Source: Rubellimicrobium rubrum
GTDB taxonomy: Bacteria; Pseudomonadota; Alphaproteobacteria; Rhodobacterales; Rhodobacteraceae
Assembly: GCF_006152115.1 (NCBI RefSeq)
Contig: NZ_VDFU01000001.1
Location: 124,001-188,000 of the forward strand
Direction of reading: 5' to 3'
Length of the DNA stretch: 64,000 nucleotides
Shown here: positions 1 through 64,000 of the stretch, one piece after another
Numbering within the stretch: position 1 is the first letter of the stretch
Layout of the letters: every line of letters begins with the position of its first letter
Translations under genes and position numbers: made by a program
The notes under the pieces: model-generated
Seen by the model: only the letters and a program-made list of their open reading frames with translations
Database searches by the model: none
Told to the model about the DNA's origin: nothing

Positions 1-150
1 ATGCTGGTTCCTGCAATCATCGAATACGCGGACGGCACCCGCCGCGACCTGACCCTACGCTGCCGGATCGATACGGCCGTGGAGATCGAGTACGTCGAGA
101 ATGGCGGCGTCCTGCACTACGTGCTCCGCAATCTGGCGAAGGCTGCCTAG
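1..150 (+). CDS. acnA: Aconitate hydratase, C-terminal end (partial)
   Basis: The last 49 residues and stop codon of a protein that begins before the window. The segment CRIDTAVEIEYVENGG followed by LHYVLRNLA matches the extreme C-terminus of bacterial aconitase A / IRP-type aconitases, which ends with this CRIDT...NGGILxYVLRxL block. The enzyme interconverts citrate and isocitrate in the TCA cycle with a 4Fe-4S cluster; the cluster-binding cysteines lie upstream, outside the window. The ATG at position 1 is an internal codon, not a start. A strong terminator follows 22 bases after the stop, so this is the end of its transcription unit. Confidence 0.8.
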   Translation: MLVPAIIEYADGTRRDLTLRCRIDTAVEIEYVENGGVLHYVLRNLAKAA

Positions 151-171
151 GAGAATAACTTCTAATTGAAA

Positions 172-203
172 CGGGGGGACGCGATGGCGTTCCCCCGCTT
201 TTC
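172..203 (+). terminator. Rho-independent terminator after aconitase
   Basis: An 11-bp stem, CGGGGGGACGC pairing with GCGTTCCCCCG with a single G-T wobble, closes a GATG loop and is followed by CTTTTC. It lies 22 bases after the aconitase stop and upstream of the TM2 gene, whose own Shine-Dalgarno is at about 277. Confidence 0.85.
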
Positions 204-286
204 ATCGGACCGGCATGATCCCGGCCCAACTCCGCCATGGTCGTGCCCGTTCCTGCCGAAAGATGTGCAACCAACGGAGTCACGAC

Positions 287-619
287 ATGGTGCTTTCCAC
301 CCAACAGCAGATGCTGATCGAGCAGCGATTGCAGAACGACAAGAAGAGCACCGGCGCGACCTATGCGCTGTGGTTCTTCGTAGGCTTCCTGGGTGGGCAC
401 CGCTTTTACCTGGGCCGAACCGGCTCCGCCGTCGCTCAACTCGTCCTGACGGTCCTTGGGTGGCTCACGCTCGTCTTGGGCATTGGGCTGGTATTCCTGC
501 TCGCGGTGGGCGTCTGGGTTCTTGTCGACGCCTTTCTGATTCCCGGCATGATCGAGGCTGACACTGCAGCCAAGCGCACCCGGATCAGCATGGATGTCGG
601 CCTGACGACCTCCGCCTGA
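287..619 (+). CDS. TM2 domain-containing small membrane protein
   Basis: 110 residues. A short charged, Gln-rich N-terminus is followed by two hydrophobic segments (about residues 25-40 and 46-82) joined by GGHRFYLGRTG, which is the hallmark turn of TM2 domains (G-x-H-R-F-Y-L-G). TM2 proteins are small inner-membrane proteins of unknown biochemical role. I chose ATG 287 because GGAG lies about 7 bases upstream; an in-frame ATG at 215 would add 24 unrelated residues overlapping the aconitase terminator region. It converges on the phosphomannomutase gene, with stops 18 bases apart. Confidence 0.8.
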   Translation: MVLSTQQQMLIEQRLQNDKKSTGATYALWFFVGFLGGHRFYLGRTGSAVAQLVLTVLGWLTLVLGIGLVFLLAVGVWVLVDAFLIPGMIEADTAAKRTRISMDVGLTTSA

Positions 620-637
620 AGCCATCCGCTGCGGAGG

Positions 638-2002
638 TCAGCCGACCAGCAAGGCGCTGACCTCTGCGACCTTGGCTTCCAGAAGCCCTCGGTCTCCGCG
701 GGTCTCGATGTTCAGGCGCAACAGCGCTTCCGTGTTCGACATGCGCACATTGGCGCGCCAGTCACCCATGTCGATCGACAGCCCATCCAGCCGGTCAACG
801 GACTTGGCCTGTCCGCCATAGGCAGCCTCGAAACGAGCCAGTGCCCCCGCCGGATCAGGGAGCGCAAAGTTGATCTCGCCCGAGGACGGAAACCGGGTGC
901 GCAGGTCATCCACCAGCGCCGAAAGCGGTTCGTGCTGACGGGCCATCAACCCCGCCACAAGGAGCCAGGGGATCATGCCCGAATCGCAGTAGGCAAAGTC
1001 TCGAAAATAGTGGTGCGCGGACATTTCCCCGCCGTAGGGCGCGTCGTGCTCGCGCAGCGCCGCCTTGAGGTGGGCATGGCCCGTCCGACACAGGATGGAC
1101 CGCCCGCCCGCTTCCTCGACTAGGGCCTGGGTGGCCCAGATCACGCGGGGCTCGTGCACGATAGGCGCTCCGGGCTCCTTGGCCAGAAAAGCCCGGGCCA
1201 GCAAAGCCACCACATACTCGCCGTCAATGAAGCCGCCGTCTTCGTCGAACAGAAAGCAGCGGTCGAAATCGCCATCCCAGACCACGCCCATGTCGGCCTT
1301 AGCCTCGCGCACGGCCGCTTCGGACCTGGCGCGGTTCTCGGGCAGGAGCGGGTTGGGGATCCCGTGCGGAAACGTCGGGTCGGGCTCGTGGTCGAGGCGG
1401 ACGAACTCGAAGGGTACGGCGCACTCGGCTAGCTGGGCCGCGATGGCGTCGAAGGTTGGCCCTGCGGCGCCGTTGCCGGCATTCACGAGAATTCGAAGGG
1501 GCCGCAGGCCTTGGGGATCCAAGTACGAGGCCACATGCGCTGCATAGGCGGGCCTCAGATCGACCCCGGCCCAGGTGCCCCGGCCGCTGGACGAACCGAA
1601 GCTGTTGGCCACCACGAGGTCGTGGATCTCGCTCAGGCCTGTGTCCCAGGCAATCGGGCGCGCGCCCTCGCGGACAATCTTCAAACCGTTCCAGTCGATG
1701 GGATTGTGCGACGCCGTCACCATGAGGCCGCCATCGGCGCCCGTGTGCGCCGTCCCGAAATAGACCTCCTCGGTTCCGCAAAGGCCAAGGTCGAGCACGT
1801 TGGTGCCCTCGTCACGCAACCCCTCGATCAACGCGGCCTGCAGGGCGGGGCTCGATGGGCGCACGTCACGGCCCACAACGACGGTTTCTGCCCGCGTCAC
1901 CTGGGCGTAGGCCCGACCGATCCGGTGCATCAGACCTTCGTCCAAGTCGGATCCCAAGCGGCCCCGGATGTCATAGCTCTTGAAGCAGGCGAGTCGGGTC
2001 AT
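638..2002 (-). CDS. manB: Phosphomannomutase/phosphoglucomutase
   Basis: 454 residues, normal length for the bacterial alpha-D-phosphohexomutase superfamily. The phosphoserine loop TASHNP lies at about residues 96-101, the metal-binding DGDFDR is near the middle, and the sugar-specificity loop appears as GEMSAHHYF. It converts mannose-6-P to mannose-1-P (and probably glucose-6-P to glucose-1-P) for GDP-mannose and envelope polysaccharides. The ATG overlaps the ccmG stop by 4 bases, so it is the last gene of the yajC-sec-ccm run, presumably co-transcribed and translationally coupled. Whether it prefers mannose or glucose cannot be read from sequence. Confidence 0.88.
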   Translation of the reverse strand: MTRLACFKSYDIRGRLGSDLDEGLMHRIGRAYAQVTRAETVVVGRDVRPSSPALQAALIEGLRDEGTNVLDLGLCGTEEVYFGTAHTGADGGLMVTASHNPIDWNGLKIVREGARPIAWDTGLSEIHDLVVANSFGSSSGRGTWAGVDLRPAYAAHVASYLDPQGLRPLRILVNAGNGAAGPTFDAIAAQLAECAVPFEFVRLDHEPDPTFPHGIPNPLLPENRARSEAAVREAKADMGVVWDGDFDRCFLFDEDGGFIDGEYVVALLARAFLAKEPGAPIVHEPRVIWATQALVEEAGGRSILCRTGHAHLKAALREHDAPYGGEMSAHHYFRDFAYCDSGMIPWLLVAGLMARQHEPLSALVDDLRTRFPSSGEINFALPDPAGALARFEAAYGGQAKSVDRLDGLSIDMGDWRANVRMSNTEALLRLNIETRGDRGLLEAKVAEVSALLVG

Positions 2003-2541
2003 TCGATCCTTTCGGCCTCGGCCAAGGCCGGGCGCAGTCGCGTTTCCAGAAGGTCAGGCGTCACCGGGTTCGCCATCCGAGCCACGATGGTGCCGTCGCC
2101 CGCGACCACAAAGGTCTCGGGCACGCCATAGACCCCCCAGTTCACCGCAGTCCGGCCATCAGGGTCCTGTCCAGTGGCCTCATAGGGATTTCCCAGCTCT
2201 TCCAGGAAGGCGGTCGAATGAGCCGGATCATCCTTGTAGGCAATGCCATAGATCGGGATGCCTTCGTCGGCCAGCACCTTGAGGTTCGGGTGCTCCACCC
2301 GACACGGGGCACACCAGGACGCGAAGAAGTTGACGAGCTTCACGTTCCCGTCCGCCAGCACGGCAGGATCGAGACCGGGCAGGCCCGGCAGCGGAGCCTC
2401 GGCCAATGCGGGCGCGGGCTGTCCAATGAGGGCCGAGGGCAACTCCTGTCCGCCACCCCGCAGCATCCCAGCGGCGAAGAGGCCGGCCAGCGCCGCAAAG
2501 GCCACAGGAGGGATCAGAACTAAAGGAGAGATCCTAGCCAT
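1999..2541 (-). CDS. ccmG: Thiol-disulfide interchange protein CcmG/DsbE
   Basis: 180 residues: one N-terminal membrane anchor (about 5-27) and a periplasmic thioredoxin-like domain with WCAPC (Cys77, Cys80), preceded by NFFASW as in CcmG proteins. It reduces the CXXCH cysteines of apocytochrome c or the CcmH thiols before heme attachment. It overlaps ccmD upstream and manB downstream. The gene belongs to the ccmABCDG block, consistent with function in cytochrome c maturation system I. Confidence 0.9.
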   Translation of the reverse strand: MARISPLVLIPPVAFAALAGLFAAGMLRGGGQELPSALIGQPAPALAEAPLPGLPGLDPAVLADGNVKLVNFFASWCAPCRVEHPNLKVLADEGIPIYGIAYKDDPAHSTAFLEELGNPYEATGQDPDGRTAVNWGVYGVPETFVVAGDGTIVARMANPVTPDLLETRLRPALAEAERIE

Positions 2542-2686
2542 CCCGACCCCGCTCGACTCGTTCGACCTCGGCCTTGAGCCGGCGCCAGCGCTGCCAGCTC
2601 AGCCCCGTGATGCCCCCGAGCAGCAGAATCGTCACGCCATATGCAGACAGCACCTCAATGGCGTACTTGCCCAGGTCGGGGATCAT
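2534..2686 (-). CDS. ccmD: Heme exporter protein CcmD
   Basis: 50 residues, typical for CcmD. It has an N-terminal stretch MIPDLGKYAIEVLSAYG, a single transmembrane helix (about 17-30), then a basic and acidic tail SWQRWRRLKAEVERVERG. CcmD is a small membrane protein that helps release holo-CcmE from the CcmABC complex. Its start overlaps the ccmC stop by 4 bases and its end overlaps the ccmG start. Position between ccmC and ccmG supports the call as much as sequence does. Confidence 0.85.
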   Translation of the reverse strand: MIPDLGKYAIEVLSAYGVTILLLGGITGLSWQRWRRLKAEVERVERGRDG

Positions 2687-3417
2687 GCGGTGATCCTTTG
2701 CGCTTGACGTTCGAGCGCGCGGAGGCGACGCAGGCGGATCTCGGTGCCCGTACGCATCAGCACCAGACCCAGGAACAACAGCACGAAGCCCGCGATACAG
2801 AACAGCAGCGGAAACCAGTAAACGTCCGAGATGTTCTCTTCCGCATCCATCGACAGGGTCGCCCCCTGATGGAGCCCCTGGTTCCAAAAGTTCACGGCAT
2901 ACCGCGATAGCACGGCAAAGACGGACCCCACGAGGCAAAGCACCGAAGTCAGGTCCGCCGCCTGATCGGGATCGGGGATGGCCTCCCACAACGCGATGTA
3001 GCCCAGGTAGAACAGGCCCAGGATCAGAAAGGCCGTCAGCCGGGGGTCCCAGGCCCACCAGGTGCCCCACATCGGCTGCCCCCAGACCGCCCCGGTCCAC
3101 AGCGCGATCAACGTCATGGTTAGTCCTATCGGAGCGGCGGCCTTGGCGGCCAGCGCGCTTACGTGATGACGGCGGATCAGCCAGACCAGCGACGCCACGA
3201 GCATCATGGCCCAAGCGTTGATCGCCATCATGGCCGACGGAACATGGACGTAGATGATCTTGACGGTGGACCCGAAACGGTCCGCCTCGGGGGTCAGGAA
3301 GAAGCCCCAGACAAGGCCCACGACAAGGCACACCGCCGTCGCGCCAAAGACCCACGGGATCAGCGGCGTCGTCGTCGCGATGAACTTCTTCGGGTTGGCG
3401 TATTCCCAGATCGACAT
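2683..3417 (-). CDS. ccmC: Heme ABC transporter permease CcmC
   Basis: 244 residues with about six membrane helices. The WWD heme-handling motif appears as WGTWWAWDPR, followed by the conserved LTAFLILGLFYLGY helix; HVPSAMMA is also characteristic of CcmC. CcmC presents heme to CcmE in the periplasm. It lies in the order ccmA-ccmB-ccmC-ccmD-ccmG. Confidence 0.93.
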   Translation of the reverse strand: MSIWEYANPKKFIATTTPLIPWVFGATAVCLVVGLVWGFFLTPEADRFGSTVKIIYVHVPSAMMAINAWAMMLVASLVWLIRRHHVSALAAKAAAPIGLTMTLIALWTGAVWGQPMWGTWWAWDPRLTAFLILGLFYLGYIALWEAIPDPDQAADLTSVLCLVGSVFAVLSRYAVNFWNQGLHQGATLSMDAEENISDVYWFPLLFCIAGFVLLFLGLVLMRTGTEIRLRRLRALERQAQRITA

Positions 3418-3459
3418 GATCGTTCAATAGTCACTGGGGCGCGGCGTCTCAATGCCCTA

Positions 3460-4116
3460 TCATCGGAGGTTGATCCGCAGCGCCGCCCCTGCGGCGAAGG
3501 GCAGCAGGGCAAGGCTACCTGCGGTGATGCCCGCAAGCATCAGGATAGGTGTCCCGGCGGCCAGTCCCTCGGCCCCCCGCCGCGCGGCCTCGGCCCCGAA
3601 GATGAGCGTCGGCACATAGAGCGGCAGCACCAAGAGCGACAGCAGCAGCCCGCCCCGCCTCAGACCGACCGTCAGGGCCGCTCCGAACGTGCCGATGACC
3701 GAAAGCGCGGGCGTGCCAAGAGCCAAGGTCAGCACCAGCCAGCTGAACGCCGGCCGCTCTAGGTTGAGCAGCACGCCAAGCGGAGCGGCGGCCAGCGTCA
3801 GTGGCAGCCCGGTCGTCAGCCAGTGCGCAAAAGCCTTGATGAGAGCAACGGCCTCAAGAGGAAGCGGCGACGTGGCGATCAACGACAGCGCGCCATCCTC
3901 GTGATCGAGGGCGAACTGGCGGTCCAGAGACAGCAGCGTCGCCAGCAGCGCTGCTACCCATAGAATGCCGGGACCGATGCGCGACAGGATATCGGCTTCG
4001 GGACCTACTGCAAATGGAACCAGCACGGTTACAATGAGGAAGAACGCCAAAGAAAGCCCGAAGCCTCCGCCGGCCCGGATCGCCAGTCGCAGATCGCGGA
4101 CAAGCAGAGCCTTCAT
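3460..4116 (-). CDS. ccmB: Heme exporter protein CcmB
   Basis: 218 residues with six predicted membrane helices and the CcmB-like start MKALLVRDLRLAIRAGGG, then DGALSLIATSPLPLEAVAL in the N-terminal half. CcmB is the permease partner of CcmA in the CcmABCD complex that drives release of heme-loaded CcmE. I used the ATG at 4116; the longer frame adds 53 residues lacking family similarity. It follows ccmA with a 64-base gap, one of the widest gaps in this otherwise overlapping run. Confidence 0.9.
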   Translation of the reverse strand: MKALLVRDLRLAIRAGGGFGLSLAFFLIVTVLVPFAVGPEADILSRIGPGILWVAALLATLLSLDRQFALDHEDGALSLIATSPLPLEAVALIKAFAHWLTTGLPLTLAAAPLGVLLNLERPAFSWLVLTLALGTPALSVIGTFGAALTVGLRRGGLLLSLLVLPLYVPTLIFGAEAARRGAEGLAAGTPILMLAGITAGSLALLPFAAGAALRINLR

Positions 4117-4180
4117 GGCGCATCCCTCGTCGTTGGGGAGGAGGCGCGCCGGCCCCGCCAAGAGATGCTGGCAGCATGTC

Positions 4181-4798
4181 TCACAGGAATGCCGCGTCCG
4201 TGCCCTGCTCGGTCCAGGGGTCGGCCCGGAAGCGGGACAGGTCCAGTTCGGGCGCGTCGAGCCCCAGCGGCACATGGGTGGCGATCACCGCCAGACCACC
4301 CGCAGCCAGATGCCGGTCCTTGAGCCAAGCCGCGAAGCGCCCCACCGAAGCGGCATCGAGCGAGACCGTGGGCTCGTCCAACAAAAGCACCGGTCGCCCG
4401 ATCATGCCAAGACGTGCCAGCCCGAGCCGGCGGGACTGTCCGGCCGAAAGAGTGCCGGCCGGCCGTTCGCGAAGGGGCCGGAGATCGAAGTCGTCCAGGA
4501 CTGCGTCATCGCGGGCCCGGCCATACAGGTCCGACCAGAACCACAGGTTCTCTTGAACTGAGAGCGTGGCCTTTATGCCGTCGGCGTGGCTCGAATAGGC
4601 AGCACTTTCGGGGGGAAGGTCGATACGACCGGCCAAAGGAGGCGCCAGCCCCGCCAACACACGGAGCAGGGTCGTCTTGCCGGCGCCATTCGGTCCCCGG
4701 AGGATCAGGGCCGCTCCTGGGGTGACAATGAAGGACAGGTTGTCGAGCACCGGCTCGCCGCCCCGAGCGACGGCCAACCCCTCGACCCGGAGGGTCAC
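4181..4798 (-). CDS. ccmA: Heme exporter ATP-binding protein CcmA
   Basis: 205 residues, the usual size for CcmA. Walker A is GPNGAGKTTLLR near residue 35, the signature is LSAGQSRRLGLARL, and Walker B is VLLLDEPTVSLD. As the ATPase of CcmABCD it energises holo-CcmE release. The start overlaps the end of the upstream Mth938-like gene by 4 bases, so ccm genes appear to be read from the sec promoter as well as any internal one. Confidence 0.92.
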   Translation of the reverse strand: MTLRVEGLAVARGGEPVLDNLSFIVTPGAALILRGPNGAGKTTLLRVLAGLAPPLAGRIDLPPESAAYSSHADGIKATLSVQENLWFWSDLYGRARDDAVLDDFDLRPLRERPAGTLSAGQSRRLGLARLGMIGRPVLLLDEPTVSLDAASVGRFAAWLKDRHLAAGGLAVIATHVPLGLDAPELDLSRFRADPWTEQGTDAAFL

Positions 4799-5151
4799 AC
4801 CGGCATCAGCGCAAGGCCGACGCGCCGCCCTTCGGACAGGAGCACGTTGAAGGTGCGGCAGGCGGCGGGGGTGGGCATAGGCTCCAGCGCAACGCCGGCG
4901 TCCTCCATCACTGCACGGAAGCCCACAGGGAGGTAGGCCATGTCAGCGCCGGTGCCTATGAAGAGAACGTCGAGCCACGCCCCCTCGCCCAGGATCAGCG
5001 CCGTGTCCTCGTAGCCGCCCCAGTTCCTCACGCCCGTATCCGGCAGGATGAGCAGCGGACCCTCGAAGACCTGGCCACCCACGCGGAAGAAGCCCGGTCC
5101 GTAGCTGTCGATCGGCAGGGCGTCTGGAAAGCGCATCTCGTCGAACTGCAT
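4795..5151 (-). CDS. Mth938-like domain protein (DUF498/NDUFAF3 type)
   Basis: 118 residues covering one Mth938-like domain: an N-terminal strand region with YGPGFFRVGGQVFEGPLLI, then DVLFIGTGADMAYLP and a C-terminal EPMPTPAACRTFNVLLSEGRRVG, where the conserved T-x-x-A-x-x-x-Y/F-N-x-L pattern of the family is visible. Relatives include NDUFAF3, a mitochondrial complex I assembly factor, and bacterial proteins of unknown role. It starts 3 bases after the secF stop and overlaps ccmA. Location between secF and ccmA is common in this bacterial order. Confidence 0.8.
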   Translation of the reverse strand: MQFDEMRFPDALPIDSYGPGFFRVGGQVFEGPLLILPDTGVRNWGGYEDTALILGEGAWLDVLFIGTGADMAYLPVGFRAVMEDAGVALEPMPTPAACRTFNVLLSEGRRVGLALMPV

Positions 5152-5154
5152 GGC

Positions 5155-6126
5155 TCAGGCGTCGATGTCGGCGAACTGGTTGGCCGACGCCTTCTTGATG
5201 GCATCGCCACGGGGCAGCCCGATCCAGAGCACGATGTTCTTGGCGACATAAACCGACGAGTAGGTGCCAATGAAGACACCGAAGGTCATCGCGAAGATGA
5301 ATCCGCGGATCACGTCCCCCCCGAAGATGAGGAGCGGGATCAGCGCCAAGAGCGTGGTTCCCGCAGTGATAAGCGTGCGGCTAAGCGTCTCGTTCACGGA
5401 CAGGTTCATCACCTCCCGCAGCGGCATGGATTTGTACTTGAGCAGGTTCTCCCTCAGCCGGTCGAACACCACCACCGTGTCGTTTACCGAATAGCCCAGG
5501 ATGGTCAGCAGCGCCGCCACGATGGTCAGGTCGAACTTGAGCTGGAACAGGGAGAACACCCCCGCCGTCACGACCACGTCATGCACCAGCGCGACGATAG
5601 TCCCGACCGAGTACTGCCACTCGAAGCGCATCCAGATATAGAGCCCGATCCCGAGGCAGGCTGCCGCGATGGACAGGAACGCTGTACGGACGAGTTCGCC
5701 CGAAACCTTCGGGCCGACGGACTCAACCGAAGGAAAGGTGATGGCCGGGTCCACGGCACGGAGCGCGGTCTCGACCACCTCGATCGTTTCGGGGGTCACC
5801 GCCTCCACGCCCTCCTGGGCCGCGATGCGGACCTGTGCCACGTGCTGGTCTTCCCGGAAGGTCGGATCGAAGACCTCGGTGATTGTCACGTCGCCCAAGC
5901 CCAGGCCGGACAGGGCGTCACGATAGATCCCCACATCGACGGGACTGGTCGATTCGGTGCGGATGGTGGTGCCGCCCTTGAAATCGATTCCGAAGTTGAA
6001 CCCCATTGTCGCGATCAGGACGAGGGAGGCCACCATGAGGAAACCGGAGAGCCCGAAGGTGATCCACTGGAGGCGGAAGAAGTCGATGTTCGTCTTCTCG
6101 GGGGCGAGTCGCAGGCGCCATGCCAT
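5155..6126 (-). CDS. secF: Protein translocase subunit SecF
   Basis: 323 residues. It has an N-terminal helix followed by a periplasmic segment and five further helices. GFNFGIDFKGGT is the SecF-type motif after helix 1, and YSVNDTVVVFDRLREN is the signature of the proton-conducting membrane core. SecDF uses the proton gradient to help complete protein export through SecYEG. The ATG at 6126 lies 10 bases after the secD stop; I rejected an upstream extension of 27 residues. Confidence 0.95.
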   Translation of the reverse strand: MAWRLRLAPEKTNIDFFRLQWITFGLSGFLMVASLVLIATMGFNFGIDFKGGTTIRTESTSPVDVGIYRDALSGLGLGDVTITEVFDPTFREDQHVAQVRIAAQEGVEAVTPETIEVVETALRAVDPAITFPSVESVGPKVSGELVRTAFLSIAAACLGIGLYIWMRFEWQYSVGTIVALVHDVVVTAGVFSLFQLKFDLTIVAALLTILGYSVNDTVVVFDRLRENLLKYKSMPLREVMNLSVNETLSRTLITAGTTLLALIPLLIFGGDVIRGFIFAMTFGVFIGTYSSVYVAKNIVLWIGLPRGDAIKKASANQFADIDA

Positions 6127-6136
6127 AGTCTGGTCC

Positions 6137-7798
6137 TCACACGGTGATGGTCTTGGGCCTGGTCCGCGCGAACCAGAGGGAGATGAGGACACGCGACACG
6201 TAGACACCCGTGATCATGGTCGTGACCACGCCGATCGCCAGCGTTACGGCAAATCCGCGGATCGTCCCCGTCCCCACGAAGAACATGATCGCTGCGATGA
6301 TGAAGGTCGTCACGTTGGCGTCGAGGATGGCCGAGAAGGCCTTGCCAAAGCCTTCCTGGACCGCCTTGACCGGCGATGCGCCGCGACGCAACTCCTCGCG
6401 CATGCGTTCGTAGATCAGCACGTTCGCGTCCACGGCCTGCCCCATCGTCAGCACGATGCCGGCGATGCCGGGCAAGGTCAGCGTGGCGCCCAGCAGCGAC
6501 AGGAGCGCAAAGATCATGACGATGTTGATGGCAAGGGCCACCACGGCGATCACGCCGAAGATGCCGTAGGACGCAATCATGAACAAGACCACCAGCACGG
6601 CGGCGGCATAGGCCGCGGTCTTGCCGGCGTTGATGGAGTCCTCGCCCAGTTCGGGGCCGATCGTCCGCTCTTCCAGGAAGGTCAGTTCGGCCGGCAACGC
6701 GCCTGCGCGAAGCAGAATGGCGAGGTTGGTCGATTCCTCGGGCGTGAACTGGCCGGTGATGATGCCGTTGCCGCCGGGAATGGCGCTCTGGATCACCGGG
6801 GCCGAGATCACCTCATTGTCGAGGACGATGGCGAAGGGCTCACCGATATGGGCCGACGTGTACTCGCCGAAGGCCAGTGCGCCCTGGGCATTGAACCGGA
6901 AGCTCACCGCCGGACGGCCATTCTGGTCGAAGGTCGGCTGGGAGTCGGTCAGTTCCTCGCCCGTTACCACGGCCGCGCGGTCCAGGATGTAGAAGGCGCC
7001 GGGCTCGTCGAGCGAGGGCACGAGGATGTTCCCCGGACCGGGATCGGCATTCTCGTTGGTGGTGCGCTGCACCACAGGGTTGAAGGTGAGCTGCGCCGTG
7101 GTCCCGATGATGTCCTTGACCTCCTGGGCGGAGCCCACGCCGGGCACCTGCACGAGGATGCGATCGGCCCCTTGCCGCAGGATGGTCGGCTCTCGCGTGC
7201 CGACCTCGTCGATACGGCGACGCACGATCTCCAGGGCTTGGCGCACCGTGCGGTCGTCGGTCGCCGTCCGTTCGGCTTCGGACAGATTGACGATCAGGAT
7301 ATCGTTCTGCGCTCGGACCTCGATGTCCGAAGCCCCACCACCGGTCACGGTCGCGACCGGCTGCGCCAGACCACGAACGATCTCCAGCGCGCGGGCGGCC
7401 CGGTCCGGGTTCGAAATGCGGATGTGCAGCTCGGCCGGCGGCCCCTCCTCGCGGGTCACGAAGCCTACGGTGTCGCGTTCGGCCGCAAGGGCGTCGCGGA
7501 TGGTGGGCCATAGCGAGTCCATGCGCGAAGCGTAGACGTCGGCGACCTGCACCTCGGCCAGGAGATGCGCGCCGCCCCGCAGATCAAGACCCAGGTTGAT
7601 CAGTCCCGACGGAAGCCAGGAGGGCCACTGCCCGGCCTGCGCCTCGAGTTCGGTGGTGCTAAGGCCGGTTTCGATGGAAGCACGGGCGTCGTTGGCCTGC
7701 TCCACGCGAGAGTAGAACAGGTTAGGCAGGGCGAGGAGAATAGCCCCGGCGGTCACCAGGGCCACCAGCAGCCTCTGCCAGAGAGGGATGAAGATCAT
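6137..7798 (-). CDS. secD: Protein translocase subunit SecD
   Basis: 553 residues. Helix 1 (about 7-25) is followed by the periplasmic P1 domains, including GLDLRGGAHLL, and then a C-terminal six-helix RND-like core with GQAVDANVLIYERMREE, the conserved D-A-N-x-L-I-F/Y-E-R signature. It pairs with SecF and YajC on the SecYEG translocon. It starts one base after the yajC stop. Confidence 0.95.
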   Translation of the reverse strand: MIFIPLWQRLLVALVTAGAILLALPNLFYSRVEQANDARASIETGLSTTELEAQAGQWPSWLPSGLINLGLDLRGGAHLLAEVQVADVYASRMDSLWPTIRDALAAERDTVGFVTREEGPPAELHIRISNPDRAARALEIVRGLAQPVATVTGGGASDIEVRAQNDILIVNLSEAERTATDDRTVRQALEIVRRRIDEVGTREPTILRQGADRILVQVPGVGSAQEVKDIIGTTAQLTFNPVVQRTTNENADPGPGNILVPSLDEPGAFYILDRAAVVTGEELTDSQPTFDQNGRPAVSFRFNAQGALAFGEYTSAHIGEPFAIVLDNEVISAPVIQSAIPGGNGIITGQFTPEESTNLAILLRAGALPAELTFLEERTIGPELGEDSINAGKTAAYAAAVLVVLFMIASYGIFGVIAVVALAINIVMIFALLSLLGATLTLPGIAGIVLTMGQAVDANVLIYERMREELRRGASPVKAVQEGFGKAFSAILDANVTTFIIAAIMFFVGTGTIRGFAVTLAIGVVTTMITGVYVSRVLISLWFARTRPKTITV

Positions 7799-7799
7799 G

Positions 7800-8084
7800 T
7801 CAGGCTTTCGCCGGCTCGGTCTTGCTGAGCACGCTTTGTACGGTGGTGCGGAGGACGCGGACGTTGACGCCAGGGGCGATCTCGACCTCGAGCTCGCCGA
7901 CCTCCTCCTTGACCTTGGTGACCCGTCCGATGAGCCCGCCCGAGGTGACAACCTGGTCGCCCCGGCGCAGCGCGGCCACCATGGCCTGATGATCCTTGAG
8001 CTTCTTCTGCTGCGGACGGATCAGCAGGAAGTACATGATCAGGAAGACGAGGATCAGCGGAACAAGGGAAGCGATGCCTTCCAT
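7800..8084 (-). CDS. yajC: Preprotein translocase subunit YajC
   Basis: 94 residues: one N-terminal membrane helix ending in the diagnostic YFLLIRPQQKKLKDHQ, then a small cytoplasmic domain with LRRGDQVVTSGGLIGRVTKV. It is the accessory subunit of SecDF-YajC and first gene of the minus-strand run. The ATG at 8084 has AAAGGA just upstream. A divergent serS gene starts 206 bases away, so the intergenic stretch must hold both promoters. Confidence 0.94.
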   Translation of the reverse strand: MEGIASLVPLILVFLIMYFLLIRPQQKKLKDHQAMVAALRRGDQVVTSGGLIGRVTKVKEEVGELEVEIAPGVNVRVLRTTVQSVLSKTEPAKA

Positions 8085-8290
8085 GACGGTCCTTTGAGTG
8101 GCGCAGGGGATAGGGCCCCCGGAAAAGTCGCGGCACCATAGGGGCGGCCCCCCCGCTTGTCCACCGCACCAAGCTGTGAGGGTCGGGTGGTGCGCCAGCA
8201 AGACGCGCGTGCAGCCATTGCCGCGCCACCACTTCCCCCCTGGGACGCGATCCGGCATAGGGATCGCGTTCAACCCAGGGGACAAGACCC

Positions 8291-9583
8291 ATGCACGACA
8301 TCCGCGCCATCCGAGAGAACCCGGCCGCCTTCGACGCCGCGCTGTCCCGGCGCGGGCTGTCTCCGATCTCGCCCATCGTGCTCGCCATCGACGAGGCGCG
8401 GCGCGCCCGCATCACCGAAGCAGAGACGGCGCAGGCCGAGCAGAACCGCGCCTCCAAGGAGGTCGGGGCGGCCAAGGCGCGAGGCGACGAGCCCGAATTC
8501 GAGCGGCTTCGGGCGCTGGTGGCCGAAAAGAAGGCCGAGATCGCCCGGCTGACCGAGGACGCCAAGGCCAAGGACAAGGAACTGGAGACCCTGCTCCTTC
8601 AGGTTCCGAACCTGCCCTACGCCGATGTGCCCGACGGCCAGGACGAGGGCGACAATGTCGAAATCCGCCGCTGGGGTAACCCGCGTAACTTCTCGTTCCA
8701 GCCCTTGGAGCATTACGAGATTCCCGCCGCCAAGGCCGGCATGGACTTCGAAACGGCGGCCAAGCTGTCGGGCACACGCTTCGTGGTCCTGTCGGGCGCG
8801 ATGGCCCGGCTCCAGCGGGCGCTCGCGCAGTTCATGCTGGACCTCCACATCGAGGAGCATGGACTAACGGAGACCTGGACGCCGGTCCTCGTGAAGTCCG
8901 ACATGATGCTCGGGACCGGGCAGCTTCCCAAGTTTGGCGAGGACTCCTACCAGACCACCAACGGCTGGTGGCTCGTGCCCACGGCCGAGGTGCCCCTGAC
9001 GAACATCGTGAACGGCGATACGGTCGACGAGGCCAGCTTGCCCCGCCGCTACGTGGCGCACACCCAGTGCTTCCGCTCCGAGGCGGGAAGCGCGGGCCGC
9101 GACACCTCGGGCATGCTCCGCCAGCACCAGTTCGAGAAAGTCGAGATGGTGTCGATCACCCGCCCCGAGGACTCGGACGCCGAACACGTCCGCATGACCC
9201 GTTGTGCCGAGACGGTGCTGGAGCGGTTGGGCCTGCCCTATCGCACGGTCGTGCTTTGCGCGGGCGACATGGGTTCCGGAGCGCGGCGGACGCATGACCT
9301 AGAGGTCTGGCTGCCTGGCCAGAACAAGTACCGCGAGATCAGCTCGGTCTCGACCTGCGGCGACTATCAGGCGCGGCGCATGAACGCGCGCTTCAAGCCC
9401 GCCGATGGGGGCAAGCCGCAGTTCGTCCATACCCTGAACGGCTCGGGCCTCGCGGTCGGGCGCACTCTGATCGCCGTGATCGAAAACGGGCAAGAGGAGG
9501 ACGGTTCCGTGACCCTGCCCGAGGCTCTCCGGCCCTATCTTCGCGGGGCGACGCAGGTCACCTCCATAGGCGAACTGGCCTGA
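8291..9583 (+). CDS. serS: Seryl-tRNA synthetase
   Basis: 430 residues, normal length. The N-terminal part (about 30-100) is the long antiparallel coiled-coil arm that binds the tRNA-Ser variable loop; the rest is the class II catalytic domain with motif 2 ([21 protein letters not shown]) region at about 265-285 and motif 3 ([17 protein letters not shown]) near 390. It charges tRNA-Ser and also provides Ser-tRNA for selenocysteine insertion where that occurs. GGGGAC precedes the start. Confidence 0.96.
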
Positions 9584-9589
9584 GACGCT

Positions 9590-9609
9590 GCGGGGTTGTG
9601 AATCCCCGC
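9590..9609 (+). terminator. Weak hairpin after serS
   Basis: GCGGGG pairs with CCCCGC across an 8-base loop, 7 bases after the serS stop. It lacks a clear T-run (CTTGCATTC follows), so it may be only a weak terminator or RNA stabiliser. Confidence 0.4.
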
Positions 9610-9646
9610 CTTGCATTCACGCACCGAGACGCATGATATCAGGATC

Positions 9647-10348
9647 ATGCGTCCCCTGCCCCTTCTTGTCCTTATTGTCACCCTAGCCTTCGCGGCGATG
9701 GGCTACCTCGTTCCCTTCGATGGCTACGATTCGGGTCAGGTCCCGATCCCGCAGGTCGATCCGCCTATCCAACCGGCAGGATGGGCCTTCTCGATCTGGG
9801 GGCTGATCTATGCCTGGCTTGCCGTATCGGGGATCTATGGCCTTTGGCGGCGGGCCGACGACCCGGATTGGGACCGCGTGCGAAGCCCTCTGCTGGCCAG
9901 CTTGATGCTGGGCACGGGCTGGCTATTCATTGCCAGCACCTCGGCGGTCTGGGCAACAGTCGTGATCTTCCTCATGGCTGGCGCGGCGGTGTCAGCGCTG
10001 CTGGGCGCTCCGGCCCGTGATCGCTGGCTGCTGCAGGCGCCTGTCGCGCTCTATGCCGGCTGGCTCACGGCAGCGTCCTTCGTGTCCTTGGGGAGCACGA
10101 TGGCAGGTTGGGGCGTGCTGACGGGGCCGCTCGGTTGGGCATTCATCGGCCTCCCGCTCGCTCTGGTGACCGCGATGGCCGTCCAAGCCGACCGGCCCCG
10201 CGCGCCGGAGTACGGGATCGCGGTGGCCTGGGCGCTGTTCGGGATCGCGGTCAAGAACGGAATGGAACGGCCGGGAGTGACGCTGCTCGCGGTGGCCGGG
10301 ATCGCGTCGGTGCTGACCGTGGCTTGGGCTGGCCGTCGAACCGCCTAG
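9647..10348 (+). CDS. TspO/MBR-like tryptophan-rich membrane protein
   Basis: 233 residues with about seven hydrophobic helices and many tryptophans. [20 protein letters not shown] near residues 40-60 resembles the P-P-G-W-x-F-x-x-x-W segment of TspO/MBR proteins, but the protein is longer than classic TspO (about 160 residues), so I place it only in the wider tryptophan-rich group. No function can be assigned. ATG 9647 gives a normal membrane-protein N-terminus ([20 protein letters not shown]); a TTG at 9611 is possible. It converges on der, overlapping it by 4 bases at the stops. Confidence 0.5.
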
Positions 10349-11832
10349 GCGTCACGCCCCTTCAGATGCTTGGTGAGCGATGTCACCCGAGCTACCTTGC
10401 GCCCCTTGAACGGGTTCTTCTCGCTCCGGTCGCGCAGCATCAGGCGGATGGGCGTGCCGTTCAGGTCGAAGGCTGAGCGCAAGCCGTTGACGAGATAGCG
10501 TTCGTAGCTCGCGGGGACTTCCTCGGGCAATGAGGTCATGACCACGAAGGCGGGGGGCCGGGTCTTTACCTGGGTCATGTAGCGCATCTTGATCCGCCGC
10601 CCGCCCGGGGCCGGGGGCGGGTGAGCCTCGGTCATGCCCATGAGCCAGCGATTGAGTTGCGCGGTCGAGACACGGCGGTTCCAGACCTCGTGTGCCTTCA
10701 CGACGGCCTCGTGCAGCCGGTCTAGCCCGCGGCCCGTGATGGCGCTGACGGTGACGAGAGGAGCGCCACGAAGCTGCGGCAGCAACCGCTCGAACGCTTC
10801 CTTGAGGGCCTGAAGCCGTGCTTCCCGGTCCGTGGCAAGATCCCATTTGTTGACAGCAATGACGACCGCCCGTCCTTCGCGTTCGGCAAGGTCGGCAATC
10901 CGAAGATCCTGCTGCTCGAAGGGGATGTCGACATCAAGGAGCACGACCACCACCTCGGCAAAGCGCACCGCCCGCAAACCGTCGGACACAGACAGCTTCT
11001 CCAGCTTATCCTGAACCTTGGCGCGCTTGCGCATGCCAGCCGTGTCGAAGATGCGGACGGGGGTTCCCTCCCAGGAGGTCGGGATGGAGATCGCGTCTCG
11101 CGTGATCCCCGCCTCGGGTCCGGTCAGCAACCGCTCCTCGCCGAGGATGCGGTTGATCAGCGTGCTCTTGCCCGCGTTAGGGCGGCCCACCACAGCGATC
11201 TGGAGCGGACGTTTCTCGGTCGGACGCCAATCCTCGGCGGGCTCGTCCTCGTCGTCCTCGGTTTCCTCGCCGGACCAGCCCAGATCCACATCGGTCTCTG
11301 GAGCCTCCTCGGCGGTCTCGGCGTCACGGGCCGCAAAGGCATCGGCGAGCGGCATCAGAGTGCTGAGCAGGTCCTCCATGCCTTCCCCATGCTCGCCCGA
11401 CATACGGATCGGCTCGCCCAGTCCGAGGGAGAACGCTTCAAGCCAGCCCGATTCGCCCGCCCTGCCCTCGGCCTTGTTGGCGGCCAGGATAACGTGAGCG
11501 TTCTTGCGGCGCAGGATGTCGGCAAAGATCTGGTCAGTTGGCGTGACCCCCTGGCGAGCGTCGATCATGAACAGGCAGATATCGGCTTGCTCCACCGCCC
11601 GTTCCGTCAGCCGTCGCATCCGGCCTTGGAGCGAATCGTCCGTCGCTTCCTCAAGGCCCGCGCTGTCGATCACGGTGAAGCGAAGCGGCCCTAGCTTGGC
11701 CTGGCCTTCGCGAAGGTCGCGCGTGACCCCGGGCTGGTCGTCCACCAACGCGAGCTTTCGGCCCACGAGCCTGTTGAACAGAGTGGACTTGCCCACATTG
11801 GGCCGTCCCACGATCGCAAGGGTAAAGGTCAT
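10345..11832 (-). CDS. der: Ribosome biogenesis GTPase Der (EngA)
   Basis: 495 residues with two tandem GTPase domains and a C-terminal KH-like domain, the unique architecture of Der. The first P-loop is GRPNVGKST (residues 9-17), the second GRPNAGKST near residue 215, and each domain has an NKxD/NKxE-type base motif (AANKAEG in G1, VNKWD in G2). A highly acidic linker ([13 protein letters not shown]) joins the domains. It is required for 50S subunit maturation. Confidence 0.95.
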
Positions 11833-11898
11833 GCGCCCTGGTCTTTCGTTCTGGCGCGCATCGGCCGAAACCCGCGACGCAGTTTTCGGAATGCAGCC

Positions 11899-13200
11899 CT
11901 ATCGGAAGGCGTTCAGACGCCCGTCCTCGGTCACGATGTAGAGCGTGGAACCAGCAACGACAGGGGCCGAAGACGCCCCCGCAGGCAGCGCCACATCGCC
12001 CAGGGCGGCGCCGGTCGCAGGATCGAACTGCCGCAGGACGCCATCCGTGGTGGAAACGATGAGCCGCCCGCCGGCAAGAGTGGGACCATGAAATCCGGTC
12101 GCGCCCCTGCGGCGCTCCTCACGCGGGAGGGTGATGCGCCAGATCACCGCGCCGCTGGCCGCTTCCACGCGAAGGAGTTGGCCCAGGTCGTTGATCAGGA
12201 ACACCGAGTCTCCGGCAGGCCAGACGGGACCGGCTGCGCCTTCGGGGATGGACCACAGGGTTTCCCCGTTCTCCGCGTTCAGGGCGGCCAAGCGGCCCGA
12301 GTAGTTGCCGACATAGACACTCGAGCCGACGAGTACCGGGTCGCCGCCGATGTCCGTCGCCGCGTAGGCTGCCGCCGCCCCTTCACGGGCGCCTGCGATG
12401 ACGCTCGTCCAGCGCACGAGCCCACCCTCGGGGAACACGCCGCGCACCTCACCCGAGGGGTGCGGGATGATGACGCTGTCGCTTCGAACTGCGGCCCCCG
12501 CACCCCCGGCCCAAGTGGCTGTCGAAGGTAGGCCCTGCACTTGCCAACGGATACGGCCGGTCGCGGCATCCAGCGCCCAAGCGCGGCTGTCGCGCCCCAC
12601 AAGGACGACAAGATCGCCGAGGATCGTCGGGGACGATGAGCCCGGCGCGTCCAGGTCCTGCGCCCAGCGGGGCGTCCCGGTCGCTGCGTCAAGCGCAATC
12701 AGCCGCCCGTAGCCGGTGCTCACGTAGACGGCCGCGCCATCCGTCGAGAGCCCCCCGCCCGAGGCATCGGACCGGTCATCGCCTGCAGGGACGACGCTGC
12801 GGGTCCAGAGCAGGCCACCGTTGGTCGCGAAGGCACTGACCGTGGCCCGGGCGTCCAGCGTGAAGATACGGCCGCCGGCGACCACCGGTTCGGCCGTGAT
12901 GCGTGCACCCCGGCTGTCTCCTTCGCCGATGCCCACCGAGAAGACACGGGTCAGGGTGCCCGGCAGCGCCGGGTGACCGGGATTGTGGTCGGGCCCGCCG
13001 TTGCGGTGGGTCCAGTCGGCATTCACCGTCTGGGGTGGCAAGGCAATGCCGCGCGCGGCCGCGACCGGCAGCACGTTGTCGAACGTCCCATCACGAAGCG
13101 GAAGGCGTTCGCCGGTCAGGATGACCTCGGGCGGCCCACCACAACCCGCAAGCGCGACCACCCCGATCAGAGTGAGCCCCAGGAAGCCCCTACGCATCAT
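11899..13200 (-). CDS. bamB: Outer membrane assembly lipoprotein BamB-like
   Basis: 433 residues. A lipoprotein signal peptide ends in the lipobox LAGC (Cys19), followed by a PQQ-like beta-propeller with repeated blades such as LIALDAATGTPRW, WALDAATGRIRW and LAALNAENGETLW. BamB is a periplasm-facing lipoprotein of the BAM complex that inserts outer-membrane proteins. It sits directly after the YfgM-like gene and before der, the same neighbourhood as yfgM-bamB-der in enterobacteria, which supports the assignment. Two adjacent ATG codons could each be the start. Confidence 0.88.
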   Translation of the reverse strand: MMRRGFLGLTLIGVVALAGCGGPPEVILTGERLPLRDGTFDNVLPVAAARGIALPPQTVNADWTHRNGGPDHNPGHPALPGTLTRVFSVGIGEGDSRGARITAEPVVAGGRIFTLDARATVSAFATNGGLLWTRSVVPAGDDRSDASGGGLSTDGAAVYVSTGYGRLIALDAATGTPRWAQDLDAPGSSSPTILGDLVVLVGRDSRAWALDAATGRIRWQVQGLPSTATWAGGAGAAVRSDSVIIPHPSGEVRGVFPEGGLVRWTSVIAGAREGAAAAYAATDIGGDPVLVGSSVYVGNYSGRLAALNAENGETLWSIPEGAAGPVWPAGDSVFLINDLGQLLRVEAASGAVIWRITLPREERRRGATGFHGPTLAGGRLIVSTTDGVLRQFDPATGAALGDVALPAGASSAPVVAGSTLYIVTEDGRLNAFR

Positions 13201-13884
13201 CTATTCTCCAGCCGGAACCGGCACCTCTGCCAGCGACGCATCCGCCTCTTCGGGCGGGACGCCAAGCGCAGTCAGCAGCGCATCGACCCGCGCGCGTTGG
13301 GTCGGCCCCACGCCCGCATCGTCACGAAGCCCTTGCAGCAGAGTCACAGCCTCGTCCCGGCGATCGTTTGCGAGGTGGACGAGGGCCAGTTGCTCCTGCG
13401 CCAGCAGCGCATAGGGCGCACCTGGCGCGGCCAGCGCCTGGAGGGCGAGCGGGTCGGCCGATGCGCCCTGCGCCATGAGCGCCTTGAGAGCCGCAAGGTC
13501 ACGATAGACTTGCGGGATCGTCGAAACGCCTGCGACCGTGTTCAGGGTTGCGATGGCGGCATCGGCCTCGCCGGCCGACTGCTGCTCGGCCGCAAGGAGG
13601 AGTGCAGTCACCACGCCTTCCTGACCGGCGCGAGGAAGGTCCGACAGCGCGGCAAGCCGTGCGACGTCGTCCTCCGTCTCGAGAGCGGTCAGCACGGCCT
13701 CCCCCCGAAGCTCGGCCTCGGCCTCGGTCTGGGAGCGGCTCCATTCGACCCAGGCAGCACCGCCGACGATGGCCAGCACGACCACGCCGATGATCCAGCC
13801 CCAACGCCGGAACCAAAGGTTCAGCCGCTCGCGGCGGACCGCTTCGGTCACCTCGTCGATAAAGCTTTCATTGGTGTTGGTCAC
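13201..13884 (-). CDS. YfgM-like tetratricopeptide membrane protein
   Basis: 227 residues from the GTG at 13884, which has GGGGAGG 5 bases upstream; an ATG at 13899 overlaps that ribosome-binding site and is less likely. It has a short cytoplasmic N-terminus (NTNESFIDEVTEAVRRERL), one helix (WIIGVVVLAIVGGAAWVEW) and an alpha-helical, Ala-rich periplasmic domain of TPR-like repeats. YfgM in E. coli is a SecYEG-associated periplasmic chaperone partner. Position immediately before bamB and der supports this relation. It was formerly annotated as a generic TPR_21 domain protein. Confidence 0.72.
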   Translation of the reverse strand: MTNTNESFIDEVTEAVRRERLNLWFRRWGWIIGVVVLAIVGGAAWVEWSRSQTEAEAELRGEAVLTALETEDDVARLAALSDLPRAGQEGVVTALLLAAEQQSAGEADAAIATLNTVAGVSTIPQVYRDLAALKALMAQGASADPLALQALAAPGAPYALLAQEQLALVHLANDRRDEAVTLLQGLRDDAGVGPTQRARVDALLTALGVPPEEADASLAEVPVPAGE

Positions 13885-13995
13885 ACCGGACCTCCCCATG
13901 CCTCAAGCGCTAGGGGCGCGCCTGGGGCGGTCCCGAAGTCCCGCCTGTCATAGCGCGGGATCGCAGGGGCTGCCAAGACCCCCCCAGGGCATCGA

Positions 13996-15201
13996 TCATT
14001 CGCCTGCCGCCATGGCAGGCGCGGACATCCGACGCAGCACCGCAAGCCCGATCCCGAGAGCAAGGACCGAGCAGAGCGCAATGGCCGCCACCATGGGAAG
14101 CGGTGTTCCGTTGAAGAACGGCCCGAGCAGCGTGACCAGGAGCCCGCCCGTCACCATCTGAAGCGTCCCGCCGAGGGAGGAGGCCAGTCCGGCGATGTCG
14201 CCATGCTCCTCCAGCGCCATCACGAAGGTCGCGGGCATGACGAGGCCCAGGAATGCATTCGCGACGAACAGGAACCCCATCAGCACAGGCAAGGTGCCGA
14301 AGCCTGCTAGCGTCACGGCCAGAAGGGCCAGCGAACTGACCGCAAAGCCGATCAGGGCCATGCGCATGCTGAACAGCAGCCCAAGCCGTTGCCCAAGCGG
14401 TGCTGCCGCCTGGCTTGCGGCGAAGAAGCCCAAGGCGTTAAGAGCGAAGGCCAGCGAGAAGCCAGTGGGCGAAAGGCCGAAGTGCTCGGTGTAGACGAAC
14501 GAGGCCGATGCGATGAACACGAAGAAGCTACCGAAGCCGAAGGCGCCGACAAAGGTCAGCCCCATGAACACCGGATCCCCGACCAGCACCCGGCAACCTG
14601 AGGCCATGGATCTGAAGTTGACCGGCACACGATCCTTGCGGGCGAGCGTCTCGGTCAAGCCGAACAGCGTGACCATCAGGCTCATCGCCGCGACTGCTAC
14701 CAAAACGCCGAAGATCAGCCGCCATCCACCGAAGGCCAGCACCACCGACCCGGCCAAGGGCGCCAGCATCGGCGATATGGCGATTACCAGCATCACGAGC
14801 GCCATGAGCCGCGTGGCCTCAATGCCCGTGTAACGGTCGCGCACGATTGCGCGGGGCACGACGCCCACCGCCGCCCCCCCGATCCCCTGCACGAACCGGG
14901 CGGCGACCAGCCAGCCCAAGGTCGGTGCCAAAGCGCAGCCCACGCTTCCCACGGCAAAGAGACTGATGCCCAGGATGAGGGGGAGCTTGCGGCCATACGC
15001 GTCGGCCATGGGCCCCCAGATGAACTGGCTTACCCCGAAGGCCAGGAAGTACATGGTGATGGTAAGCTGGACCTGAGTCTCGGTCACGCCCAGGTCTGCC
15101 CCGATCTCCGGCAGCGCCGGGAGGTACATGTCTATCGAGAACGGACCGATGGCCGACAGAAGGCCGAGAACCAATGCAGTTCGGAATAGGGACGAGTGCA
15201 T
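13996..15201 (-). CDS. Bcr/CflA-type MFS multidrug efflux transporter
   Basis: 401 residues with twelve membrane helices. SIDMYLPALPEIGADLG after helix 1 is the Bcr/CflA drug-resistance subfamily signature, and GPMADAYGRKLPLILG is the MFS loop 2-3 motif; GGAAVGVVPRAIVRDRY is also typical. It is a proton-driven exporter of the inner membrane; the substrate is unknown. ATG 15201 has GGGAGG upstream. It is apparently monocistronic. Confidence 0.85.
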   Translation of the reverse strand: MHSSLFRTALVLGLLSAIGPFSIDMYLPALPEIGADLGVTETQVQLTITMYFLAFGVSQFIWGPMADAYGRKLPLILGISLFAVGSVGCALAPTLGWLVAARFVQGIGGAAVGVVPRAIVRDRYTGIEATRLMALVMLVIAISPMLAPLAGSVVLAFGGWRLIFGVLVAVAAMSLMVTLFGLTETLARKDRVPVNFRSMASGCRVLVGDPVFMGLTFVGAFGFGSFFVFIASASFVYTEHFGLSPTGFSLAFALNALGFFAASQAAAPLGQRLGLLFSMRMALIGFAVSSLALLAVTLAGFGTLPVLMGFLFVANAFLGLVMPATFVMALEEHGDIAGLASSLGGTLQMVTGGLLVTLLGPFFNGTPLPMVAAIALCSVLALGIGLAVLRRMSAPAMAAGE

Positions 15202-15386
15202 GAAATGCCTCCCTGACAGTAGCGTGAACATATCGTGAACTATGGCCGACTCAGTACGGCGTCGTGATCTCTCTGGCAAGCCGGAACTGACGCTAAGGTC
15301 AAGTCTTGGCGGAACACCGCAGTCGGCGAACCCTCCCGCGTCCAGGCGCAGCTAGTCCGGCCAGCAACGAAGGCGAGAGGGACTGA

Positions 15387-17213
15387 TCAAGCAGCCAGAT
15401 CTTCGTCCAGCGACTGACGCGACCAGAGCTCTGCGTAACGACCGCCTCGGGCAAGGAGCGCCTCGTGGGTGCCCTCCTCTACAAGCCGTCCATCCTCCAG
15501 CACCACGATCCGGTCGGCATCGGCAACCGTGGACAGGCGGTGCGCGATGACAATGACGCTGCGGCCACGTCCCATGGCGTTCAGCTCGCCCTGGATGTCG
15601 GATTCCGTCGCAGTGTCGAGCGCGGAGGTTGCTTCATCGAGGATCAGGATCGGCGGGTCCTTGAGCAGCGTGCGCGCGATACCTACGCGCTGCTTCTCGC
15701 CGCCCGACAGCTTCAGCCCCCGTTCACCCACCTGGGTGTCGTACCCCAAAGGAAGGCCGGCGATGAAGTCGTGAATATGGGCGGCCCGCGCCGCGGCCTC
15801 GACCTCGGCCTGGGTAGCGTCGTTCCGACCATAGGCGATGTTGTAGCCGATAGTGTCGTTGAACAGCACCGTGTCTTGGGGGACAACCCCGATCCGGGCG
15901 TGGAGCGACTCCTGCGTGACGTCGCGCAGATCTTGGCCATCGATGCGGATCGCGCCACCAGTGACGTCGTAGAAACGGAACAGGAGCCGGCCGATGGTGC
16001 TCTTGCCCGCGCCGGTCGAACCGACGATGGCGACCCTTTGCCCTGGCGGGACGCGGAAGCTCAATCCTTTGAGGATGGGCCTCTCGGGGTCGTAGCCGAA
16101 TTTCACCTGATCGAAGATGATCTCGCCCCCGGATACCTCGAGTGATCTCGCGCCCGGCTTGTCAGTGACCTCGGCCGGCTGCTCCAGGAGGTTGAACATC
16201 TCGTCCATGTCCACGAGGGCCTGCCGGATCTCGCGGTACATCACGCCCAGGAAGTTCAGAGGGGTCATGATCTGGATCAGGTAGGCGTTGACCATCACGA
16301 AGTCGCCAGTGCTGAGCTGCCCGGCCTGCACCCCGCGCGCTGCCATGAGCATCACGACGATCAGGCCGATGTTCATCAGCAGCCCCTGGCCGAAGTTCAG
16401 GAACGCCAGCGAGTTGTTGGTCTTGACGGCGGCTTCGGCATAGCCGCCCATGGCTTCGTCATAGCGGCGCGCCTCGCGATCCTCGGCGTTAAAATACTTG
16501 ACTGTCTCGTAGTTGAGGAGTGAATCGATCGCCTTCTGGTTGGCGCTCGTGTCGAGGTCGTTCATCTCCTTGCGGATCTTCACCCGCCACTCGGTGACGG
16601 CGAAGGTGAACCAGACATAAAGGATGATCGTCAACGCCACGACCAGCAGGTACCAGGCGTCGAACAGCCACCACAACATCGCGCCGGTGAGCAGCAACTC
16701 CAGCACCAGCGGCCCGAGCGAGAACAACATCAGGCGCAGGATGAAATCCACGCCCTTCACGCCCCGCTCGATGATGCGGCTCAGGCCGCCGGTCTTGCGG
16801 GTGATGTGATAGCGCAAGGAAAGAGCGTGAATGTGCCGGAAGGTTTCCAGCGCGATCAGTTGCAGCGCCCGCTGCCCCACCCGCGCGAACACCACGTCCC
16901 GCAACTGCTGGAACCCGGTGCTCAGGATCCGGGCCATGCCATAGGCCAGCGTCAGGCCGATCACCCCCAGCGCCATCGCCCCGCCCGGAACGGTCCCCGC
17001 CGCTTCAAGGGAATCGACAGCCCAGCCATAGATCACCGGCGTCAGCACGGTGATGATCTTGGCCACGATCAGCAGCAGCAGCGAGCCCACGACCCGCCGC
17101 TTCACCCAGCCCTCCCCGCTTGGCCAAAGATAAGGGGCCGTTCGCTTCACGGTGCGCCAGTTCGTGGCACGGTCGGCGCGAAGGGCAGAGTCGGTCGGGA
17201 AAAGGCGGCGCAT
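15387..17213 (-). CDS. Atm1-type ABC exporter (ATPase/permease fusion)
   Basis: 608 residues. An N-terminal six-helix permease domain (about 45-340) is fused to an ATPase with Walker A GSTGAGKST (about 400), signature LSGGEKQRVGIARTLL and Walker B ILILDEATSALD. The stretch LLNYETVKYFNAEDREARRYD followed later by NFGQGLLMNIGL is diagnostic of the Atm1/ABCB7 family. Bacterial members export glutathione conjugates, thiol-bound metals or sulfur species, and are linked to heavy-metal tolerance and Fe-S homeostasis. It is a half-transporter acting as a homodimer. Confidence 0.88.
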   Translation of the reverse strand: MRRLFPTDSALRADRATNWRTVKRTAPYLWPSGEGWVKRRVVGSLLLLIVAKIITVLTPVIYGWAVDSLEAAGTVPGGAMALGVIGLTLAYGMARILSTGFQQLRDVVFARVGQRALQLIALETFRHIHALSLRYHITRKTGGLSRIIERGVKGVDFILRLMLFSLGPLVLELLLTGAMLWWLFDAWYLLVVALTIILYVWFTFAVTEWRVKIRKEMNDLDTSANQKAIDSLLNYETVKYFNAEDREARRYDEAMGGYAEAAVKTNNSLAFLNFGQGLLMNIGLIVVMLMAARGVQAGQLSTGDFVMVNAYLIQIMTPLNFLGVMYREIRQALVDMDEMFNLLEQPAEVTDKPGARSLEVSGGEIIFDQVKFGYDPERPILKGLSFRVPPGQRVAIVGSTGAGKSTIGRLLFRFYDVTGGAIRIDGQDLRDVTQESLHARIGVVPQDTVLFNDTIGYNIAYGRNDATQAEVEAAARAAHIHDFIAGLPLGYDTQVGERGLKLSGGEKQRVGIARTLLKDPPILILDEATSALDTATESDIQGELNAMGRGRSVIVIAHRLSTVADADRIVVLEDGRLVEEGTHEALLARGGRYAELWSRQSLDEDLAA

Positions 17214-17313
17214 GGCTGGTCCTGGCTGTGCAGCAGAGGAGCCTAGCGCGACTCTCGGGTCTTGGCGAGTGGCCCTTCCCTAGCCGGACAGGCAGGCATG
17301 GGCAGGACGCGTA

Positions 17314-18567
17314 TCAGAGCTGGCCCCCGGTCGGCAAAACGAAGACCTGTCCGGGATAAATCAGGTCAGGATCGCGGATGCGGTCGCGATTGGCTTCGAA
17401 AACACGGACATACATCATCGGCTCGCCGTAGCGCTCGCGGGCGATGGCCCAGAGCGTGTTGCCCGGCTGGACCGTGCGGACCCGGATGGCCTGGTCTGCT
17501 CCAGTCGTGCCGTGCGTCCCGGACAGGGCGGCGATCCCGTCGCGCTCCTCCCGCTGGAAGGGCGTTTCGATGCGGCTCACCACCTCGCCCGAAGGGTCCA
17601 CCTGATCGACCCTGAGCGTGTAAAGCCCTGGGGCCGTCCCGTCGAGATGCGCGCTCCACCGGCCATCGGGCTGGATGGCGCTTTCGGACACCGCTTCGTT
17701 GTCGAGGTAGAGCCGGACGGAACCGCCTCCGGTGCCACGGCCGGAGATCGTCACTTCACCAGTGCCGTCGTAAGCAATGGCATCAAGGGCGACGGTGTCC
17801 AGAATCTCGGCATCCGCGCCGGGCGGCAAGGCGGGCTGCAGCAGCCTCACGCCTTCGGCGTCCGACAAGAGGACGGGGGGCTGGCCCTCTTGCTCCGCTG
17901 CCGGAACGGTTGGATCAGCCATCGCGGACGAGATGTCCCCCTCAACTGGTGGCTCGTCGATGGCCGGTGCATCACCGGTCTCCTCTTCCGAAGGACCGGA
18001 CCCAGACGGCGGGGGCATGGCCGGGGTGGGCCCGGATTGTGCCACAGCGTCCGCCTCTGGCTCCTGCTGCGGGCCAGCAGGCAACGCCGGACGGGCGGGC
18101 TCAACGGCGGCTGCCCTCGCCTGAGGCGGCGCGGCAAGGATCACGGTTTCCTGCGACTCCGTGCCGGCCCCGTCTCGCAACGAAAGGACCAACGGCCCAT
18201 CGGACGGCGGCAGATTGAGGAATGCCACGAAACGCCCATCCTCGTCGGCGGTGGCCTGGGCCGTGGTCGTCTCGCCGGTCATGATGTCGATCACGGCTCC
18301 CGGCCGGGCTTGCCCCGCGACAAGGCCGCTGCCATCGGGCGCGACACGGACCGTGTCGAAGCTGGGACCACGCGTCGGGGTCGTCAGCTCGGACTCGGGG
18401 GGCGCGGACGGCGTTGCGGGAGCGGCAGGAGAAGCCATGACGGTCGATGGCGTCCCTTCACCGTCGGAAGGAAGTATGCGGGGCAGGATCATGACCACAC
18501 CGCCGCTGACCGCACAGGCCCCGGCCAGGGTCACGAGAGCCACGCGAACGGCGTTCCCGTCGACCAC
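17314..18567 (-). CDS. LysM-domain membrane-anchored protein with Ig-like modules
   Basis: 417 residues. An N-terminal helix (about 5-30) is followed by a Pro/Ala/Glu-rich linker, two beta-rich segments each resembling bacterial Ig-like folds (one near 70-130 with PDGSGLVAGQARPG, one near 240-330 with GTGEVTISGRGTGGGSVRLYL), and a C-terminal LysM of about 50 residues (TVQPGNTLWAIARERYG to YPGQVFVLP). LysM binds peptidoglycan. The start is GTG with TAGGAGG upstream. The role is probably cell-wall associated, but nothing more specific can be said. Confidence 0.82.
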   Translation of the reverse strand: MVDGNAVRVALVTLAGACAVSGGVVMILPRILPSDGEGTPSTVMASPAAPATPSAPPESELTTPTRGPSFDTVRVAPDGSGLVAGQARPGAVIDIMTGETTTAQATADEDGRFVAFLNLPPSDGPLVLSLRDGAGTESQETVILAAPPQARAAAVEPARPALPAGPQQEPEADAVAQSGPTPAMPPPSGSGPSEEETGDAPAIDEPPVEGDISSAMADPTVPAAEQEGQPPVLLSDAEGVRLLQPALPPGADAEILDTVALDAIAYDGTGEVTISGRGTGGGSVRLYLDNEAVSESAIQPDGRWSAHLDGTAPGLYTLRVDQVDPSGEVVSRIETPFQREERDGIAALSGTHGTTGADQAIRVRTVQPGNTLWAIARERYGEPMMYVRVFEANRDRIRDPDLIYPGQVFVLPTGGQL

Positions 18568-18664
18568 GGCAAAGTCCTCCTAGTTTGATCGGGGCCGACC
18601 CCCGATTGGATTGATCATAACACTCCTTTAGATAGCGTCAAAATTTCATGCACGGAGCGAAGGT

Positions 18665-19213
18665 TTGGCTGCATCCATCTGTGTCTATTGCGGCTCGCGC
18701 GATGGCCGCGATCCCGCCCACGCCCTGGCGGCCGAAGCTGCCGGACGCATGATCGCCGCGAATGGCTGGGATCTCGTCTATGGGGCGGGCGACGTGGGGC
18801 TCATGGGCCGGGTTGCCCGGGCGCATCAGGCAGTTGGTGGGCGGGCGCTGGGCGTCATCCCTGACCACCTCTTCCCGCGCGAGGTGGCCAAGCGCGATCT
18901 TGACCGCCTGGTGGTCACCGAGACCATGCACGAACGCAAGAAGGTCATGTTCATGAACGCCGACGCGATCGTGGTCCTGCCGGGGGGCGCCGGGTCGCTG
19001 GACGAGTTCTTCGAGGTGCTGACGTGGCGGCAGATCGGCCTGCACGCCAAGCCGATCTTCCTTCTGAACACGGGCGGCTACTGGGAGCCGCTCCGCGCCC
19101 TGCTGGATCATGTAGTGGCCGAGGGCTTTGCCGACCAGTCGTTGCAGACCTTCGCCACCTTTGTCGCCGACGTGGACGCCCTGGAGGGCGCCCTTCGCGG
19201 GGCGCTGGCCTAG
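18665..19213 (+). CDS. LOG family protein (nucleotide phosphoribohydrolase-like)
   Basis: 182 residues with the Rossmann-like LOG fold. It starts with ICVYCGSRDGRDP and has GAGDVGLMG and PGGAGSLDEFFEVLTWRQIG, the version here of the family motif P-G-G-x-G-T-x-x-E; the Thr is Ser and the Glu is shifted to DE. LOG proteins hydrolyse nucleoside 5'-monophosphates to free base and ribose-5-P. The start is TTG with GGAG 7 bases upstream; no in-frame ATG is available. It converges with the next gene, overlapping at the stop codons. Confidence 0.82.
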   Translation: MAASICVYCGSRDGRDPAHALAAEAAGRMIAANGWDLVYGAGDVGLMGRVARAHQAVGGRALGVIPDHLFPREVAKRDLDRLVVTETMHERKKVMFMNADAIVVLPGGAGSLDEFFEVLTWRQIGLHAKPIFLLNTGGYWEPLRALLDHVVAEGFADQSLQTFATFVADVDALEGALRGALA

Positions 19214-19641
19214 GCGCCGGCCAGTTCCTGGCTCACTATACGCTCAATCTGGTCCACGGGATGCCCGGTCAGGGTCTTGTGGACCTCGGCCACCACGCGG
19301 TCGGTGACCTCCTTGTGCAGCTTGTTCCGCAGGGTCCCGATGTGGTTCGGCCCGGCCACGAGCACGAGCTTGTCGAACTTGCCCTGGTGGGCCGACTTGT
19401 AGAGCTGCTCCGCCAGATCATCCACGAAGCGGTGCTCGTCCGAGCGGTGGGTGTCGGATGTCGATCCCGTGGCGGGCTCGGTCCGCCTCACGCCACGCGC
19501 GACGTTCTCGTCCGGGACCTCGGCGTTCTCCTCCTTGCGGACGATCCGGAGATTGGGGTCCTGCCCGTCCGTGATGTTCTCGAAGATCATGGCCTTGGTG
19601 CCGTCGATGACCAGGACCCAGGTGCCGTTCTCAAGCTGCAT
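19210..19641 (-). CDS. Host attachment family protein
   Basis: 143 residues. The start NGTWVLVIDGTKAMIFEN, the middle DEHRFVDDLAEQLYKSAHQG and KLVLVAGPNHIGTLRNKLH match the Host_attach family (PF10116), named after an Agrobacterium attachment gene. The fold resembles the eRF1/peptidyl-tRNA hydrolase-like group, and biochemical function is unknown. ATG 19641 is preceded by GGGAAGCGAG. It lies downstream of sodB in the same direction, about 110 bases away, separated by a hairpin. Confidence 0.8.
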   Translation of the reverse strand: MQLENGTWVLVIDGTKAMIFENITDGQDPNLRIVRKEENAEVPDENVARGVRRTEPATGSTSDTHRSDEHRFVDDLAEQLYKSAHQGKFDKLVLVAGPNHIGTLRNKLHKEVTDRVVAEVHKTLTGHPVDQIERIVSQELAGA

Positions 19642-19702
19642 CTCGCTTCCCTCCGTTAGGCGGGAAGGAAACCGGTCGGGGCGTGGCCCGGTTCCGAAAT
19701 GC

Positions 19703-19732
19703 GACGGCCCGGCAGTTCCCCGCCGGCCCGTC
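19703..19732 (-). terminator. Hairpin downstream of sodB
   Basis: Two 11-base arms, GACGGCCCGGC and GCCGGCCCGTC, pair with one mismatch across an 8-base loop. On the minus strand the stem is followed by GCATTTCGG, a poor T-run. It probably terminates or protects the sodB transcript. Confidence 0.5.
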
Positions 19733-19753
19733 GTCATGCCGCGAGCGGCCGCC

Positions 19754-20353
19754 TTACATGCGCGAGGCGACATTCTCCCAGTTGACCAAGTTGTCGAGGA
19801 AGTTGGTCAGATAGGCCGGACGCTTGTTGCGGAAGTCGATGTAGTAGGAGTGCTCCCACACGTCACAGCCTAGGAGAGCGGTCTGCCCAACGCAGAGCGG
19901 GTTCACCCCGTTCTCGGTCTTGGTGATCTTGAGGCTGCCGTCCGTGTCCTTGACCAGCCACACCCAGCCCGAGCCGAACTGGCCCACACCCTGCGTGTTG
20001 AACTGCGTCTTGAAGTCCTGGACCGAGCCGAAGGCCTCGGTGATCGCGCGCTCCACCTCTCCGGGGATGCGGCTCTCGCCGGGGGTCATCATCTGCCAGA
20101 ACTCGTTGTGGTTCCACAGCTGGCTGATGTTGTTGAAGATCCCGTTCTGGGCCACGGCGCCGGGCTGGTAGGTGCCCGTGATGATCTCCTCGAGCGACTT
20201 GTTCTCCCACTCGGTCCCGGCAATCAGCTTGTTGCCGTTGTCCACATAGGCCTTGTGGTGCAGGTCGTGGTGGAACTCGAGGGTTTCGCGGGACATGCCC
20301 TTCGCTTCAAGCGCATCGTGGGGATAGGGCAGGTCGGGAAGGCTGAAGGCCAT
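19754..20353 (-). CDS. sodB: Superoxide dismutase (Fe/Mn family)
   Basis: 199 residues, full length. It begins AFSLPDLPYPHDALEAKGMS and carries the metal ligands in HHDLHHKAYVDN, WNHNEFW and DVWEHSYYIDF (His, His, Asp, His). The enzyme dismutates superoxide in the cytoplasm. The GMSRETLEFHHDLHH context and Gln-containing VGQFGSGW segment are closest to iron-type SODs of alphaproteobacteria, but metal choice is not certain from sequence. The start has AAGGAG upstream. Confidence 0.94.
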   Translation of the reverse strand: MAFSLPDLPYPHDALEAKGMSRETLEFHHDLHHKAYVDNGNKLIAGTEWENKSLEEIITGTYQPGAVAQNGIFNNISQLWNHNEFWQMMTPGESRIPGEVERAITEAFGSVQDFKTQFNTQGVGQFGSGWVWLVKDTDGSLKITKTENGVNPLCVGQTALLGCDVWEHSYYIDFRNKRPAYLTNFLDNLVNWENVASRM

Positions 20354-20484
20354 GGCGCGGCTCCTTGTTGTTCGGGCGCCGAAACGGCGCGCGACATAAC
20401 AAGGCGCACGGAGCCGTGAGGTCAAGGGCCGGGGAGCGTAGCCCGAAATACGCCAGCGCCCAAGCGGCGCCATCCAACGCAGAT

Positions 20485-20541
20485 GGCCCTCGCGGCCGCT
20501 TGCCAGCGGACGGCGAGGGCCGGCCCGGTCATCGCCGGGCC
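20485..20541. repeat. Tandem GC-rich inverted repeats upstream of sodB
   Basis: Two adjacent dyads. GGCCCTCGC (20485-20493) pairs with GCGAGGGCC (20513-20521), and GGCCCGG (20522-20528) pairs with CCGGGCC (20535-20541). They lie in the 323-base gap between soxG and sodB (20354-20676). The remainder of that gap contains no ORF that I can support; it includes an AT-richer stretch at about 20575-20625 that could hold the sodB promoter. Confidence 0.55.
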
Positions 20542-20676
20542 TGAAGGGCCGGGATCGCCGGCCGGATCAGTGCTCTGTCTGAGTAAGATATTTGTATCAA
20601 ACTTAGCAGGAATCTGCAACGGCGCAGAGTAACCGCTCGGCCAGAAATGGCCGATCCGGTCCTACTCTGGCTGGTG

Positions 20677-21195
20677 TCAAAAGTGACCCACGGCTCCGTC
20701 GGCTGCCGATTGCCGGAGCAGGGCAACAGCATAATCCGCCACGGATCGGAAGCAGATCACCCGAGCGCCTTCGCCTTCCAGCCAGAAGGCGGCAGCAAGC
20801 TGGCCGAGGCGGCTGCGCCGGAACAGGCCGGGCCCGAAGACGTCCGGATGCAAGTCGGCGGGAGACAGCTTGGCCAGCACCTCGCGGGCGTCGGGGCCTT
20901 CGATACGAACGCAGACCCGCATATCGGATACGTCGGTCACTAGGTGATGCAGCCCCGCCAGGTCCGTCGCGAGCCGATCCACTGCCAGCGCCACCTCGCT
21001 CCGTGGCACGAAGATCAGCAGCTCGTCGGGCGACATCCAGGCCACCCCCCGCTGGGAGGTTCCTTCGATGCGAAGGCGTTCGGGGAACGCCGTCCCGGTC
21101 AGGCCCACCACGGCCGCCCGCACCCGCTCATCGCCGTGGTCGCCACGTAGGCCGATCATGCCCAGCGGCTCGGCCAAGGTCACCGCGTCAGCCAT
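20677..21195 (-). CDS. soxG: Sarcosine oxidase gamma subunit
   Basis: 172 residues. It contains the SoxG-like run GVAWMSPDELLIFVPR followed by DVSDMRVCVRIEGPDAREVLAKLSP, DLHPDVFGPG, and a C-terminal FRSVADYAVALLRQSA. It is the smallest-information subunit of the heterotetrameric sarcosine oxidase and resembles the aminomethyltransferase fold. Its ATG overlaps the 3' end of soxA by 8 bases. It is the last gene of soxB-x-soxD-soxA-soxG. Confidence 0.88.
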   Translation of the reverse strand: MADAVTLAEPLGMIGLRGDHGDERVRAAVVGLTGTAFPERLRIEGTSQRGVAWMSPDELLIFVPRSEVALAVDRLATDLAGLHHLVTDVSDMRVCVRIEGPDAREVLAKLSPADLHPDVFGPGLFRRSRLGQLAAAFWLEGEGARVICFRSVADYAVALLRQSAADGAVGHF

Positions 21196-24166
21196 TCAGC
21201 TTGTCTCCCGCCTTGTCGTAAAGGACCGGGTCGACGATCCGGGCCTCGATGGGCTGGCCGCCCTTGTTCGACACCTGCACCACCTGCCCCATGCGCTCGG
21301 GGCCGTTCTCGATCAAAGCCATGGCGATGCCGCGATCCAGGGTGGCCGAGAAGTAGGTCGAGGTGACCCGGCCCTCGGCGTTGCGCTGGCCGTTCGCGTT
21401 CTCCCCATGCCCGAGGACATAGGCCCCCTCGGGCAACACGGATCGGTTGAGAGGCTCAAGGCCAACTAGCTTCCAGCGATGCCCGCCGGCCATGTGGGAC
21501 CGCTCCTGCGCGCGCTTGCCCAGGAAATCAGGCTTCTTCTTGGAAACGGCCCAGCCAAGGTTCAGGTCCTGCGGAATGACGGTGCCGTCCGTCTCCTCGC
21601 CGATCATGATGTAACCCTTTTCGGCCCGCAGCACGTGCATGGCCTCAGTGCCATAGGGCGTGATGCCCCATTCGGTCCCGGCCTGCATCAGCGCCTCCCA
21701 GAGCGCGAGGCCCTGGTTGGCCGGCACTGCGACCTCGAAGGACAACTCGCCCGAAAAACTGATGCGGTGCACGCGCGCGTCGAACCCGCCGAGCTTGCCT
21801 TCGGCGAAGGCCATGAAGGGCAGCGCCTCCCTGGACAGGTCCATTCCGCCCAGCTTGGATAGCACGTCCCGCGCGCGCGGCCCGGCAACGGCGATCTGCG
21901 CCCACTGCTCGGTCAGGTTGGCGACATAGACCTTCCAATCGTGCCATTCCGTCTGGAGCCAGTCCTCCATATGGGCGTGGATGCGATCCGCGCCCCCGGT
22001 GGTCGTGTGGCAAAGCCAGCTATCCTCAGACAGCCGGATGACCACGCCGTCGTCGGACAGGAACCCGTTCTCGGTACACATCAGGCCGTAGCGGCACTTG
22101 CCCACGGGAAGGCTGCTCATGACGTTGGTGTACATCATGTCAAGGAAGCGGCCTGCGTCCGGTCCCTTCACAACGATCTTGCCAAGGGTCGAGGCGTCGA
22201 GGAGCCCCACCCCGTTCCTTACAGCCAGCACCTCGCGATTCATCGCGGCGTGGACATGCTCGCCGGGACGGATGTAAGCGAAGGGACGCCGCCACAGACC
22301 CACCGGTTCCCAAGTCGCGCCGTGGCGCTGATGCCATTCATGGATGGCAGTCCGGCGGACAGGCTGGAACAGGTGCTCCTTGGCGACGCCCCCGATCGTA
22401 CCCAGCGTCAGCGGCGTGTAAGGCGGACGGAACGTCGTCGTCCCCACCTGCGGGATCGGCACATGCAGGGCGTTCGACAGCACCGCGAGCCCATTAATGT
22501 TCGACAGCTTGCCCTGATCGGTCGCCATGCCAAGTGTCGTGTAGCGCTTGGCGTGCTCAACTGACTGGAAGCCCTCGCGGGCGGCCAGTTCCACGTCCGA
22601 CACCTTCACGTCGTTCTGGAAGTCGAGCCACATCTTGCGCTTGAGCGCCGTCTTGGCGCCTTGAGGCATGATCCAGACGGGCAGGAACGGCCCCTCCTCC
22701 GCGTCGTGCGCGAGGATCTCCGGTGCGTCGGCACCCACCGCCGCCGCCCCGGCCCGAGCGCCAGAGCCGATCACGGCAGCCGTCCTCAGTTCGCCCACGA
22801 CCGATCCGGCCGGCAGGACGATGGGGGATCCGTTATGGTTGCGGGGCGGCCGCTTGGGATCGGGGAGGAACATCGCCCGGTCGTCGTCCCAGGACAGTCC
22901 GCCGCCGCAATGCGACCACAGGTGGACGGATGGCGTCCAACCACCGGACATGGCAACGGCGTCGCAGAAGATCTCCTCGATCGGGGAGCCTTCACCGGAC
23001 AGGGCGCAAAGCTTCACGCCGGATACCCTGCGGCGTCCGGTGACCTTGGCGATCCCTCGCCCGGCCTCGATCCGGATGCCCAGATCACGCGCCTGCCGTA
23101 CCAACTCGCCGTCCGGACGCGGCCGGGCGTCCACGATGGCAGGCACGATCAGCCCGGCGCGGTGGATCGCCAGCGCCGTGCGATAGGCGTCGTCGTTGTT
23201 GGTCACGACCACGACACGGTCGCCGATGCTGACGCCCCAGTTCACAAGATAGTCCCGCATGGCCGAGGCCAGCATGACGCCGGGCACGTCATTGCCGGCG
23301 AAGGCGAGCGGCCGTTCGATAGCCCCATTCGCCGCGATGACCTTGCCGGCCCGGATGCGCCACAGCCGCTGACGCGGCCCCGCCCCTTCCAACTGCTCGG
23401 CGGCCAGGACGTAGCCGTGGTCGAATACGCCGCTCACCTGCGCGTTCAGCCGCAGGCGGACGTTGGGCATGGACCGCAACGCACGGACTGTCCGGTCAAC
23501 CCAGTGAGAGGCGGGCGTGCCGTCGATCTCGGGCTCATCGATGACGGCCCGGCCGCCCCAGCAGGGGCTCTGCTCCATCAGCAGCACACGCTGACCTGAC
23601 TGCGCGGCAGCCCATGCCGCAGAAAGGCCGGCCACGCCGCCGCCCGCGATCAGCACGTCCACATGGACGTTGAAATGCTCGTAGGTGTCGGGGTCGCGCC
23701 CCTGCGGCACCCGCCCCAAGCCCGCCGACTTGCGGATGACCGGTTCGTAGACATGTTTCCAGAAGGCGCGCGGCCACATGAAGGTCTTGTAGTAGAAGCC
23801 GGCCGGGAGGAACCGGCCCAGCGCGTCGTTCAGCACGCCCACGTCGATGTCGAGGCTCGGGAAGCGGTTCTGGCTCAGCGCCGTCATTCCGTCCTTGAGC
23901 GGCGTCACCGTCGCCCGATGGTTGGGCTCCACTCGATCACCGGCCCCGAGGTTCACGAGGCCATTCGGCTCCTCGTGGCCCGAGGCGACGAAGCCACGCG
24001 GGCGGTGGTACTTGAAGCTGCGCCCCACCAGCATCTGGCCGTTGGCCAGCAGCGCCGAAGCCAGCGTGTCGCCCTCGTACCCCTGGTACGGGTGTCCGTC
24101 GAAGGAAAAGCGGAGCGGGCGCGAACGGTCGATCAGCCGTCCGCCGCGATGCAGACGCGTGCTCAT
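21188..24166 (-). CDS. soxA: Sarcosine oxidase alpha subunit
   Basis: 992 residues. The N-terminal ferredoxin-like domain (about 10-110) is followed by an NAD-binding Rossmann fold with GGGVAGLSAAWAAAQSGQ from about 175, and a C-terminal GcvT-like folate-binding domain (about 600-990). SoxA with SoxB, SoxD and SoxG oxidises sarcosine to glycine, H2O2 and a one-carbon unit transferred to tetrahydrofolate as 5,10-methylene-THF. The start overlaps the soxD stop by 4 bases. Confidence 0.96.
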   Translation of the reverse strand: MSTRLHRGGRLIDRSRPLRFSFDGHPYQGYEGDTLASALLANGQMLVGRSFKYHRPRGFVASGHEEPNGLVNLGAGDRVEPNHRATVTPLKDGMTALSQNRFPSLDIDVGVLNDALGRFLPAGFYYKTFMWPRAFWKHVYEPVIRKSAGLGRVPQGRDPDTYEHFNVHVDVLIAGGGVAGLSAAWAAAQSGQRVLLMEQSPCWGGRAVIDEPEIDGTPASHWVDRTVRALRSMPNVRLRLNAQVSGVFDHGYVLAAEQLEGAGPRQRLWRIRAGKVIAANGAIERPLAFAGNDVPGVMLASAMRDYLVNWGVSIGDRVVVVTNNDDAYRTALAIHRAGLIVPAIVDARPRPDGELVRQARDLGIRIEAGRGIAKVTGRRRVSGVKLCALSGEGSPIEEIFCDAVAMSGGWTPSVHLWSHCGGGLSWDDDRAMFLPDPKRPPRNHNGSPIVLPAGSVVGELRTAAVIGSGARAGAAAVGADAPEILAHDAEEGPFLPVWIMPQGAKTALKRKMWLDFQNDVKVSDVELAAREGFQSVEHAKRYTTLGMATDQGKLSNINGLAVLSNALHVPIPQVGTTTFRPPYTPLTLGTIGGVAKEHLFQPVRRTAIHEWHQRHGATWEPVGLWRRPFAYIRPGEHVHAAMNREVLAVRNGVGLLDASTLGKIVVKGPDAGRFLDMMYTNVMSSLPVGKCRYGLMCTENGFLSDDGVVIRLSEDSWLCHTTTGGADRIHAHMEDWLQTEWHDWKVYVANLTEQWAQIAVAGPRARDVLSKLGGMDLSREALPFMAFAEGKLGGFDARVHRISFSGELSFEVAVPANQGLALWEALMQAGTEWGITPYGTEAMHVLRAEKGYIMIGEETDGTVIPQDLNLGWAVSKKKPDFLGKRAQERSHMAGGHRWKLVGLEPLNRSVLPEGAYVLGHGENANGQRNAEGRVTSTYFSATLDRGIAMALIENGPERMGQVVQVSNKGGQPIEARIVDPVLYDKAGDKLNG

Positions 24167-24516
24167 TCCACAGCCTCCGGTTCGCCCGGAACGCCGGGCT
24201 CGAATCCCCAGCCGGGTCGCTCCACGCCGGCACGACGGCGGATCTCGTCCGTGGGGGTGGCCAGACTGGCCGGATAGGTTCCGAAGACCTGCATCGTGAC
24301 GGTGTCACGGGCAGCCAGGAACCACTTGCCGCAGCCAAAGGCATGGCGCCAGCGCTCGAGGTGCGGGCCCTTGGGGTTCTGCCGGTGGAACAGATAACCT
24401 TCGAACTCCTCCTCCGAGGAGCCTGGGCCGTGACGCTTCAGATGCGCCTCGCCGCCGGGCAAAAGCTCGGTCTCGTCGGCTTGGACCCCACAATGGGGAC
24501 AGGTGAGGGTCAGCAC
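24163..24516 (-). CDS. soxD: Sarcosine oxidase delta subunit
   Basis: 117 residues. CPHCG at residues 6-10 plus a downstream RHAFGCGKWF provide the Cys/Cys/His/Cys zinc site of SoxD, and ARDTVTMQVFGTYP is the family C-terminal motif. The start is GTG with GAGGAGG upstream. A hairpin with a T-rich tail lies between this gene and the preceding Ala-rich gene, so soxD-soxA-soxG may be partly uncoupled from soxB. Confidence 0.92.
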   Translation of the reverse strand: MLTLTCPHCGVQADETELLPGGEAHLKRHGPGSSEEEFEGYLFHRQNPKGPHLERWRHAFGCGKWFLAARDTVTMQVFGTYPASLATPTDEIRRRAGVERPGWGFEPGVPGEPEAVE

Positions 24517-24540
24517 GTTGCCTCCTCGGGATGTGCGGAA

Positions 24541-24575
24541 ACAAGGAAAGGCCGCGTCCCTTGCGGGAGGCGGCC
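24541..24575 (-). terminator. Terminator-like hairpin inside the sox operon
   Basis: On the minus strand GGCCGCC-TCCC pairs with GGGA-CGCGGCC (GGCCGC at 24550-24555, GCGGCC at 24570-24575 on plus; one central mismatch), followed by TTTCCTTGTTT. It lies after the Ala-rich gene and 25 bases before soxD, where it could reduce read-through. Confidence 0.6.
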
Positions 24576-24648
24576 CGACTGCCCCCGAAGGGACAGCATG
24601 ACGACGGGGCGGCGCGGCGCGCCACCCCGAGAGAAAGTCAGCCCGGCC

Positions 24649-25275
24649 TTACTGGTCGGCGGGGTCGGCGGTGCCGGTCGGCGGCGCGGACTCGCCTTCG
24701 GTCGGAGAGGCTTCTGTCGGCGCGGTCTCGGTGACTCCGCCGGTGTCGCTGGTCTCGTCCGAGCCTGTCGCGGCGTCGGCGGCAGTGTCGGCGGCAGCAT
24801 CGGCGGCATCGGTGGCGCCAGCCGCAGCATCGCCAGCTGTATCGGCCGCACCCGTGGCGGCATCGCCCACTGCGTCGGCGGCACCGGTCGCGGCGTCGCC
24901 AGCAGCATCGGCCGCACCCGTGGCAGCGTCGCCCACCGCGTCGGCGGCACCGGTCGCGGCGTCGCCAGCAGCATCGGCTGCGCCTGTCGCAGCAGCTCCT
25001 GCAGCAGCCCCTGTGGTTGCGGCAGCACCGGTCGCAGCATCGGTGGCCGCTTCGCCAGCGGTGTCGGTCGCGCCTTCAGCTGCCGTGCCTTCGACAGTTT
25101 CCTCAGTGGCGGTGACGCCTGTCGCGTCCTCGCCGGTTGTTGCGACCGTGTTGTCGCCGGCCGACATGAACCACCACAGCAGCAGCAGAACCACGACGAT
25201 CGCGCCGATGATGAAGGCGATCGTGCTGCCCGAGCTGCGCGGCGGCGGCGTTGGAGTGTAGTGCGGATCGGACAT
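24649..25275 (-). CDS. Single-helix membrane protein with 11-residue Ala-rich repeats
   Basis: 208 residues. The cytoplasmic start MSDPHYTPTPPPRSSGS is followed by one helix (about 18-36) and then a very Ala/Thr/Asp/Gly-rich region. Within it are five consecutive 11-residue units of the form AADAxGDAATG (about residues 110-165). The spacing resembles 11-mer repeats of group 3 LEA proteins, but the units are acidic and lack Lys. A Thr/Glu/Pro-rich tail ends the protein. It is not a known sarcosine oxidase subunit, yet it sits between soxB and soxD on the same strand, 82 bases after soxB. I do not recognise a function; a periplasmic or surface spacer is one possibility. Confidence 0.65.
   Translation of the reverse strand: MSDPHYTPTPPPRSSGSTIAFIIGAIVVVLLLLWWFMSAGDNTVATTGEDATGVTATEETVEGTAAEGATDTAGEAATDAATGAAATTGAAAGAAATGAADAAGDAATGAADAVGDAATGAADAAGDAATGAADAVGDAATGAADTAGDAAAGATDAADAAADTAADAATGSDETSDTGGVTETAPTEASPTEGESAPPTGTADPADQ
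24845..24976 (-). repeat. Two tandem 66-bp repeats in the Ala-rich gene
   Basis: Copies at 24845-24910 and 24911-24976 differ at only a few positions. Each 66-bp copy is itself two diverged 33-bp units, matching the 11-residue protein repeat. The frame is kept, so copy number can change without breaking the gene. Confidence 0.85.
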
Positions 25276-25357
25276 GGACGTTGCTCCGTGGATGCGTCTT
25301 GCGACGCCCCAACGAGACCTCCTCGCGGCCGGTTCCCGAAGTCGTGAAGATTATCGG

Positions 25358-26605
25358 TCAATGCGCGACCCCGGCCGCAACGCTTTCGTCGATGAACCGC
25401 CCCTCGCGGAAGCGTTCGAGCCCGAACGATGCTGCCAACGGACCCGGCTCCCCCTTGGCCACCAACTCGGCCATGGCCCAGCCCGATCCGGGGATGGCCT
25501 TGAACCCGCCGGTGCCCCAGCCGCAGTTGATGAAGCAGTTGTCCAGCGGCGTCCGGCTGATGATGGGGGACCGGTCACCCGTCATGTCCACGATGCCGCC
25601 CCACTGCCGCAGCATCTTGAGCCGCGAGATGATGGGAAAGGTTTCGATCAATGCGCGGACCGTTTCCTCGATGTGGTGGAAGGACCCGCGCTGCGTATAG
25701 GCGTTGTAGCCGTCCGTGCCGCCGCCGATCACCATCTCGCCCTTGTCGGACTGGCTCATGTAGCCGTGGACGGTGTTGGCCATGACGACGACGTCCATGC
25801 AGGGCTTGATCGGCTCGGACACCAGGGCCTGCAGGGGCATCGATTCGATGGGCATTCGGAAGCCCCCCATCTCGGCCAGCACCGAGGAATGCCCGGCGAC
25901 GACGATGGCCAGTTTGTCGCAGCCGATCGCGCCCTTGCTGGTCTCCACACCAGACACCTTGCCGTTCGCGGTCAGGACGCCCTTCACCTCGCACTGCTCG
26001 ATGATGTCCATGCCCATGTCGGCGCAGGCGCGGGCATAGCCCCAGGCCACGGCGTCGTGCCGCGCCGTGCCGCCCCTGGCCTGCCACAAGGCGCCCAGCA
26101 CCGGATAGCGCGGCCCCTCGATGTGGATGATGGGACACAATTCCTTGACGCGGGCGGGCGAGATGAACTCCGTCTCCACGCCCTGCAACGCGTTGGCCTC
26201 GGCGGTTCGCTTGTAGCCGCGGACCTCGTGCTGGGTCTGGGCCAGCATCATGACGCCGCGCGGCGAGAACATGACGTTGTAGTTCAGCTCCTGGCTCAGC
26301 GTCTCGTAAAGGCTGCGCGACTTCTCGTAGATCGCGGCCGAGGGATCCTGGAGGTAGTTCGACCGGATGATCGTCGTATTCCGCCCGGTGTTGCCGCCGC
26401 CCAGCCAGCCCTTTTCGATGACCGCGACGTTGCGAATGCCGAAGTTCTTGCCGAGGTAATAGGCCGTGGCGAGCCCGTGCCCGCCGGCCCCTACCACCAC
26501 GACGTCGTATCGCGACTTGGGCGCGGGCGAGGTCCAGGCGCGATCCCAGCCGGAATGGTGCCGAAGCCCTTCACGTGCGAGGGCGAAGACGGAATAGCGA
26601 CGCAT
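25358..26605 (-). CDS. soxB: Sarcosine oxidase beta subunit
   Basis: 415 residues, normal SoxB length. The FAD dinucleotide-binding motif VVGAGGHGLATAYYL is at about 35-50, then WLGGGNTGRNTTIIRSNYL. ARHDAVAWGYAR holds the His expected to bind FMN covalently in heterotetrameric sarcosine oxidases. This subunit performs the oxidation of sarcosine. It is the first gene of the sox group and diverges from ccmI with a 171-base gap containing both promoters. Confidence 0.95.
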   Translation of the reverse strand: MRRYSVFALAREGLRHHSGWDRAWTSPAPKSRYDVVVVGAGGHGLATAYYLGKNFGIRNVAVIEKGWLGGGNTGRNTTIIRSNYLQDPSAAIYEKSRSLYETLSQELNYNVMFSPRGVMMLAQTQHEVRGYKRTAEANALQGVETEFISPARVKELCPIIHIEGPRYPVLGALWQARGGTARHDAVAWGYARACADMGMDIIEQCEVKGVLTANGKVSGVETSKGAIGCDKLAIVVAGHSSVLAEMGGFRMPIESMPLQALVSEPIKPCMDVVVMANTVHGYMSQSDKGEMVIGGGTDGYNAYTQRGSFHHIEETVRALIETFPIISRLKMLRQWGGIVDMTGDRSPIISRTPLDNCFINCGWGTGGFKAIPGSGWAMAELVAKGEPGPLAASFGLERFREGRFIDESVAAGVAH

Positions 26606-26776
26606 CGAAGACTCACCCCCTTGGCGCCCGGGCGGGCCACGGGCTTCTCCTACTAAACCGGGCGAGCCGGGGGAAGCGGCGGCGCTGCGGCACAAAGCCT
26701 CGCGAATGCGACCTTCCGCGTCGGTCGCGCGCCCTCTAGAACGGCGCAACGCCATGGGGGCGCGGGAGACCGGGAA

Positions 26777-27994
26777 GTGCTGTTCTGGATCATCGCCGGG
26801 ATGCTGTCCGTGGCTGTCGCAGCCCTTCTTGCGCGACCCCTGCTGGCTCCTGCGGCCCCCGGCGCCGAGACGTCGCCGGAGCAGGCCATCTACCGCGACC
26901 AGTTGGCCGAGGTGGATCGCGACCTCGCCCGCGGCGTCATTCGCCCCGAGGAAGCCGAGCGCGCCCGCACCGAGATCGCTCGCCGGCTCCTGGCGGCGGA
27001 CCGGGCAGGCCCCGCGCGTTTGCGCGAGGCGCCACGCAGCGCAGCGCTGGCCGCCGTCGTGGCGATCGGGCTGTTCGCCGTGATGGGAAGCCTTCTCGTC
27101 TACAGCGTGCTGGGTCAGCCCGGTGCCTCCGACCTGCCTCGGGCCGCTCGGGTGGCCGAAGCGACCAGAGCCCTCGAGACCCGGCCGTCCCAGGCCGAGG
27201 CCGAAGCGCGCTTCGCGGAACTGGCTCCCGCTGCCGTGCCCCAGGTCCCGGCCGAGGAGCTGGCCCTTATCGAGGAGCTTCGCCGCGTGGTCCCGACCCG
27301 GCCCGACGAGCCCGAAGGCTGGGCGCTGCTCGCCCGGAACGAGGCACGGATCGGCAACTTCGCGGCCGCAGCCCAGGCCCAGCAGAACCTGGTGCACCTT
27401 CGGGGCGACTCGGCCACAGCCGAGGACGTGGCGACGCTGGTCGATTACCTCGTCGAAGCGACAGGCGGGATCTTCGTCTCGCCCGAAGCGGAAGCCGCCC
27501 TGGACCGCCTCGCTGCGATCGACCCTCAAAGCATGGTGCTCCGCTACTATGCGGGGCTGCTTTACGCGAGCACGGGGCGGCCGGACCTCGCCTTCCCATT
27601 ATGGCGGGCCGTGGTCGAGAACGGGCCGCCCGACGACTTCCGCCGCTTCCGCGCCGAAGCACAGATCGAACAGATGGCCTGGCTCGCGGGGGTGGACTAC
27701 ACCCTGCCCGCTCCCTCCGGCCCATCATCCGACGATATGGCCGCGGCTGCGGACATGGACCCCGAGGCGCAGCAGCAGATGATCCAAGGCATGGTCCAGG
27801 GGCTCCGCGAACGCCTGACGGCCGAAGGCGGCCCGGTCGAAGAATGGGTGCGGCTCGTCACCTCGCTCGCGGTCCTGGGCGACGAGGCCGGTGCGCGCGA
27901 CGCGCTGACGGAAGCCCGCCTGGCCTTTGAGGGTGACTCGGCCGCTTTGGTGGCGCTGGACGCGGCCGCAGGCCAGGCGGGGCTGGCCCCATGA
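26777..27994 (+). CDS. ccmI: Cytochrome c biogenesis protein CcmI
   Basis: 405 residues. Helix 1 is at the N-terminus ([22 protein letters not shown]), then [29 protein letters not shown], the CcmI signature leading to helix 2 (about 95-112), and a TPR-rich periplasmic domain that chaperones apocytochrome c to the CcmFH ligation complex. It starts with GTG after CGGGA. It is separate from the ccmABCDG block, as is usual in this group. Confidence 0.88.
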
Positions 27995-28470
27995 TCCTTC
28001 CCGATGCGGAAGGGTTCCTGGCCGCACTCCCCCGACACGGCGCCATCGCAGGGCTCGACTTGGGCACAGTGACCATAGGCGTCGCCGTGTCGGACCTGCG
28101 CCGCCGCGTGGCAACCCCGACCGAGACGGTCCGGCGCAAGAAGTTCACCCTGGATGCCGCCCGGCTTCTGGAGATCGCAGCCGCGCGCGATCTCAGGGGA
28201 CTTGTCCTGGGCCTGCCGATGAACATGGACGGCAGCGAAGGGCCGCGCGCCCAGAGCACCCGTGCCTTTGCTCGTAACCTGGAGCGGCTGACCGACCTGC
28301 CCATCACCTTCTGGGACGAACGGCTGAGCACGGTCGCAGCCGAACGGGCGCTGATCGAGGCGGATACGTCCCGAAAACGTCGTGCCGAGATCATCGACCA
28401 TGTGGCGGCAGGGTTCATCCTGCAGGGGATGCTCGACCGGTTGGCCTATCTGGAGAATCGCGATGGATGA
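27991..28470 (+). CDS. ruvX: YqgF/RuvX-type pre-16S rRNA nuclease
   Basis: 159 residues with an RNase H-like fold. [15 protein letters not shown] at about 20-35, GLPMNMDG near 75, and [15 protein letters not shown] near 110 supply the conserved acidic residues of YqgF. The protein matures 16S rRNA 5' ends; an older suggestion is Holliday-junction resolution. The ATG overlaps the ccmI stop by 4 bases. Confidence 0.92.
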
Positions 28471-28690
28471 TGTCTGGGCCCGCGCGGAGCCGCAGAGCCC
28501 CTGCAAGAAGGTCTGCGTGATCCATCCGGACTCGGGGCTCTGCGTTGGCTGCCTGCGCACCCGGAGCGAGATCGCGGCCTGGCCCAGCCTGTCACCCGAA
28601 GGCCGCGACGCCGTCTTGACCGAACTTCCTGCCCGCGAGGGGCTGCTCGTGCGGCGACGCGGCGGGCGCGCGGCACGGGTCGGCGGCTAG
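28463..28690 (+). CDS. DUF1289 small cysteine-rich protein
   Basis: 75 residues. [22 protein letters not shown] carries the C-x3-C...C-x2-C arrangement of DUF1289, followed by the family's [14 protein letters not shown]. It is a likely small metal-binding protein of unknown function. It overlaps the ruvX 3' end by 8 bases and ends in a basic tail ([13 protein letters not shown]). Confidence 0.85.
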
Positions 28691-28847
28691 CGACGCCCAA
28701 TTCTACGGGGTTTTGTGCCCTGGCGCCCGGTCACCTTGACGGCGCAGGTGCCGTGGCCGCATGGTTGCCACCGTCCGCGCAGCCGGTTACGCGGCGCGGC
28801 GACCTCATTCGGCCCTGAAGGGCCCTGGACGCCTCGGAGACGGGCTC

Positions 28848-29429
28848 ATGCTGCTGCTGATCGACAACTACGACAGCTTCACCTACAACCTCGTCCATTA
28901 CCTGGGCGAACTGGGCGCCGAGGTGGTCGTGCGCCGCAACGATGCGCTGGACGTCCAGCAAGCGATGGGCCTGCGTCCCGACGGCATCGTGCTGTCTCCT
29001 GGCCCCTGCGATCCCGCACAGGCCGGGATCTGCCTTCCCCTGATCGCCGCCGCCGCCGAGACGCGCACGCCGCTTCTGGGGGTGTGCCTGGGCCATCAGG
29101 CCATTGGCGAAGCCATGGGCGGGCGCGTGGTCCGCTGCCATGAAATCGTACATGGCAAGATGGGCACCATCCATCACAACGGCACCGGCGTATTCCGGGG
29201 TCTCCCTTCCCCCTTCCAGGCCACCCGCTATCACTCCCTGATCGTGGAGCGCGAGACGCTGCCCAAGAGCCTGGAGGTCACCGCTTGGCTTGAGGACGGA
29301 ACCATCATGGGCCTGCGCCATCGGACACTCCCCATCGAAGGCGTGCAGTTCCATCCCGAGAGCATCGCCTCCGAACATGGCCACGCCATGCTGCGCAATT
29401 TCCTGGACACCCTGCCGGTGACCGCATGA
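28848..29429 (+). CDS. trpG: Anthranilate synthase glutamine amidotransferase subunit
   Basis: 193 residues, class I glutamine amidotransferase. [18 protein letters not shown] is at the start, LSPGPCDP near 52, the catalytic Cys is in [11 protein letters not shown] near 80, and the His-Glu pair is in [11 protein letters not shown] near 170. It supplies ammonia to TrpE, and in some bacteria also to PabB. trpE is not in the window. The trpD start overlaps its stop by 4 bases. Confidence 0.93.
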
Positions 29430-30445
29430 GCGACGCCCTCAAGCCGCTCATCGCGGCGGCGGCCGAGCGTTCCCTTTCCTCTGAGGAGGCCGAGCGGGCG
29501 TTCTCGATCCTGTTCGAGGGAGACGCCACACCTGCGCAGGTCGGCGGTTTCCTGATGACACTCCGTACCCGCGGCGAGACGGTCGAGGAGATCGCCGCGG
29601 CCGCAAGCCAGATGCGCGCGCGGTGCCATCGTGTCCGTGCGCCCGAGGGGGCCATCGACATCGTCGGCACCGGGGGGGACGGCAAGGGCACCCTGAACAT
29701 CTCCACCGCGACCGCCTTCGTCGTCGCTGGCGCCGGAGTGCCGGTGGCAAAGCACGGAAACCGCAACCTTTCGTCCAAATCGGGGGCGGCGGATGCCCTG
29801 ACGCAGATGGGCATCAACGTCATGGTGGGCCCCGCCGTGGTCGAAAAGGCGCTTTTTGAGGCCGGGATCGGGTTCATGATGGCGCCCATGCATCATCCGG
29901 CCATGAAGCACGTCATGCCCGCGCGGACCGAGCTTGGCACGCGGACGATCTTCAACATCTTGGGACCGCTCACCAATCCGGCGGGGGTCGCTCGGCAGCT
30001 GACCGGCACCTATGCGAACCATCTGTTGCGACCGATGGCGGAAACGCTGGGACGGCTCGGCTCGGAGAGGGCCTGGCTCGTCCACGGCAGTGACGGAACG
30101 GACGAGTTGTCGATCGCGGGACCGTCTCGGGTAGCCGATCTGAACCATGGCGCCGTCACGGAATACGAGATCCATCCCGAGGATGCGGGACTGACCCCTC
30201 ATCCCTTCGAGGCGATCCTGGGCGGCACGCCCGAGCACAACGCGGCTGCCTTCCGCGCGCTTCTGGACGGCGCCCCCGGCGCCTACCGCGATGCGGTTCT
30301 GCTCAACGCCGCCGCTGCGCTGGTCGTCGCCGGCCATGCCGCGAGCTTGCCAAAAGGGGTGGAATTCGCGCGCGAGAGCATCGACAGCGGTGAGGCCAAG
30401 CGTCGGGTAGAGCGACTGGCGGCCGTGAGCCCGCTTTCCGCCTGA
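29426..30445 (+). CDS. trpD: Anthranilate phosphoribosyltransferase
   Basis: 339 residues. [19 protein letters not shown] near 76-95 is the PRPP-binding glycine-rich loop, followed by [15 protein letters not shown] and later [17 protein letters not shown] and [14 protein letters not shown]. It makes phosphoribosylanthranilate in tryptophan synthesis. It is translationally coupled to trpG. Confidence 0.96.
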
Positions 30446-30523
30446 ACGGCAGGACAGACAGGACCGTGGGACCGAACTCCGGGTTCGGTGCGTTGGGCCG
30501 CTGACCCCGTACCGGAGCCCACA

Positions 30524-31225
30524 ATGGCCAGCCAACCCGATCTTTTCGCGCCCGCTACCTCGGCGGTGGAGGGGCAGTCCCCGGTCCCCCAAGCCTGGGA
30601 AGACCTGCCGTTCTTCGCCGACGACTGGCCTCGGATCTCCGACGCATTGTCCCGCGAAACCCGACCGGTGCTGCCAGCGCACGAACGTCGCTTTTACGCG
30701 CTGTCCCTGTGTCCGCCCGAAGCGGTCAAGGTCGTGATCCTGGGACAGGATCCCTACCCGACCCCCGGGCACGCCATGGGGCTCGCGTTTTCGGTGAACC
30801 CGGATGTGCGACCCCTACCCAAGTCGCTGGCCAACATCTTTCGCGAACTGAAGGATGACACCGGAGACAGCCTGCCCAACGGCGACCTGTCCGGATGGGC
30901 GCGTCAAGGGGTGCTTCTGCTCAACACGCATCTTTCGGTGCCAGCGGGCGTCATCGGGGGCCACGCCAAGCTTGGGTGGGAGCGGCTAACCGGGCAGGTC
31001 CTCGCGCGCGTGTCCGGTCGGCCAACCGCCTTCGTCCTTTGGGGCAAGCCCGCGCAAGGGATGGCACGGCACATTCAGCCGGACGGTCACCTGATCCTGG
31101 AAAGCGCCCATCCGTCGCCGCTGTCCGCCTCGCGCGGGTTTTTTGGCTCGCGCCCCTTCGGTCAGGTGAACGCCTGGCTCGCAGCCCATGGCGCGAGCCC
31201 GATCGATTGGGGCGCCCCGGCCTGA
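30524..31225 (+). CDS. ung: Uracil-DNA glycosylase (family 1)
   Basis: 233 residues. The water-activating loop [18 protein letters not shown] (Asp at about residue 76) and the minor-groove loop [14 protein letters not shown] define family 1 UNG. It removes uracil from DNA at the start of base-excision repair. Start ATG 30524 is chosen because the 12 upstream residues from the earlier GTG/ATG-type start are unlike the family. It sits between trpD and trpC on the same strand with gaps of 78 and 77 bases. Confidence 0.93.
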
Positions 31226-31302
31226 GACTCCATAGCCCCAAGCCTAGGGCTTTCGTCCGCCCTGCGCTTTTCAAGGCAGCAAGCCGCCGCTATGTGTCGG
31301 GC

Positions 31303-32112
31303 ATGGACACTCTCGAGCGCATAAAAGCCTACAAGCTGGAGGAGATCGCCGCTCGTAAGGCCGCGACACCCTTGGCCGATCTCGAAGTCGAGGCGCGGGG
31401 CGCTCCGGCCCCTCGCGGTTTCGCCAAGGCGCTGAGTGAGGCCGCCCGCAAGGGCTATGGGCTCATCGCCGAAATCAAGAAGGCATCCCCTTCCAAGGGG
31501 CTGATCCGCGCGGACTTCGACCCCCCGGCCTTGGCCAAGGCCTATGCCGACGGCGGCGCGGCCTGCCTGTCGGTGCTGACAGACGGGCCGTCGTTCCAGG
31601 GCGCGGACTCGTATCTGGTCGCCGCTCGGGCGGCCGTGACCTTGCCGGTGCTGCGCAAGGACTTCCTCTACGATACTTGGCAGGTCACCGAGTCGCGCAG
31701 CCTTGGGGCCGACTGCATCCTTCTGATCATGGCAAGCCTGTCCGATACCCAGGCCGCCGAACTGGAGGCTGCGGCCCGGGACTGGGGCATGGATGTCCTG
31801 ATCGAGGTTCACGACCAAGAGGAGCTGGAACGGGCCTCGCTACTCAAGTCGCCCCTGATCGGCATCAACAACCGCGATCTCAAGACCTTCCAGGTGTCCC
31901 TGGACGTGACGCGCAAGCTGGCGCGCCTTGTTCCCGCCGACCGGCTCATCGTGGCTGAAAGCGGGCTTTCCACCCCTCAAGATCTCGCGGACTTGGCGCG
32001 CTATGGTGCCCGGGCCTTCCTTGTGGGTGAAAGCCTGATGCGTGAGGAAGATGTTGCCGCAGCAACCCGCAGGCTGCTCGCCACGCCCATGTCCGCGGCG
32101 GGGGGCCTGTGA
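31303..32112 (+). CDS. trpC: Indole-3-glycerol phosphate synthase
   Basis: 269 residues, TIM barrel. [20 protein letters not shown] near 57-76, [35 protein letters not shown] and [10 protein letters not shown] match the active-site strands of TrpC. The moaC GTG start overlaps its stop by 4 bases, so tryptophan and molybdenum-cofactor genes are coupled in one transcript. Confidence 0.96.
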
Positions 32113-32582
32113 GCCTCACTCATTTCGGGGAGGATGGGGCCGCCCGGATGGTGGACGTCTCGGGCAAGTCCGAGACCCATCGGGTCGCGGTGGCGGAGGG
32201 CACTTTGACGATGCAGGCCGCCACGCTGGCCCTGGTCAAGGAAGGCCGAGTCGGAAAGGGCGATGCTCTGGGCGTGGCTCGGATCGCGGGGATCATGGGG
32301 GCCAAGCGGACTTCGGACCTTATCCCCCTTTGCCATCCCTTGCCGCTGGCCCAGGTCGCCCTCGATCTTGATCCCGACGATGCCTTGCCCGGCGTCCGCA
32401 TCACGGCAACGGTCCGGACGACGGGTCGCACCGGCGTGGAGATGGAAGCGCTCACCGCCGTCTCAGTCGCGGCGCTGACGCTTTACGACATGCTCAAGGC
32501 GGCCGACAGAGCCATGGTGATCAGCGCGGTCCGTGTCCGCCTCAAGGAGGGCGGCAAGTCCGGCCGTTACGAGGCGCCATGA
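32109..32582 (+). CDS. moaC: Cyclic pyranopterin monophosphate synthase MoaC
   Basis: 157 residues. [17 protein letters not shown] near 70-86 and [24 protein letters not shown] are the MoaC active-site segments. With MoaA it converts GTP to cPMP, the first intermediate of molybdopterin. GTG start overlapping trpC; ATGA overlap with moeA. Confidence 0.95.
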
Positions 32583-33766
32583 TTTCGGTCGCCGAGGCGC
32601 TCGACCGGCTGTTCGCCTTGGTTCCGCCTCCTCAACAGGAAGAGGTGCCGCTCGTCCAGGCACACGGGCGCGTTCTTCTCCGCCCTGTGACGGCCCGGCG
32701 GAGCCAGCCTCCGTTTGCTGCCTCGGCGATGGACGGCTTTGCCCTGCGACGCGCGGATGCCAGTCCCGGAGCCCGGCTTCGCATCATAGGCGAGTCCGCC
32801 GCCGGCCACCGGTTTACTGGCCACATCAACCCAGGCGAGGCCACCCGCATCCTGACTGGCGCGCCGCTGCCCGACGGGGCCGACGCCGTGGTGATCCAGG
32901 AGGAGGTGACGCGCGAGGGCGACAGCATCGTCCTGTCCCCCACGGCCGTCGCTGCCCATGTCCGCCCCGAGGGCAACGACTTCGTTGCGGGAGCGACTCT
33001 TGCCGCGCCGCGCCTGCTGTTCCCCATGGATCTGGCGCTGATCGCGTCGTTCGGTCAGGCCAGCGCCGTCGTCGCGCGCCGTCCCGAAGTAGCGATTCTG
33101 TCCACCGGCGATGAACTCGTGATGCCAGGCGGGATGCCCAGCCCCGACCAGATCTTCGCCGCCAATGCCTTTGGCCTCCATGCTTTGCTGCGGGGCGCAG
33201 GTGCGCGGCCCCGCCTTCTTCCGGTCGCAGGCGACACGCCGGGAGCGTTGAGGCAAGCGCTCGCTCTCGCCGAAGATGCGGACTTGATCGTCACCATTGG
33301 CGGCGCGTCGGTCGGCGATCACGACCTTATCGCTCCGGTCGTGACGGGCATGGGCGCATCGCTTGACTTCCATCGGGTTGCCATGCGGCCGGGTAAGCCG
33401 CTTCTGGCAGGGCGGATGCCCCATGGTGCGGTGCTGCTGGGGCTGCCAGGGAACCCGGTGTCGGCCCTTGTGTGCGGAGTAATTTTTTTGCTCCCCGTCA
33501 TCCGCGCGATGCAGGGCCTTCCCGCTGCGCCCGCCCCGCGGGTACGTCGTCCCTTGGCGCGTCCCCTTGCAGCAGGCGGCCCGCGCGAGCACTACATGCG
33601 GGCCCGGCATGGTCCGGACGGCTCGGTCGAGGTGATGGACCGGCAGGACTCGTCGCTGCTCACGGTCTTGGCCGAAGCGGATTCTCTTGTGGTCCAAGTC
33701 GCCGGAGCACGACCTTTGCAGGTCGGCGACATGGCTGACGTCGTTCTTTTGCGCGGAACGACTTGA
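32579..33766 (+). CDS. moeA: Molybdopterin molybdenumtransferase MoeA
   Basis: 395 residues. [14 protein letters not shown] near 44 is the MoeA N-terminal signature, and GDELVMPGG then [23 protein letters not shown] and [11 protein letters not shown] mark the MogA/MoeA-type domain. It inserts molybdate into adenylylated molybdopterin. The perfect -35 hexamer TTGACA of the lexA promoter overlaps its stop codon. Confidence 0.95.
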
Positions 33767-33776
33767 CACAAAACGA

Positions 33777-33791
33777 GAACGACCCCAGAAC
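33777..33791 (+). promoter_or_regulatory. LexA-binding SOS box upstream of lexA
   Basis: GAAC-N7-GAAC, the reverse complement of the GTTC-N7-GTTC direct repeat known as the LexA box of Rhodobacterales and other alphaproteobacteria. It starts 9 bases after a perfect TTGACA at 33763-33768 and ends 30 bases before the lexA start, so bound LexA would cover the promoter. This supports autoregulation. Confidence 0.85.
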
Positions 33792-33820
33792 ATAGAGACA
33801 TCGCGCGTGGGGAACCGGAC

Positions 33821-34522
33821 ATGCTGACCAAGAAACAACTCGATCTGCTCGAGTTCATCGACCGGCGTGTGCAACGCGACGGCGTTCCCCCGTCCTTCGA
33901 CGAGATGAAGGAAGCGCTCGACCTCCGGTCGAAGTCCGGCATCCATCGCCTGATCACTGCCCTTGAGGAGAGGGGCTTCATTCGCCGCCTGCCGCATCGC
34001 GCTCGCGCCCTCGAAATCGTGCGCATGCCCGATGCTTTGGCGGAACGGTCAGGCCGGACGGGCTTCACGCCTCGGGTGATCCCGGGCGACCGGCCCAGCG
34101 CCGCTGCGCCTCGTGGCTCCCTGCCGGCCGACAGTGGGGGCTCGCGTGAGGTGCCCTTGATGGGCCGCATCGCCGCCGGTGTTCCGATCGCTGCCATCAG
34201 CGAGGTCGCGCGCCAGGTAGCCGTGCCTCAGGTCATGCTTTCGCCGGGTGGACATTACGCGTTGGAGGTCCGGGGGGACTCGATGCGCGACGCCGGGATC
34301 AACGACGGCGATGTGGTCGTGATCCGCGAAGCGACGACTGCCGACACGGGGGACATCGTCGTAGCCCTTGTGGACGGTCAGGAAGCAACCCTGAAGCGCT
34401 TCCGCCGTCAGAACGGGATGATCGCTCTCGAGGCCGCGAACCCGGCCTATGAGACACGCGTCTATCCTGACGATCGCGTAAAGGTGCAGGGCCGCCTCGT
34501 TGGCCTGATCCGCACCTACTGA
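33821..34522 (+). CDS. lexA: LexA repressor
   Basis: 233 residues. The winged-helix N-terminus begins [13 protein letters not shown] with recognition helix around [15 protein letters not shown] (alphaproteobacterial type). The self-cleavage site is Ala119-Gly120 in GRIAAGVP, and the catalytic dyad is Ser154 in RGDSMRDAG and Lys192 in ATLKRF. It represses SOS genes until RecA filaments trigger cleavage. A GAAC-N7-GAAC box precedes it. Confidence 0.96.
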
Positions 34523-34531
34523 GCGTCCGGT

Positions 34532-34551
34532 CCAGAGCCCAAGGGCTCTGG
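34532..34551 (+). terminator. Terminator hairpin after lexA
   Basis: Perfect 9-bp arms CCAGAGCCC and GGGCTCTGG separated by AA, 9 bases after the lexA stop, followed by CCAGTTTCC. The T-run is short, so strength is uncertain. Confidence 0.6.
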
Positions 34552-34586
34552 CCAGTTTCCATGAAGCCCTCGGGTGGGGGAAAAGG

Positions 34587-34772
34587 ATGGAACAAATGGT
34601 GAACCAGACAAATCATCGTCTCGTGGAAGACAATCCTGGAGAGAATGGGCCCGCTTGGCGGTCCATCGGCTCGCTGACCAGCGCTTGGGTCGCCCGGATT
34701 GAGGCGGAGCGGGAGAAGGACGCGCTGCTGGACGCGCACGCCTTCGTTCCCACGGCGTGGGCGGCCGAGTAG
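34587..34772 (+). CDS. Small hypothetical protein
   Basis: 61 residues: MEQMVNQTNHRLVEDNPGEN, then ARIEAEREKDALLDAHAFVPTAWAAE with a short helical stretch. It has a plausible ribosome-binding site (GGGGGAAAAGG just upstream), starts 35 bases after the lexA hairpin and shows GC-rich third positions. I recognise no family. An N-terminal extension or a non-coding assignment remains possible. Confidence 0.4.
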   Translation: MEQMVNQTNHRLVEDNPGENGPAWRSIGSLTSAWVARIEAEREKDALLDAHAFVPTAWAAE

Positions 34773-34865
34773 GCGGCCTACTTACGGCCTTCTCTCCGGT
34801 CCGGAGGACCCTGCCTCCAGCGGTCGTGCTGTGCCTCGCCTATGCAGGCGTGGCGACCATGGGCT

Positions 34866-35651
34866 TCAGCCGACCAGCAGGGACTCGGCTCCGTCGATCC
34901 AGACCGGTGTGCCGGTGATGTGGCGAGCGCGATCGGATAGAAGGAACGCCACGAGTTCGGCGACCTCGTCGGCTGTCCCCGGCTCTCCATCGGTCAGCGG
35001 GATCTCGCCTTCGGGATACTCGACCGGCTCCTCGGCGACCTCCTGGCTTCGGTGGGTGGTGCTCTGATCGATCGCCGTTTCTATGGCGCCGGGGCAGACG
35101 ACGTTTACCCGGATGCGGAACTTGGCCAGCTCCAGCGCTAGCATCTGGGTCATCGCGACCTGCGCAGCCTTGGTGCTGCTATACGCGGTCGCTCCGGCAT
35201 TCGAGAAGATCCGCGTCCCGTTCACAGAGGCGGTGATGACCACAGCCCCTCCTCCAGCTTTCTTGAGGTGCGGAACCCCATAATGCAGGGTGAGGTAGGT
35301 GCCGCGAAGGTTGGTGGCGATGGTGCGGTCCCATTCCTCGGGCGTGATCTCGTCGATGGGGGCCCAGACTCCGTTGATCCCGGCGTTGGCGAACAGGTAG
35401 TCCAGCCGCCCGAACTGCTGGACCAGGGCTGCGGTGGCGGCTTCCATGTCCCGCTCCGACGCCACATCGGCGATAAGAGGGAACGCCGTCCCACCTGTTC
35501 GGGCGACCTCTGACACGACCTCATCCACCTTGTCCTTGCCGTGTCCCAACACCCCTACCAAGCAACCCTCTGAAGCCAACCGCAAGACGGTCGCGCGTCC
35601 GATCCCGGAGCTTCCCCCGGTCACCAAAGCGACTTTACCCTCGAATTCCAT
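34866..35651 (-). CDS. SDR-family oxidoreductase
   Basis: 261 residues of a classical short-chain dehydrogenase. TGGSSGIGRA (about 10-19) binds NAD(P), NAG appears as FANAGINGVW, Ser in TASVNGTRI and the catalytic Y-x3-K is AYSSTKAAQVAM. The substrate is unknown. ATG 35651 has GGGAGAAACGG just upstream; a 9-residue longer form is unlikely. It stands alone between lexA and selU. Confidence 0.88.
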   Translation of the reverse strand: MEFEGKVALVTGGSSGIGRATVLRLASEGCLVGVLGHGKDKVDEVVSEVARTGGTAFPLIADVASERDMEAATAALVQQFGRLDYLFANAGINGVWAPIDEITPEEWDRTIATNLRGTYLTLHYGVPHLKKAGGGAVVITASVNGTRIFSNAGATAYSSTKAAQVAMTQMLALELAKFRIRVNVVCPGAIETAIDQSTTHRSQEVAEEPVEYPEGEIPLTDGEPGTADEVAELVAFLLSDRARHITGTPVWIDGAESLLVG

Positions 35652-35854
35652 CCGTTTCTCCCGATGCGAGCCGGCCACGACCTCGATGCTGCGGACCGGT
35701 CGGACCGGTCAGGTCCGTGGCCGCGCGGATCGTGGCGATCCGATCTCCAACACCGAACCGATCGCAAGGTTCGGCGAGCCGTGGGATTTTAGTTCCAATC
35801 GCGCTGGCTGCTGCTGACACGCGTCCCGACCCGCTGCCACCTGCGCCTGTCGGA

Positions 35855-36907
35855 TTAGCCGGCTGTGACCGCAGCAGCGATCCTCTCGGCCGCGCGCTCG
35901 AGGTCCGGACCTGTCAGCGGACCGACATCGACCGTCTGGAGCACCGCGACCGGATGGCGCGAGCGGCTGCGCCGATAAGCGGGGTCGTAGTGGTCCGTCA
36001 TCAGCGCGGCGGCCAGTTCGTCGAACCGTCCATCCCGCAGGAGCGCGACCCAGCGGTCCACGGTGGCACGCCCTCTCAGCGGGACCAGTTGATGCAGCAA
36101 CGGCTCGAGCCGGTCGCGGTCGAATGCGAGGTCGGAATAGGCTTGGGCGAGATAACGGGCGCGACCATCGAGGGTGGCCGTGATCTCGATGCGGGGGGCG
36201 GCCTGCATCGCCGACCAGAGCGCTGGCGGAAGCGAGAGGGCCCCCACCTTGCTGCTTTCCGCCTCGGCCAGCACGGGACGCGCGGGATCGAGCGCCGCGA
36301 GCTGGGCCACCAAGGCCGTCTCGAAAGCCTTTTGCCCCGGCTGGCCGCCGGGCTGACCGCCGAGCAGCGACCCGCGGTGCCGTGCCAGCCCTTCCAGGTC
36401 CAGAACCTGCACGCCGAGCTTGGCCAGTCGGTGCAGCAACTCGGTCTTGGCGGTCCCGGTCAGCCCATCGAGCAGGATCAGACGGTGCGGCAGGGTTTCC
36501 TCGTAAAGGGTCCGCTGCACGAGCCTGCGCCAGCTGCGATAGCCGCCCTCCACCTGCTCGGCCCGCCAGCCAATCTGTCCCAGGATCGTCGTGAAGCTGC
36601 CCGAGCGCTGGCCCCCGCGCCAGCAGTAGACCAAGGGCCGCCAGGATCCGCCCTTGTCGGCCAGCGGCCCTTCGATATGGGCGGCGGCATTGCGGGCGAC
36701 CAGCGCGGCGCCAAGCTTGCGGGCCCGGAACGGGCTGTCCTGGACATAGATCGTGCCGACCCGGGCCCGCTCGTCATCCGACAACACCGGCAGGGACACC
36801 GCTCCGGGAACGTGATCCTCGGCGTATTCGGAAGGGCTGCGCACATCGATCACGGCGTCGAAGCCATGGGCGAGGAACTCCGAAACAGATGCAAAGGCAC
36901 GGGGCAT
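35855..36907 (-). CDS. selU: tRNA 2-selenouridine synthase (SelU/MnmH)
   Basis: 350 residues. An N-terminal rhodanese domain has its catalytic Cys95 in YCWRGGQRSGS, and a P-loop domain has GLTGTAKTELL (about 148-157). The enzyme replaces sulfur with selenium at the wobble 2-thiouridine of tRNA-Lys, -Glu and -Gln, using selenophosphate, via a geranylated intermediate. It lies 70 bases after selD on the same strand, which supplies the donor. Confidence 0.92.
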   Translation of the reverse strand: MPRAFASVSEFLAHGFDAVIDVRSPSEYAEDHVPGAVSLPVLSDDERARVGTIYVQDSPFRARKLGAALVARNAAAHIEGPLADKGGSWRPLVYCWRGGQRSGSFTTILGQIGWRAEQVEGGYRSWRRLVQRTLYEETLPHRLILLDGLTGTAKTELLHRLAKLGVQVLDLEGLARHRGSLLGGQPGGQPGQKAFETALVAQLAALDPARPVLAEAESSKVGALSLPPALWSAMQAAPRIEITATLDGRARYLAQAYSDLAFDRDRLEPLLHQLVPLRGRATVDRWVALLRDGRFDELAAALMTDHYDPAYRRSRSRHPVAVLQTVDVGPLTGPDLERAAERIAAAVTAG

Positions 36908-36977
36908 GGGGGCTCCTATCGTGGCCTAGGGGAACACGGAAGGGCCGGACCAGCCCACCCAACCGACGCCAGCGGCC

Positions 36978-38042
36978 TTAGCGCACCCGAAGCCGTGGTT
37001 CGGCTGCGGTGGAGGCGATTGAACCGATCACCGAAGCACCTTCGAAGCCATGGCGGAGGAAGACCGCCAGCACCTCGTCCACGCAGGACGGCGCGCAAGA
37101 GACCAGCAGCCCGCCGCTGGTCTGCGGATCGGACAGGAGGGCCCGGTCCTCGGCGGCAAAGCCGTCCGGCAGAGCCACCTCGGCGCCATAGCTGGCCCAA
37201 TTGCGGCCCGAGGCCCCGGTGACGAACCCTGCCCCGGCCAAGGCACGAACCTCGTTAAGCAAGGGGACCTTGGACCAGTCGAGCCCTACGTCGCATCCCG
37301 AGCCACGCGCCATCTCGAGCGCGTGCCCCGCCAGCCCGAAGCCGGTCACGTCCGTCATCGCATGGACGCCGGGCAGACGGGCCAGATCAGGGCCGGGGGT
37401 GTTGAGCCGGGTGGTCATGTCGATCATCCGCGCGTAGCCGTCCGCGTCCAGCGCGCCTTTCTTGAGAGCGGCGGACATGATCCCGACACCTAGCGGCTTG
37501 CCAAGGATCAGGACGTCACCCGGTTCGGCCTGCGCGTTGCGCCGCACGAGCCGGGGATCGACGAGACCCAAGGCCACCAGCCCGTAGATCGGCTCGACCG
37601 AGTCGATGGAGTGCCCCCCCGCGATCGGGATGCCCGCGGCCCGACACACCGAGGCGCCGCCGGCCAGGATGCGCCCGATGGTGTCGGTGGAAAGGACGTT
37701 GATGGGCATGCCTACCAAGGCCAGGGCCATGATCGGCTGCCCGCCCATGGCGTACACGTCGCTGATGGCGTTCGTGGCGGCGATCCGTCCGAAGTCGTGG
37801 GGGTCGTCCACGATCGGCATGAAGAAATCCGTGGTGGCGACCAGCGCCTGGCTGTCGTTGAGCCGAAAGACCGCCGCGTCATCGGAGGTCTCGATCCCCA
37901 CCATCAGCGCCTCGGGGATCGGGAGCGTACCGGCGCCGCGAAGCATCTCGGACAGAACGCCCGGGGCGATCTTGCACCCGCAGCCGCCACCATGCGACAG
38001 CGAGGTGAGCCGTGGCTCCGGGGGGTGTTCCGGTGCGTTCAT
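36978..38042 (-). CDS. selD: Selenide, water dikinase SelD
   Basis: 354 residues. The N-terminal SHGGGCGCK provides Cys21 in the position of the catalytic Cys/Sec and Lys24; TSDDAAVF, DFFMPIVDDPHDFGRIAATNA and GGHSIDS are the ATP/metal motifs of the PurM-like fold. It makes selenophosphate from selenide and ATP. With selU next and no selA or selB in the window, its visible role here is tRNA selenation. Confidence 0.95.
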   Translation of the reverse strand: MNAPEHPPEPRLTSLSHGGGCGCKIAPGVLSEMLRGAGTLPIPEALMVGIETSDDAAVFRLNDSQALVATTDFFMPIVDDPHDFGRIAATNAISDVYAMGGQPIMALALVGMPINVLSTDTIGRILAGGASVCRAAGIPIAGGHSIDSVEPIYGLVALGLVDPRLVRRNAQAEPGDVLILGKPLGVGIMSAALKKGALDADGYARMIDMTTRLNTPGPDLARLPGVHAMTDVTGFGLAGHALEMARGSGCDVGLDWSKVPLLNEVRALAGAGFVTGASGRNWASYGAEVALPDGFAAEDRALLSDPQTSGGLLVSCAPSCVDEVLAVFLRHGFEGASVIGSIASTAAEPRLRVR

Positions 38043-38259
38043 GCGCCGTCCTTTCAGCGATCCGTCCGTCCAACGCCTGGAAACCGGTCCAGACGCCTGC
38101 GTGAACGCACCCGCTAGCACAGGCGATGAGCGAGACCAATCCGAACGAGTGTCGGTCGAGCAGGCCGGGCCCGGCTGGCTTCTTGGGGTCGTGGTGACGC
38201 TGCGTCGGCCGGCCATGCCGGTCAGGTCCACCTCCACAAGCGCTTGGCCGGACTCGCGC

Positions 38260-38754
38260 TTAGTGAACGGTCCCGGACTCGGAAGAGGGCTTGCGCCGCC
38301 GCCGGGCGGATTGCTCTTGCGTGCTTGCGTCGGGACTGGCCTCGGCCGCGACAGGCTTCTTTCGACGGGTCTTGGGCGCAGCTTCGGCGGCCGGTTCGGA
38401 CTGCCCGCCCTCCGGGGCCTTCGGCGCGCGGCTCCGGCGTTTCGGCGCCTCAGCCGGGGATGCGGCTTGGTCGTCGGCCCCGGTCTTGCGGCTGCGCTTG
38501 CTTGGTGCGTCTGAGGCTTCGCCGGCGGTTGCCGCCTTGGCCGCACGGGGCTTGCGGCCCTTGGTCGGGGGTGTCGGGGACTCGATCTCCTCTGCGGTGG
38601 CAGGGGTGTGGGCGGCCTTGATGCGGTCGAGCTCTTGCGTGATCTCGTCCGCGGCCAACTGCCAATGCTCTTCGTGTCGTCCATGGGGGTGACCTTCCCG
38701 CTCCCAGATCTCGTGGGCGCGCTGTCGGATCAGCTCTTCCAAGTCGGGGGTCAT
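38260..38754 (-). CDS. DUF2934 protein with basic low-complexity tail
   Basis: 164 residues. The N-terminal about 35 residues (LIRQRAHEIWEREGHPHGRHEEHW) match DUF2934. The remainder is a disordered Lys/Arg/Ala/Pro tail with KRRSRAPKAP and KTRRKKPVAAE blocks, resembling histone H1-like tails. Function is unknown; nucleic-acid binding is an inference. AAGGAC lies upstream of the ATG. It is followed by a 217-base gap before selD. Confidence 0.7.
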   Translation of the reverse strand: MTPDLEELIRQRAHEIWEREGHPHGRHEEHWQLAADEITQELDRIKAAHTPATAEEIESPTPPTKGRKPRAAKAATAGEASDAPSKRSRKTGADDQAASPAEAPKRRSRAPKAPEGGQSEPAAEAAPKTRRKKPVAAEASPDASTQEQSARRRRKPSSESGTVH

Positions 38755-39064
38755 GTTCAATGTCCTTCTCGCAAAGAGGTCATGTGGGCTCCGCTTCAGG
38801 TCAAAGCCGGAAACGCGGACGCTTGTTCCACGGAACTCCGGGATTGCCGCGTTCCTGGATGCCAAACGGCCATGCAAAGGCCAACGGCCTGAATCAACGG
38901 CTTTTAGGACACCTTACCGCGTCGCGAGCGGCAGGCTGCGCCACGACCGCGCGCCGAGATCTTGCATACGTCTGCAAAAACGACTTGCGTCTCGGCAAGT
39001 GTGGCGCAAGAGTGCTGAACAGGCGGGCATGGACCTGGATCCATCCGTCCGGCGGGGAGCGTGA
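38755..39064. other. Divergent intergenic region at the cluster's left edge
   Basis: A 310-base gap between the DUF2934 gene (minus) and the ABC ATPase gene (plus). No ORF here has support. It holds the ribosome-binding sites of both genes and one LacI-type palindrome at 38963-38976. I could not pick out convincing -35/-10 hexamers. Confidence 0.6.
38963..38976. promoter_or_regulatory. LacI-type operator, site 1
   Basis: TGCA-T-ACGT-C-TGCA, a fit to the palindrome TGCA-N-ACGT-N-TGCA, 89 bases before the ABC ATPase start. The same motif recurs at 48913, 48990 and 53035, all next to genes of this cluster. The central CG palindrome is the usual form for LacI/GalR-family operators; the regulator at 42233 is the likely binder. 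Confidence 0.7.
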
Positions 39065-40111
39065 ATGGCTGACATCGAGCTGAGAAGCCTTTCGAAGCGT
39101 TGGGGCTCGTTCGTCGGGGTGAAGGAGCTTGACCTGTCCATCCCCGACAAGGAGTTCCTCGTGCTCCTGGGCCCTTCCGGATGCGGGAAGACCACGACCA
39201 TGCGGATGATCGCGGGGCTGGAGGATGCCTCCTCAGGAGACATCCTGATCGGCGGGCGGCGCGTCAACGGGCTCGACCCCAAGGACCGCGACATCGCCAT
39301 GGTCTTTCAAAGCTATGCCCTTTACCCGAACCTATCGGTCTACGAGAACATCCGCTTCCCCCTGAAGGTCCGCCGCGTCCCGGTCGCAGAACACGACGCG
39401 CGGGTGCGCCGCGCCGCCACCATGGTAGAGTTGACCGACTTCCTCGACCGCCGCCCCGCCGCTTTGTCGGGCGGGCAAAGGCAGCGCGTGGCCTTGGCTC
39501 GGGCCATCGTGCGGCAGCCCTCGGTCTTTCTCATGGACGAGCCGCTGTCGAACCTTGATGCCAAGCTTCGCGTCTCGACCCGGGCGCAGATCAAGAACTT
39601 GAGCCACGAGCTTCAGGTCACCACGATCTACGTCACCCATGACCAGGTCGAAGCCATGACGCTGGCAGACCGCGTGGTGGTGATGAAAAGCGGCGAGGTT
39701 CAGCAGATGGGCACGCCGACGGAAATCTACGACCGACCGGCCAACACCTTTGTCGCCGGCTTCATCGGTAACCCCGCCATGAACCTGATGGAAGGACGGA
39801 TCAATGACGGCGTCTTCGAGGGCGAGAACGTCCGCATCCCCGGCCTGAGCGGGCCCGACGGTCCCGTGACTCTTGGCTTCCGGGCCGAGGACGCGACGCT
39901 CACCTCCGAGGGGGAGATCGTCGCCCCGGCCTATACGACCGAGCTTCTGGGCGATGCCACGATGATCACGGTCCGCGCGGGCGGCGCTCTCGTGGCGGTC
40001 AAGGCGCATAAGGAGGTACGCGCGCAGATCGGCGAACGGATCGCCATCAACGTGCCACCGGCCATCTGCCATCTGTTCGACCCCGCCTCGGGCCAAAGGC
40101 TGGCCGTCTAG
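39065..40111 (+). CDS. ABC importer ATP-binding protein (UgpC/MalK type)
   Basis: 348 residues. Walker A GPSGCGKTT (about 37-45), signature LSGGQRQRVALARAI, Walker B VFLMDEPLSNLDAKLR, and a C-terminal TOBE/MalK-type domain (about 240-348) with GFRAEDATL. This is the CUT1 carbohydrate-type ATPase. Its permeases and binding protein lie 5.5 to 9.8 kb away on the opposite strand (45651-48865). GGGGAG precedes the start; hisD-like gene follows 21 bases later. Confidence 0.92.
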   Translation: MADIELRSLSKRWGSFVGVKELDLSIPDKEFLVLLGPSGCGKTTTMRMIAGLEDASSGDILIGGRRVNGLDPKDRDIAMVFQSYALYPNLSVYENIRFPLKVRRVPVAEHDARVRRAATMVELTDFLDRRPAALSGGQRQRVALARAIVRQPSVFLMDEPLSNLDAKLRVSTRAQIKNLSHELQVTTIYVTHDQVEAMTLADRVVVMKSGEVQQMGTPTEIYDRPANTFVAGFIGNPAMNLMEGRINDGVFEGENVRIPGLSGPDGPVTLGFRAEDATLTSEGEIVAPAYTTELLGDATMITVRAGGALVAVKAHKEVRAQIGERIAINVPPAICHLFDPASGQRLAV

Positions 40112-40132
40112 GCCCGCGCGAAGGAGGACTTC

Positions 40133-41461
40133 ATGGCGATCTCGCATCTCAAGAGCGGCAAGCCCGAAACGGAGCGCGCCCAGGACGACGCCAAGGTCCG
40201 AGCCACGGTAGAGGCGGTCCTGGCCGATATCGGCGCACGGGGCGATGCCGCCGTGCGCGAACTGTCCGCCCGCTTCGACCGCTACGATCCGCCCTCGTTC
40301 CGTCTGTCGCCGTCCGAGGTCGAGGCGGCGCTGCAGAAGGTGCCGGCCCGCGACATGGCCGACATCCGGTTCGCGCAGGACCAGATCCGTCGCTTTGCCG
40401 AAGCGCAGAAGGCGAGCCTCCGCGACATCGAGGTGGAAACGCTGCCTGGCGTAATCCTCGGCCACCGGAACATTCCGGTCCAGTCGGTGGGCTGCTATGT
40501 CCCCGGCGGCAAGTTTCCCATGGTCGCATCGGCCCATATGTCGGTGCTGACGGCCCATGTGGCCGGGGTTCCCCGCATCATCGCCTCGGCTCCGCCGGTA
40601 GGAGGTGAGCCGCACCCCGCGATCGTGGCCGCCATGCATCTGGGCGGCGCGCACGAGATTTATGTGCTGGGGGGCATGCAGGCCGTAGGCGCCATGGCGC
40701 TGGGGACCGAGACGATCCGGCCCGTGGACATGCTCGTGGGTCCCGGCAACGCCTATGTGGCCGAAGCCAAGAGGCAGCTGTTCGGGCGCGTGGGCATCGA
40801 CCTTTTCGCAGGCCCTACCGAGACCATGCTCATCGCCGACGACACCGTGGACGCCGAGCTTTGCGCCACCGACCTGCTGGGTCAAGCCGAGCACGGCTAC
40901 AACTCGCCCGCTTGCCTCATCACCAACTCGCGCCGCCTTGCGGAAGGCACGATGGCCGAAGTGGAGCGTCTGCTCGCCATCCTGCCCACGGCCGAGACGG
41001 CTCGTGCCTCGTGGCGTGACTACGGCGACGTGATCCTTTGCGACACGCACGACGAGATGCTCGGGGTCGCCAACGACATGGCCTACGAGCACGTGCAGGT
41101 CATGACCGACCGCGACGACTGGTACCTGGAAAACATGCACAGCTACGGCGCGCTGTTCCTTGGGCCGCGCACCAACGTGGCCAACGGGGACAAGGTGATC
41201 GGGACGAACCACACCCTGCCCACGCGCCGCGCCGGGCGTTACACCGGCGGGCTTTGGGTTGGCAAGTTCCTCAAGACCCACAGCTACCAGCGCATCCTGA
41301 CCGACGAGGCCGCAGCGATGGTGGGCGAGTACGGCTCGCGGCTGTGCATGCTGGAAGGCTTCGTGGGCCACACCGAGCAGTGCAACATACGCGTCCGCCG
41401 GTACGGCGGGCGCAACGTGCCCTACGGCCAGCCGGCGCTGGCGGTCAAGGCAGCGGAGTAG
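40133..41461 (+). CDS. Histidinol dehydrogenase-family enzyme 1 (HpsN-like)
   Basis: 442 residues. It keeps the family's zinc and catalytic residues: [21 protein letters not shown], the Glu-His pair in [14 protein letters not shown], and the C-terminal GFVGHTEQ His. It differs from true HisD in [19 protein letters not shown] and GPTE (HisD has GPSE), all features of the sulfopropanediol dehydrogenase HpsN type. So it probably oxidises a primary alcohol to a carboxylate with two NAD+. It is not in a his operon. GAAGGAGG gives an excellent ribosome-binding site. Confidence 0.8.
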
Positions 41462-41465
41462 CCCC

Positions 41466-42230
41466 TTGGCCCTGCCCCGTACCCCTTCGTTCCGGCTCGA
41501 CGGCAGGCGCGCCGTCGTGGCGGGCGCTTCCTCAGGCATCGGCCTCGCCTCGGCCGTGGCGCTAGCCGAGGCAGGAGCCGAGGTCGCGCTGGTGGCCCGG
41601 CGCGAAGGTGAACTGCTGGAACTGGCCGGGGTGATCGGCGGTGCGGGCGGGCGGGCTTCGGTTCATCCGCTCGACGTCACAGACCTGACCGCGACGGCAA
41701 CGCTTGTCGCCGAGGCGGGGCCGTTCGACATCCTCGTGAACGCAGCCGGCTTGGCCCGGCATTCACCGGCGCTCGACACCCGACCCGAGGATTATGACGC
41801 GGCCATGAGCCTCAACCTCCGGGCCGCGTACTTCCTGACCCGAGAGGTGGCGCGCGGGCTGATCGAGGCGGGCAAACCGGGCAGCCTCATCAACATCTCG
41901 TCGCAGATGGGCCATGTCGGCGGGCCGGACCGGGCGGTCTACTGCGCCTCCAAGCACGCCCTGGAGGGCATGACCAAGGCCATGGCCATCGAATGGGGGC
42001 CGCATGGCATCCGCGTGAACACGCTCTGCCCTACCTTCATCCGCACGCCGCTGGCCGCGCCGACGCTGGACGACCCGGAACGTCGGACATGGGTGCTGTC
42101 CAAGATCAAGCTCGGCCGCGTGGGCGAAGTAGAAGATTTGATGGGCCCTGTCGTCTTCCTTGCCTCGGACGCGAGCGCGCTGATCACGGGGACGTCTCTC
42201 CTCGTGGACGGCGGCTGGACGGCGGAGTGA
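41466..42230 (+). CDS. SDR-family dehydrogenase
   Basis: 254 residues. GASSGIGLAS (about 20-29) for NAD(P) binding, NAAGLARH, Ser in NISSQMGHVG, Y-x3-K as VYCASKHALEG, and a C-terminal SLLVDGGWTAE. A classical SDR acting on a secondary alcohol or ketone, fitting the neighbouring alcohol dehydrogenase. The only available start near the conserved N-terminus is TTG 41466, with GCGGAG upstream and 4 bases after the previous stop. Confidence 0.87.
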   Translation: MALPRTPSFRLDGRRAVVAGASSGIGLASAVALAEAGAEVALVARREGELLELAGVIGGAGGRASVHPLDVTDLTATATLVAEAGPFDILVNAAGLARHSPALDTRPEDYDAAMSLNLRAAYFLTREVARGLIEAGKPGSLINISSQMGHVGGPDRAVYCASKHALEGMTKAMAIEWGPHGIRVNTLCPTFIRTPLAAPTLDDPERRTWVLSKIKLGRVGEVEDLMGPVVFLASDASALITGTSLLVDGGWTAE

Positions 42231-42232
42231 CG

Positions 42233-43279
42233 ATGGCCGAACGGATCACCTCCGCCCAGGTCGCCGCCCTTGCCGGGGTGTCGCAGTCCGCCGTGAGCCG
42301 GGTGTTCACGCCAGGGGCAAGCGTGTCCAAGAAGACGGCGGAAAAGGTTCGCCATGCGGCGGAACAGTTGGGCTACCGTCCCAACGTGCTGGCCCGAGCC
42401 ATGATCACGGGCCGTTCGCGCATCATCGGCCTCGTGGTCGCTTATCTGGAGAACCAGTTCTACCCGTTGGCGCTGGCGCGGCTGTCCCGCTCGCTCCAGG
42501 AACGGGGCTACCACATCCTTGTGTTCTTGGCGGGCAACGACGCGGCCAAAACCGCACAGGTGGTGGACGAGCTGCTCGACTATCAGGTGGACGCGATCCT
42601 CACCGCGTCCGTCGCCATGAGCAACGACCTGGCTACGCGCTGCGAGGCGGCGGGCATTCCCGTCGTGGCCTTCAACCGGGGCCAGGACGACCCGCGCCTG
42701 TCCGAGGTCACCTCGGACAACCTCGCCGGCGGGCGGCAGGTGGCGGAGTTCCTCCTGGCGGGCGGGCACCGGCGCATTGCGCATATCGCCGGCTGGCAGG
42801 GCTCCTCGACGGGGCGGGACCGGGCCGAGGGGTTCCGCGCCGGGTTGGCGCAGGCGGAACAGGAGCCCGTGGCTATCATGGACGGCCTCTACGACCGCGC
42901 CGTCGCGGCCAAGGCGGCGCTGGATCTGGTCGTACGACCGGACAGGCCCGACGCGATCTTTGTCGGCAACGACCACATGGCCTTTGCCGTGATGGACGCC
43001 CTTCGGTTCCAGGCCATGCTGCGCGTGCCCGAGGATGTGTCGGTCGTGGGCTACGACGACGTGCCGATGGCGGCTTGGCCGGCCTATGACCTGACCACGA
43101 ACCGGCAGCCGCTGGACGCCATGGTGGCCGCCACCGTGGACGTCCTCATGGCGCGGATCGAGGGTGACGCCCAGCCGCACAAGATCCGCTTGGCCGGGCC
43201 CCTGATCATCCGCGGCTCCGCCCGCCTTCCCCAGGGAACCCAGCGTTCCCCGGCCCCTTCCCCAACAGGTGAGACATGA
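42233..43279 (+). CDS. LacI-family transcriptional regulator
   Basis: 348 residues. The N-terminal helix-turn-helix ITSAQVAALAGVSQSAVSRV is followed by the hinge helix LARAMITGRSRIIGLV and a periplasmic-binding-protein-like effector domain ending in DVSVVGYDDVPMAAWPAYDLTT. It is the only regulator in the cluster and the natural partner for the four TGCA-N-ACGT-N-TGCA palindromes. It starts 3 bases after the SDR stop, within the same transcript, so it would be autoregulated. Confidence 0.93.
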   Translation: MAERITSAQVAALAGVSQSAVSRVFTPGASVSKKTAEKVRHAAEQLGYRPNVLARAMITGRSRIIGLVVAYLENQFYPLALARLSRSLQERGYHILVFLAGNDAAKTAQVVDELLDYQVDAILTASVAMSNDLATRCEAAGIPVVAFNRGQDDPRLSEVTSDNLAGGRQVAEFLLAGGHRRIAHIAGWQGSSTGRDRAEGFRAGLAQAEQEPVAIMDGLYDRAVAAKAALDLVVRPDRPDAIFVGNDHMAFAVMDALRFQAMLRVPEDVSVVGYDDVPMAAWPAYDLTTNRQPLDAMVAATVDVLMARIEGDAQPHKIRLAGPLIIRGSARLPQGTQRSPAPSPTGET

Positions 43280-44250
43280 CCCCGCACGAGATGGACTCCC
43301 GCATCGTCCGCTACGGCGACCTGCGGCCTTGCAAGACCGCCTTCATCGACGCCCACACCCCGGGGTCGAACCAGAAGGAGAACTTCACCATCATCGGCGG
43401 CGGCGTTTCGGAATCACCCGACCAGCACGTCCATATTCGCGACACGCCCGGCTTCAACATCGGCGCCGCGGGCCAGCCACCCAAGTGCCGCAACTCCTTG
43501 CACAGCCACCGGACGGCCGAGGTGTTCTTCGTCCTCAAGGGCCGATGGCGCTTCTTCTGGGGCCGCTGGGGCAACGCGGGCGAGGTGGTGCTGGAGGAGG
43601 GCGACATCTTCAACATCCCCACCGGCATCTTCCGCGGCTTCGAGAACATCGGCACCGATTACGGGATGATCATGGCGATCCTGGGCGGCGACGATGCCGG
43701 GGGTGGCGTGATCTGGGCCCCGCAGGTCATCACCGACGCCAAGGACCACGGCCTCGTGCTGGGGAAGAATGGCAAGCTTTACGACGGCAAGAAGGGCCAG
43801 ACCCTGCCCGACGGCGTGCCGCCCATGCCGCTCCTGACGGACGAGGAGCTTGCGCAGTTCCCCGAGCCCACGACACTCGACGTGGTGCCCCACCATGTCG
43901 CCCGTTACTGGGATCTGATGGCGCTGTCCGACAGGCAACCCGCCAAGGTGATCGGGGCCGACGGCATGCTGACGGACCGCCCGGGCTTCGAGGTGGAGTT
44001 CCTGTCCCGCAACTCCGTCCCGGACGAGATGCACGCCCATGACCACCATGCCGTGCTCATGCCGATGCGCGGCCACTGGCGGTTGCGTTTCGAGAACGGG
44101 CCCGAGACGGTGCTGAACCCGGGCGACACCGCGTTGATCAAGCCCGGTGAGCGGCATGCCCTTGCCCCTTCGATGACAGGCGAGGCGTCGCTTTATCGCG
44201 TCACCGCCACCGACGACCCGGCGGGACTGACCGGACGGCTTCTTGGATGA
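43276..44250 (+). CDS. Bicupin protein
   Basis: 324 residues with two cupin domains. The first has HSHRTAEVFFVLKG (about 75-90) and the second HAHDHHAVLMPMRGHW (about 255-270) followed by NPGDTALIKPGERHAL. Both keep His-x-His plus Glu or His of a mononuclear metal site; arrangement resembles gentisate dioxygenase-like and isomerase-like bicupins. The reaction is unknown. Its ATG overlaps the lacI stop by 4 bases (ATGA), so the two are translationally coupled. Confidence 0.82.
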   Translation: MTPHEMDSRIVRYGDLRPCKTAFIDAHTPGSNQKENFTIIGGGVSESPDQHVHIRDTPGFNIGAAGQPPKCRNSLHSHRTAEVFFVLKGRWRFFWGRWGNAGEVVLEEGDIFNIPTGIFRGFENIGTDYGMIMAILGGDDAGGGVIWAPQVITDAKDHGLVLGKNGKLYDGKKGQTLPDGVPPMPLLTDEELAQFPEPTTLDVVPHHVARYWDLMALSDRQPAKVIGADGMLTDRPGFEVEFLSRNSVPDEMHAHDHHAVLMPMRGHWRLRFENGPETVLNPGDTALIKPGERHALAPSMTGEASLYRVTATDDPAGLTGRLLG

Positions 44251-44965
44251 GCGGCTTAGCGGGCTTCGCCCTGTGACGCCGCTGGTCCTGATCCCGGGCC
44301 ATATGTGCGACGCCCGTCTTTGGGGGCCGCAACTGGCGGCCTTCTCGGGCACCCGCAGCATCCATCTGGCCGAGATCGCAAGCGCGGACAGCATGGAGGC
44401 GCTGGGCACCGCCGTCCTGGCGCAGGCCCCGCCCCACTTCGCGCTGGCCGGCCTTTCCATGGGCGGCATCGTGGCGATGGAAGTTGTCCGGCAGGCGCCC
44501 GGGCGGGTCGAGCGCATCGCCCTCCTTGACACCAACCCCTTGCCGGAGGCCGATCACGTCAAGGCGGCGCGCCGGGCCAGCATGGCTCGGGCAGAGGCTG
44601 GGGAACTCGGATCCCTCCTCCAAGAGGCGATGCTGCCGCTCTACCTTTCCGAATCCGGACTGACAGGACCGATCCTCGACCTTTGCCATGACATGGCCAT
44701 GGCGCTGGGACCGGACGTGTTCCTGCGCCAGTCGCGTGCTCTCATGGCCCGTCCCGACCAGCAGGACACGCTGAGGGGTCTGAACCGGCCGGCGCTGATC
44801 CTGTCCGGGGCGCAGGACCGGCTCGTGCCGCCCAAGCGGGCGCATCTGATGGCCGAGTTGATGCCCCATGCACGGCTGGAGTTGATCGCCGACGCGGGCC
44901 ACCTCCCTACGCTTGAGCAACCCGAGGCGACCAACGCGGCCCTGCGCCGCTGGCTGGAGGACTGA
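44243..44965 (+). CDS. Alpha/beta hydrolase
   Basis: 240 residues. LVLIPGHMCDARLW leads into the nucleophile elbow GLSMGGIVA, with the acid in GAQDRLVPP and the His in DAGHLPTLEQ near the C-terminus. Likely an esterase, lactonase or amide hydrolase. The start is uncertain: TTG 44243 overlaps the bicupin stop, while GTG 44273 gives a shorter N-terminus immediately before the first strand. The stop overlaps the next start (TGATG). Confidence 0.82.
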   Translation: MDERLSGLRPVTPLVLIPGHMCDARLWGPQLAAFSGTRSIHLAEIASADSMEALGTAVLAQAPPHFALAGLSMGGIVAMEVVRQAPGRVERIALLDTNPLPEADHVKAARRASMARAEAGELGSLLQEAMLPLYLSESGLTGPILDLCHDMAMALGPDVFLRQSRALMARPDQQDTLRGLNRPALILSGAQDRLVPPKRAHLMAELMPHARLELIADAGHLPTLEQPEATNAALRRWLED

Positions 44966-45654
44966 TGAACGACGCCCTTCTCGCTCTCCTTCGGGGGGCG
45001 GACACCCCCACCGTTTGCAACGCCATCGAGGTCGCGCAAGGACGACGCGGGTTTGCGGCCTTCACGCACGGAACCCCGGTCTGCTCAGCCCCGGGCTTGG
45101 CCATGGTGGGCTATGCGGTCACGGCACGGCTTTCCGCGCAAAAGCCGCCGACCGAGGACCCGGCCACGATCCGCGCCCGCCGCATGGCGTATTACCGCGC
45201 CATGTGGGAGGCGCCCAAGCCGGCCATCGCGGTGATCGAGGATCTGGACCCTACCCCGGTCGGGGCGTTCTGGGGCGAGGTGAACACCACGTTGCACAAA
45301 GCTCTGGGCATCGCGGGGGCGCTGACCAACGGCGTGCTGCGCGATCTGGGCGACCTGCCGGACGGCTTTCCGGTGGTGGCCGGCAGCATCGGCCCGAGCC
45401 ACGGCTTCGTCCACATCCGCGAGATCGGGACGCCCGTCACTGTCCTGGGCCTGACTGTCGCCCCCGGCGACCTGATCCACGCGGACCGGCACGGTGCCGT
45501 GGTGATCCCGCCCGCCGTGATCCCCCGACTGGCGGAGTCGATGGCCAAGCTACGCGCCAGCGAGCAGGTCATCCTCGCCCCCTCGCGTCAGGGCTTCGAG
45601 ACGTTCGAGGCGTTCGAGGCAGCCTGGACCGCCTTTGAACAGGCCCGGGTCTAG
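44965..45654 (+). CDS. RraA-family protein (possible aldolase/decarboxylase)
   Basis: 229 residues. GALTNGVLRDLGDL and DLIHADRHGAVVIP carry the conserved Arg-Asp and Asp/His/Asp residues used for metal and substrate binding in RraA-like 4-hydroxy-4-methyl-2-oxoglutarate aldolases and oxaloacetate decarboxylases. The GxVNTTLHKALGIAG stretch is also typical. A C-C cleaving role on a keto acid fits the oxidative enzymes upstream. The gene's stop overlaps the stop of the convergent permease gene by 4 bases. Confidence 0.78.
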   Translation: MNDALLALLRGADTPTVCNAIEVAQGRRGFAAFTHGTPVCSAPGLAMVGYAVTARLSAQKPPTEDPATIRARRMAYYRAMWEAPKPAIAVIEDLDPTPVGAFWGEVNTTLHKALGIAGALTNGVLRDLGDLPDGFPVVAGSIGPSHGFVHIREIGTPVTVLGLTVAPGDLIHADRHGAVVIPPAVIPRLAESMAKLRASEQVILAPSRQGFETFEAFEAAWTAFEQARV

Positions 45655-46529
45655 CCCTTGACCGCCCCGGCGGTCAGGCCGGACACCAGATACCGCTGGA
45701 AGAACATCACGAGCAGGAAGATCGGGATCGTGATGCTCACCACGGCGGCGACGGCGAACATCACGTTCCCCTCGCTCTGGATCTGGCCCAGGTAGCTCGC
45801 GATCTTGGGCACCATGGTCTGGTTCCGCTCGCTCAGCACCAGTCCGGTCACCGAGAAGTCGTTGTAGGCCAGCAGGAAGGCGAACAGGCCCGTGGTGATG
45901 ACCCCCGGCCACATCACCGGCACGATGGCCAGCCGGAACGCCTGGAACCGCGTGCAGCCGTCCACAAGCGCGCTTTCGTCCAGATCGCGCGGGATGCCCT
46001 GGAAGAAGCTGTACATCATCCACAGCGTGAACGGCTGGTTCAGCGCCACCAGCACGATGATGGCCGTGGGCAGGTAGCCCCAGATGTTGAGCTGGAAGAA
46101 TGGCAGCAGGTAGCCCGACACGAGCGTGATGTCCGGCATGGCCCGGAAGAACAGCGCCGCGATCAGGATGACAAACCGATACCGGGCCGTGGAACGCGCC
46201 AGCGCATAGCCGCCCAGCGTCCCGAAGGAGAGAGAGATCACCACCACGCAAACCGTGATGATCGCGGTGTTGAGCGTGGAGCGCCAGAACTGGGTGGTGA
46301 CCCAGGCCCCGTAGTAGCCGTCCCCGGTAAAGGCGTCGCCAGTCAGGCGGGCCGTGTTGGTGCCCAGGATGGCGTGCCACCAAGTATCGCGCGAGAAGAA
46401 GTCGGGCTCCACCTTGAACGATCCCCAGACCGTCCAGACAAAGGGAAAGGCCGCGATCAGCAGCCAGAGGAGCACGAAGCCCGTGGCCGTGGCGCGGATC
46501 ACCGGGGAACGACGCGAGAAGGCGTCCAT
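45651..46529 (-). CDS. ABC importer permease (MalG-like)
   Basis: 292 residues with six helices. The EAA loop is ESALVDGCTRFQAFRLAIVPV near residue 190, matching CUT1 MalG-type permeases. Partner of the next gene, the solute-binding protein and the ATPase at 39065. ATG at 46529 overlaps the upstream permease stop by one base. Confidence 0.92.
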   Translation of the reverse strand: MDAFSRRSPVIRATATGFVLLWLLIAAFPFVWTVWGSFKVEPDFFSRDTWWHAILGTNTARLTGDAFTGDGYYGAWVTTQFWRSTLNTAIITVCVVVISLSFGTLGGYALARSTARYRFVILIAALFFRAMPDITLVSGYLLPFFQLNIWGYLPTAIIVLVALNQPFTLWMMYSFFQGIPRDLDESALVDGCTRFQAFRLAIVPVMWPGVITTGLFAFLLAYNDFSVTGLVLSERNQTMVPKIASYLGQIQSEGNVMFAVAAVVSITIPIFLLVMFFQRYLVSGLTAGAVKG

Positions 46530-47563
46530 CAGCCCCTCCCTGTCGAAAGCTCGCGCGCGACGCGCAGGAGGACCGGGACGATCAGCACGGCGATGAACCC
46601 GATGGTTATGACACTCGTCGCGGCGGCCGAGCCGAAGAGCTGCGAGGTCTGCGTGTTGAGGCTCGAATAGATCTGATAGCTCAGCGAGGTCGCGTTGGCG
46701 GCAGCGTTGAAGCTGATGATGGGCTCGAAAACCCGGAAGTTGTCCATGAGCTGCACCAGGAGCACGAACAGGATCAGGGGCTTCAGCGACGGCAGGACGA
46801 CATAGCGGATGCGTTCGATCCGGGACGCGCCGTCGATCATGGCGGCTTCCACGGTGTCCCGCGGCACGGCCTGAAGGCCCGCATAGAAGACGATGAAGCT
46901 GAAGGGCGCGTTGGTCCAGATCCCGTAGACGATCAGCATGGCCCAGGTCAGCGGCGCCGAAGAGCGGGTGGACAGGCCTGGGTCGTTGAAGACGTTCTGG
47001 ATCGCCGCGCCCAGGATGCCTTCGGAGTTCAGCATCCAGAACAGGATGAGCGAGCCCACGAGCGGCGTGATCAGCATGGGCACGAGGCTGAAGAAGATCA
47101 CTGGGCCCTTGAGCATCTGCGGCACGGTATTGACCGCCAGCGCGATCAGCAGACCCAGCATCATCGCCAGCGGGGTCACCAGCGCGCAGTAGGTCACCGT
47201 GAAGGCCAGCGCCCGGTAGAGCGGCAGGTTGTAGATGCGCGACACCGCATCGGTGAACCCGTCACTGGTTGTCAGAATGTCCCGCAACTCGCCGAAGGCG
47301 AGATGATTGCGGTCGATGTAAGTTCCCAGGCCGTTGAACCGGCCCAGAGGTTCCTCCGCCCGCAACTGCGCCGTGGCGGCCGAGTCCACAGTGCTCGTGC
47401 TCGTGCAGCCGCCGAAGGGCTGGCACGTCTCCGAGGTGACGATCACCTGCTCATGTTCGATGAACAGCGACTGCACCACGATGGACACGATCGGCAGCGC
47501 GATGAACAGGAGCATCGCGAGCAGCGACGGGAACATGAAGCGGAAGAAGGTCGAATGCGGCAC
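46529..47563 (-). CDS. ABC importer permease (MalF-like)
   Basis: 344 residues. Helix 1 at about 10-30, a periplasmic loop carrying a Cys pair (about 43-51, ETCQPFGGCTS), then five more helices with the EAA loop EAAMIDGASRIERIRYVVLPSL. It forms the heteromeric channel with the MalG-like protein. It is read after the binding-protein gene in the order SBP-malF-malG. Confidence 0.92.
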   Translation of the reverse strand: MPHSTFFRFMFPSLLAMLLFIALPIVSIVVQSLFIEHEQVIVTSETCQPFGGCTSTSTVDSAATAQLRAEEPLGRFNGLGTYIDRNHLAFGELRDILTTSDGFTDAVSRIYNLPLYRALAFTVTYCALVTPLAMMLGLLIALAVNTVPQMLKGPVIFFSLVPMLITPLVGSLILFWMLNSEGILGAAIQNVFNDPGLSTRSSAPLTWAMLIVYGIWTNAPFSFIVFYAGLQAVPRDTVEAAMIDGASRIERIRYVVLPSLKPLILFVLLVQLMDNFRVFEPIISFNAAANATSLSYQIYSSLNTQTSQLFGSAAATSVITIGFIAVLIVPVLLRVARELSTGRG

Positions 47564-47629
47564 GGCCGGTCCGTTTCTGCTGCGGTCCCAGGGGCGGGCC
47601 GGACCAGCGGTCCCGGCCCGTTCGGTCGC

Positions 47630-48865
47630 TTACTGCAGGAATCCCGCCTGCTGCGCGGCGGCGGTGTAGGAGGCCGTGATGTCGGCCAGCGCCTTGTCCG
47701 CGTCCTCGCTTCCCTTGATGAAATCGGCGAGCTCGTTGCCCAGCGTCTCGTGCAGGAGGCCCATATAGGGGACCATGGGATAGGGTCGCGCGCCGCTCAT
47801 GGCGGTGCCGATCACGCCTGCGGCCGTGGGGCCAGGCTCGTAGCCCGCGATGAGCCAAGTCGCGACCTGCGGATGTTCGGCCGCCACTTCGGGTCGGATG
47901 GCGTGCATCATGGCGCGGAAGCTGGCCTCCGCGTCCTCGTCCGATATGTTCTGCGCTATGGTGAAGCCGTCCCACCACAGCGCGGCCGCAGGGGTCGTGC
48001 CGCCCCCGATGGTGGGCGACGGCGCGAAGACCGTGTTCTCGACCACCTCGGGAGTGGACTTGGCCGGGTCGATGGTCGCCCCGGCCAGCGAGCCCCACTG
48101 CTGCATGATGGCCATGTTGCCGGACTGGTAGACCGCGCCCATCGTGTTCGCGTTGAAGGTGACATATTCGGGCGCCATGTACTGGGTCAGGTCGCGCATC
48201 ATCTGCAGCGTGGCGCGGCCCTGTTCGTTGTCGATCGCCAGTTCGGCGGTGCCCGGCGCAAAGAATTCGGCCCCCGTCCCTAGGTACATGTTCACGAACT
48301 CGGCCGCGAGATCCCAGCCTGTCGCGTTTGAGGCGCCCAGCGGATGCTCCATGATCCCTTGGTCCTTGATGGCCTTGGCGGCGTCCAGCACGCCTTCCCA
48401 GGTGGTCGGCGGTTCCACGCCCGCCTGCTCCAGCACGTCGCGGCGGAAGAACAGGTGCTGGGAGTTCGCCATGAAGGCGATGGCCATGGTCTTGCCGTCG
48501 ATCTTGATGAGCTGGTTCGGCTGGAGCTGCTGCCCGTACTCGGCCACGAGGTCGTCGAGCGGGCGGATCAGGCCGTCGTTCAGCAGCGGCACGATGGAGT
48601 TGTTGGCGACCATCGCGATGGTGTACTCGGCCGGGTTGCCGGTCAGGGCGGGCACCTGGATGTTCTTGTGCTCCGAGGTGGCGTTCGACTCCACCGTGAC
48701 GGTCTCGCTCGCGCAGGTGGCGGCCTCGGAGTTGACGAGGCGCAACGCCTCAAAGTCGTTGGACAGGATGCGCACTGATCCGGCTTCGATGCCGCACTCG
48801 GCCAGGGCCGGCCCCGCGATCAGGAGCGCCGCGAGGGAGACGAGGGTCGTCCGATGGAATGTCAT
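47630..48865 (-). CDS. Extracellular solute-binding protein (family 1 type)
   Basis: 411 residues. A Sec signal peptide ends at about residue 23 (LAALLIAGPALA-E), followed by a two-lobed binding protein with IAFMANSQHLFFRRDVLEQAG and WGVLDAAKAIKDQG-like hinge regions typical of sugar-type cluster B binding proteins; AALWWDGFTIAQN near 320. The ATG has AAGGACC upstream. An operator palindrome lies 48 bases before the start. Substrate unknown; sequence class suggests a polyol, sugar or sugar-like compound. Confidence 0.9.
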   Translation of the reverse strand: MTFHRTTLVSLAALLIAGPALAECGIEAGSVRILSNDFEALRLVNSEAATCASETVTVESNATSEHKNIQVPALTGNPAEYTIAMVANNSIVPLLNDGLIRPLDDLVAEYGQQLQPNQLIKIDGKTMAIAFMANSQHLFFRRDVLEQAGVEPPTTWEGVLDAAKAIKDQGIMEHPLGASNATGWDLAAEFVNMYLGTGAEFFAPGTAELAIDNEQGRATLQMMRDLTQYMAPEYVTFNANTMGAVYQSGNMAIMQQWGSLAGATIDPAKSTPEVVENTVFAPSPTIGGGTTPAAALWWDGFTIAQNISDEDAEASFRAMMHAIRPEVAAEHPQVATWLIAGYEPGPTAAGVIGTAMSGARPYPMVPYMGLLHETLGNELADFIKGSEDADKALADITASYTAAAQQAGFLQ

Positions 48866-48912
48866 GGGAGGTCCTTCCGCTGTCGGGTCGTTCGGCCGTT
48901 GCGACGGCTCTT

Positions 48913-48926
48913 TGCAGACGTTTGCA
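48913..48926. promoter_or_regulatory. LacI-type operator, site 2
   Basis: TGCA-G-ACGT-T-TGCA, an exact match to the palindrome TGCA-N-ACGT-N-TGCA, flanked by T and AA. It lies 48 bases before the binding-protein start, in the divergent gap shared with the second hisD-like gene. Confidence 0.75.
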
Positions 48927-48989
48927 AACTGGAGCAGAACACAAGTTCGGTGACCTGACAAGCTTCGCAGTGCCTCTACGGAACCTTCT

Positions 48990-49003
48990 TGCAAACGAAT
49001 GCA
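48990..49003. promoter_or_regulatory. LacI-type operator, site 3
   Basis: TGCA-A-ACGA-A-TGCA, one mismatch from the consensus (ACGA for ACGT). It is 120 bases before the second hisD-like gene and 77 bases from site 2 centre to centre, near seven helical turns, so the two sites may be bridged by a tetramer. Confidence 0.65.
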
Positions 49004-49122
49004 GAAAACGTCAGCCTTTCGGCAGGACGCAGGGCAGGCAATGGGCCGCCAGGTGACGTGAGCGACCTTATCCTGCTCTGCTGAGCCGATCCCCTGCAGC
49101 ACACATTGGCACAAGGCTGACG

Positions 49123-50397
49123 ATGAACGACTTTCCCGGCATATCCTGGATCAAGGCCCCGTCCCCCGAGGCCGCCGCCGACACGGCCGAGGTGCAGCGC
49201 CTCGTGGCCGAAGTGCTGGCCCGCGTAAAGGCCGAAGGCGACGCGGCGGTGGCAGACTATGCGCGACGCTTCGACAGGTCCGACCTCGACCGTTTTGAGG
49301 TCACCCCCGAGGAACGTCAGGCCGCTGTCGATGCACTCGATCTCCAGACCCGGGCGGACACCGAGTTCGCCATCGCGAACGTGCGCCGCTTCGCCGAGGC
49401 GCAACTAGCCACCATGCAGCCACTCGAGATCGAGATTCTGCCCGGCGCGCATCTGGGCCACCGTGTCATCCCGGTCGAGCGGGTGGGCTGCTACGTTCCG
49501 GGCGGGCGGTTCCCACTCCTGTCCGCGCCGATCATGACCATCGTGCCCGCCAAGGTCGCAGGAGTGGACGAGGTCATCGCCTGCCTGCCGCCCAACGCGC
49601 ACCAGGCCATGGTCGCGGGCTGCCACCTGTCGGGCGCGGACCGCATCTTCCGCATCGGCGGCGCGCAGGCCATCGCCGCCCTGGCTTTTGGCACCGAGAC
49701 CGTTCCCGCCGTGGACAAGATCGTCGGCCCCGGCAACGCCTTCGTCAACGAGGCCAAGCGCCAGGTCTTCGGCCCCGTGGGCATCGACCAGCTGGCCGGT
49801 CCGTCCGAGATCTACATCCTCGCGGACTCGACAGGCGAGGCCGAGATGATCGCGACGGACCTCCTCGCGCAGGCCGAGCATGACGTGCGGACGCGTGTGG
49901 GCCTCATTACCACCAGCGCCGATCTGGGCCGCGCCGTGCTGGCCGACGTCGAGAAGCAACTGGCGACCCTCTCCACCGCCTCGGTCGCGGGGCCGTCCTG
50001 GGCAAGCAAGGGCGAGATCGCGGTCGCGTCGGACGAGGAGGCGATGATCGCCTATTCCGACCACATCGCGGCCGAGCATCTTCAGGTCCACACCGCCGAC
50101 CCGCACGCCTTCGGGCAGCGTCTGCGGAACTACGGCTCGCTCTTCATCGGGGAGCTGGCCTCGGTGGTCTATTCGGACAAGTGTATCGGCACCAACCACA
50201 CGCTGCCCACGATGGCGGCGGGCCGCTACACCGGCGGGCTCTGGGTCGGGTCCTACGTCAAGGTCGCGACGCATCAGTGGCTCGATGACCGGGGCGTGCG
50301 CGCCGTGGCCCCGCCCGCCGCGCGGCAAAGCGCCTCCGAGGGGCTCGAAGGGCACCGCCGCGCCGCGCAGCTTCGGCTCGACCGGATGCAGGCCTAA
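49123..50397 (+). CDS. Histidinol dehydrogenase-family enzyme 2
   Basis: 424 residues. It has [42 protein letters not shown], the Glu-His in [14 protein letters not shown] and C-terminal [12 protein letters not shown], giving all zinc and catalytic residues of HisD. GPSE and AEHD make it nearer to true HisD than paralogue 1. A second copy in the same catabolic cluster suggests action on an alcohol or aldehyde in the pathway rather than histidine synthesis, but a biosynthetic role is not excluded. It is divergent from the binding protein and ends on the amidase stop. Confidence 0.82.
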
Positions 50398-51740
50398 AGA
50401 TCGGGGCGGGCGGCGGCGTGGTCCGTCGCCCGTTCGAAGGCATGGCCGACGCGGCAGACGGTCGCCTCGTCGCCATGCCGTCCGATGATCTGGAGACCGA
50501 CCGGCAACCCGCCTGCCAACCCGGCTGGAACCGACATCGCCGGGTGTCCGGTAACGTTGAATGGCAGCGTTCGCATCGGGGTCCAAGCTGCTCCCTTCTC
50601 AAAAGCCGAAAAGGGCGGCGCAGGCGACAGGGTGGTCGCGCAGAGCAGCGCGTCGCACCCGTCCAGTGCCCGGTCTACCTGCCCCCGCAGCATCGGCACC
50701 AAGGCCCGCGCCGCGGCAAGATCGTTCTGTGTGAGCACGACCCCGGCGGCGAGCGTCTGAACGGCCATGCGGCCCCACAGGTCCGGGCGGTCCCGCAGCG
50801 CCGCGCCATGGATCCGCAATCCCTCCACGTGGATGATGACCGCACCCACCGCTTCGAGCAGATCGTAGTCGGGCATCGACACCTCGACGATGCGTGCCCC
50901 GGCAAGCGACAGGGCAGAGGCCGCTTCGTCCATCCCGGCAAGTGCTCTGGGATCGCAGGCTGGGTCACGTGCGAACCAGTCCCGGGCGTAGCCCAGCAGC
51001 AGCCCTTCGGCCCCCTGCTCCAGCCGTGACGCCGCGCCGGTCCCCGGCGCCATTGCATCGAGCATCAGCGCTGCTTCCTGAACCGTCGCGGCAATCGGCC
51101 CGGGATGATCGAGTTCAGCAGCGATCTTCCAGAACCCGTCCTGTGGAACCCGCCCCCAGGTCGGCTTCAGGCCGACCACGCCGCAATAGGCGGATGGCGA
51201 CCGGATCGAGCCTCCGGTGTCACTGCCCACGGCCAGACGCACCATCCCCGCCGCCACCGCCGCCGCCGAGCCGGAGGATGATCCTCCGGTGATATGGGTC
51301 GGGTTCCAGGGGTTGCGGGCTGGCGGATGCTCCAGTCCTGGATCGGGCCCGACGAAGCCCCATTCGTAGGTTGCGACATGACCCAACGGCACCGCCCCGG
51401 CCTCGATCAGTCGTTGGACTGCAACCGCGTCCTGCTCCGCCACCCTGTTCGGCAACCGTGAGCCGTTGCTGGTCGCGAGACCCTTCAGATCGACCATATC
51501 TTTTACGGCGAATGGGATGCCATGCAGCGGTCCCCGGTCGATCCCTGCTGCAAGTTCCGCATCGGCTTGCGCCGCGAGACCGTGCGACCTTGGGTCCATC
51601 GCCCAGAAGGCTCGTACGATGTCGTCTGCGGTTTCGATCCGTCTCAGGTGCCGTCCGAGCAGTTCGACAGCCGTCAGCGTCCCGGCGCGAAGTGCCGCCC
51701 CGGCCTCGGCCAGGGATGGCGCGGGTGAACCTCGGATCAT
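50394..51740 (-). CDS. Amidase-signature-family hydrolase
   Basis: 448 residues. The Ser-cisSer-Lys triad is seen as Lys80 in FAVKDMVD, the cis-Ser in [10 protein letters not shown] (about 152-160) and Ser178 in [11 protein letters not shown]. Such enzymes hydrolyse amides, carbamates or ureas. The upstream 47-residue partner makes it similar to AtzE-type amidases that need a GatC/AtzG-like subunit. Translationally coupled: its ATG overlaps that gene's stop by 4 bases. It converges on hisD-like gene 2. Confidence 0.88.
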
Positions 51741-51880
51741 GGTCGTCCGGCCCGGACCTTCTCGGCCGCCCGCACTAGGAAGCGGGCCGTAGCCAGCACT
51801 GGTGCAATCTCATCTTCGTGCAGGCGGATTCCAGCCTGAGCCAGCCGCGCCCGCAGTTCGGCCTCGGTCACTTCGCTCAT
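51737..51880 (-). CDS. AtzG/DUF4089-like small amidase partner
   Basis: 47 residues: MSEVTEAELRARLAQAGIRL then HEDEIAPVLATARFLVRAAEKVR. This helical pattern and length resemble AtzG and DUF4089 proteins, GatC-like small subunits that wrap their amidase. The gene lies between the NTF2-like gene and the amidase, overlapping both by 4 bases (ATGA on each side), which strongly suggests co-translation and complex formation. It is easily missed because of its size. Confidence 0.72.
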   Translation of the reverse strand: MSEVTEAELRARLAQAGIRLHEDEIAPVLATARFLVRAAEKVRAGRP

Positions 51881-52989
51881 GCCATGCCGGCCATCTGCGC
51901 AAGCCGAACCTGCATCATGAGCGACAGCTCGTCGTAGACGCGCCACTCGTCCACGACCTTGCCGTCCTTCACGTGGAGATGGGTCATTCCCATGACCTGC
52001 AGCCGCTTGCCGGTCGGCTCGCCCAGCGCCTGGAGGATGCCGTAGCCCATGTGGTGCCCTTCGAGAATCCAGCGCACCGCGATCTTAATCCCGCCCTCCT
52101 CGCTGGGGGTCGAGCAGATGTGCTGCGGCATGAAGGCACCGTCGGGAATGGAGCCGATCAGGCCCAGCGTCTGGTGGATCACCGCCGCCTGCCCGTACAG
52201 TTCCACCATCAGGGGGCCGTGGTACTGGCAGTTGGGCGCATAAACGTCCTTGATCCGGCCGAACATCCGGCCGTTCCAGACCTCATGCATCCAGCGCAGC
52301 GTGTCGCGTTCCAGGTCATTGTGCGCGATGGACAGGTCCGGCTCGGCCTCGGGCGGCATCTGCCCGATGAGCCGCCGGTTCTCTCCGATGTCGATGCTGA
52401 GCAGGCCCTTATCGAAGGCGGCGCGCGCCATTCGGTCGGCGAAGGCCCAGCCGTCGAGGCCAAGCTGCTGGATGATTGCCAACGTGTCCGCGACCACCCA
52501 TTCGCGGTAGATCTTGTTCTCGTGGATCATGCAGTCGGCCACGGTGCGCGAGGTGAAGGTGCGCCCTGTCGCCGGCCCGAGATGCCCGTTTTGAGTGTGA
52601 CGCCCTGTCCCGGTCACAAGATGCGACGTGTAGAATCCCTCGTCTTCGTCGCCGCGCCAGATGACCTGCGTGGCCATGCCCCGCCGCTCGGGGAAGCTGA
52701 CGAGGCGCTGGATCGTGTCGCGCACGACCTCCTCGCGGGTATAAAGCGTGCCGGTGGTGCCATAGAGGACGCAGTTGTGCGTGTAGTGGGTATAGATCAG
52801 GCCCACATCCCGCTCGTCCCAGATGCGGTGCGTGCAGCGGACGATGTAGTCGACGATGTCCGTGTAGATGGGATCGAAGCCGCGCATCGGCTGCACCCGC
52901 GCCCGACCTTCCGGGGCAAGCTGCGTATAATCGCGCCGCTCGACCTGGAGCACAGGCTCACGTGCGGGCGGCTGGATGTCGTCGGGCAT
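51877..52989 (-). CDS. Double NTF2-fold (SnoaL-like) protein
   Basis: 370 residues made of two NTF2-like halves. The first runs from about 35 to 175 with YTHNCVLYGTTGTLY and a WRGDEDEGFYTSH strand; the second from about 215 to 360 with VYAPNCQYHGPLMVELYG and MGMTHLHVKDGKVVDEWRVYD. SnoaL-like folds serve as cyclases, isomerases or ligand binders. The catalytic role here is unknown. GGGAGGGCGG precedes the ATG, and an operator palindrome starts 46 bases upstream. First gene of the NTF2-AtzG-amidase unit. Confidence 0.75.
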   Translation of the reverse strand: MPDDIQPPAREPVLQVERRDYTQLAPEGRARVQPMRGFDPIYTDIVDYIVRCTHRIWDERDVGLIYTHYTHNCVLYGTTGTLYTREEVVRDTIQRLVSFPERRGMATQVIWRGDEDEGFYTSHLVTGTGRHTQNGHLGPATGRTFTSRTVADCMIHENKIYREWVVADTLAIIQQLGLDGWAFADRMARAAFDKGLLSIDIGENRRLIGQMPPEAEPDLSIAHNDLERDTLRWMHEVWNGRMFGRIKDVYAPNCQYHGPLMVELYGQAAVIHQTLGLIGSIPDGAFMPQHICSTPSEEGGIKIAVRWILEGHHMGYGILQALGEPTGKRLQVMGMTHLHVKDGKVVDEWRVYDELSLMMQVRLAQMAGMA

Positions 52990-53034
52990 TCCGCCCTCCC
53001 TGATGATCCCTGGATGCCGACATCATGACGTTTT

Positions 53035-53048
53035 CGCAAACGTATGCA
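53035..53048. promoter_or_regulatory. LacI-type operator, site 4
   Basis: CGCA-A-ACGT-A-TGCA, one mismatch from TGCA-N-ACGT-N-TGCA. It is 46 bases upstream of the double NTF2 gene. On the minus strand a possible promoter, TTGCAT-N16-CATGAT, overlaps it, so bound repressor would block transcription. Confidence 0.65.
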
Positions 53049-53367
53049 AGACGGCCTGACGACAGCTTGCGGCGGGGTGCGCGGGCCTTGGTTAAGGTCC
53101 GCTCCGCCCGAGTTGACCTCTCGTGCCCGTTTGGCCGGGAGATTGCTCGTGGTCTATGCGGAACCACTCGGTGCTAGAGCCCGCCTCATCCGTCGAGGCA
53201 GCGACACCGGTGCCGAGGATGCGAAGGCGTTGATCCTCTCCGCACTCCGGCCAACACTGGATACGGACACCCAGAGTTCGTCGGGCACGCAATCGCGTGG
53301 TGGTCTTCTGAAGCCGGTGACAACGACACCGGGGCTATCTCGATGGGTCGGGAGACGTGGTCGGGGG
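53049..53367. other. Gene-free stretch right of the cluster
   Basis: 319 bases between operator 4 and the acyltransferase relic. Open frames exist on both strands, but none shows a family pattern, ribosome-binding site or convincing start. I see nothing functional here. Confidence 0.5.
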
Positions 53368-53598
53368 ACATGGATCGACATCGCCAAGGGCCTCGGGATC
53401 CCGCTGGTGGTGACAGGTCAAATGGCCACCGACCAAGATGGGACAGCATGGCAGTGGATCCCCTAAGCCATCTACCTTGTCCACATGCCACTGTCCCTTG
53501 CCCTGTCGGGGTATCTGTTCCACCCCATGGCGTTGGTTGAGGCCCTGAAAGGCAGGCTGCACGGCCTTTTTCTGCCGCATGTTTCGTTCCTGTTCACA
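53368..53598 (+). pseudogene. Acyltransferase family 3 (OafA-like) fragment
   Basis: The translation TWIDIAKGLGIPLVVTGQ, then after an in-frame TAA at 53464-53466, AIYLVHMPLSLALSGYLFHP, matches the first two helices of acyltransferase-3 proteins (W-I-D-x-x-K-G-x-x-I-x-L-V-V-x-G-H... F-H-M-P-L-F-F-F-L-S-G-Y-L-F). The stop, the loss of most of the 330-residue body and the missing start show a decayed gene. Confidence 0.6.
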
Positions 53599-53754
53599 CG
53601 GTTGAGCATGACGGTGCGCTCACCCATCCCGTCCCTGAGCGACGCGCTGCTAGGGGCTCTTAACTGACAGGAGCGTTTGGGGTCTTCTGGTTCGTGACGG
53701 GCCTTCTGGCCGCAACTGCGCTGTGTGGGCGGTCCTCAGGCTTGCGTTCGGACC

Positions 53755-53835
53755 GAGATAGCGGACCGGCCCAAGGCGCTCGAACGGGAGAACCGCGAAC
53801 TGCCCCAAGCCAACGATATCCTGCACAAGTCTTCA
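53755..53835 (+). mobile_element. IS3-family OrfA fragment
   Basis: The translation KALERENRELPQANDILHKSS matches the leucine-zipper end of IS3-type OrfA proteins (usual form I-K-x-L-E-R-E-N-x-E-L-R-x-A-N-E-I-L-K). Only about 27 codons survive and no DDE partner or terminal repeats are seen. Confidence 0.6.
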
Positions 53836-53986
53836 CGAATGCCTCGTCGGAGTGCCAACGCCAGCGGGCGACCGGGCGCATCCCCTGCGCTCGCCTCCAC
53901 CTGACCTCGGCCACAAACACCGGCCCGAACTTGGGCGACCAGAATCGCCCAGTCTTGTGGCTTACCTCGGTGCCGCGCTCGTGCAA
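53830..53986 (-). mobile_element. IS6-family transposase fragment
   Basis: On the minus strand ERGTEVSHKTGRFWSPKFGP followed by RWRWHSDEAFVK resembles IS6/IS26-type transposases, including the first catalytic Asp in W-H-x-D-E. The upstream and downstream parts are missing and the IS3 relic abuts it directly, so one element was truncated by another or by deletion. Confidence 0.6.
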
Positions 53987-54104
53987 GCTACACTGCCCTG
54001 AGGCTGGGTCCGTTGTGTGATGGCGTTACCTTGCCAGAAGCAACCGCCAAGCGTCGGGAGATGTGCTACAGGAACTGCAACGTCGCAGAGAAGGCGCAAA
54101 AGCC

Positions 54105-54575
54105 ATGCAGTCCGGGTTCAGGATCGGCGTCATTTCCGACACGCATGGGCTGCTGCGCCCAGAGGCCTTGGAAGCGCTCCGCGGAGCCCGCCACATCATC
54201 CATGCAGGCGACATTGGTGCGCCCGAGATCATCGACGCTCTTCGCGTGCTGGCGCCGACAACTGCGATCAGAGGAAACATCGACAAGGCCGTCTGGGCCA
54301 GCCGTTATAGGGACACCGAGTCCTTCTCTATGGGCGACATGCGTTTTCACGTGGTGCATGACTTGGCCGAACTGCGCTTCGCTGCTCTGGGGGCTGATGC
54401 ATCCGTCGTGGTGTCAGGCCACTCGCACCGTCCCAAGATCGAGATGCGAGGCGGCGTGCTTTTCCTCAATCCAGGCAGCGCTGGTCCGAAACGCTTCAAG
54501 CTTCCGGTCACCGTCGCCAGCCTTTGGATCGCTCCCGGTCAGCTGGAGCCGGAAATCCACCACTTAGCGGTTTAG
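54105..54575 (+). CDS. YfcE-type metallophosphoesterase
   Basis: 156 residues. The metal-binding motifs appear in order: ISDTHG (near 10), HAGDIG, RGNID, a His in HDLAEL and GHSHRP, then LNPGSAGPKR. This is the small YfcE/MJ0936 phosphodiesterase family acting on phosphodiesters; the physiological substrate is unknown. I used ATG 54105; an earlier in-frame start adds 14 residues. The gene is intact although flanked by mobile-element relics. Confidence 0.87.
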   Translation: MQSGFRIGVISDTHGLLRPEALEALRGARHIIHAGDIGAPEIIDALRVLAPTTAIRGNIDKAVWASRYRDTESFSMGDMRFHVVHDLAELRFAALGADASVVVSGHSHRPKIEMRGGVLFLNPGSAGPKRFKLPVTVASLWIAPGQLEPEIHHLAV

Positions 54576-54706
54576 CTCTAGAGCTTTCTGCGGGTGGGTG
54601 CGCGCGGGTTCCGGGATCTCGTGACCGTGGTGGGGCACGCCGCGATGGTGTCGGCGGGCGAGTGGGAGGAAGGCGGGCTCGTCGTGCGCTTCGAAGGCCG
54701 GGCCCC

Positions 54707-55210
54707 TTACCACCCATCGCTCCCGGGCACGCCCTTGAACGGGCCTGACAGTTTGGAGGTGATCCACCCTCCGTAGAAGCGCCCGGGTTGCGGGACCACG
54801 AATTCGCCGTCCACGGTGCAGCGTTCGAACGGGGCGGCGTAAAAGGCGACGTGATCGCGCAAGGCTTCGAACGCGGGCGAGGGCCTTGGATAGCTCCAGC
54901 CCACCCTTGAAAGAACGATGTCCCCCAGCACGACGTCCCAGTAGACGGCCTCGCCCTTCCACTCACACAGCGAGCGCCCCGACGCGTGGCGCAGCAGGCC
55001 CGGGCGGATGTCGTCGGGCGGGATGTAGTAGCTCGGCGGGTGGCTCGTCTCGATCACCCGGACGGACCGGCGCGTATCGGCGATGGTGACCCCTTGGTGT
55101 TCGATGATGATGTGAACCGAGCTCGACTGTGCCACGGCTGGGCGCGGAAAAGCCCAAACGCTCTCTTGGAAAGGATGTGTGGGATCGGGGTCAGGCCGCA
55201 GGAGTGCCAA
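54707..55210 (-). CDS. DUF427 domain protein
   Basis: 167 residues. VWAFPRPAVAQ, ADTRRSVRVIETSHPPSYYIP, CEWKGEAVYWDVV, DHVAFYAAPFERCTVDGE and PQPGRFYGGWIT match DUF427, a beta-rich family of unknown function common in alphaproteobacteria and actinobacteria. Only a TTG start (55208-55210) is available before an upstream in-frame stop, so the N-terminus could be slightly eroded. Sits in the relic-rich strip. Confidence 0.82.
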   Translation of the reverse strand: MALLRPDPDPTHPFQESVWAFPRPAVAQSSSVHIIIEHQGVTIADTRRSVRVIETSHPPSYYIPPDDIRPGLLRHASGRSLCEWKGEAVYWDVVLGDIVLSRVGWSYPRPSPAFEALRDHVAFYAAPFERCTVDGEFVVPQPGRFYGGWITSKLSGPFKGVPGSDGW

Positions 55211-55320
55211 TGCCTAGAATATCCTCTACCGAGGTCCATCGTCGGGGACCGTAGCGATCGTTGTCGAGGTGACCGAAGGCCACGCCGCTCTCGAACATGC
55301 TGTGGAAGTACTGCATCCCT

Positions 55321-55428
55321 GCCAGGCGGGGAAGGCTTGCCTTCGAAACCCTGGGCAGCATCCGCAATCTGTTCACGCGCACAGAGTGCGAGAACTACGT
55401 CCGAGCCGCGGGCTGTGCGCCAAGTTAA
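55321..55428 (+). mobile_element. IS630-family transposase C-terminal fragment
   Basis: The translation LAFETLGSIRNLFTRTECENY then VRAAGCAPS and stop resembles the C-terminus of IS630 transposases (I-x-x-L-F-x-x-x-E-C-x-N-Y/F-F-x-A-A-G-Y). About 35 codons remain. No inverted repeats are visible. Confidence 0.6.
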
Positions 55429-55497
55429 AGGCAAACTCTTTCAGCAAGGCAGTGCAATGGCGGCGCGAAAACCAACGCATAGAGCGGTAAAGCGACG

Positions 55498-55632
55498 ATC
55501 TACAGCCTGCGTGACACCTATGCCTCTCGCATGGGAGACCAGAACACGAGTCTGCGCATGATCGCCAAGCTCCGGGGTCACAGGATTCCGACCTTGACGC
55601 GCACGTGTGCCGACATCGAGCCACGGATTTGA
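55498..55632 (+). mobile_element. Tyrosine recombinase (integrase) C-terminal fragment
   Basis: The translation IYSLRDTYASRMGDQNTSLR followed by MIAKLRGHR resembles the phage-integrase box II (H-x-L-R-H-T-x-A-S) and L-L-G-H. The box II His is Tyr/Ser here, and the catalytic Tyr region has degraded to TCADIEP, so it is inactive. It lies 154 bases from the 3' end of tRNA-Thr, the usual place for an integrase of an element inserted at a tRNA. Confidence 0.6.
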
Positions 55633-55785
55633 CTGACGAGGCTGGAAGGCCCCTGTCTACATGATCCTCAGAGCGGGACGAGAAAGCCCCGTCCTTGTCC
55701 GACACATAAACGGCATCGTATGGAGACCACATAAGAACGGCCAAGCCCGATAGCGACCTAAGTCACTGATGGAGCTCAGACGTTC

Positions 55786-55861
55786 TGGTGCCCCCAGACG
55801 GACTTGAACCGCCGACCTTCTGATTACAAATCAGCTGCTCTACCAGCTGAGCTATGGGGGC
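55786..55861 (-). tRNA. tRNA-Thr (TGT anticodon)
   Basis: 76 nt including an encoded CCA. Acceptor arms GCCCCCA/TGGGGGC, D-arm GCTC-AGCTGGTA-GAGC, anticodon loop TTTGTAA with TGT at plus positions 55826-55828, and T-arm GGCGG-TTCAAGT-CCGTC fold as a complete cloverleaf; the first anticodon-stem pair is G-A. Its 3' end faces the strip of mobile-element relics, consistent with use as an integration site. Confidence 0.93.
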
Positions 55862-55921
55862 CGATGCTCCGATTACGCGGCTTGGGTGTCCAAGGCAACC
55901 CTGGCTTCGCAGGGAGCGGGA

Positions 55922-57580
55922 CTAGCGGTTGGCCCGAGCCAGCAGGATCGTGGCGGCCATCCCGACCAGCGTGATGGTCAGCGCGGCCGGAGCGGCCTCG
56001 CTCAGGTTCTCCAGGCTCGCCTTGGCATGGACCCGGGTGGCGAGCGTGTCGAAGCTGAAGGGCCGCAGGAGCAACGTCGCTGGCAACTCCTTAACGCAAT
56101 CCACGAAGACAAGGAGCAAGGCAGAGCCCAGCGAGGCGCGGGCCAAAGGCAGGTGGACCGCGCGGAGGGTTCCTCCGGCCGTCCGCCCCAGGGATCGAGC
56201 CGCCATCGGAAGCGACGGCGAGATGCGCGCCATCGCCGCATCAGCGGTCCCCTGGGCCACCGCGAAGAACCGGACCACATAGGCGAGCGTCAGCGCCGCC
56301 GCCGTCCCGGTCAGAATCAGGCCCGGATCATTCCCTGTGACGCGTAGCACCAGATCGGCTACGGCGTTGTCGGTGGCAGCCAGGGGAATCAGGATCCCGA
56401 TCCCGAGCACCGCGCCAGGCACCGCGTAGCCGATCGCCGTCACGGGCAGAAGGATCACCGGGAGCCGCCGTCCAGACAGGCGCGCGCCATAAACCATCAG
56501 CACACCCAGTATCACGCACAGCAAGGCCGCCGCCCCGCCCACCGTCAGCGAGTGGAGGAGCGCCCGCGCCAGCCCAGGCTCCACCCATTGCTGGGCATCG
56601 AAGGAATGGGACAGCAGCACCGTCACGGGCAGGACGAATCCGCCGAGGAAAGGCAATACGCAGGCCAGGGTCGCGGCCCACGCCTTCCAGCCCGATAGGT
56701 TCTGGGCGGTGATGGGACGATGCGCCCGGGCCGAGGCATGGGTCCGGCCACGACGGCGGCTCGCTTTCTCGATCGTGACGAGGAGGACGATGATGGCCAG
56801 CACGCAGGCCGAAATCTGGGCGGCTCCGGCAAGGTTTCCGGCCTGCAACCAGACCGAGAAGATGCCTGTCGTCAGGGTTTGGACGGCAAAGTAGTGCACC
56901 GCGCCGAAGTCGTTGACGGTCTCCATCATCACGACGGCCGTCCCTGCGGCGATGGCGGGCCGCGCGAGCGGCAGCCCGACACGGAAAAAGCGCGACCACG
57001 CTCCGGCCCCCAGCGCCTGCGCGACCTCGAAGACCGATCCCGACTGCTCTCGGAAGGCGGCGCGCGTCAGGAGATAAACGTAAGGATAAAGCGCCCCGGA
57101 CAGCACGAGGATCGCCGCGCCAGGTGTTCGGATTTCGGGGAACCAGTAGTCGCGCGCGGTCTGCCAGCCGAAAAGGGCGCGGAGACCTCGCTGAACCGGC
57201 CCGGCATACTCCAGGAAGTCCACAAGGGCGTAGGCGCCCACATAGGCAGGCACGGCAAGAGGCAACAGCAGCGCCCATTGCAACCAGTTTCGTCCGGGAA
57301 AGCGGTACATGGTCACCAGCCAAGCCGCGCCCGCACCGATGGCCGCCGACAACAGACCCACGCCCAGCATTAGCGTCAAGGTGTTGCGGACATAACGGGG
57401 CAGCGTGGTCGAGAGCAGGTGCGGCCAGATCTCCGTGCCGCCCTGCAGGGCAAGCCAAACCACCGACACCACGGGCAGGAGAACAAGCGCTGCGATCAGC
57501 ACCGCCGCCGCCGACCAGCCGTCCGGCCTGAGCGGGATCGCGCTGCCGCGTCCTGTATCCTGAGTGAACTGGTCAGCCAT
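55922..57580 (-). CDS. Fe3+-type ABC transporter permease (fused double permease)
   Basis: 552 residues with about twelve helices in two repeated BPD_transp domains, the FbpB/SfuB/AfuB layout. EAA-like loops are VFEVAQALGAGAWSRFFRVGLPLARPA and SLPMAARSLGRTAGGTLRAVHLPLA. It would import ferric iron, or possibly another metal or small substrate of this class, with a binding protein and ATPase that are not adjacent here; nothing upstream or downstream on this strand encodes them. Confidence 0.88.
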   Translation of the reverse strand: MADQFTQDTGRGSAIPLRPDGWSAAAVLIAALVLLPVVSVVWLALQGGTEIWPHLLSTTLPRYVRNTLTLMLGVGLLSAAIGAGAAWLVTMYRFPGRNWLQWALLLPLAVPAYVGAYALVDFLEYAGPVQRGLRALFGWQTARDYWFPEIRTPGAAILVLSGALYPYVYLLTRAAFREQSGSVFEVAQALGAGAWSRFFRVGLPLARPAIAAGTAVVMMETVNDFGAVHYFAVQTLTTGIFSVWLQAGNLAGAAQISACVLAIIVLLVTIEKASRRRGRTHASARAHRPITAQNLSGWKAWAATLACVLPFLGGFVLPVTVLLSHSFDAQQWVEPGLARALLHSLTVGGAAALLCVILGVLMVYGARLSGRRLPVILLPVTAIGYAVPGAVLGIGILIPLAATDNAVADLVLRVTGNDPGLILTGTAAALTLAYVVRFFAVAQGTADAAMARISPSLPMAARSLGRTAGGTLRAVHLPLARASLGSALLLVFVDCVKELPATLLLRPFSFDTLATRVHAKASLENLSEAAPAALTITLVGMAATILLARANR

Positions 57581-57642
57581 GCCGGTGGCCTAGCCCAATC
57601 CCCCACGCGTGTCGAGCGGACGCCGTCCAAGGCAGCGGCGGC

Positions 57643-57963
57643 CTAGTCGGGCGAGACCAGCTTCAGCCCCACGATTCCCGCGACGATCAGCCCGATGCAC
57701 AGGAGCCGCGCCACACTGGCCGCTTCCTCGAACAGCCAGATGCCGAGAAGCGCTGTGCCGACCGTTCCGACCCCGGTCCAGACCGCGTAGGCCGTCCCGA
57801 GTGGCAGCGTGCGGAGCGCCAGCCCCAGAAGACCCAGGCTCACTGCCATGGCAGCGACGGTGCCCAGGGTCGGCCAGAGACGCGTGAACCCTGCCGTATA
57901 CTTGAGCCCCACGGCCCAGCCTACTTCGAACACGCCCGCCAGGACCAAGATGACCCAAGCCAT
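57643..57963 (-). CDS. sugE: SMR-family small multidrug/guanidinium exporter (SugE-like)
   Basis: 106 residues with four helices. The conserved Glu is in [14 protein letters not shown] (residue 13), and [24 protein letters not shown] is the SMR helix 3 signature. The [13 protein letters not shown] start fits the SugE/Gdx type, known to export guanidinium or quaternary ammonium ions. It begins 11 bases after the gapR gene on the same strand; I see no guanidine riboswitch between them. Confidence 0.88.
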
Positions 57964-57974
57964 GGATGGCCCTG

Positions 57975-58238
57975 TCAGGTCATGCCGAGGGCTTGCTTGT
58001 ACAGTTCGAGGATGGCTTCCTCCTCGTCGATGTCGTCCTTGTCGCGCTTGCGGATCGCGATGATCTTCTTGAGGATCTTGACGTCGTAGCCACGGCCCTT
58101 GGCCTCGGCCATGACTTCCTTCATCTCCTCGGCCAGATCCTTCTTCTGGGCTTCCAGCGCTTCGTAACGCTCGATGAACTGGCGGATCTCCTCGCCGGGA
58201 AGGGGTTCGGTCTCGACCACGGACAGGTGGGGTGGCAT
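57975..58238 (-). CDS. gapR: GapR-family nucleoid-associated protein (DUF2312)
   Basis: 87 residues, mostly a coiled coil: [22 protein letters not shown] then a conserved [20 protein letters not shown]. GapR in Caulobacter binds overtwisted DNA ahead of replication and transcription. ATG 58238 is preceded by GAAGGA at 8 bases; an 11-residue longer start is less likely. It forms a short unit with sugE. Confidence 0.9.
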
Positions 58239-58367
58239 TGCGCGATTCCTTCTCATGGGACTGCTCGTCACCCTGGCCTAGCCGGCGCGGCGCGAGTCTC
58301 GCAAGCGCGCTTGCGCGAGGGGGTCGGGCGGGGTAGGCGCGGAAGGCACAGCGGCGGAGGTTCGCGC

Positions 58368-58583
58368 ATGGAAGTCCTGATCTGGATCGGCACGGCCGTG
58401 GCCCTTCTTGGCATGGTCGGCATCGTCTGGAGCGGAGCCATCGCGATCAAGGCCCGGCGCGAGGGGCTGGACGACGCGGCGCTACGGGCGCGGCTCCAGC
58501 GGGCGCTGCCCATCAACCTGGGCGCGTTGCTGCTTTCGATCCTGGGCTGCCTCCTGGTGATCCTGGGCGTCGTCTTCAGCTGA
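58368..58583 (+). CDS. Small two-helix membrane protein
   Basis: 71 residues: helix 1 (about 4-25, [20 protein letters not shown]), a charged loop with [18 protein letters not shown], and helix 2 (about 49-70). GGAGG lies 9 bases before the ATG. I recognise no named family; similar small proteins occur next to DUF442-type genes in related bacteria. It is followed 40 bases later by the phosphatase-like gene. Confidence 0.7.
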
Positions 58584-58623
58584 GGCGCTGGACGCGCGGC
58601 AGGCCCGGCCCTATCACTGGGGC

Positions 58624-59040
58624 ATGGACATCCGCCGCATCACCCCCGACTACGCCGTCTCGCCCCAGATCGCCCCCGATGACGTTCCGGACATTGCTGC
58701 GGCCGGCTTCCGGACTGTGATCTGCAACCGGCCCGATTCTGAAGTTCCGATGGAACTCTCCGCCGAGGTGCTGCGCGCAGCCGTCGAGGCGGCGGGTCTC
58801 ACCTTCGTGGAGAATCCAGTCACCCACCCCACCATGACGCCAGAGCGGATCGCAAGGCAGGCCGCAGCCATGGGCGAAGGCCCCGCCCTTGCCTATTGCG
58901 CATCCGGAACGCGGTCCTCGATCCTCTGGTCGCTGGCACAGGCTGGGCGGATCCCAACGGACGAGATCATCGCAGCCACGTCACGGGCGGGCTACGACCT
59001 GGCAGCGCTTCGTCCCCGCTTGGACCTCGCGCGGGGTTGA
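58624..59040 (+). CDS. DUF442/TIGR01244-type sulfur transferase or phosphatase
   Basis: 138 residues. MDIRRITPDYAVSPQIAPDDVPDIAAAGF opens the family, ICNRPDSE follows, and the catalytic loop C-x5-R is YCASGTRS near residue 100. This is the DUF442 phosphatase-like domain, as also found at the N-terminus of Blh-type proteins that handle sulfide. Without the fused beta-lactamase part its substrate is unknown. Confidence 0.83.
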   Translation: MDIRRITPDYAVSPQIAPDDVPDIAAAGFRTVICNRPDSEVPMELSAEVLRAAVEAAGLTFVENPVTHPTMTPERIARQAAAMGEGPALAYCASGTRSSILWSLAQAGRIPTDEIIAATSRAGYDLAALRPRLDLARG

Positions 59041-59120
59041 TCGGCAGGAAGCCCCTGTTCTCCTGAACCACCCTCCGCTTGAGGCGTTGGCTCCCCGAGA
59101 CTTCGTCACAGGAGACAGTT

Positions 59121-59669
59121 ATGGCTTACGACCAGACCTCGGCTTCCGGATCGCTTATGACCTCGGACAGTGCCAAGCAGGACTACATCATGGGCATCCA
59201 GAGCGCCCACGCCCTTGAAAAGCAGGCGACCCAGCTGATCAACCGCCAGTTGGAGCGGATCGAAAGCTATCCGGAGGTGGCGGCGGTCCTGACGCAGCAC
59301 GGCACCGAAACCGAGGCGCAGATCCAGCGGCTCGACGGCATCCTGCAGGAGCTGGGCTCCGCCCCGTCCGCGCTCAAGGATCTGGCGACGCAGATGTCCG
59401 GGAACGCGGCCGCGCTCGCGCATACCGTCATGTCCGACGAGATCATGAAGAATCATTTCGCCAACGTCGCCTTTGAAGCCTTCGAGCAGGCGACCTACCG
59501 CTCGCTCATTGCCATGGCCCAGGCCACGGGGCACCAGCACCATGTTCCGATCTACGAAGCGACGTTGCGCGAGGAAGAAAAGACCTTCCAAACGCTGCTT
59601 GGCATGACCGACCAGCTTACCGTCAAGTTCATGGAACTCAGCAACGCGGGCGAGCAGGCCAAGCGCTGA
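59121..59669 (+). CDS. DUF892 ferritin-like protein (YciE/YciF type)
   Basis: 182 residues, nearly all helical. SAHALEKQATQLINRQLERIESYPEV and later EQATYRSLIAMAQATGHQHHV with EEEKTFQTLLGMT match DUF892, a four-helix ferritin-like fold related to E. coli YciF. Such proteins are general-stress related; metal-binding and function are not established. AGGAGA precedes the ATG. It ends with a strong terminator. Confidence 0.85.
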   Translation: MAYDQTSASGSLMTSDSAKQDYIMGIQSAHALEKQATQLINRQLERIESYPEVAAVLTQHGTETEAQIQRLDGILQELGSAPSALKDLATQMSGNAAALAHTVMSDEIMKNHFANVAFEAFEQATYRSLIAMAQATGHQHHVPIYEATLREEEKTFQTLLGMTDQLTVKFMELSNAGEQAKR

Positions 59670-59690
59670 GCCGAACAACGGCAGACGCGG

Positions 59691-59713
59691 AGGCCCCCTG
59701 TCGGGGGCCTTTT
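59691..59713 (+). terminator. Rho-independent terminator after the DUF892 gene
   Basis: AGGCCCCC pairs with GGGGGCCT across a 4-base TGTC loop, followed by TTT. It lies 21 bases after the stop. On the minus strand it also follows the FliM-like gene only after a few bases, so it may serve both directions. Confidence 0.8.
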
Positions 59714-59717
59714 GCGT

Positions 59718-60659
59718 TCATGAGTCCCAGTCCATCCCGCCCATGATCATCGGCGGTTCGGACTCGGTGTCGGAGGGCTGGTCCCCCAAGGCGGGGATCT
59801 CCTCCAAATACGGAGCGAGCGGCTGTTCGATCCGCACGGCGCGCATCCCGGCCACCTGACCGAGTCGGCCAGGGCCAAGGTCCACCCCTCCAGCCTCGAT
59901 CCGGACCGAGGCGACAGTCACGCCGGGTAATGCCAGAACCTGCCCGACTTCCAGGGCCTCGGCATCGGACAGCGGCAGGCTGATGCGGTGCAGCACGGCG
60001 GTCAGCGTCGCCTGGGCGCCCATGACCTGTTCCGCCACGGTGGCGTCGGCGGGCTTGGATTCAGCGGCGGACTTGGTCATGCCGGGCAGCCGGATCATGG
60101 CTAGGGCAAGACCCTGCCGCTCACCGGCGCCGAGGTCGAGGGTCAGCCGAACCACCCGGTAAGCCCCATCGGCCAGCAGCATGGCCGCCTCGCGGGCGCC
60201 TGGCAGACGGGCGGTCAGCCGTGGGTTCCGGGTCCACCCGGCCAGGGATGTTCCTTCCACGGCGGTCTGCATCTCGGACAGGAAGGCCGCCAGGAGAGGC
60301 CGCGCCAGCGCAGCATCAGCGGCCGTCACCGCGCGGGTTTCGGGCGAGGACGGAAGCAGCTTCCCCAGCGTCTGCACCTCGATCGCGGCGGCACGCGCCT
60401 CCGCATCGAGGGCAATCAATCCCACTGGCTCCGCGCCTTCGTACAGCGCGATCATGAGGAGCCCATCCTCGAGCCGTGACAACAGGTCGTCCAGCGGCCC
60501 CGAGTCTTCGCTGACGCCAAGCACGGCGAGGTGCAGGTTGATGGACCGTTCGGCCGCACGCACCATGGCCAACCGCAGGGCGCGGGCTGGCGTGAGGGAG
60601 GGGGGCGGCACTGGGCTGCGCACGAGGCGCCGCATGAGGTTCGCGGTCGTCTGCTCCAC
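59718..60659 (-). CDS. FliM/FliN-type SpoA-domain protein
   Basis: 313 residues. The N-terminal two-thirds, rich in Ala/Leu, resemble FliM middle-domain helices; the C-terminal SpoA-like fold is in GAQATLTAVLHRISLPLSDAEALEVGQVLAL then VDLGPGRLGQVAGMRAVRIEQP. It is shorter in sequence similarity than typical FliM and has no EIDALL CheY-binding motif at the N-terminus. GTG start with AAGGGA upstream; an ATG 8 residues inside is possible. No flagellar genes are adjacent. Confidence 0.68.
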   Translation of the reverse strand: MEQTTANLMRRLVRSPVPPPSLTPARALRLAMVRAAERSINLHLAVLGVSEDSGPLDDLLSRLEDGLLMIALYEGAEPVGLIALDAEARAAAIEVQTLGKLLPSSPETRAVTAADAALARPLLAAFLSEMQTAVEGTSLAGWTRNPRLTARLPGAREAAMLLADGAYRVVRLTLDLGAGERQGLALAMIRLPGMTKSAAESKPADATVAEQVMGAQATLTAVLHRISLPLSDAEALEVGQVLALPGVTVASVRIEAGGVDLGPGRLGQVAGMRAVRIEQPLAPYLEEIPALGDQPSDTESEPPMIMGGMDWDS

Positions 60660-60724
60660 GATTCCGGTCCCTTCTAAGACGGACCAACACTATCCGGGAA
60701 TAGGTTGACGACTGATGAACAGGG

Positions 60725-63415
60725 TCACTCGGCCGCCGCAGCCGACAGACCTTGGGGAAGGATGACGCGGAATGCCGCCCCGCCCTGTCCCGGCAGGTAG
60801 CTGATCGAGCCGCCCAGATGGGCCATGATCTCCCGGCAGATGGCAAGGCCGAGCCCCGCCCCGGTCGGCTCGGCCGAGCCTGTGCGGCGGCCAGTCAGGC
60901 GGGCAAAGGACTCGAAGACGACCTCGCGCTCAGGGACCGGAATGCCGCTGCCGTTGTCCACGAAATCGATGATCACCTGACCGCCCCGCCGCTGGACGCC
61001 GATGCGGAGTTCGGGCCGGGCGGCGTCGCAGTACTTGCGGGCATTGGAGACGAGGTTGATGAAGACCTGCGCCAGCCGGTCGAGATCGGTTGTCACCGGC
61101 ACTGCCTCGGCCGCAGCATCGCGAACGACCCGCAGCCCACCCTGAATTGTGCCGGCAGACACCACGGCCCGATCGATGACCTCCGACAGCAGTCCCTCCT
61201 GCTGCCTGAGCGACACCTGTCCCTCGCGCAGGACGGATAAGTCGAGTAGATCGTCCAGGAGCCGCGTCATGCGCTGCGCCTCGGCCTCTACGATCCCGGC
61301 AAAGCGCCGGGCTTCTTCGGGCGTCAGTCCCTCCTCCCCCAGGATCGAGGAAAACGACCTGATGGAGGTGGTGGGGGTCCGAAGCTCGTGGCTGATGCGA
61401 CTCAGGAACGCGTCCTTCTGCCGGGCGATATGGGTGAGCTTGTCATTGGCTTCTCGCAAGGCGCGGGCGGTGCGCTCCTGCTCGGCTGACTTGTGTTCCA
61501 GCCGGGCGGAGTATTCGAGGATCTGCGCCGCCTCATCCGCCACGGCCATGAGGTCCTCGACCGAGACTCCAGGTCCTTTCACGAACTGGCCCACCAGCGC
61601 GTGGGCCGCGGCCGCGCCGACCGATCCGGCCAACTCGCGTTCAAGTTCCTGAAGGAAAGCAGGCGTGGGGTCCGGCAGATGGCCGGACTTGCCCTGCCCT
61701 TCGGCCTCGCGCCCGAACAGGTCCAGCGCGGCCTCACTCCCCAGCACGCGCTGGGCCAGCACCAGCAGGTCCTCCACCTCTGCCCCGCTGCGCGACCAGG
61801 CCCGCGACGGGTTGGCCTGTTCAAAGACGTTGACGAACTGCGCGCCCTGCAGCCGTTCGAGCGGTTTGGGAAAGGTGAGGAGCGAGACCAGCGTGAAGGC
61901 CCCGGTGTTGAGGAGCAGCGACCAGATCACCGAGTGGAGAAGAGGATCGATGCCTTCGATGCCGAACAGCGCGCGGGGTCTGAGCCAGCCCAGGCCGTAA
62001 GGCCCGTGATCCAGCACCCCCGCCGGGATCACAGCCGTCCCGAAGGACGGCAGGAACAGCGTCCAAACCCAGACCGCCGCTCCGAGAAGGAGACCCGCCG
62101 CCGCGCCGCCTGCCGTGCCGCCGCGCCAGAAGATGCCCCCGAGCATCGCGGGCAGGATCTGCGCCACGCCGGCAAAGGCGATGAGCCCAATGGCCGAAAG
62201 CGCCACACCCGACCCGGTGAGTTGAAAGTAGATGTAGCCCAGCGACAGCACCCCCCCGACCGAGACCCGCCGCGCCAGGAGGATCGTGCCCCGCAGGTCG
62301 CGCGACACCGCATCGGGCTCGCGGGTGGACAGCCAGAGCGGTGCCACGATGTGGTTGGACACCATGGTCGCCAGCGCGATCGTGGCGACGATCACCATGG
62401 ACGTCGCCGAGGAGAACCCCCCGAGGAAGGCCAACAGGGCGAGGCCGCCATGTCCTTCCGAGATGGGCAGGGCCAGCACGAAAAGGTCGGGGTTCGACCC
62501 AGAGGGCAGCCGCTCCAGGCCCACGACGGCGATGGGTACGACGAACAGGCTCATAAGCAGCACGTAGAGCGGGAAGGCCCAACTCGCGACGGCAAGGTGC
62601 CGGTCGTCGTCGTTCTCCACCACCAAGACGTGGAACATGCGCGGCAGGGTCAGGAAGGCAGCCCCCGACAGGAGCGTGAGCCCGACCCAACGGCCGCCGT
62701 CGCCCTGCCACATCGGCACGTCGGACGCGTCGATCCGCGCAAGCGTCCCTGACAAGCCGCCCCCCAGTCCCCAGACCACGAATGCGCCGACCGCAAGCAG
62801 CGCAAAGAGCTTGACCACGGCTTCGACGGCGATGGCCATGACGATGCCGTGGTGCCGTTCGGACGGATCGAGGTTGCGAGTGCCGAAAAGGATCGTGAAC
62901 ACCGCAAGGCCCACGGCCGTCCAAAGCGCCACGAACTCCACATCGGTCGATCCGCCTGGCATGCCTTCGGTGAAGGCCGCAAAGGTGAGCGAAATGGATT
63001 GGAGCTGCAGCGCGATGTAGGGCGTGACGCCCGCCACCGCGATCAGGGTAACAAGAGCCCCGATCCATGGCGACTTGCCGAAACGGGAGGACACGAGGTC
63101 GGCGATGGAGGTGATCCGCTGGGCGCGGCCGATCCGCACCAGCTTGCGCAGGACCCACCACCAGCCGATCATCACGAGGCTCGGCCCCAGATAGATGGTC
63201 AGGTATTCGAGACCGGACCGCGCGGCGTATCCAACCGCACCGTAGAAGGTCCAGGCCGTGCAGTAGATCGACAGCGACAACGTATAGATGAGAGGAGAGC
63301 GCAGCCAGACGCTGCTGCCGGCATCGGCCCGACGCTCGGCGGCAAAGGCTACGGCGAACAGGACCGCTACGTAGCCCAGCGACACTGCCACCAGCGTATC
63401 GAAGGTCAGCGTCAT
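60725..63415 (-). CDS. Sodium:solute symporter-like sensor histidine kinase (CrbS type)
   Basis: 896 residues. The N-terminal half (about 1-480) has 12 to 13 helices of SSS/PutP type; a short linker region (about 560-640) leads to a kinase core with the H-box RISHELRTPTTSIRSF (His near 673), N-box NLVSNARKYC, G1 DNGSGIPV and G2 GAGLGLAI. Such fused kinases (CrbS) govern the acetate switch or substrate responses with CrbR-like regulators. The start overlaps the upstream small gene by 4 bases. A receiver protein is encoded just upstream. Confidence 0.88.
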   Translation of the reverse strand: MTLTFDTLVAVSLGYVAVLFAVAFAAERRADAGSSVWLRSPLIYTLSLSIYCTAWTFYGAVGYAARSGLEYLTIYLGPSLVMIGWWWVLRKLVRIGRAQRITSIADLVSSRFGKSPWIGALVTLIAVAGVTPYIALQLQSISLTFAAFTEGMPGGSTDVEFVALWTAVGLAVFTILFGTRNLDPSERHHGIVMAIAVEAVVKLFALLAVGAFVVWGLGGGLSGTLARIDASDVPMWQGDGGRWVGLTLLSGAAFLTLPRMFHVLVVENDDDRHLAVASWAFPLYVLLMSLFVVPIAVVGLERLPSGSNPDLFVLALPISEGHGGLALLAFLGGFSSATSMVIVATIALATMVSNHIVAPLWLSTREPDAVSRDLRGTILLARRVSVGGVLSLGYIYFQLTGSGVALSAIGLIAFAGVAQILPAMLGGIFWRGGTAGGAAAGLLLGAAVWVWTLFLPSFGTAVIPAGVLDHGPYGLGWLRPRALFGIEGIDPLLHSVIWSLLLNTGAFTLVSLLTFPKPLERLQGAQFVNVFEQANPSRAWSRSGAEVEDLLVLAQRVLGSEAALDLFGREAEGQGKSGHLPDPTPAFLQELERELAGSVGAAAAHALVGQFVKGPGVSVEDLMAVADEAAQILEYSARLEHKSAEQERTARALREANDKLTHIARQKDAFLSRISHELRTPTTSIRSFSSILGEEGLTPEEARRFAGIVEAEAQRMTRLLDDLLDLSVLREGQVSLRQQEGLLSEVIDRAVVSAGTIQGGLRVVRDAAAEAVPVTTDLDRLAQVFINLVSNARKYCDAARPELRIGVQRRGGQVIIDFVDNGSGIPVPEREVVFESFARLTGRRTGSAEPTGAGLGLAICREIMAHLGGSISYLPGQGGAAFRVILPQGLSAAAAE

Positions 63416-63696
63416 GCCGACGGATCCCGCCCGTCCTCGTCCGCGTCGTCCTCCGTGTCGCGCCGCAGAAGCCGCGACAGGAGGTTCGCCCCGGCAATGA
63501 GGCCCGCCCAGACCGCAAACACATAGATCAGCGCCACCGAGTTGCCGACTCCGCCCGGCTGATCCGAGCGGGTCCAGAGCAGCGGTACCACCAGCAGCAC
63601 GACGCCCAGGACCGGCAGCAGCCGCGCCGCGTCCCTGACTCGCCGCCGTCGATAGCCGGCAGGCGGCAGGAACACGGGTCGATGGGCACGCGCCAT
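63412..63696 (-). CDS. Small membrane protein upstream of the SSS-kinase
   Basis: 94 residues. Two helices (about 23-42 and 53-72) are separated by a short loop and followed by an acidic/basic tail (RRDTEDDADEDGRDPSA); the N-terminus is basic. No named family is recognised. It overlaps the kinase start by 4 bases and lies 5 bases after the receiver gene stop, so all three are likely one operon. It may be an accessory of the kinase or its transporter-like domain. Confidence 0.72.
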   Translation of the reverse strand: MARAHRPVFLPPAGYRRRRVRDAARLLPVLGVVLLVVPLLWTRSDQPGGVGNSVALIYVFAVWAGLIAGANLLSRLLRRDTEDDADEDGRDPSA

Positions 63697-63701
63697 GGCC
63701 C

Positions 63702-64000
63702 TCAGCCTCCCGCGAGCCGTCGCACCTCGGCCACGATCTCGGAGTTGGCAAAGGGCTTCGTCATGAACTCGGTCGCGCCTAGCCGCATGGCCAGTTCGCG
63801 GTCCTTCTCCTGCCCACGCGCGGTCAGCATCAGGACCGGAACGCTCGCCGTGTCCGGATCAGCTCGCAGGTCGCGCAGGATGTCGAAGCCCGACCGTCCT
63901 GGCAGCATGGCATCGAGCACGACGACCTCGGGCGAGCCGTTCTTGACCCGCGCGGCCGCCGTCGCTCCGTCGGCGTGCGTGTGCACCGTCCAGCCGTCGC
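63702..64000 (-). CDS. Response regulator receiver protein (partial)
   Basis: The final 98 or so residues of a protein whose start lies beyond the window. The phospho-acceptor Asp is in VVLDAMLPGRSGFDIL, Thr in VLMLTARG and Lys in FMTKPFANSE, with the stop soon after (VRRLAGG). So the receiver is C-terminal or the protein is a single receiver domain. It is the probable partner of the SSS-kinase downstream. Confidence 0.88.
   Translation of the reverse strand, partial: DGWTVHTHADGATAAARVKNGSPEVVVLDAMLPGRSGFDILRDLRADPDTASVPVLMLTARGQEKDRELAMRLGATEFMTKPFANSEIVAEVRRLAGG

Follow-up and report, generated by a model that had tools for sequence, protein, structure and literature searches.

Between the sarcosine oxidase genes soxB and soxD, Rubellimicrobium rubrum encodes a small protein, predicted to cross the membrane once, whose gene appears to be an independent resident of the neighbouring ccmI locus, outside sarcosine oxidase. 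It appears to belong to a membrane-protein family that has no name, although it recurs across a bacterial group that has been studied well. The reading we favour, which we hold to be evenly balanced between right and wrong, is that of a protein in the inner membrane, encoded at the ccmI locus, that combines a packing helix with an outward-facing acidic spacer tail, recently lengthened here.

The gene and its genomic slot

The window is the whole 64,000-nucleotide stretch of DNA that was analysed. The locus within it is composed of the following features.

24649–25275, minus strand: the slot gene, encoding a 208-residue, predicted single-pass membrane protein with an acidic low-complexity tail (open reading frame call; genus orthologues in the same place)
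25358–26605, minus strand: soxB (TIGR01373 above cut-off)
24163–24516, minus strand: soxD (PF04267 above cut-off; TIGR01374 below its cut-off)
21188–24166, minus strand: soxA (TIGR01372 above cut-off)
20677–21195, minus strand: soxG (PF04268 above cut-off; TIGR01375 below its cut-off)
26777–27994, plus strand: ccmI, divergent from soxB and the conserved neighbour (TIGR03142 above cut-off; synteny)
24547–24629, minus strand: three conserved hairpins between the slot gene and soxD, the last terminator-like (seven genus sequences)

The slot gene is exactly where the earlier note had placed it, on the minus strand with an ATG start; it lies 82 bp downstream of soxB and 132 bp upstream of soxD, all on the same strand. 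Several reading frames are open in this stretch. The start of soxB was set at the first methionine within its homologous region. Beyond soxG, on the same strand, is an iron/manganese superoxide dismutase gene (window positions 19754–20473); because sarcosine oxidase yields hydrogen peroxide as its product, this pairing with sox may be meaningful.

The earlier note held that soxB and soxD are normally adjacent and that this gene had been inserted into their operon, and neither view survives comparison across the Rhodobacteraceae. Using 116 ccmI neighbourhoods taken from 187 genomes with a ccmI match (short contigs are among those omitted), we measured gaps in the 104 that had both soxB and soxD: the median gap is 492 bp, and only 23 of the 104 are shorter than 150 bp. 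The family profile finds a match in 37 of these ccmI-linked gaps (E ≤ 0.01) and none in the other 67, so the gene is dispensable, or goes undetected, in many relatives. A second set, found through soxD, has a match in 30 of 77 gaps (80 soxD loci minus three without a usable upstream soxB); it partly overlaps the 104 and is the source of the profile. Scoring instead for a transmembrane segment followed by an acidic tail containing no more than a single lysine or arginine, a profile-free test, gave 45/104 gaps in the sense direction versus 1/104 antisense. Within the genus, the gene lies between soxB and soxD in six of seven other genomes; the remaining one, G007, is an 88% complete genome in which no soxB match exceeds 51% identity, and its ccmI locus falls outside the comparison. 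Absence from close relatives together with atypical composition, taken earlier as the mark of a chance insertion, is not what we see: the gene is present there, with a GC content of 0.72 against 0.67 for the window.

The gap has other occupants too. At L107, L113, L118, L122, L123, L126, L128 and L130 it encodes a different small protein, hydrophobic and bearing the motif RRLWDNQ. One locus (L076) comes from a record titled Oceanobacillus, yet its SoxB and SoxD are ~76% and ~69% identical to those of the window; this looks like a wrong title or a contaminated assembly.

Occurrence of the gene tracks ccmI. It is found in 4 of 9 ccmI neighbourhoods without sox genes and in 38 of 107 with sox genes or remnants (E < 0.05; the 107 include G208, on the strength of what is left of its soxD, and also G215 and G048, whose neighbourhoods are truncated where the contig stops), and is thus about equally frequent with and without sox. 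The sox region of G208 (L170:4178–5318) has decayed beside an intact-looking ccmI: all that is left of soxB is two terminal pieces, one of which contains stops, and soxD and soxA are fragmentary too, while the slot gene in their midst is intact. Paralogous sox operons, 17 from the genus and 10 from the ten genomes lacking an intact sox set at the locus, yielded nothing to the family profile (27/27). From these three results, the gene appears to follow the ccmI locus and not sarcosine oxidase, and the earlier link to sarcosine or osmolyte use loses its footing. Counting against a strict separation from sarcosine metabolism, a distant soxB lies elsewhere in 8 of the 10 genomes without intact local sox, including all five that keep the slot gene (best soxB match, 56–60% identity). 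Among 30 loci returned by a genome search with a profile built from slot proteins, whose tie to the slot is partly by construction, 25 (the window itself included, and one present as remnants) have soxB or soxD within 1.5 kb; of the remaining five, three adjoin ccmI, one adjoins pyrF and one lies elsewhere.

A transcription break between the slot gene and soxDAG is plausible. In the seven genus sequences, 10 of the 27 base pairs in these hairpins have changed on both sides with pairing kept. We call the hairpins terminator-like only, because the covariation energy term is slightly unfavourable (+0.56) and a simple terminator scan flagged nothing in this interval. The region 20000–28600 yielded no sigma-70-like promoter.

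Predicted membrane helix and acidic tail

The protein is differentiated into an anchor, a repeat-bearing tail and a C-terminal segment.

25159–25227, minus strand: predicted transmembrane helix, residues 17–39, with Gly16, Ala20 and Gly24 four apart (AlphaFold, hydropathy, alignment)
24769–25062, minus strand: predicted long tail helix, residues 72–169 (98 residues), with one acidic face and containing the repeats (AlphaFold, helix-face test)
24817–24981, minus strand: five consecutive 11-residue units of 33 bp each, residues 99–153, with a recent 66-bp duplication (Tandem Repeats Finder, unit comparison)
24652–24768, minus strand: C-terminal segment, residues 170–208, much of it conserved in the genus (alignment)

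The description of a single-helix protein in the earlier note passes over the predicted transmembrane segment at the N-terminus, where the conservation lies: in a 16-sequence alignment Gly24 is invariant, and Ala20, Val28 and Gly40 are almost so. AlphaFold predicts this transmembrane helix, a disordered linker, a continuous helix over residues 72–169 and a disordered end (mean pLDDT 75, pTM 0.35), with ten-residue pLDDT means of 81–96 along the long helix, its first block (68) excepted. By the positive-inside rule, the flank rich in lysine and arginine stays on the cytoplasmic side; the tail should face outward, because it has neither residue while the N-terminus before the helix has a single arginine (residue 13). 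AlphaFold may overstate the tail helix, by analogy with BilRI, a bacterial LEA protein reported to be predicted helical by other programs and disordered by NMR (PMC8096337).

The tail contains 33 aspartate and glutamate residues in 169 and no lysine or arginine, in keeping with the earlier account of acidic, lysine-free units. An 11-residue helical period is likewise borne out: lag-11 autocorrelation stands 7.1 s.d. over 500 shuffles (11 being the best of lags 2–19), and, taken at the 11-residue angle, the acidic residues of the long helix gather on a single face (z = 6.6, reached by 0 of 1,000 shuffles). Seven other tails have the one-face acidic pattern (z 2.5 to 6.1), chosen among high lag-11 scorers and so not an unbiased sample. 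Five 11-mers do stand in a row as the note described, four of them fitting AADAxGDAATG; the fifth departs from the pattern, reading AADTAGDAAAG.

Tandem Repeats Finder reports a 66-bp period (3.1 copies, score 204) and a 33-bp period (5.1 copies, score 175). Units 1 and 3 are 1 nt apart and units 2 and 4 are 3 nt apart, every change synonymous, and the two main unit types are 8 nt apart (seven synonymous changes, one nonsynonymous). The R. roseum orthologue has three units, in an order matching the window protein. Near-identity of alternate units and a mostly synonymous difference between types fit an older 11-mer kept by protein-level constraint and then duplicated recently as 66 bp, which bears out the recent expansion proposed earlier. 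The pN/pS ratio is 0.36 in the membrane segment and 0.52 in the C-terminus, with soxD at 0.27 for comparison. Elsewhere in the same genome there is a second Ala-rich 11-mer-like stretch (L002, G000:C7:56225–56545), a linker joining two similar segments of a larger protein.

Family searches gave no name for the protein. It has no Pfam or NCBIfam match at E ≤ 1, and 20 relatives have none above cut-off; overall, known families (Pfam, NCBIfam and PHROGs for the window protein; Pfam and NCBIfam for relatives) returned nothing or weak matches below cut-off. Against PDB sequences, the protein has no match at E ≤ 1 and the family profile has no convincing relative, its best (E = 0.01) being a designed repeat protein. 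A literature search of titles and passages found no title on this family, which does not prove absence. What defines the family is a core seen by alignment in slot proteins of many genera, with an S/G-rich lead, an [AL]FI[VI]G[AG]xVV-type helix and small residues after it. The window protein matches this core profile at E = 9.0e-19, partly by construction as it is row 1; orthologues and gap open reading frames were gathered independently, and frames resembling other families were removed by hand when slot proteins were collected. After the helix, a D-[VI]-x-[VI]-x-[VI]-like stretch is clear in two relatives from the genus, L056 and L175, and degraded to DATGVTATE in the window protein.

The tail is where the members vary. 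Within the genus the protein ranges from 145 to 220 residues, while the membrane helix is retained, as is the greater part of the C-terminal segment. With tails below 40 residues and duplicates excluded, 36 distinct tails remain, of which 29 have no lysine or arginine and 35 have at most one; of the 18 lags compared, lag 11 scores highest in 13 of these tails and exceeds z = 3 in 12, and these period counts are not independent, the genomes being related. Besides Rubellimicrobium, the tails scoring high at lag 11 belong to records titled Silicimonas, Loktanella, Pararhodobacter and Pseudosulfitobacter; the rest include Pro-rich tails and tails built on a different repeat (period 5 in L058). Sequence and length differ from tail to tail while the acidic, lysine- and arginine-poor make-up persists; composition and charge are therefore kept more strictly than sequence. 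Searching whole genomes, the profile finds a match in 47 of 198 from the family Rhodobacteraceae at E ≤ 0.001. A class-wide search matched 20 of 289 genomes at the same threshold, three of them in this bacterial family; outside it there are eight at E ≤ 3e-7, mostly short forms of ~50–110 residues with the same helix (forms were assigned for all of the eight but L307), and weaker class-wide matches may be due to chance.

In the arrangement we favour, the N-terminus, with its only arginine at residue 13, would be cytoplasmic and residues 17–39 would span the inner membrane, so exposing to the periplasm an acidic, lysine- and arginine-free tail of ~170 residues. The membrane helix, with its small residues four apart, probably packs on itself or on a partner in the membrane. 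The R. rubrum tail would contain a long Ala-rich helix of 11-residue units bearing one acidic stripe, grown by the recent 66-bp duplication. As relatives at the same place have shorter, Pro-rich or otherwise repeated tails, the tail is most likely a length-tolerant acidic spacer or brush, with the membrane helix carrying the specific function. The setting would be the envelope or the respiratory membrane, and a respiratory accessory role is possible.

Respiratory context and competing explanations

In R. sphaeroides, RSP_2686 is soxB (PMC9275681) and the gene after it, RSP_2687, is fbcQ, encoding cytochrome bc1 subunit IV (PMC10041115); in a ChIP study RSP_2687-90 is entered as fbcQ-soxDA, with PrrA as its activator (PMC4263372). 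The slot open reading frame of G058 matches PDB subunit IV along all 124 residues. Although subunit IV is described as unique to R. sphaeroides (PMC10041115), it may have relatives in other genera: a minimal fbcQ-like family occupies 14 of the 104 gaps (for example, L181:1737–2111), 9 of the 14 being only 48–67 residues long, and many of its members end in a V-[VI]-Y-P-like stretch. The R. sphaeroides ccmI–soxB region is reported to be bound by CenR, an essential envelope regulator, with the soxB transcript up in a D56E strain (log2 3.76; PMC9275681). CenR binding is odd for a sarcosine oxidase gene. The corresponding part of the window is the divergent ccmI–soxB region 26606–26776. No exact match to the CenR pattern TGA-N8-TGA lies between ccmI and soxB in the window, a weak negative because the reported R. 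sphaeroides soxB site itself departs from that pattern (PMC9275681). We take the slot, fbcQ and CenR facts as context, not proof.

This context invites a reading of the protein as an accessory subunit of a respiratory complex, like R. sphaeroides bc1 subunit IV or mitochondrial QCR9, its helix packing on core subunits and its acidic tail reaching the cytochrome c side. Occupancy of the slot by fbcQ in one species and by the fbcQ-like family in 14/104 gaps is in its favour, as are the neighbouring ccmI, a cytochrome c biogenesis gene, and the report that the subunit IV helix lies packed against those of the Rieske protein and cytochrome c1, with threefold higher activity when the complex includes subunit IV (PMC10041115). 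Homology to subunit IV, the idea with the greatest appeal, was nevertheless rejected, as hhalign against the fbcQ-like family gives a probability of 1.2% and co-occurrence is at chance level: the two families lie together in 5/104 gaps where independence expects 37 × 14 / 104 = 5.0, and are therefore not versions of one gene. Subunit IV is also absent from the PDB matches of the family profile (the window protein itself having none), and shared position alone is weak, so that we consider a respiratory subunit unlikely. In a wider version, the whole ccmI–soxB–slot gene–soxDAG locus of Rhodobacteraceae gathers small subunits of the respiratory membrane, each specific to a lineage. R. sphaeroides would contribute subunit IV, other genera its minimal relatives, and this acidic-tailed family, undescribed so far, would be a second accessory subunit. 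A negative periplasmic helix would then capture or guide basic cytochrome c near its membrane partners. We regard this combination, locus and helix role together, as distinctly unlikely.

Sarcosine oxidase itself could be the partner, with the protein acting as a membrane anchor or uptake helper kept between soxB and soxD for joint action, a reading encouraged by the 25 of 30 loci with soxB or soxD within 1.5 kb and by the shared strand in the window. We think it very unlikely, given a gene that sits beside ccmI in 4/9 neighbourhoods without sox, persists among sox fragments, goes undetected in 27/27 paralogous operons and 67/104 ccmI-linked ones, and is set off from soxD by terminator-like hairpins in the genus. 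The earlier note likened the protein to LEA stress or desiccation protectants, tied to use of methylated-amine osmolytes. The 11-residue period and amphipathic predicted helix do recall group 3 LEA motifs (PMC8670023), but only the helical period of that likeness holds: LEA_4 (PF02987) membership was rejected on a whole-genome profile search without a match at E ≤ 10 (nor was there one for the protein in the Pfam scan at E ≤ 1), the tail has no lysine, and the predicted membrane segment speaks against a soluble LEA-type protein. Since 23 of 36 tails have a best period other than 11, and the same 4/9, G208 and 0/27 results detach the gene from sox, we give such a protectant hardly any chance. 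A functionless low-complexity frame, held open by biased composition and repeat slippage, would account for the highly variable tail (145 to 220 residues in one genus) and the several open frames. It too has very little probability in our view, set against a transmembrane core conserved in many genera, the 45/104 sense versus 1/104 antisense result, pN/pS below 1, a synonymous bias between repeat units and C-terminal conservation in the genus.

The inner-membrane protein of the ccmI locus that we prefer matters in several ways. Loci without sox constitute a natural experiment separating the family from sarcosine metabolism. Several families of small membrane proteins share the position of the bc1 subunit IV gene, which makes a respiratory role of the others directly testable, and many natural acidic 11-residue helices on one anchor form a useful series for work on periplasmic tail function.

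Comparison with known systems

Group 3 LEA motifs combine an 11-residue period with an amphipathic helix (PMC8670023), and LEA_4 repeats have regular Lys, Asp/Glu and Ala (PMC8096337). The window protein is alike in its 11-residue, Ala-rich repeat and in the acidic residues on one helix face; it differs in having no lysine, a predicted membrane anchor and no LEA_4 match.

Minimal relatives of ~50 residues in other alphaproteobacteria (L309, L310 and L311) match the same profile and share the membrane helix, followed by a short alternating acidic and hydrophobic stretch, with almost no tail and different neighbours. L310 had hinted that purB might be a common neighbour, but the other loci searched did not bear this out. 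The family also has paralogues: one on the pyrF side in G058 (R. sphaeroides coordinates; L321, E = 5.9e-08) and two unnamed proteins, L168 and L171, all matching the same profile with one helix and a tail free of lysine and arginine. Unlike the window protein, they lie at other loci and have Pro-rich tails with no 11-mer. The G058 paralogue (L321:10330–10941), by pyrF near 3.18 Mb, is a handy laboratory target.

The closest comparison by position is with the fbcQ product of R. sphaeroides, whose gene shares the soxB–soxD slot. Subunit IV is a single-helix membrane protein with its N-terminus inside and its C-terminus outside (PMC10041115), and the window protein is predicted to be alike. Their proportions differ: in subunit IV the helix is preceded by ~78 residues and followed by a short outer tail, whereas in the window protein the predicted helix starts after 16 residues and a long tail follows it.
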